A stretch of 64,000 bases of DNA from Cristatella mucedo (lineage: Eukaryota; Bryozoa; Phylactolaemata; Cristatellidae): the NCBI GenBank assembly GCA_009760855.2, contig WPIO01000040.1:3345001-3409000 (forward strand), read 5' to 3'. Both the position numbers and the translations under genes were made by a program. The notes below the pieces were generated by a model that ran no database searches, had not been told where the DNA came from, and was given only the letters and a program-made list of their open reading frames with translations. Shown piece by piece: positions 1 through 64,000 of this stretch. Each line of letters opens with the position of its first letter. The first letter of the stretch is position 1.

Positions 1-324
1 ATCACCCTGTCTGCCTGTCTGTGTCTGTCTTCTCTCTCTCCCTCTCCCTGTGTCACATAGGCTTTCTCGATTATATGCATCTTTAGAAACATGTGGTGCT
101 CATAGATCTCAAAACTGTTTGAGAAACAGGCTAATTGAACTATTGGCTTGATGATGATGCTGACGACGATGATGATGACCAGAACTGCTGATATAAGGGG
201 CTGGCATTGCCCATCACTGAAAAGGTCGAATGACTCATTTGTTGGCTACCTGTCTGGTTAGTTTGAGGGCAAAGCTAGACCAACACATCATGCGATGGAT
301 GCCATTTAAGTGGTTGCTGCATGG

Positions 325-338
325 GAGAGAGAGAGAGA

Positions 339-418
<80 letters not shown>
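325..418. repeat. (GA)n microsatellite
   Basis: Nearly pure GA dinucleotides. The open frame across it reads only Arg-Glu and is not a gene. Confidence 0.95.
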
Positions 419-1919
419 GGAGATTGAGGGGGAGAACTTCCTAGAGGGTTCGATTTACACTTTAAGAGGCAGTTAGCTCAACCCTATGACGAATTCTGAC
501 TGTCTGTCTGCCTGCCTGCCAGATGACGATCACTTGGAATTCTTCTCACGGGCCTAGGCTAACCTCTTGATCAGCACTATGGCATCAAGATAACCGTGGC
601 ATCAAGATATGCCCTCACTGCTGTGCCTCTCCACTCCTCCCTGCTCGAGTATCACGTGTCCGGGCCGCTGTGTGCCCCAAGCTGCTGCTCTTATCTTGCT
701 GGGAAAGAATGACATGCAGAAGTTAGCCCGCTGCTGCTGCCGCCGCGATGCAGCAGCAGCAGTGTGTGTGCAGGGCAAAATCTAGTAGCCACCACTGATG
801 TGGTCGGCAGTTCTTGGCAAGCTGTATGTGTGTAGATAAAATGAGCTTGACTGTGAGCAGATGACTCTCTCTTGCTCTCTCTCTCTCCCTCTCTTAGTGC
901 TTGCCTCGACTCCACAGCCTGTTGTATAAGCGTATTTGTGCACGAACTCTTATATGAGCGAGTGAGTGAGTCCAAGCGTCTTGGGGGAGGAGGTTGGGGC
1001 TTGTCCTTGATCGTCAGCACCTGCTTAGGGGGGGGGGGGTAATGGTAGGCAGCATGTGTGCCTCTCATTGCCTAGCAGTTGATAGCCACTAGTCATTGGT
1101 AGGACTTTTTTTTACAATGACTTTGGTTGTTTGCTGATGGATGGCTGGATGGATGGGGCCAGCTGCAGCCACAGCAGATTAGGTGATTGTAGTCAGTGGA
1201 CGCCAGTGCGACCTGCCGGTTGCTGGCACTGCCGGTTTACCACTTGCTGGAAATGCAGCTGGAAATTCATTCTGTGCAGCAAATTGGTTGGTTGGTTGGG
1301 GGGGGGCGAACCTGTCCTTGGCTCAGGTACTTTTAGCCTGATGCCAGCCTGACTTTAAACCAACGAGGGACTGGCTGCTGGCAGGCCAGTCCTTGCAGGC
1401 TAGGAAGCATTAGGAAGCACACACTGCTGGGCTGGCCACTGCGGGTTGGGGTTGGTCCTCCTCCGCAGGCAGCCATCGCAGCAACAGTCTGCTGGATGCT
1501 GCTGCCTGTCTGTCTGCCTGTTGTTCTCTTTCTTTGCCCTTTGCTCTGGCAAAGCCTGCTGGTAGGCTAGGATTTGTATCACCGGCCGGTTCCAGCTCTG
1601 TCTGTGTCGTGTGAGCTACGGCCATAGCTGTGCATCCAGCAGCAGCTGTGTACGTCTGGTGTCCCTCGAGTGCATGATCTGCCATCATGATTGTGTTCTG
1701 CTATCGGTAGGATGGCAAGTTTTTAAAGCGGCAGTGACGGTAACTTACCGAACGAGAGACCGGCCTCATCCCTGGCTCTTTTTTTCTTGTTCATGCCGTC
1801 AATAAATGTCGAGGGAAAAATGTGTAGCAAGGTTTTTATAAAAAAAAAAAGAAGAAAAACCACCGTTGTGTGGGGGTGTGCGGCTTTCGTTAGGTACTCG
1901 TGGTGACTTTTGCTCACAC

Positions 1920-1949
1920 GAGAGCGCGAATGAGTTCATTCGCGCTCTC
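1920..1949. repeat. Perfect 14-bp inverted repeat, 2-nt loop
   Basis: The arms 1920-1933 and 1936-1949 are exact reverse complements around the dinucleotide GT. See the finding on recurrent perfect hairpins. Confidence 0.85.
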
Positions 1950-3198
1950 GCTCGTGTTTGGCGTTTGAATGGTGGCTCAACGACTGACCTCACGCCCTTC
2001 TCCTCCTCTGCTGCACCTTCGCTGTGTACCTTGGGGCAGCTCTTTCGGAGCAGCTGTGCACCTCGCAGACACCCTCAAACTGCATTCGAGGGCATGGCCG
2101 TGCGCGTGCTGAATCGATGCGCCGGCTTGGCCGCACGAATTTCCCATCTTGCTCACACTGCCTGCTCGAGACGGGGTGCGGGGGACGTGTCTGTAGTGGT
2201 TTGAGCCTGCCGTACTTGTCCACGAACATAGGGGTGGTCACAGACCGTGGCGCTAAGGTGCCTGCCGCCGTCCGAGAGGGGCTGTGGCATTTCCTGGGTT
2301 AGAGACTTGCAGAGGGCAACCGTCGGTTTCGTCCGGCTCAAGCCCTGGAAACAAGACCTGCCCCATAGCCCTTCCCCTGCAGCTGTCGCAGGAAGGATGC
2401 CATCGGCTGCTTGTTTCTTTGCTCGCCCCCACGTGACCGTCCTTCACCGCTTAGCCACGCCTTGCTGCAAGTGCCAGCTAGTGTCGTCTGCAATCCGTCT
2501 GAGCTCATGCTGAGATCTTGCTAGTTTTATTTTGGCGAGGCGGCAGCGGCTCAAGAGGGGCGGCTCAAGAGGGGCGTCCCGTGCTCGCCCTGTCTGGTGA
2601 ATCCTTTTTTGCATTCTCGTCTCCCGTCATTCCTGCATTCTCGTCTCTCCTGCCCGACGGCGGGTCAGCAGTCTCCTCCGCCGTTGGCACCCGCGTTGGA
2701 CCGTCAGATCGTCCTCGAATTGGTCCCCCCCCCCCCCGTGGCGACAGCTCGGGAGGAGCAACAGCAGCAACGTGAGGAAGAGAGATCCTGAAAAGTGTGG
2801 GTTCGATTGTGCTGCCAACCCGTAGGCCTGGACATATCAAGGATAGTTGTTTGTGCCTGACTGCACGTGAGCTGCAATGTCGTGCGACGGCGCTGATATC
2901 GTGCTGGATATTGCAGCTCGGCAGCATCCTACTGCGTTAGGTGGAGGGGGCCTATGGCAGTGACGAGTTGGCCTTGGTTGTGTTGATCGCACTGCTGCTG
3001 CTCACATCAGGAGGCAGAGGATGGGGAGGAGGAGGACGACGACGACACCGACGAACCGAACGTTGGCGTGACCGCTTTTGTGCGCCGAGTCCTCGTTTTG
3101 TCCAAGCGCCTGATGTGGCCGCTTGATCGAACAGCTGCTAGCCCGGTCGTCGTCATAGCTTGAGCTAAGCGATCTTTGCTAGGGTTATTGCCTGCTGA

Positions 3199-3560
3199 AG
3201 GTAATAATAATAGTAATAGTAACACGCTTGATAAAGCGCCCTCAGAGAACTGAATCTCTTTCAAGCGCTTTACATTTCCTGCAAAGGAAACACGATCGAA
3301 TGGTTAGTGATAGCATGCTCGATAAAGAAGAATAACGTGGTTAGGGTGACATGCACGGGGTCAGCATGCAAATGTGGTTAGTTGCAGCATGCAGTGTCAG
3401 CGAGCTTAAGCACATAAAGGGCAAATCACAGGGACCCACTAAATGCTGTGATAAATAGGTGCGTTTTTAATTTCTTTTTAAATGTGGTCAAGTCAGGGGA
3501 AGTCAAATATGAGTTATAGGCTTTAGGAGCATATGAACTAAAGGTGGCAAATTCCCTCTT
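3199..3560 (-). mobile_element. L2-type LINE, 3' end (reverse)
   Basis: On the plus strand this starts with an AT-rich triplet tail and the complement of the L2 terminal stem (AAAGCGCC ... GGCGCTTT), then runs back through the 3' untranslated region with its GCATGC-containing segment and the end of the reverse-transcriptase frame. It is alignable by eye with the copies near 34125, 49880 and 59930. It is a 5'-truncated, non-coding copy. Confidence 0.8.
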
Positions 3561-3985
3561 GTAGGTAAGTGGGTAGAGGCTGCATAGCTCCAAAAGGAAA
3601 GCAAATAGTTACACCCAACAGGGGTCACAGGCTTCTTCGGCGAATTAGACCTTCCCAGATTCGGTTGGGCTGCTTGGAATGAGTGCAGCAACAGGCTGTC
3701 CCATGCACATGTCCAGGAATTGTGGGCTCTCTCTGAGGTTGCAGCAGCCAGTCACCCCACCAGTCGGTTGTAGCGTCAAGTGGTTGGATTGAGAGACCTC
3801 ATCAAGGGTGTAGACTGAATCTATTGCCAGGCACCGGCCTGGTCTTGGCTTGCCAGCAAGGGTTTCCGGCCAAAGCTCAATACTCCTTGGCGTCCATGTC
3901 AGCCCGAAGAATGCAGGTGCCACCTGATGGCGGTGTGCGCATGGTGTGTGCATACGCGCGAGCGCACACAGGCGCACACACACAC

Positions 3986-4262
3986 TCCATGCTCCAGCAG
4001 TGACTGTGCTTGGCATGACTGACTAGGCATCGTTAGGAGCTACTTTACTCATTGCGCTTGGCGTCTGAGGCTGGCAACGACTTCGGCGGCGGCGGAATAG
4101 AGTCGTTTTAAGTCCCCTTTTCGCGACCTCGAAAGCCAAGCAGACGGAGCGGCTTCACCTATGCGCCAGGTGGCAGCTGCAAAAAGAAAGGAGGCGTGGC
4201 TGCTGGAGCATCGCTGGCTGCCTTGCGATCTCCTCCCTCCACTGGAGTGCCGCTTGTGACAC
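3986..4262. repeat. Unclassified dispersed repeat, copy 1
   Basis: Matches 12419-12660 over most of its length, including CATGACTGACTAGGCAT, a block around GAGCTACTTTACTCATTG and an AGGCGTGGCTGCTGGAGCAT block. There is no open frame, no tRNA-like box and no L2 tail. The class is unknown; it may be a SINE or a non-autonomous DNA element. Confidence 0.7.
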
Positions 4263-6096
4263 GTGACTAGTGGAGCCGGGATTCGGAGCGCTCGGCCATT
4301 CAGGTTTCGAGCCTGGACGTCTTCCTTGTGCAGCAGGGTGGGCAGCTGGTGTGTGCGCTAGGGCGTCGGCTCTTACTGGTCCAGCTAGACCTGACTGTGC
4401 CAGTCAAGGAAGGTGTGCATCTGTGATGACTCACTTGCTGGCTGAGGCCAGGGTAATTGGGAGGAGGAGCAGTATGCATACTGGGACAGTCAGTCCAAAG
4501 CAAATAAGGGCTCCGTCCCAGTGCTGCCACTAGTCATCTAGGAGCAGGTAGCTGGCTGCTTGCCTCTCCCTCGCCATCCTTCGACGATCGTGCACGATCG
4601 GCCATGTGGCCTCTCCGTCCCCGTGTGGCCCTGTCTCCCTCTCACGTTGCTGCGTGATTCCCCTTGATATCTCGATCGCCGTGGCACATCCAAAGGCACG
4701 TGATCGGGAGGCACTCGTCGGTTCAAGCAGCTCTGGCCCTCCTCCTTGATCGCCTGTGCATGTTTATGGTGGGCAGGCAGGCAGCTGCTGGCTGCACAGC
4801 TCAGCTCAGCTCAGCTGCTAGGAGCAGGTTGTAGCCTCTCCGGCAGAGGGTGTTTGCTATTTGGAGGTTTTTCTTGATGTTTTTTTTTTCTTGACTGCTG
4901 CCACTTACAAGTCAATCGCCTGCCATTCAGATGCTCTGTGTATATGTGTGTGCATGCCCGTCGTTCTGCAGTCGGGAAGGCCCAAGCGTTTTTGACAATA
5001 GATGCCGCGAGTCTCCAAGAGCACGCTGTAGAGGCTTTTGACACCATCTCCTGTAGCCAGGATGAGGTCAGAGGGGCCCAAGTTGATGTAGGAGAGACAT
5101 TCGAAGGAACAGCTGCCAGATCTTGCAGGCAACCTAGTGCAGCCCTCGGTTTCAATGCATTAGAAGTAAGCTTGACCTTGTTACAGAGTCTGCAGGGCTG
5201 AACCGTCCACGGGCATGACAGGTTTTATGCAGCAGCCGAGGTAGCAGCCGTATACGGTTGTGCACATTCAAATAGTTAGAGGCAGTTTTTCTAGCATCAA
5301 TTTCTGGAGGGAGTGTTTAGTTATTAGCCTGCTAAGCTAGCAGATTCATGTTAACAGGGACAAGTCTGGACTCGGCCTATTTGGCTGAGTAACAATAGCA
5401 ATAATAATTATAATAATAAGATATGTGTCCGCCTAAAGCTCGGTTTAGAGTCTTGCTTCCTACCTACTCGAGTCTTATTACGGTCTTCCGGTTTGTAGGA
5501 CGTTTAGATGGCAATCTTGCTCCAAATCTGGCTTCCTACTCGCTCCGCCCACTGAGTGTTCATGGGATAGCAAATGCATTTCCGCAAGGCCAGGCTTTGC
5601 TAATGCACCTACGGGTAGAATAAAACCTGTCCGTTGCTTTATCCCCCGGCTCCTCAAAATTTGATTCTCAAACTCCGCACCCAGTGTGTCCCATAAACAG
5701 GGACTCGCAATGAATGCATGATTTTACTGGTCAAGTCGTTTGCCACTCCTTGCTAGCAGCACAGTAGGCATGGCCTGAACGGCATCTATGGTTTATCACT
5801 TGCCAAGTCTTGGCTGAAAAAGTAGAACCGGGTTTGGCTGCTGAGTCTTCCCCAAGTCTTCCCTCAGTCTGGACTGCCAAGACTGGCAGTCTAAACCAGA
5901 CTTTAGAGAGCAGCATCTCTCTTTCTAGGCACTTTACTTATGCTGCTATGGAAGCATGTCAATCGGCTAGGGACGACCTACCGGCTAGGGATAGCATGCA
6001 CAGTTCAGCTCGCATGAGCGCACAAATGACAGTTCACGCGGACAATTCACCAAACGTCGTGAGCAGCACGTGCATTTTTAGCTTCTTTTTTATGTG

Positions 6097-6166
6097 TACC
6101 TTCGTCTGTAACTTCCACAAAGCCGCAAAGACGATGTGGATGTTATGCAGGAGAGCTATATGTTAA
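6097..6166 (-). mobile_element. 3' tail fragment of the second LINE family
   Basis: Contains the conserved block reading roughly GTAACTTCCACAAAGCCGCAA followed by the TTATGCAGGAGAG motif. The same block is seen at 9420-9480, 53390-53470 and 56180-56300. It is a short relic. Confidence 0.55.
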
Positions 6167-6175
6167 GCCAAGGGA

Positions 6176-6345
6176 TGTCGTGACGTCAGTCGGAAGTGAG
6201 TTCCGTGCTTTGGGGGCATACCAACTACAGCCATGGTCTCCTAAGGATTTGAGTTTAATTAGAGGCACAGCTAAGCGACTTGAGTCAGAAGAGCCGGGGT
6301 AGTACAATACCTAGCCTTATGTGATAGTAGTTCGGATTGGTAGGT
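6176..6345 (-). mobile_element. L2-type LINE fragment (reverse), end of the RT frame
   Basis: The reverse complement reads the Tyr-Ala-Pro-Lys-Ala-x-Asn-Ser region found near the C-terminus of the L2 protein in this window (compare 34430-34600 and 59836-59900). It is decayed. Confidence 0.6.
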
Positions 6346-6403
6346 CGGTGCCACAGAATTATGCATTAGCTAGGTTGCTCCAATTTCGAGATGTGAGATT
6401 ACT

Positions 6404-6432
6404 GTCTGTCTGTCTGTCTGTCTGTCTGTCTC
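6404..6432. repeat. (TGTC)n microsatellite
   Basis: About seven tandem TGTC units. Confidence 0.85.
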
Positions 6433-6567
6433 CTTTGTCTCTTTCTCTTTCTCTGTGTCTTTCTGTCTCTCCCTCTTCCCCCCCCCCCCGAGGCTGAAAG
6501 GCTGCTGCAGCACCTGACACCTGCCCAAGAGCAGCTCGGCCAGCGAGCAGCGGCTCCTTTCACGAGG

Positions 6568-6570
<3 letters not shown>

Positions 6571-6643
<73 letters not shown>
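6571..6643. repeat. (CA)n microsatellite
   Basis: About 36 uninterrupted CA units. The Cys-Val open frame on the opposite strand is a by-product. Confidence 0.95.
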
Positions 6644-6646
<3 letters not shown>

Positions 6647-7017
6647 ATGAGCCGCCAGTCGGTCTTAGTCGCCCGAAAGCTTCCGACTTTCAGCCCAAGT
6701 GACTCGGAGCAGGAGCGGCTGCGCTGTTCCACCCACATCCATTAGGCTCTGGCTCTGGCGCCTGCCCACTGCCCTCGTTCTTCACTTTCCACTGCTCGCT
6801 TGTTGCATCCATCTGACGTCAGTCGGTCGGTTGATGGCCCCTGTCGACTCTTTTCTCAGCGACCATCTCAGCAGCAGCAGCTGTGCTCGCTCGTTGCCCC
6901 GAGACTTCCGATTGCTCGATTACTGACGGCACTTGTGTATTTGACAGCTGCTCTTTAACTACTGTCTCCGCTGGTCCTCTGCGTGGCCGAGCCGCGCGCC
7001 TCGGGCACGATCGACAT

Positions 7018-7054
7018 ATCTTATTATTATTATTATTATTATCATTATTATTAG
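7018..7054. repeat. (ATT)n microsatellite
   Basis: A run of TTA/ATT triplets with one ATC interruption, about 190 bp upstream of the first recognised kinase exon. Confidence 0.85.
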
Positions 7055-7241
7055 CCGAAAAGTGCGCACGGCGACTCACGAAGAGTTGAAAACTCGCGAA
7101 AACACGCTGCTGCTGCCCGCATTCGCCACGTCCACGTCTCGTTTATGTTTACGTTTATTTATTTTACGTTTACATTTATAACATGTATAACATTGCCCGC
7201 TCACTCGCCCTCGCGCACGTCGCCCCTGCTGCTCCATACAG

Positions 7242-15350
<8,109 letters not shown>

Positions 15351-15583
15351 GCGCACGCTCGGGGCCGCGCGTGGTGCGGTCGCCCACGGTGCCTGCCGTC
15401 TTCGCTCCTCGCCAGAGGATGGGCGCCCGCGTCGAAGGCGGCTCGGCCAGCGAGGAGAAAAGCAGAGCTCGGCAAAGCTCGAGCGTAGTTCCTGTGCTTC
15501 CGCGGCCGATCGTCCGCTTCCGCTCTTCCGTTGCAGTGATGACACTTAGAGTGGCAGAGCTCTGAGCTTCCTTGCTGCGAAGT

Positions 15584-15632
<49 letters not shown>

Positions 15633-18257
15633 TTCGAGGATTTTGAGTCGTCGCGCAGATTCAGACTTTCCCTCTCGCCGTGCCCCTGGCGCCGCGCGAC
15701 GGCATCGAGCGGCGCTGCTGCCGTCTGCTCTTTGTGACTGGACGACTCTTTCTTCTTCGCTGCCGCTGCTGCCTGCGACCTGCAGCGACCGTGAGCTCGA
15801 GGCGGCACTCGCGGCCGCTGACGTGACGACATTCCAAGACGATTGATTTACCTTGTCTCCGAACTGGATCGCCTGGGACGGGAGTGAGCTCTTCTCGTGA
15901 CGGCTGGCTGCCAAGAGCGCGAGCGAGCGACTGGCCCGCCGGCCCCTCGGCGCACCAGGACTTTGATTGAGCCGGTGCCTTGCCTTTCGGCCATCGCGCA
16001 GCGCGCAGCCGCCGCCCGCGAACGCTTTCTGCTTGGCCCGCGTGTATGTGCACGCGGGCCTTTCCCCACTCCTGGCTGTACCTTCTGCTCGCTTCGGTTC
16101 CTCGCTCGCATCGCGTCATCGCAGAGGACAGAGAGACGCTAAGGTCTGTCGATGCAACGATCTGCTTGCTGCGCCGTTACTCTTCCATGGTGGCGCTGCT
16201 GCTGGACCGACCGGAAGGAATAAGTTTAGACGTGACGCCAGCCCGGAGCCCGACTAGGTTGCCGGCGCGCTCGCTACCTGGCAGCAGCAGCATGGGCACC
16301 TAGTGGGTAATTGTGAGCTTTTGCTGTTGCACGACCACGTGTGCGTTTCTGTGCGAAGCAAAAGTAAGCATGCCGGTGCTGCAGCTCGAGTGCACAGCGG
16401 CTGCTGTGCAAGTCGTCGTCCCACGACTCGAGCTTCTGCTAGCAGAGCGACGATGGCGCCCCTCAGCCACTGAAGAGGCAGCAGCGGCTGCAGCTTTAGA
16501 AAACTAATATATATGGTTTTACTATCGGCCGAAATCTACGTGTCCACAGGTCCGAAGATGATGACGACGGTCGCTTGCTGCCGACCCGCTTGCTTCCCAC
16601 CGCTGGTTCATTGTGGGGGCGCCAGCAGGAAGGTAATCGAAGATGTATGGTTAATTTTTTTTTAAAGGTTGGTGTTGCAAATGCTTGCTCAATTTTGACA
16701 AAGGACTGTGTGGTTAGCCGTTGCTTTGTAACGAGAAGACTTGTGAAATTTACCCTAGTCCGATTTCGGAGGAACACTCGTTGAAGTGGGGATATTGTCT
16801 TGGAGACATTCTCAGCTGGTGAATAGCTAGTTGCCATTGAGCCTATGCAGCATCTGCAAACTGATGCAGTTGCAACACTCGAGTGGATGAGAAGCCTTCT
16901 TGCATTTCGATGCATGATGCAAGCGAGCCGGAAGCAGTATACTGTCTCTCCGAGAACTTTCGATAACCCTAAAGCTTAGTATTTTGCAAGTGCAGGTTAA
17001 TCCTTTAACTAAACGGGCTTTTACATAACACTTAAACTCTAAACCGCTCATGCACACCCATGCGTGTCTCTTTCTGTCAGCAGAGTGTTCGACTTCTGCT
17101 CTATGTAAAGCGGCATATTACTTGTGGCTCAGCCATAGTCGACCAGAGAAGAACACGGCATCGCACAATACCGGTTGCGCTACCTCTGCTTTGGCTGTGG
17201 AATTTGGCTGTATGCTTTGTCCATTTGCTCGAATCGCAGTCGGATGATGGCATCCTGCCTTAGCTCGGGTTAGATGCAATCCTTTGCTTGTGCATGCTTT
17301 TCACCGGTCGGTCGCTGTGGGACTGCTAGCTCGAGAGGGCAACTCACGCCCAGGACAGCTCCAGCTAACTTCGATTTATTCAGACTTGAGATCAGAGAGA
17401 GCATGCGATACTGGCAGTTATTCGTTATCCGTTGCATTACTTGCGAACATTTGTTCTGCATGCTAGCTTTGCAGCTCTCTGAATCTCTTCTGTCTGTCTG
17501 TCTCATCTCTACTACCATCAAAAATCTGTATGCCGTGTATTTAAGAGCAAATAAACCGGGCTCCAGAAAAAGCCGGGAGTCACAGAGCAACTCGTGGAAG
17601 TGAGCAATACTGCATAGCGTCACTATGGCAATGCCCGTTTCAGTCAGCACACGTGAAAGCAGCAAACCACAACCACATCACGTGACGGTAGAAGCCGTGC
17701 GCCTGCTTGTAAGGCAGCAGATCAGCGGCCGCGGCACGCCTGCCGCTCTGCGCCTGCAGCCAGGAGTCGCACAGCGATCCTGGCTGCAGCGCCGAGCTGA
17801 GACAAGAAAGAGCTGCAGCTGCACGCCCGCCGAACCGGAGCTCAATTCCAACAGGGCGCCGTGGCAATAAATATCCGGTCCGCTCTGGCTGGCTGGCTGG
17901 CCCGTCACCCGTGCAGCGGCCTAGCAGACGGTCGGGCGCCGTGGCTTGGCAGCAGTGAGTGACCCTCTCCACTCTTCCCCTTCTCCCTCTCTCAAAAGCG
18001 GACGTGACGCAATTGCGCACACAGTGCAGGCAGCCTCTGCCACGCTGCGGCCACAGCTGAGCTGAGGTGGTTCAGTAGCAGCTGCGACACGTAGCAGTCG
18101 GCGGGCATGCTATGTTTCCAGTGGCGACCACCATTCGGGACGACAGTTTAGGCTCGCGCACACAATTGTGCTCACCAGGTTGAAGGTAGGGCAAGTCGGC
18201 GGTTACGACCGGCGCTCCAATCGGAAAGTCGAGAGAGTATCAGGCGGCAGCGGCCGC
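15351..18257. other. Tail-to-tail intergenic region
   Basis: Between the kinase stop and the UXS1 stop. It holds a (GA)n tract at 15585-15629, a 9-10 bp palindrome around 16040-16063, and an inverted pair of 12-bp CTGCAGCCAGGA arms at 17750-17790. On the minus strand an AATAAA near 17374-17380 could serve UXS1. No further gene is seen. Confidence 0.5.
15585..15629. repeat. (GA)n microsatellite
   Basis: Pure GA run about 235 bp after the kinase stop codon. Confidence 0.95.
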
Positions 18258-18356
18258 CTACCTGATGAATATGACTGGCTGCAGTGAGGCAGCCGTCTTG
18301 CCCAGCTCCGCTCGGAAATACTCGATCGTCCGACTGATTCCATCCAGCATTTTCAC
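18258..18356 (-). CDS. UXS1 last exon
   Basis: The acceptor is TGCCACAG. Together with the previous exon it reads [18 protein letters not shown], in register with human WEPVVPLEEGLNKAIHYF, then a short tail ending IFIR-TAG. The stop overlaps AG|GTAGGC, a good donor. The protein may therefore end here with a shortened basic tail or splice to an unseen 3' exon. Confidence 0.8.
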   Translation of the reverse strand: MKMLDGISRTIEYFRAELGKTAASLQPVIFIR

Positions 18357-21300
18357 CTGTGGCAGGCGGGCAGCACATCAGGTGCAAGAAAAATGTCAGG
18401 GCCGGCAGGGAGGGTGGATGGAGAATGCCAAACTGATTATGTGAGGGGCGGGGCACAGGAGGTGCGAACGACGCGCGACTCTGACCTGCGGCTCCCAGCC
18501 GATGTGCTTCTTTGCCCTCGATATGTCCGGCTTCCTTTTCTGCGGATCGTCCTCCACGGCCGCCTTGCGCACGATTAGACTCGAGCTGTCTACACAAACG
18601 ATACGGCGGTAAGCTGCTGCTGCTGCTCGACTGTCACGAGTCATCTGGGCGAAGCCGCTCCGATGCTACTCGCATGCACGCCTGCTGGCTCCCTGCTGCA
18701 GGGACCCGGGAGGGTCGTCAGCCAGGAAGGATCACTCACTGGCTGCCTTCTGAATGATGGACGCAAACTCGCCGACTTGGTGCTCTTCCGGATTGCCGAG
18801 ATTCACCGGCAGTGTGAAGTTGCTGTTCATTAGCGCAACGAGGCCGTGCACGAGGTCGGACACGTATTGGAAGGAGCGCGTCTGCGAGCCGTCTCCGTAT
18901 ATCTATGCGGAGAGCACGGGAGAGCGGCTGGTGGACCAGCACAGCAGGATGACAGGTCTGCGCGATTGCCCACAGGACGGACGGATGAGAGAGTGGAGCC
19001 GCGAGCGCCGCTCGATCGCGAGGCTGCTCAGGCCGATGGCAGCCGCAAAGCGAGCTAGTCAAAGCTCAGGGCATCGATGGAGGCCTCAGAGGCCAGTGGC
19101 TTCATGGGAGGCAGAGGTCAGATGCTTCAGGGACCAGAGGTCAGCCGATTCGGGGGGGGGGCAGAGGTCAGATGCTTCGGGGCGACAGGCCGGCAGCAGC
19201 AGCTCACCGTGATGGGCTCGCCCTGCAGGGCTTGCAGGATGAAGTTGCTTACGACGCGACCGTCGTTCATGTGCATGCGAGGCCCGAACGTGTTGAATAT
19301 GCGTGCCACGCGCACCTCGATGCTCTCCTGGAGGACAAGAATGATACGGCGAACGGCGATAGAGGCAGACTGCAGATGGAGGCGATAGAGGCAGACCGCA
19401 GCAGCATTTTCAGCATCAGATCACCACAGCGTTTCTTCGACCGCACAACCGCGAGCATGGACCTCGGCACGGGCAGCGAGCGGCTCGCTCGATCGGCTCA
19501 GGCTTCCAGTTGGGGTGGTCGGTGTTGAGCAAGCACGGAAGAGCACTTGCTGGAAGCTTCGTCAGCTACGACTAGAGACGGCTCGAACCAAAGATCCTGA
19601 ACCCACGACCCTGTTCGAAAGTGCGAGGACATCGCCTTATACAAAAAATTCCTCTGTATCTGTGTCGAAGTAGGTACCAATGCGTACCGATGCACTCAGC
19701 TTGTTTTTACTCGTCTCATTCAAAGGCCACAGCCGGCTGTCAGCGTTTATCCCTCGTTCAAACAAAACGGCTTCCAGTAAGGAAGACAGACCGAGCCAAG
19801 CCCACGCAAAGCCTTTAGCAAGCCAAAGGCTCTCAGCGTAGTAATGAGCCAAGTATTCGCAAAACAGTGCCCCGTGAGAGAATACTTGAGAGCTTACATC
19901 GATTCCAAGTCATTGCTCAGCTCCTACAACTTTTAGCCAAAACATGGGGGCAGGGGCAGTTCACTTGCCTGCTTGGCGTATGCGTAGCACATCGTCTCGG
20001 CCACTCGCTTCGCCTCGTCGTAGCACGCTCGCGGCCCGATAGGATTCACGTGGCCCCAGTAGCCTTCGTGCTGCGGGTGCTCCTTGGGATCTGCAGAAGC
20101 GCGACCGAGCGCGGCGGCGGTGTAGCACGGCAGCGTGGAGCGTGCCAGCGCACTGCCCCCACCACAACGTCTCACAGCTCAACTTTAAGTGAGCGGCAAA
20201 TGAGGACTGCAGGCAGGCAGGCAGGCAGGCAGGCAGGCTGCTGCTGCTCTTTCTCGTTTATGCGCCTCATTCGTTTTGTGGGCGCCGAGATCGCCGCTAG
20301 TTGGGCGCTTTTTTGTTCTGCCTTTTTGCAATAGGCGTCCTCGTGGTACCACCCTCCCCTGATAGAAATAAAAGTCAGCGGCCCTCAAGCTTTCGCTCCC
20401 GGGGTGCCTGCCTTATGATGCCGATGAGATGCAGATGCTCATCCTTCTCTCTGAGGAGGGAAGAAGGTCCTCTGAGAGAACGAACCTCTCCTCTCTCTCT
20501 CTCTCTCTCTCCCTCGACATCCCCCCTACCGCTGCTTAGCGTCAAAATGCTCGTACTGAAATTTCATTTCTAAGGGAGCCGAACCATTCATAAAAGGACC
20601 TGCTAAGCCTGACCACTCCGGCAGGGCAGGAGCTCCTGCTTTGAGACCCGGGGTCTCTACGAATGCTCGCTAAATGAATAAGTCACTCCACGGAGAAAAA
20701 TTCGAGAGAGACAAAACGGCAGACTGCGAGAGCAAGGCGCGACGATACCTCCGTACACTTCGGACGTCGACGCCAGTAGGAAGCGTGCCTTCACACGCCT
20801 CGCAAGACCTGCAGCGGGCAAGCATCATATTAAGAGCTGAGCCGTACGCACGCGTCCGGCCGGCGGAGAGGTGGGAGCCTGCGCAGTGGCACCGCACCTC
20901 CGAACCGGTGCACGTGTTGCGCGCGATAGACAGCCAGTGCGCTCACTGGCCCAAGCGTAGGTTCGGAGGCATGTGCCGGATATCTGGAGTGAAGTCGGGA
21001 TCGGCACGGCAACTGCCAGAATGGATATCATCGACGTGCAGTGGGCCTAAGGGGGGGCTGGCATGGCCAGCACTCGAGCGCAAGGGGTGCAGCAGGACAC
21101 AGCATCGCAGCTTGGCACTCGGCGACACTTTGCTTAGGAGGACGACTCCCAGTGATCATCGACGCGCGGCGGCAGCGCCGCTGCCTTGCCTAGCATGTTG
21201 ATCGTGCCAATCGCGTTCGTCTTGATCGTCTTGATGGGATTGTACATGTAGTTGGGCGGTGAGGCCGGCGAGGCGAGATGGTAGATCTGGTCGACTGAAA

Positions 21301-24300
21301 CGCAGGCGTCAACACAGAACACTAAAACCCGAAACCAAGTTACAAAAAAAGACCGAGAGACAGAGAAACAAACTAGTGACGCCACCAAACACCGGATAAT
21401 CTGACCGCTAATTCGCACACACTCTGAGGGACAGGGTGCCATTCCTGCCTCCTCAAGAAACTAAGTGTGTCTGTCTCTTTGTCGTCTTTCTCTGTCTGTG
21501 TGTGTGTGTGTGTCTCTCTCTCTTTCTCTCTCTCCCTGTTTCTCAGTCTTTCTCTGTCTCGGTCTCCTACCTTCGCTAGCAGTTTTGAGCCAGTGCACGA
21601 CGGCGTACCACTCGCTTGCATTATTTACAGCAGTTCGGGGGGGGGGGGACATCGAGATGGCTGCTACCTTCGATGTACAACGGGTTGACCACGTCGTGGT
21701 TGATGAGCTCAAAGTTCTCGTGACCGAGCCAATGCTCGACGTTCCTCTTTCGGCCGGTGAAGAAGTTGTCCACGACCGTGACCTCGTGACCTTCAAGCAT
21801 GAGATAGTCCACCAGGTGGGAGCCGACGAATCCGGCGCCGCCTGTCACCTGCACGTGACCGTACACATGCAGCATCCGTGTGAGAGCTGAAAGCCTCAGT
21901 CTGGAGCACACTGCGCTCGAAAGTGCGTCGAATATTGCTCGTGCCTGCTCCGAAGGAGCCGAAACCCCCAGCAATAAATAAATAAGTAACTAATTATAAA
22001 ATAATCAATAAATGAGCTGTTCTTTCACAACACTCTGTGAAAGAGCAGCTCTCGGCAGAACTGTGATTCCGGCTGGACGTAGAGTGACGCTAGGCTATTT
22101 ACAGCAACTGACGGCCAACGTTGCACAACACCAACGTGCACACGCACACACATTGTCTAATGCAAAGCCAGCGAGACCGGCAAGTAGGAGGGAAGCTCAC
22201 AGCTGTGCTGCTGCCGACCGTCTATCGCTGGACGTGCAGCTGAAATAGGCTGAAATTTTGCTTACAGAGCTCTCTTGAAAATGCCAGTGGGGAGGAGAGG
22301 CGAATCGCAGAGAAAGTGAGGTCGGTCACTACAGCTGGCAGCCAGGCGAAAGCGAAAGGTCGAAATGGTGGCCGGAGTACGCGGCCCGAGGAACGGGCGA
22401 TTCAAATTGGCCGCTTCAAGCCGGTGAAGCAAGAGAACGACGGGACATGAAAGCATTTCAGTGAAAAGATTTTAAAGTCGCTGCGCTGCTTGTCGGGGGG
22501 GGGGGGGGCAAAGGTCAGAAAGAAGTGGCTGCTGGCGAGCAGCAGCTACATTCGCGACAGACGGCAGCCCCGCTCACAGGCAGGCAGCTTCTGCCTGCTA
22601 GCAGCAGAATCACGTGAGAGTAACTCGAGTCGATGAAACGATCGATCGAAATCGATGAAACGAGTCGGAACGAGGCAGCACGGCGACGAGCGATTACAGC
22701 ACAGCTGGCCGACATCTTGCGGCACCCGACGAATTCGTCCGAACGGCAGCTGTAGCCAACCAGTTGCGGCGACAGGCGGGCGGGGCGGAAAGGAGTTCTA
22801 CTAACAGAGAGCCACGGCTTCAGCACACATACCAGAATTCGTTTTCTCTGCTTGTAATTCTTGAATCCCACCTGAGGGTACGTCTTCTGCGAGGACAGGC
22901 TCCTACAACGAACGGCGGCACGACAGTGCGGGTCGCAAGACGGATATCAGACCACGGGCAGCGGCTGGATTTTTGGCCCCAAAAATCCAGCCGCTGCTCG
23001 TGGCTCGGGCTTCGGAAGCGCAGCATCGGCGTGTGGGCATCCAAGCTCGAGGAGTGAGACGGAGAACAACATGCATCGCAGCTAGGAGGGAGACCGCATG
23101 GCAGACAGCGTGTGTGACCATGTGGCCTGGGGTGGCGAGACAGGAAGCTTCACCAGAGGATGAGAACAAGTGGCAGAGTTTCAAACGCGGCGCGTACAGC
23201 GAGAAACGACTTTGCTCCAGACGACTTTCACAAAGCGAACGACCGATCGGCTTTTCCAATCACGGCTTCTTGGATCGAGGCGATCTGATAAGATCTGGCG
23301 CGCGCAAACGTCCGCTCTCTGGCCAGATCTTCGGCAGCACCAGCCAGCGAAGCAGCCAGCAGCAGTGTGCCCTACTAGCTGCCATTAATCACAGCTCTCC
23401 TAGAAAGATCATCAATCTCTTCTAGGATGGGAGGTGGTGCTCCTTGAAGTGGCTCAGCCAGCACCCCCGGGGACCTTGCACCCCTTTCCCCGGGGACCTT
23501 GCACCCCTTTCCCGGGAGGGAGGGTCGTGAACCGGCACCCGAGCCACGCTCGAGTGCTCTTGCCCGATGCTGCTTCAGCAGCCGATGAGCAGCAGTTGCC
23601 CAGTCTCCAGGAAAGTAAAAGTCGCGACCACGGCAAAGAGGCCATGGGCTTCTGGGTCGCTTGTCCGAGGCCAAGCAGCCGGCTGCCGCCACAGGTCGAT
23701 GCTGCTGCAGATCGATGACTGCCGGAAGGGGCAGTGGGGTAGAAGGCGATCGGGAAGGGCAGAAGGTGCCGAGCATGAGCTGCTGCCGCTCGAGTGTGTG
23801 TCATCGATGACCAGCAACGACCGGATCTGCCTCCGCAAAGCCGCACCACTCACTGGGGCACTCGAACCGGGGACTGCGCCCCGGCGTCGACCTTGAGGCG
23901 AATGTTGCGCAGCTCCTCGTCGGCGTCCTTCTTGGACTGCCTCAGCTCGTCGACCCTGCAACATTGGCATCAGCATCGGGAGGAGAGAGAGTGTCAATCT
24001 TAGCTGCGCTCAGCGAGCTCACCAGCGGACAGTGCAATCGCGAGCGAGCATGGCTCGGAGTGCGCCGGTGCACATTTACGCACGCACAGGCATCTGGCAG
24101 CAGGCGGCTAGCAGAGGCGCCTGCGGCTTGCCACTCACGTCGACTGCAGGGCGGCGATCTGGCTTCGCAGCAGTGCGATCTCCGAGTGCACTGGCGACGA
24201 GTCGGCGTCTGCTGCTACTGCTGCCCCCGCCTCCCTCTCGCCTGCTTTCTTGTCCACATCCACCCTGCAGAGCGAGCGAGGCTAGCGACGCGCTCGCTCG

Positions 24301-27300
24301 GCACCGCCGCCGCTTGCCACAAGAGCAAGACGGCTTCCAACCGAGCTGCACACCCGCGACACCGACCCCTGCGACCGTCCTCTAGGCGTTGCATGACGGC
24401 AGCAGCAGCAGTAGGGGGGGGGGCGCGAGGCCGCTGCTGGCACCTTGCCTGGCGAGCCAGGCAGATCGCCCCCGCAGTGGCCGACCTGAGGCCGCTAAGC
24501 ACGGTCAACCTCTGGTGCAGCGGCCTCGGCGAACACGGCGCGCGAATCACTCACCGATCCACGGGTCTGGTGCCGGACGACGACACGCTGACCATCACTG
24601 AAACGCGCCGGGCGCCCGAGCGACGGATGTGGCTGCCGCCAGGTGGCGCTTCATTTGGGAGGGGAGAGCGGGCAAGTAAGTCAAGAGGCAGGCAGCAGCC
24701 AGAAGAAGAGGGCGTGCCAGGGCTTTGCCGCCAACGTTCCGCATTGCCGCCTGCCGCGCCCCCCCCCCCCCCCCGTCGCCTCAAATGCCGATGAGCTGTT
24801 CGAAAAACATGGCCGGCGCCACGACGAACAAGTTCTTGCTGCAGCTTCGCAAGTGTTCGAGTGGGAGAAGAGGCCACAAGCGAGCTGGCACACCGTTCGT
24901 CCGGGATACTGCTGCAGACGCATTTGCGGGGGCCCCGTTTCGCGACAGGTCGCTTTACAGATGGTCAAGTTGATCCCTTCCAACGGCGGCTTATCGCCGA
25001 CTTTGAAACGAGAAAAAGCCATTGGGACTACGCCCAGGAGTCTTCCTGCATCGACCAAGACCGACTTCCATCGCGAGTTACCAGCGTTCACAGCACAAAG
25101 GCTGAGCATCGCGGGCCTTTATGTAATTGTAATTGTTTATAATTGTTTACAATTGTCTCGCGCATCTCGAGTGGCGGCGTGTGACGTCACGAGTAGACGT
25201 ATGATGCTTATTTTCTGATTGCTTATGTCTGTCAGGTCACCGGAATGGCTGGGCTGAACGAGTCAGCTACCAGAAAACCAGATAACACCAGAACTCTGCA
25301 TTCACGCTTAAATGCAAACTTCAATGCACTTTGCAAACGATAAATCCACAGACTTGGTGCAATCACGTCACGTCGGTGCAAAGCAAACTATGCTTGCTTC
25401 CGAATAGCAATGCTTCCAAAACCTACCTCGCTCTTTCGGTTGTCCACTTTTCACATCATGCTCGGGAACAGCGAGTGAGCTTTTACGACAACGAGTTCTA
25501 AACAGCATGTTAAACTTGTGATTCGCGACATGGCAAAGGCGTGATAAAGGGAGGGTTCTTATTGACGCGTCGAAGATGGACTGCAGGTAGGTATTGACTA
25601 ATGGCACATCGCCCCTTATGCTAAGCAGATCCTGTTTTGAGTGCCATATCGAGGTCACAGTGGAGATGTCAGAGGAATACGCGAAGGTATTACGAATAAT
25701 TAGTCAGGTAAAGGCCCCTATTTCGCTTGGAGTCGCCTAAGGCTCTCTAGTGCAGGAGGAAGTCGATGCTTCCAAAGACTAACGATGCTTTCAAAACCTA
25801 GGGCTTCTTCTGTAGTCCGACCGTTGCTACCTGAAAACCGGTTCTGAGTGCGGGGCTTTCTCACCCTTCCACCTCCCCCCCCCCCGTCGTCGAGTCGTAA
25901 AAAAGCCGCTCACACGCGATAGTCACACACCCACGGACTCACAAAAACACAGCAAGGCGGCTCTGCCTGTGCACGAACTGCACTACAAGGCCATGTAGTG
26001 CAGTCTCGCTTTACATTATCAGAGCTCAACAGAGCAGCCCTCTCAGCTCTCGGTGGCTGTAACTTGAGCTGGTGATAACATTGATACTCAGCACAGACAG
26101 CAGCAACTGATCCTCTCTACGACTCGAGGCTGCACCTTATTGCTGCTACAGGCTATTTATATGACTGGGTTCCCGATGAGAGCTGAAACCAGTTCAAGAC
26201 ACTGATTGCAGCCGATGAACAAAGAACACAAAAGATGGAATTTAGGCAGCATATCGCTCTGCAAAACACAAGACCAGATGGCAACAGAAACAGGAACCGG
26301 TGACCCAGAAGCTGTGGGCAGGACTACCAAATAGGAGGAGGGGGCAACCCCCACGTGGCAATACTATAGGCAGGTGTGGTATAGCTGATCTCGGCTGTTG
26401 GTGTTGCTAACATGTAGCTAGCTCAAGAAACTACAAGCTCTTGCGGATTATTGTTTTTACGTTGTTTTTTTCAAGTCTGCTTTGACTGTGCCAATTGCCC
26501 CTCCCCCAGCCCATGGCCTCATCGGCCATTAGGTCCTCAGGGGGATCAGGCACTCGGATACTCAGCAAATTGATAACTTTGTAGTGACGTTTTTAAAATG
26601 GCGGACCTATAAAAAACCCGTGCTCACGTCTCTGCCAGACTGCCCCCGGCCTCAGCTCCTGCCCCCAGGCCCGATTCAGGGGAAGCCCAGGTCACTGCCA
26701 TTGCTGCTGCTGCTTCAGCCGCCTCCGCCGTCTATGCCTTCACCTTTGCCACCTCTGCTGCTGCCACATCCGATGCTGCCACCTCCGATGCTGCCACACT
26801 CGATGCTGCAACCTCCACCGGTGCCACCTCCGATGCTGCCACCTCCGCTGCTGCTGCCACATCCGATGCTGCCACATCCGATGCTGCCACATCCGATGCT
26901 GCCACATCCGATGCTGCCACCTCCACTGCTGCAACCTCCGATGGTGCCACACCAGATGCTGCCACCTCCGATGCAGCCACATCAGATGCTGCCACCTCTG
27001 ATGCTGCAAACTCCACTGCTGCAACCTCCACTGCTGCCACACTCGATGCTGCCACACTCGATGCTGCCACCTCCGATGCTGCCACATCTGATACTGCCAC
27101 CTCCCCTACGACCGTGCTAAACTCAATGGCACAAGGCCATGTAATCGCTAAGAGAGATTTGTAGTTTTAGTAGCCATGCAGCCATGAACTTTACAGTGGT
27201 CATGAACTTTACCAGAAAGCAAGTGTCTGTACGAGCAGTAAGTAAGGAATGCACATAAGTAACTCCGACCTGCGCACCGGACACGATGGGTCAAGGTGCC

Positions 27301-28724
27301 CCCCCCGTGGGTGAGATCACCTGGTCGCGCTGTCACATAGGCTTTGCCGCCGACGTCGTCATCAACATCGTCGACACATCTTCGAAGCTTAAGGCCTGCT
27401 ACGAGGCAGCTGAGACAAGCGATCGACCGACAGAGGCGATCTGTCAGTGGTCGGCAGAGCGTAGGAGGGCGGTGAGAGCAGGAGGCGGCGATCGTCAAAT
27501 GGTGGTCGAAAAAGCTGCGGTCGGTTGGAGTGGGATGCATGGCTCATGCTCAGCAAGCACTGCGCAGTCAGCAACTTTCCACGGAGGCGGGAGGGGGGAG
27601 TGGGCGGGCCAGGGTCACAGACAGGTCAATGGCCGCACAGACAGGTGGCCAGCAGGCTCGGCCATACAGCCCAGAGAGCCAGCCACACGACCAGATGTCC
27701 TCCGTGATGGACGAGAGGCATCGCGAAACTGACCTTGACGAGGAGGCTGACCTCAAGCGGTGGCACATGGCGGCATATGAGTTCGGCACCGAGCGGCAGC
27801 AGGAGTGCTGCAGATGGAGGCAGGTGCACACGCACTGGAAGGCAGGGCCGGTGGCGTGACTTTCGCTGCTGGCTGCTGCGCGCACTGCACTTGCCTGGTC
27901 CACTCACGCACGCGAACACAGCACGCTCACAACCAGCACTCACAGACACTGCGTCGCGGTTGACCGACGGCGGTCGGCTCATTCTGCTGGGTGCAAGAAT
28001 CGCCTACGTGGCGGACCCAGCCGGGCATATGAGGCAGCGGCTGCCTGCACGAAACTGGCTCGAACGGCCGGCATAGCAGCTCGTTGGAGCAGATTAGGCT
28101 GCCGAGCGGAACGGACGAGCCACGACCTCGTGGGTGGAGGGCTGCTCCGCAGGATAAGGGAGGGAGGACGCTACGCCAGCCTTGCTCGCGCGCGCCGGCC
28201 CCGGACTAAGTATATGCAGGGGTGCACCGCACGCTAGCCAAGATTCTAGCCAAGATAATACGCGGGCCCAGCACCACCGGCGTCGTGGGACGGCGGCCGG
28301 TAGTGACGCAGAGCTCGGCGGCCGCTCGCAAAAGCGGCAGCGGCGCCGCGGCTTTTACGCTTGCGCCGCCGACGGCGACGCAGAGCGCCGCCGCTAGGCA
28401 GCCTACGCGGCGGCGGCGGCGGACAGTGGAAGACGGGGTGGGGGGGCTGAGCGCACCGCGACGGCTGAGTTGGCGGAAAGTGGCGCTGCGAGGCCGTCGC
28501 AGAGTGCGGCGGCCCGAACTCTCCGTCCGCCTTGACGAGTTGGCGTCATGCAACGTCACCGTCGCCACGCTGCCGCAAGCGACGCCGAACTCGCTCGCGC
28601 GCTTCCGGTCGCTGACGACGACGGTCGCGGCTGGCCGTCCGGTCGACTTACCCAGAATGACGATAAATGCGGCGGCGGCCGAGGCGACGGCTAGCGGCTT
28701 CGCTCTCCACGTCATCTTCGTCAT
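18258..28724 (-). CDS. UDP-glucuronate decarboxylase (UDP-xylose synthase), UXS1
   Basis: UXS1 converts UDP-glucuronate to UDP-xylose in the Golgi/ER lumen with bound NAD, supplying xylose for proteoglycan linkers and O-glycans. From the 5' side the phase-linked exons are 24264-24139, 23955-23854, 22902-22833, 21848-21668, 21294-21190, 20808-20749, 20090-19969, 19327-19208, 18902-18740, 18589-18486 and 18356-18258. They encode a coiled-coil stem, a KQRKRIL lead-in, the NAD motif [10 protein letters not shown], the STSEVYG serine, the catalytic [26 protein letters not shown] and [10 protein letters not shown], all typical of the family. A probable exon 1 at 28724-28652 supplies the signal anchor. 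It ends in phase 1 while 24264 needs phase 2, so at least one exon in between is unseen. Two introns use GC donors. Confidence 0.95.
18486..18589 (-). CDS. UXS1 exon ([10 protein letters not shown])
   Basis: The acceptor is TTTGTGTAG, entry phase 1, exit phase 0 at CAG|GTCAGA. It contains the family signature [10 protein letters not shown] and the HIGWEPQ strand near the C-terminus. Confidence 0.95.
18740..18902 (-). CDS. UXS1 exon ([13 protein letters not shown])
   Basis: The acceptor is CCGCATAG. It reads [26 protein letters not shown] and the EFASIIQ helix, as in the extended-SDR family. The donor is A|GTGAGTG, phase 1. Confidence 0.95.
19208..19327 (-). CDS. UXS1 exon ([10 protein letters not shown])
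   Basis: The acceptor is GTCCTCCAG. The exon reads [38 protein letters not shown] and IT before ACG|GTGAGC. The preceding intron has a GC donor. Confidence 0.95.
19969..20090 (-). CDS. UXS1 exon (catalytic YxxxK)
   Basis: The acceptor is TTCTGCAG. It encodes [26 protein letters not shown] with the catalytic Tyr and Lys, and [10 protein letters not shown]. The exon ends CAG before GCAAGTG, a GC donor. The next exon starts in phase 0 with Glu, matching human [13 protein letters not shown]. Confidence 0.95.
20216..20238. repeat. (GCAG/GGCA)n short tandem repeat
   Basis: Six or so tandem CAGG units in a UXS1 intron. Confidence 0.8.
20749..20808 (-). CDS. UXS1 exon (STSEVYG)
   Basis: Only 60 nt, in phase 1 to phase 1. 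It reads [19 protein letters not shown] with the active-site serine region. The acceptor is CGCTGCAG and the donor G|GTATCG. Confidence 0.92.
21190..21294 (-). CDS. UXS1 exon ([13 protein letters not shown])
   Basis: The acceptor is GCGTTTCAG. It reads [34 protein letters not shown] and ends with the first base of a Gly codon. TAG|GCAAGG is the GC donor; the next exon supplies GT to give Gly in MLG-LAxR, as in human. Confidence 0.95.
21668..21848 (-). CDS. UXS1 exon (NAD-binding Rossmann motif)
   Basis: The acceptor is CACGTGCAG. It reads [50 protein letters not shown] and PLYIE, the Gly-rich NAD-binding motif and following family signature. The donor is G|GTAGCA, phase 1. Confidence 0.97.
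22833..22902 (-). CDS. UXS1 exon (stem to domain junction)
   Basis: Short exon, entry phase 2, exit phase 0. It reads [20 protein letters not shown], aligned with human TQKYPPVKFLSEKDRKRIL. The acceptor is GTTGTAG and the donor CTG|GTATGT. Confidence 0.9.
22958..22997. repeat. Perfect 19-bp inverted repeat, 2-nt loop
   Basis: The arms 22958-22976 and 22979-22997 are exact reverse complements separated by CC, in the UXS1 intron just upstream of exon 22902. Confidence 0.9.
23467..23515. repeat. Two-copy 23-bp tandem duplication
   Basis: CGGGGACCTTGCACCCCTTT occurs twice in direct tandem within a UXS1 intron. Confidence 0.8.
23854..23955 (-). CDS. UXS1 exon (coiled-coil stem 2)
   Basis: The acceptor is ATGTTGCAG. 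It reads [20 protein letters not shown], a charged heptad-like stretch, and ends in phase 2 before GTGAGT. Phases agree with both neighbours. Human UXS1 has a comparable lumenal stem. Confidence 0.8.
24139..24264 (-). CDS. UXS1 exon (coiled-coil stem 1)
   Basis: The acceptor is GCTCTGCAG and the donor AC|GTGAGT. The frame compatible with the next exon reads [13 protein letters not shown], an Ala/Asp stretch and [15 protein letters not shown]. One alternative frame is also open, so the exact entry frame is less certain. Confidence 0.65.
24265..28651. other. Long 5' intron region of UXS1
   Basis: Should contain at least one exon linking phase 1 (after 28652) to phase 2 (before 24264); none could be pinned down. 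It holds a 15-bp minisatellite (26748-27105) and two coding-like plus-strand segments (27336-27420 and 27690-27810) of unknown identity. No LINE copies were noticed. Confidence 0.4.
26748..27105. repeat. 15-bp minisatellite, about two dozen units
   Basis: The unit is about GATGCTGCCACATCC with variants at a few positions. The length is a multiple of three, so several frames on both strands stay open: Ala-Ala-Thr-Ser-Asp or Met-Leu-Pro-His-Pro on the plus strand, Val-Ala-Ala-Ser-Asp on the minus strand. It lies in the UXS1 5' intron. No splice context makes it an exon. Confidence 0.9.
28652..28724 (-). CDS. UXS1 probable first coding exon (signal anchor)
   Basis: The ATG at 28724-28722 begins a basic N-terminus ([10 protein letters not shown]) followed by a hydrophobic segment [14 protein letters not shown], then G|GTAAGT, a consensus donor. 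A short cytosolic tail plus a type-II anchor is what UXS1 needs to sit in the Golgi membrane. It lies upstream of and in the same direction as the UXS1 exons, in CpG-rich DNA. The link is inferred because the next exon is missing. Confidence 0.55.
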
Positions 28725-29531
28725 GGCTAGCGGACGGCGCGGCTAAGCTGTCGCGCCGAGCGGCCGCAACGGCTCGTCCAGCACCGAGTGACGGCGGCGG
28801 CCTGACCGACGCAGTACGTCTGCAAACCGCGGCTGGAAGATGGAAGTACGGTCGGCCTTCGCGCGTCCAATCAGGTGGAGGTTTCAATGCAGGACTCGCT
28901 GTAAGGGCGGATCCGTTTGGGTCCGGTGCCAGTGGCCGGCTGGCACTGACTTTCTCACGCTCGGCTGGTTGAGCGGCGCGCGGCGTTCGTGCATCGCGAG
29001 AGGTCAGTGACGTAGGGAGCTTAGTCGATTAGCCTGCGGAAATGCGCTCCGCGCGCGCGCGCGCCAACGTGTGCAACTAGTACAACGTGTACAACAGCGA
29101 AGATAGTATCGTACGCCTTAATCCCACTCGACGAGTGTCCGCCGAGTTCGTGTCGATTAAGCACTGTGAATGTGCACTATAAAGTTTCGTTAAGTGCAGG
29201 CAGGCCTTGTCGCGCCTACCGGAAAATCCCGGCTCTGCCAGTGCCAGGGTCTTGCTCTCCTGGGTCCCAGAATTGCTCGCCAAACAACAGCTCCCCGTAC
29301 GATGTGGGTGCGGTCGTAACTGCGCCGCGGGCTGAGCGAACTGGCCGGCGCGAGCAGACGAATAATTCTTTACAAGCCTCCGTAAAAAATATATTATAAA
29401 ACACTATGTAGTATTGTATTGTTAATAATGTATATTGGTATATATAGCTTATCGAAATATACAATGCATGTATACAATACAATATAGTACAATACATATA
29501 TGAAATATACAATAGTATATATGTGCCGTTA

Positions 29532-29540
<9 letters not shown>

Positions 29541-29586
<46 letters not shown>

Positions 29587-29592
29587 TATATA
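29541..29592. repeat. (TA)n microsatellite at a SINE-B 3' end
   Basis: Uninterrupted TA run adjoining the tail of the reverse SINE-B copy. Similar TA tails follow the copy at 60812. Confidence 0.9.
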
Positions 29593-29722
29593 ATTAATTT
29601 GTATAGCGCACTAAGAGAACTTAATTCAGGCGCTTCACAAGTACCTCAGGTCTCGAGCCCACGACCTCGGCCAAACCTTGGTCGGGGCGAGCACCTTAAC
29701 CACAGGGCCAAGCCAGCTTTGA
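29593..29722 (-). mobile_element. SINE-B (tRNA-derived, L2-like tail), reverse
   Basis: Read on the minus strand: a tRNA-like head with GTGGTTAAGGTGCTCGC (A box region), a CGACCAAGGTTTGG arm, GTCGTGGGCTCGAG (B box region), then GAAGCGCCTGAATTAAGTTC and a GCGCTATACAAATTAATTA tail ending in TA repeats. Good copy, with the 3' stem matching the L2 tail. Confidence 0.85.
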
Positions 29723-29785
29723 AAATTGAGACAGTATTATTGTTCTAAGGCTTGCTTCTTTACGCACCGTTACGTCGCGTTTGCG

Positions 29786-29788
<3 letters not shown>

Positions 29789-29836
<48 letters not shown>
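29789..29836. repeat. (GA)n microsatellite
   Basis: Pure GA run. Confidence 0.95.
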
Positions 29837-29840
<4 letters not shown>

Positions 29841-30784
29841 CCTTTTTCTACTCCGCTCGACGAGGCGTGCGCCGCCGATGCCACCGCCTCGGCGGAAAAG
29901 CCTGAGCCCTCAAAAATGCGCGGGCTTCGCCGAGTCTCGAGCGAGCGCTGACTTATTCAGCGCTCGGGCTGCTGAGCGCTGCTCGTCGGGCGTGCCGAGC
30001 AGGCGCCCGTCCGGCGGCGGCTATAGTCTCGGACGGCGCTCCGTCGTAGTGCGAACGCGAGTTCGCGGCGCCTGCCGTCCAACTAGCGTTTAACCCGAGC
30101 CCGGCGTCTGCAGCTGCAGCAAGCGCCGCCTCGCGACCGAGCGCGCCGCGCCGAGCGGGCGGAGCGGGCTCGGCGCCTCGAAGTGCGGGCAGCGCGTGCG
30201 CGTTAAAGGGATGAGCGCTAGGATAAGTAGCTAGCGCTGTTCGCTATAAAAAAAAAAAAGAATAAATATAGGGATAAATAGCAGAGCGGCGGATCAGGAG
30301 CGCCCGCGTAACCGCGTAGCCGCCGGCGCCCGCTTTGCCTCCGGTTGTACATTCCGCGGTACGAGCGAGCCATACCTGTACAGTTAGGATCGGAGTATGG
30401 CCGACCAAGTAACTTGACAAGGCGACGCTTCCGGCGAACCTAGATCACGTTTCGCTAGCCTACGTCCGTACAAACAATCGCGGAAATTTCCCGCCTTGCC
30501 TTCAGCAACGGAGCCGGGTTTTTCAAGTAGGGGGCGAGACCGACGAGTAGTGTAAAATTGCAGCACACACTCGCAGTGGACGCTCGTTGGACGCTGATCG
30601 GACGCGCTCGTTGGACGCTCACTGGGCGCGCTTAGCGAGGACCAGCTCGGCGAGAGCGCCTTCGGCGGATGTCGCTCGTCTATGCGCATCGTCTCAGCGG
30701 ACTTGTTTTTTCTTCTCTTAGCTACGCGGCACTTCTAGAGCGAAATAGAAATAGCTTATTTACAGAATGCCCAAATTTAGCGTC

Positions 30785-30845
30785 GCGTGTCGCATCGTCC
30801 GTCGGTGCGACACACGACGACGCACCGACGGACGATGCGACGCGC
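30785..30845. repeat. Near-perfect 25-bp inverted repeat, 11-nt loop
   Basis: The arms 30785-30809 and 30821-30845 pair with one mismatch. Confidence 0.85.
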
Positions 30846-31281
30846 GTCTCGATCTCTCGACTTTTTTGCCGCTTTTCGCCGTCTAACCAGTTTTCCTCTC
30901 AGTATTCTGGCCAATCAGCGATGCGGCAGAGCATTGCGCTGCAGAACTGGAGATCTGCAGCGAAATTGGCGGTGCATTAAGCGCATTAATACCGGCGACC
31001 GAGGGCAAGGACAAGGTCGCTTACAGAGCCGACGACGCCACCGTGCACTGTACAGCGAAATGGTTCCGCCGTCCCGAATATTCGCCGGCTCCGCAGCTCG
31101 CGCACGAAGTGCGTGCACGAAGTGCGTGGTGTGCTGATGAGAGATGGAGGAGCGACGTCTCAGTGTGTGCGGCGGCATCGGCGCTTACAGCGTCGGCTTT
31201 CAGCGTAAAGCTCCAGTGACGAAATCATTACTTAATAATCGTTGCTTACGTCATCATTGACTAATCTTAACGCTGCATCAG

Positions 31282-31339
31282 GAGAGCTGCCATCCGAGCG
31301 TCGACTTCGAAGGGCTCGAGACGCTTATGCGGCATCTTG
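31282..31339 (+). CDS. Candidate internal exon, unknown product
   Basis: The acceptor GCTGCATCAG and donor G|GTGAGC flank 19 codons reading ESCHPSVDFEGLETLMRHL with the C/G-ending codons typical of true exons here. No family is recognised and no partner exon was found. The overlapping reverse strand (31531-31325) has an acidic open frame ending ESISIESDSRS..., an alternative reading. Confidence 0.25.
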
Positions 31340-32062
31340 GTGAGCCGCCCGAGAGCGGCTGTCGCTCTCGATCGAAATCGATTCGTCACGATCGTCCTCT
31401 GCAGGATCGATCGGGTCCTTTACGATGACTGAGTGGGTGTGCTCGCTACTCGCGATTGTCCTTTCGATTATTCCGACACGCCCGCTGCGCAGCGTTGAAG
31501 GATGCCACGTCGCTTCGATTCGGCATCTCATCGTCCGAAGAAAATGTCGGAGGCGCGCGCCGCCGCCGGTTCGTCTCTGCTAGACTTGCGACAGCGAGTC
31601 GACTTCGACGACGCCCTTTTCTAAGCGGCAGCTAAAAGGTCAATGCTCGGACTCTCTCCGAAGGCTGCCTCCGCAAGGTTTCTTTCCTCGGCTTTCCAGG
31701 ACGGTCTCTCCTGCCGCCGCCGTCACTCGTCGCGTCTCGGCAGACAACTGTGAAGACGACTGCAAATGCTTCGGCGGCGGCCGCTCGCTGCTGCACGAAA
31801 CTCGCGATCCTCGCAACGGCGATTATCTATTATCGCCGCAGCGATTATCGCCGACGAGCCGAGCTCCGGCCTGCAGTCTGGAGAAAGCATATTGTCACTG
31901 ACTGCCTGCCCCGTAGAGCAGGCGAATTCCCACTCGGAGGCGAAAATCTCGAATCCGGGTTTGGCCGGATCCTGCTCAGTCCTGCTCAACCATCCTCGAA
32001 CAAAAGGCGCCAGGTCGTTTCGCCCTTATCGAAATGAGTTCGCGGCGCGTCAAGAGGCGACG

Positions 32063-32131
32063 GCTCCCAGGACTCCAGGATCCTAGCTCCTAGGACTCCA
32101 GGATCCTCGCTCCCAGGGCTCCAGGATCCTA
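32063..32131. repeat. Three-copy 23-bp tandem repeat
   Basis: Units GCTCC(C/T)AGG(A/G)CTCCAGGATCCT(A/C) repeat three times in direct tandem at 32063, 32086 and 32109. Confidence 0.9.
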
Positions 32132-33550
32132 GGGATGTTGTTCCTCGCGGCCTGGCCGTAACAACCGCACCACAAGTATTTCTCGCTGCGAAGCGACGTC
32201 CGATCGGCACGACGCCTGACGTTCTAGCTTAGCAACGTAGGACCGTTGCCGGGTGGCTCCAAGGATTTAGCCGGCAAGCTCGCGACACCTGGGTGAGCAG
32301 AGGCGACTCGCCCGGCCTGAGTGGACGTCAGACGTAATCCTAAGGTTGCGTCCGCCCGCTCGCAATAGCCTACGATTCATCTATTTAAATCTACAATTTA
32401 CGAAGCGTTTTCATAATCATTTTAGGTGGGGATCAAGCTGATGTAGATTTATTTAGAGCAGGTGAGATGTGCTTACTTACTAGTCGCCCCACCAATTTAC
32501 TGACTTACAGATGGTACTTATCCTCGAAAAATTTTGTTGGGCTCCTCGTCGTTTTCACTGTGGCTTTCGATTAACCGCGGAATTAAGCATCGAAGTTCTC
32601 CTACCGATGCGCTATGCTCAGCTTGGTACCATTAAAGACTATTCGTAAGCCGCCTATCGCGAAGCTAATCGCAATTTGGGACTAGTGGACTAATGTGAAG
32701 CTGAGCTGCAAGGTCGTTCAATAAAACTGAACTTGAACGGAGGTTAACGACAGAGTCAAGATGAAGAAACAATGAAATTCCAGTTTGCTTATTCATTGGC
32801 AAAGGGCACTTAGCCGACGCTGTAGACAGGTAACGCATGACGATTCGAAATCTTGCATCAGTATCATGTAGATACCTGTTGATTGCTCGCTTAGGGCTGC
32901 TGCTGTTCATCATTGATCGTTCTACATTTTCAACTACGTCGACGCGATTCACGAAAACGTTCTGCCTTCAGTTTGGGCAACTTCTCGCTTCCGCTCCCTT
33001 AGAGATTAGCAGAAAATTCTAGCAAGATATTCCTACGCACAACTACACTCCGGGAATATTGGCCTCACACGCGACGCCGCCAAGAGCCCACAAGTGAATG
33101 GAGAATGGGACGCTTCTTATTCATTGAAATGAGCAGATCGATCGAGGTCGTCGTGCCTAAGCGATCCCTGAACTTGACCTCACCATCGGCGACTCTCCTC
33201 GACCTTGATCTCTCAGAGCAATGCCACCGTGAGACTCAGCATTCCTAGAGGAGCGGTAGCTTTATCGTGCTCTCTTCCATAGCTTGCCCATCGCTGCTAC
33301 GCAAGCTGTGCTCTCTGCCACGTAGGCAAGCCGGAGATCGTAGAGGGGCAAAGACATTATTGAACTGTAGCTTGTCAGTTTTGTAACCGGCAGCGGTCGC
33401 CAATCAGTCATGGCAGTTGACGTTAATCTAATCCTCGTTCGAGCACGAGCCTGAACTTTTCCACTCTGTTTGTCGTACGGCACTGCGATTCTCCAACTCC
33501 TCACTATTCGGCAATCCGGACGCCTTTCGGGCTGTGCCGTGGCAGATGGC

Positions 33551-33593
33551 GTTTGCCAGCCTGTCGCCCTGTCGTCGGAGACAGGCTGGCAAG
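33551..33593. repeat. 13-bp inverted repeat
   Basis: TTGCCAGCCTGTC and GACAGGCTGGCAA face each other across a short loop. Confidence 0.75.
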
Positions 33594-33816
33594 GCACAGG
33601 CAGACATCTCGCAGGGCATCACACTCATCTCCCCGTCCCCCCCCCGCACCGGCCCCCCCGAGTCGTTGCATAATCCCGAATTTCTCACGGCGGCTTGTCC
33701 ACGGCGGCGGCTGCAATGGCTGCTCGAACTCTTGGCTTCGGTCGTCGGTCCGGCTCGAGCCAGAGGGCGAGCAGCGGCGGCAATTAGGGGCTCTTCGGCC
33801 GCTACAGCGATCGATC

Positions 33817-33859
33817 GCTGAAAGAAGCCGCTGCTCCTGCAGCAGCGGCTTCTTTCAGC
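33817..33859. repeat. Perfect 19-bp inverted repeat, 5-nt loop
   Basis: The arms 33817-33835 and 33841-33859 are exact reverse complements around CCTGC. Confidence 0.9.
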
Positions 33860-34124
33860 CGCTGCGTCTATGTCGAGCCTCACAGCCTGCCAAGCGACCC
33901 TCGCTTATTTTCGGCAGAGCAGCGCTCTGGCCTGGCGCCCAGAGGGGAGGTAGGAAAGCGAACGTGGGCTGGAATAAAGATCCCAGGACGGAGGCACTGA
34001 TCGCCTTAATTTTCCGAGACCATTCGGCATCGGCCGACATCAAAACGTGAAAGGTGACCGCCAGGACACCAACTGCACCAATAAATTTAAAAAGTAATAC
34101 TCGCATCCCAGAAGAAGTTATTAA

Positions 34125-34690
34125 TAATAATAATTCACTTGATAAAGCGCCCTCAGAGAACTTAATCTCTCTCTAGGCGCTTTACATTTGCTGTAAAGTG
34201 AAATGCAATTGAAAGGTAAGTAAAATCATGCTTGAAGAAACAAACGAAATTAATAATATGGTTAGGGGTGACATGCACAGGGTCAGCATGCAAATGTGGT
34301 TAGTGGCAGCATGCACAGTGTCAGCACGCATAAGCACATGAAGGACGAATCACAGGGACCCACTGAATGCTGTCCTAAATAGGTGTGTTTTTAGGTTCCT
34401 TTTAAATGTGGTCAGGTCAGGGGATGTTCTGACGCAGGTCGGGAGAGAGTTCCAGGCTTTGGGAGCATATGAACTAAATGCACGGTCTCCAAAGGATTTA
34501 AGGTTTGTATGAGGTATTTCTAGACTGTTGGATTCCGAAAAGCGGGTGGTACGATGCTTAGCCTGATGGGGTAGTATATCTGACAGATAGGCTGGAGCCA
34601 TAGAATGAAGGGACCTAAAAGTGAGCGACAAAACCTTGAAGTCAATCCGTTGCTTGACTGGTAGCCAGGTAGCCATTATTAATGCAAGAC
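34125..34690 (-). mobile_element. L2-type LINE 3' end (reverse)
   Basis: Begins with ATAAT repeats and the complement of the terminal stem, then the 3' untranslated region. The minus strand reads the C-terminal RT region ([32 protein letters not shown]). Nearly identical to 59640-60180. The 115-codon open tail makes it a fairly recent, 5'-truncated insertion. Confidence 0.9.
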
Positions 34691-35224
34691 TATCCACTAT
34701 AGTGCTAATTATTGATATAATCCTGATAATAATAACAATAATTATTATTCTTAATGCTAGACGCTCTGTCGGAACAGCTCATCGAATCGCAAGATCAACA
34801 AGGCCACTAATTTTAATGAGCCATATTTCAGGTCGCATCGAATCAACAAGGCTGTGACCACGAACAGGCAAATAAATAGGCCTCAAGGATACCAGTCAGT
34901 GTCGAGAGCACGCTGTAGCGGCTCTTGAACTAAAACCATTTCCTAAAGAAATGGCGAAAGGTGATGGCACTAGTCCTTGCAGACAAGTGACAATTAGACA
35001 GGTCGAGCTGACACTTCGAAACGGGCTTGAGACGCTGCCTCCATGCGCGAGAGGGTACGCCGAAGGAAGTTCGCCGGAAGCAACCGAGAGGATCCTTGAT
35101 ATATAACATGTCTTTAACATCCTTGATACAACTAGCCCATGTCTTTAACAAAGATTCTCGCGGACTGAGGAAATACTGCGATATACGAGTGGGTGTTTAT
35201 CTTTTTGATATATCGCTAAGTCAG

Positions 35225-35620
35225 ATAGTGTCGTATTGTCAGTCTGGAGTGAGTTCCAGGCTTTGAAAAAATACGAACTAAAGGCACGGTCTCCGAAGGA
35301 TTTGATGCTGCTTACACGCACAGCTAAATGACTTTGAGTCAGAAGACGGGTGATGTAAAGTATGACGTAAAATCTGTTTAGGAAGTAGTGCGCAAGTAGT
35401 TGGGGTGTATGGCCAGAGCAAGAGAATGAAATTGTGACCTAAGGATGAGTGACAGAACGACCTTGAACTCGATAAGTTGCACGATGAGGAGCCGGCGAAG
35501 GTCTGTGAGAAGTGTTGTAAATATGGCAGTTGTGACGTGTATGACGGACAAGCCCAGCTGCAGAGTTTTGCATAAACTATTGCCGCACAGACAGTCGCAC
35601 AGGAGAACCAGCGAGGAGGA
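35225..35620 (-). mobile_element. Older L2-type LINE fragment (reverse)
   Basis: Same C-terminal region as 34125-34690 but strongly diverged, with a frame resembling [11 protein letters not shown] and LIEFKVVLSLILRSQF. No 3' stem is attached. Confidence 0.65.
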
Positions 35621-36246
35621 ACCTGAGTGAGGATTACAGCACCGCCGTCTAAGCAGATCCACGCTGCTTATTGCGACGGTATGTAGCTGGAAGGAGGCAG
35701 ACTTAAGTGTGGAGCTGACGCGATCGTCATTTATTGAAAGATAACTTTGGAACTGGGCACCCAGATTGTGCGGCCATCCGGTAACTAATGAGCGAGATTA
35801 AGGGGATGTGCTTAAGCGGCTTTAGGATCGCCAGCGTAGCATCGGAACAAGTCCACGCATGCGCACGACGCTAAACGTCCGGCTTCGCATTTCACCGAGC
35901 GATGGCCGCATCTTTGTATCAATAGACAGGAGATAGTTGACTAAGAAGTCGAAATAGAAATGCTTTGTGCTCGCAAATATTTTGATGACGCCATAGTTGA
36001 GGACCTGCCAGTCCTAGTGGCCGTAGTCAAAGTCAAATTAATACCGACACGAGTTTTCAGCATCGACACGAGTTTTCAGCAGTTTTCGCTTGCATGCACT
36101 TCGGCTCGATAGTCTGGTTGTCGATGAAGAAATTTGATCGTGTAAAATAAACTTTTAAGGTATTTTTGAAGGTGTAATCCCAACAATCCGCCTGAGATAA
36201 GGCACGATTCCCTTCAACCTTTTAAATACTGTCAACCGCAACGACC

Positions 36247-36296
36247 CAAGGGGGTACCAAACCAAATGGGTACCAAAGAAAGGGGGTACCAAACTT
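36247..36296. repeat. Triplicate GGGTACCAAA motif
   Basis: GGGTACCAAA occurs three times in 50 bp. Confidence 0.8.
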
Positions 36297-36494
36297 AGGA
36301 TGCTGGAGAGTAAGCTAAAACCTTCGCATCGGCCCAACGCTGGGGGGAGGAGGGGGAGAGGGAAAGCGGGCCTCTTCCCCGCCTAAGCTCACTGATAAAT
36401 GCGAAGGATTTAGCCGAATTCGGCACAACAGAGCATGGAGCTGCCCTTTCGGTGAAGGAAGCAGCCGTACCTGCATTGACGTAGCGGTCTGCTC

Positions 36495-36600
36495 TTTGAG
36501 CTTCAAGGGTTTGGACGGGTAGTTAAGGTGCTTGCCTCGACCGAGGTAGTGGGCACATGTAAAGCGCCCGAATAGAGAAACATATACATTTTTTAGGATG
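36495..36600 (+). mobile_element. SINE-B fragment (forward)
   Basis: Reads GTTTGGACGGGTAGTTAAGG, GCTTGCCTCGACCGAGGTAG, then GTAAAGCGCCCGAATAGAGA. Shortened in the B-box region. Confidence 0.6.
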
Positions 36601-37189
36601 CGATTGGCAGTAGAAAGATGCTCCACGCCTTCACTCGTAGCTCGTGCGGTCAGTGAGGAGTTAAGGACCTGCCGCTTAATGACTATACGAATCTGGTCAC
36701 CTAAAAGGGTCGCAGGTTCGCCAACTGGAGCAGCTGCTGCGGCTCTGAGATTGGATTGGTCACACGCTCCGGCCTCGTATCTACTAAAGTTGTCGGTGAG
36801 GTCCCGAGCGACGCCCATCTACCCTATCTTGCACGTTCGAGCATTTCGCAAGACCAAGCAATACGGCTTCGGACCCTTCCAATTACCCAGGTAACTTAAC
36901 GCCTGAAAAGGTCAGGTGAAGCAGGACGTTTCATGCTGTGGGCTCAAGGCCAATGACACCACGTGCCCGATAAATACCCACTGCCCAACCTAGAGAGAGA
37001 CCCGAGCACAAAGAGTCTGCCTGGCTGCGGACGGAATCAGACAATTTCATCTAAAAGTCCGTACGTCAGAAAATAGCTTGTACTGGCCATCCACAAGTTT
37101 TGCTACTCATTACTAGGACAGGATATCAAGGGCGACCAAACCGAACAGCCTTTGCCTCACACAGGTCGGTGGAAAACGATCATTAGTTT

Positions 37190-38050
37190 ATTTCTGAAAT
37201 ACTGCACTGAAAAACAACCTGCTTTGGTGTGGCTGTACTTATGATCTTTTGGAGAATGGGCGATTTGTAGGTGGGGGATAATTCTTCCAGGCTTGGGTTT
37301 TTTTTCTCTGCCAATCGTAGCTGTGAAGAAAACAAAACGTCATCGGACCCACACTGGTTGCTAAGGGTGCTTGAAGAAGACCAGTTCAAAATCAGCACCG
37401 AAGCAACATTCCAATAATCGTTTTAAAAAGTATCATCTTTAACAATGAATACTTCCAAATGCAGCTTGCATACAGGTCGATAAGCTATAAGCTCGCCTGC
37501 GTGCTTCTGGGATACCATCCAGATGAAGGGTGGCATCGGCGGTCCGGTCCCAGTGATCCCGTAATACGCCCGGATTCGGTGACCCAGTGCGGTACGCCCG
37601 GATTCGGGGCCAAGCCTATAAGCAAACACGTCTCTTTTTCCAGCTTCTGCAGGACGCCGTTGCTGGCGAGAACTGCTTTTCCTTTCAGCTTTTTACCTAT
37701 CAGGAGCTTGATTGACATTTGATGAAGAAGTATTCTGGTTGCGAATTTAACGTCCTAGAATTAATCCGATGCCATTTATCAGAGCTGGTAAACACAAAAC
37801 GCAGCAGCTCAAAATTAAAAGTAACGCCACAAAACCAAGCAGCTTTTCAATATGCTAACTCTGCTACCCCAAGCGGAAGCAGCTGGGACGTGCCAGTAGT
37901 TTGATAATATCGCTCAGTTTCAGCTGCCTTCTCAATCAAAGATTTCCGAGTAGAAACGCCCTTATATGGAGATATAATCCCCTGCTCCCCCAAACTCGTT
38001 AACACACTACGGTTGCCTCTAGGGCTCGAGCAGATTTCCAGCTCGCACAC
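37190..38050 (-). pseudogene. Decayed coding-like region, unknown
   Basis: Three minus-strand open frames in sequence (38050-37847, 37718-37485 overlapping 37629-37423, and 37398-37183) have varied, protein-like composition: SLIEKAAETERYYQT, KLLIGKKLKGKAVLASNGV, FIWMVSQKHAGELIAYRPV and PKQVVFQCSISEIN. They look like a single frame broken by shifts, perhaps a DNA-transposon transposase. No family is recognised. Confidence 0.3.
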
Positions 38051-38395
38051 GAACAGCGATCCACTGGGCGACCGTGGCTACAACGGAACGCCAAATTCAG
38101 TCGTCGATGTCATAACGATAGCAAAGGCATCGTGGAAACAGCAGCAGCTGTATTATGAATATTATGTAATAATATTACGTTTATAATGTATTCAATCGCT
38201 GCAGCCACGAGATCCGAGAGAGCAGCCAATCACCTCAACTGGAGATAGCGAGTGCTGGCGAGCCAGAAGCAGACGACGACGCCTCCGATGCCAAGGAAAC
38301 GGCGGCAAAAGCTCGGCAAAAGCACGGCCAGAGAAGAATGCAGCCACCCAGGGCAAGCCGACCGACTGGGCGCCACGGCTGACGACCGGCGGCGG

Positions 38396-38398
<3 letters not shown>

Positions 38399-38460
<62 letters not shown>
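38399..38460. repeat. (GA)n microsatellite
   Basis: Pure GA run downstream of the POLD3 stop. Confidence 0.95.
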
Positions 38461-38846
38461 CTGCAAGTCGGCCTGAAGCATTTATTCGGAGCTGCACCGG
38501 ATGCCGAAGTCGCCGTCTCCTGTTTCTTGCAAGGGCTCCAGCTGGAAGGGCCAACGATGCCGTGACGGCGGCGTCAGCCGAGCAGCAGCTCAGAATATCT
38601 GCAAGGTCGATCTCGATGGGGGTGGGGTGGGGTGGGGGAGGGAGGGAGGGAAGGAGACCGGCACCGACCGCTACGTAACTGCCGGTTACAGCTCGGTAGG
38701 TCACGGTTTGCAGGTTAATCTCGTCAGGTCACGGGCGGGCCTTTCTCCGGGCGGCAGAGCTCTCGACTTCGTACGGATCGAACTGCTTCGACAGTGGCAG
38801 CGGCGACTGCGCGCGCCACTCACGGAAGAGAGACGACGCATCAAGG

Positions 38847-62857
<24,011 letters not shown>

Positions 62858-63175
62858 GCTCGACCGAGAGTGCGAGCCCGCGCGCGCGCGCTAGCCAGGA
62901 TAGGGGTGAAGGTCATGCCGTAGGAACGCGCAACCCGACGGCGGTCAAGGCCGAGCGTGTAGCGACTCCACAGCACTGACGCGTTCCCGTCCCGCTTCCG
63001 GTGGCTCGCGCGTACGGCCGTCTCTCTCCGTGGCCGCTGCGACCGGTCGTCCCGCCGCCGCTCTCAACGCCCGTCTTTAAGTCAACGTCTGAGGGCGAGC
63101 GGTGACCGGTAGTTGAGCTTTCCACGGCGGCTCGGATCCGAGCGAAGGCGCACCGCGCGCGCGCGCTGCCGCCGC
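62858..63175. promoter_or_regulatory. Putative bidirectional promoter POLD3 / LCMT1
   Basis: 318 bp between the two start codons. GC-rich with CG runs (CGCGCGCGCGC at about 62880 and 63153) and no clear TATA box. The divergent layout and CpG content fit a shared housekeeping promoter; untranslated exons and start sites cannot be seen. Confidence 0.5.
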
Positions 63176-63418
63176 ATGGCCGGCGCTGAATTCAAGGATC
63201 CGTTTCCGCCGCCGCGCTCGTCGTATCCGGACGACGCGATCGTGAGCACGAATGATGACGCGACCGTCTGCAAGAAGAGCGCGGTCCTTGCCGGCTACTG
63301 GTCGGACCCTTTCATCGGGCTCTTTTCCAGAAAGCAGGAGAGGAAGGCGGCCGAAATCAGTCGCGGCTACTTCGCCAGGGTGTACGTCGTGCGGCAGCTG
63401 ATACGGCAGTTCCTCGAG
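63176..63418 (+). CDS. Leucine carboxyl methyltransferase 1, first exon (LCMT1)
   Basis: LCMT1 methylates the C-terminal leucine of the PP2A catalytic subunit using S-adenosylmethionine, controlling holoenzyme assembly. The ATG at 63176-63178 (context GCCGCCGCATGG) gives 81 codons ending FLE before GTTCGAG, phase 0. It reads NDDATVCKKSAVLAGYWSDP, then RKQERKAAEISRGYFARV and LIRQFLE, matching the human N-terminus (EDASLCKRFAVSIGYWHDP, KERKAPEINRGYFARV). The SAM-binding exons lie beyond the window. Confidence 0.93.
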
Positions 63419-63674
63419 GTTCGAGTTCAGCGCGGTGCGGCGCTCGGCGGTTCCTCGCCAGTTCCCGCGCGCGCTCGCTCGCTCGTGCCGAGCGTTTCCT
63501 GCCGAGCGAGCGAGCTGGGCGGGCGGAGGCGCTCGCCATCACCGGTCGCAGCCGTTCGCTGGCCGGAAGAACTCTCCGGCTTCCGTCTGCTGCCTTCGTA
63601 ATCCGCGATCCGCCGTTACAGTGCGATATTCAGCGAGCTCCGACCGACACTGCTTCTGTAGTGTAGTGCCGCTC

Positions 63675-63785
63675 TCGCTTATAATAATAATAATAATACT
63701 AGTACATTTTATATAGCACCCTTAGAAGAGAACTCAATCTATTTCTAGGCACTTTACATTTGCTGAAAAGGAAGCACGATCGAAT
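63675..63785 (-). mobile_element. L2-type LINE 3' tail (reverse)
   Basis: ATAATAATAATAATACTAGT tail, ATATAGCACCCTTAGAAGAG stem side and CTAGGCACTTTACATTTGC: the complement of the L2 end, diverged. Confidence 0.8.
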
Positions 63786-63864
63786 AAAGTATCGAATACA
63801 ATCCTTAAACGCTTAAAGTATATCCCGTCGTGTCGAGTCGTACCCAGTCTTATTGTACCACATT

Positions 63865-64000
63865 CAAGTTCAGCCATGCATATGTGACATTACATCTTGA
63901 CTTCCGTAACTCGCTCAGTGATACTTGCAGGTATTTCTGCTTGTACAATAAGGCACTTAAAGTTGGTTCAAAACTCGGCAGCTGTGTCCGTCTGTCGTGA
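63865..64000 (+). mobile_element. L2-type LINE C-terminal fragment (forward)
   Basis: CATGCATATGTGACATTACA...CTTGACTTCCGTAACTCGCT corresponds to the [14 protein letters not shown] region of the L2 frame, and continues to the SAAxxVCR region at the edge. Confidence 0.7.

Follow-up and report, generated by a model that had tools for sequence, protein, structure and literature searches.

Three introns that appear to begin with GC rather than GT, within a short stretch of the genome of Cristatella, raise the question of whether GC donors are unusually common in this lineage and, if so, whether the choice of splice donors has been relaxed. The window, meaning the whole stretch of DNA analysed, spans 64,000 nucleotides (G000:C343:3345001-3409000) of an assembly of 572 Mb in 688 contigs; its genes are animal-like. 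A preliminary description had reported the three introns in strong contexts, put the rate of GC donors at around ten percent and read this as relaxed donor choice. The introns and their contexts stand, whereas the rate does not hold outside the window and the relaxation is unsupported. Throughout, junctions were set by protein homology and reading frame. Donors were scored with a spliced-alignment script that weights all 16 donor dinucleotides alike and allows AG acceptors only. In the motifs below, a slash marks the exon-intron boundary.

GC-AG introns in the window

The UXS1 gene (UDP-glucuronate decarboxylase) occupies 18262..22871 on the reverse strand and was modelled with nine exons, which carry seven GT and two GC donors. 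The last GT donor has no modelled next exon, and the 5' and 3' ends of the gene lie outside the model. Joined after placement by eye, the nine exons give a single uninterrupted frame that ends in QPVIFI and tracks human UXS1 (PDB 2b69, E 1e-149). The first GC-AG intron (20809..21189, reverse strand, phase 1) falls between NMLG and LARR: TAG/GCAAGG closes the exon 21294-21190, the acceptor is ctgcag/G and the next exon runs from 20808. The six bases GCAAGG at donor 21189 contain no GT, and the direct join of NMLG to LARR preserves the frame that matches human UXS1. This donor was assigned from the direct join, since the script missed the 60-nt next exon in both of its runs. The second intron (19328..19968, reverse strand, phase 0) lies between AKQ and ESIEV; CAG/GCAAGT closes the exon 20090-19969, the acceptor is ctccag/G and the next exon begins at 19327. 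Here the spliced alignment ranked GC top (131 against 125 for the next solution), with GT absent among the solutions shown. A GT at position 5 of this intron was also considered as the donor and causes a frameshift. The two UXS1 introns had therefore been located correctly in 19328..21189, with GC as the only donor that joins their exons in phase.

The third GC-AG intron belongs to an STK24/25/26-like kinase gene on the forward strand (7242..15346), modelled with eight exons in one joined frame, with seven GT donors and one GC donor. The last GT donor is again without a modelled next exon, and for one GT donor a second GT lies close downstream as an alternative. The frame of the first exon matches Pkinase (Pfam PF00069). 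The intron itself (7470..7707, forward strand) reads AAG/GCAAGC at the donor and ccgcag/G at the acceptor, and both the score and the joined frame bear it out: GC reached 150 against 142 for the runner-up donor. GT alternatives for this donor were rejected.

In all, 18 donors were placed in the window (nine in UXS1, eight in the kinase gene and the first of LCMT1), and a modelled next exon was joined for 16 of them. GC was found at three; the total of roughly 27 introns reported earlier was not reproduced. The LCMT1 gene begins at 63.1 kb of the window and extends downstream. The window ranges from 43 to 61% GC in 4-kb steps and is GC-rich in most parts. A search of the window with Rfam at gathering scores gave zero matches. 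Pfam, applied to ten frames of the window, recognised a kinase in one and retrotransposon reverse transcriptase/endonuclease in two, the other seven being empty. Non-LTR retrotransposon sequence, spread over more than one frame and carrying the domains of an endonuclease (PF03372) and a reverse transcriptase (PF00078), lies at 57108-60654 on the forward strand.

Frequency of GC donors outside the window

Nine chaperonin genes (CCT1-8 and HSPD1), picked independently of their donors, served as a sample. Their regions were taken from a whole-assembly search with PF00118, and the script was queried with human proteins. Introns lacking a found flanking exon were left uncounted, among them some 5'-terminal ones of CCT1, CCT4, CCT6 and CCT7. 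The script's own tally comprised 85 rows (GT 78, GC 3, CT 1, TG 1, TT 1, AA 1), which were then corrected by hand. The TG and TT rows belong to a single intron of CCT4, which a spurious match of 12 residues had broken in two; without that match the script scores it as a GT intron (AAG/GTGAGAG). The CT row in CCT3 (75 vs. 71) was counted as GT, given the evident donor CTG/GTAAGCA, and the AA row in CCT6 was due to a missing exon and resolved into two GT introns when more sequence was supplied. After correction the nine genes hold 85 introns: 82 with GT, two with clear GC donors and one with a tie between GC and GT. GA or GG was the winning donor in none of the 85. The same PF00118 search also matched a single open frame of 549 amino acids at C3:162547-164052, which covers positions 2-489 of 490 of the domain and is unlike the multi-exon HSPD1 on C387; it may be bacterial sequence, symbiont sequence or a retrocopy.

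Both clear cases score well above their GT alternatives, with 144 against 93 for AAG/GCAAGTA in CCT4 and 138 against 126 for AAG/GCGAGTG in CCT2. The tied junction, also in CCT2, can be read as CAG/GCAAGTT or as CAA/GTTTTTC, with 132 each and an identical protein; judged by its context, GC appears the likelier. It is the sole exact tie of GT and GC among the script's rows. A further CCT2 intron was near-even (GT 99, GC 97) and was kept as GT. Two GC donors are found in each of CCT2 (one of them tied with a weak GT) and UXS1, which hints at clustering within genes.

For comparison, human and mouse are each given 0.8% GC-AG among their protein-coding introns, fly 0.7% and C. elegans 0.6% (PMC7242645), and figures in PMC7072748 imply 1.7% for non-GT-AG introns of all types in animals. 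The GC share in the sample is 2-3 of 85, or 2.4-3.5% (95% intervals 0.3-8.2% and 0.7-10.0%), for housekeeping chaperonins that may not stand for all introns. A rate of 11% would give so few GC donors with P 0.003-0.013 and is rejected. At 0.8%, this many or more are expected with P 0.15 without the tie and 0.03 with it, and a rate of 1.7% is compatible with the 85 introns (P 0.43-0.18). The 17 donors of UXS1 and the kinase gene differ from the sample with P 0.03-0.06. Thus, with two clear GC donors and one tied among 85 introns in nine other genes, the figure of around ten percent does not extend beyond the window, and the excess of GC there is probably local or due to chance.

Two neighboring genes add a few introns. 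LCMT1 has five, all taken as GT, one junction (CT 56 vs. GT 49) having been set by eye to GT (AAG/GTAGGCT). An MRPS27-like gene on the forward strand (with PDB mS27 matches), within C343:3305001-3345000 upstream of the window, has four GT donors placed by eye, with an evident next exon for three. The same interval contains a BTB/KCTD-like frame on the reverse strand, its identity judged by eye. When everything is pooled (85 sample introns, five of LCMT1, four of the MRPS27-like gene and 17 of UXS1 and the kinase gene), GC accounts for 5-6 of 111 donors (4.5-5.4%). This pooled rate exceeds 0.8% (P 0.002-0.0003), and against 1.7% the difference is marginal (P 0.04-0.01), but the pool includes a window that was selected for its GC donors. 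As far as these gene models allow, GC-AG introns are probably a small minority in the genome, with a best estimate of about 2-4%, and perhaps occur a few times as often as they do in human, fly or worm.

A pattern search with AGGCAAGTATTTT gave 36 matches, against 12 for the reversed-pattern control. The match count was rejected as an estimate of the rate: the 36 represent the GC side alone, with no GT count beside it. Eight of the 36 loci were examined. One contains a confirmed GC-AG intron, about 4.6 kb long, at the end of an OTUD6-like exon, where GC scored 111 against 96 for GT once the next exon had been added; the other seven are, by eye, without an evident coding frame. Because it was located by searching for GC, with its context as the search key, the OTUD6-like intron was left out of the rate. 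A GC donor paired with an AG acceptor is the best in-phase join at donors 19968 and 7470, in CCT4, at both CCT2 junctions (one clear, one tied) and in the OTUD6-like gene.

Sequence context of the GC donors

All six GC donors, three from the window and three from the sample with the CCT2 tie included, conform to AG/GCRAG, and the strong -AG/GCAAG context first described for the three in the window (two in UXS1, one in the kinase gene) is real. The corresponding AG/GTRAG occurs in only 11 of 105 GT donors (9/82 in the sample, 0/14 in the window and 2/9 in LCMT1 and the MRPS27-like gene; Fisher P 5e-6 for the contrast, 4e-5 without the tied GC). Full AG/GTRAG donors are scarce (9/82) because the +4 base of GT donors is A in 44% and T in 31% (n=70, CCT and HSPD1 loci). 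Seen from the other side, C stands at +2 in 3 of 12 AG/GYRAG donors of the sample (interval 5-57%), in 6 of 15 when the window is included and in 6 of 17 once LCMT1 and the MRPS27-like gene are added. In human, the share of C among such donors is probably a few percent.

Relaxation of donor choice would admit GC to weak sites as well, whereas here GC is found in strong sites alone. This confinement points to tolerance through compensating U1 pairing, which is normal for GC donors and the opposite of relaxed choice. The contrast in context (6/6 vs. 11/105) also provides a cheap test, applicable in any new genome, for separating compensated tolerance from true relaxation. A further reading, though an unlikely one, is that the donors with the strongest U1 pairing are being replaced by GC, perhaps through selection against over-stable pairing, with the machinery unchanged.

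U1 snRNA genes

The assembly contains 24 matches to the Rfam U1 family (RF00003). Eight copies form a tandem array (C652:107125-123261) with a repeat of ~2.3 kb and near-identical upstream sequence. The 164-nt matches of the array are identical in seven copies, the eighth having a 3-nt insertion, and all eight carry the canonical 5' end ATACTTACCTG. Six more matches on the same contig are divergent, with degenerate 5' ends, and their upstream 75 bases are by eye unlike those of the array. The same holds for the upstream 75 bases of the ten matches on other contigs, four of which keep ATACTTACCTG while it is altered in the rest. Only one of the 16 matches outside the array has the base that pairs with +2 changed to G. 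This copy (C441:977745-977908) is identical to the array copies at 154 of 164 positions and reads TTACTTGCCTG, in which A7 is replaced by G, the complement of AG/GCAAGU. It is the one item able to revive the idea of an altered U1. However, its upstream sequence is unlike that of the array and a tRNA-like repeat follows at its 3' side by eye, as in copies L018 and L024, so that the copy is probably a pseudogene. The comparison of U1 genes, which the preliminary description had proposed as a check, accordingly gives no support for an altered U1, the array being canonical in 8 of 8 copies. A change in U1 as the cause of the GC donors was rejected on the same ground.

Probable origin of the GC donors and alternative explanations

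The GC donors are very probably those of ordinary U2-type GC-AG introns, a small minority of ~2-4% served by a normal U1, with the trio in the window as a local cluster. A T-to-C change at +2 would have turned a GT donor into GC, and the lost U-A pair with A7 of U1 would be offset by good pairing of the remaining AG/GCRAG, allowing the junctions to be spliced correctly in the cell. An alternative with close to an even chance of being right is that GC-AG introns have risen across the lineage to roughly 3-6%, strong donors having been subject to drift or a mutational bias while the machinery stayed the same. This alternative is compatible with the explanation just given, from which it differs in the rate. 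The point estimates (2.4-3.5% in the 85 introns, 4.5-5.4% pooled), the proportion of C among AG/GYRAG donors (3/12, 6/15 or 6/17) and the GC-rich composition of most of the window (43-61% per 4 kb) are in its favor, but the unselected sample departs from 0.8% with P 0.03 when the tie is included and 0.15 when it is not, and it fits 1.7% (P 0.18-0.43).

Relaxed donor choice, arising from an altered U1 or from other parts of the spliceosome, is very improbable. GC at 3 of 18 window donors and the U1-like copy with TTACTTGCCTG would agree with it, yet the U1 array is canonical, the divergent copy is probably a pseudogene, GC occurs in strong contexts only and neither GA nor GG won at any of the 85 sample donors; this part of the preliminary description is not upheld. 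Even less credible is that the GC donors are artefacts, whether of errors in the assembly, of T/C polymorphism or of misplaced junctions. Such an origin might be suspected where one of six GC cases is tied with a GT reading and the junctions are deduced from genomic sequence. Against it, all six cases, including the tied one, combine AG/GCRAG with an in-phase AG acceptor, while the equivalent context is present in 11 of 105 GT donors; random errors would be expected in weak donors too, so the shared strong context speaks against artefact. Ordinary GC-AG introns remain the preferred explanation: a known minor kind of intron, here perhaps somewhat commoner than usual.

Implications for splicing and annotation

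A true rate of ten percent would have suggested changed splice-site recognition; the evidence of the U1 array and of the donor contexts is against this. Some gene-prediction settings forbid GC donors (PMC5906903); knowing that they are used here, possibly in 2-4% of introns, would therefore improve gene models.

Comparison with known systems

Compensation of GC donors by strong U1 pairing has been described in mammals (PMC2490688). The GC-AG introns of human, mouse, fly and worm likewise combine a GC donor with an AG acceptor and fit the donor consensus more closely than GT introns do (PMC7242645; PMC2490688). Relative to these species the point estimate in Cristatella is 3-4 times higher, although not firmly so in the unselected sample. 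Other animals have departed further from GT. In Eurytemora affinis, about 12% of introns are reported to have GA or GG donors (PMC5714493), and GA-AG introns are recorded in Oikopleura dioica (PMC7072748). The non-canonical donors of Eurytemora are also preceded by AG (PMC5714493), but, unlike in Eurytemora and Oikopleura, neither GA nor GG won at any of the 85 introns here, and the copies of the U1 array are canonical. A figure of about 9% that drops on better evidence has a parallel in Heterorhabditis bacteriophora, where 8.9% GC-AG in the first gene set became 0.8% after re-annotation (PMC5906903). The excess there came from doubtful gene models (PMC5906903), whereas the introns described here look real and their excess reflects a small local sample. 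In the accessible portions of the literature on GC-AG rates in animals, no lineage near 10% was found beyond Globodera and the corrected Heterorhabditis. Non-canonical splice sites, discussed mainly as GC donors, make up 3.46% in Globodera rostochiensis and 3.56% in G. pallida (PMC4901422). The Globodera introns are RNA-supported and partly conserved across two species (PMC4901422), in contrast to the 85 homology-modelled introns of one genome considered here. Globodera, in which GT donors form the majority as they do in Cristatella, has a raised share of GC-AG introns (PMC4901422), at a rate near the point estimate for the possible rise here.
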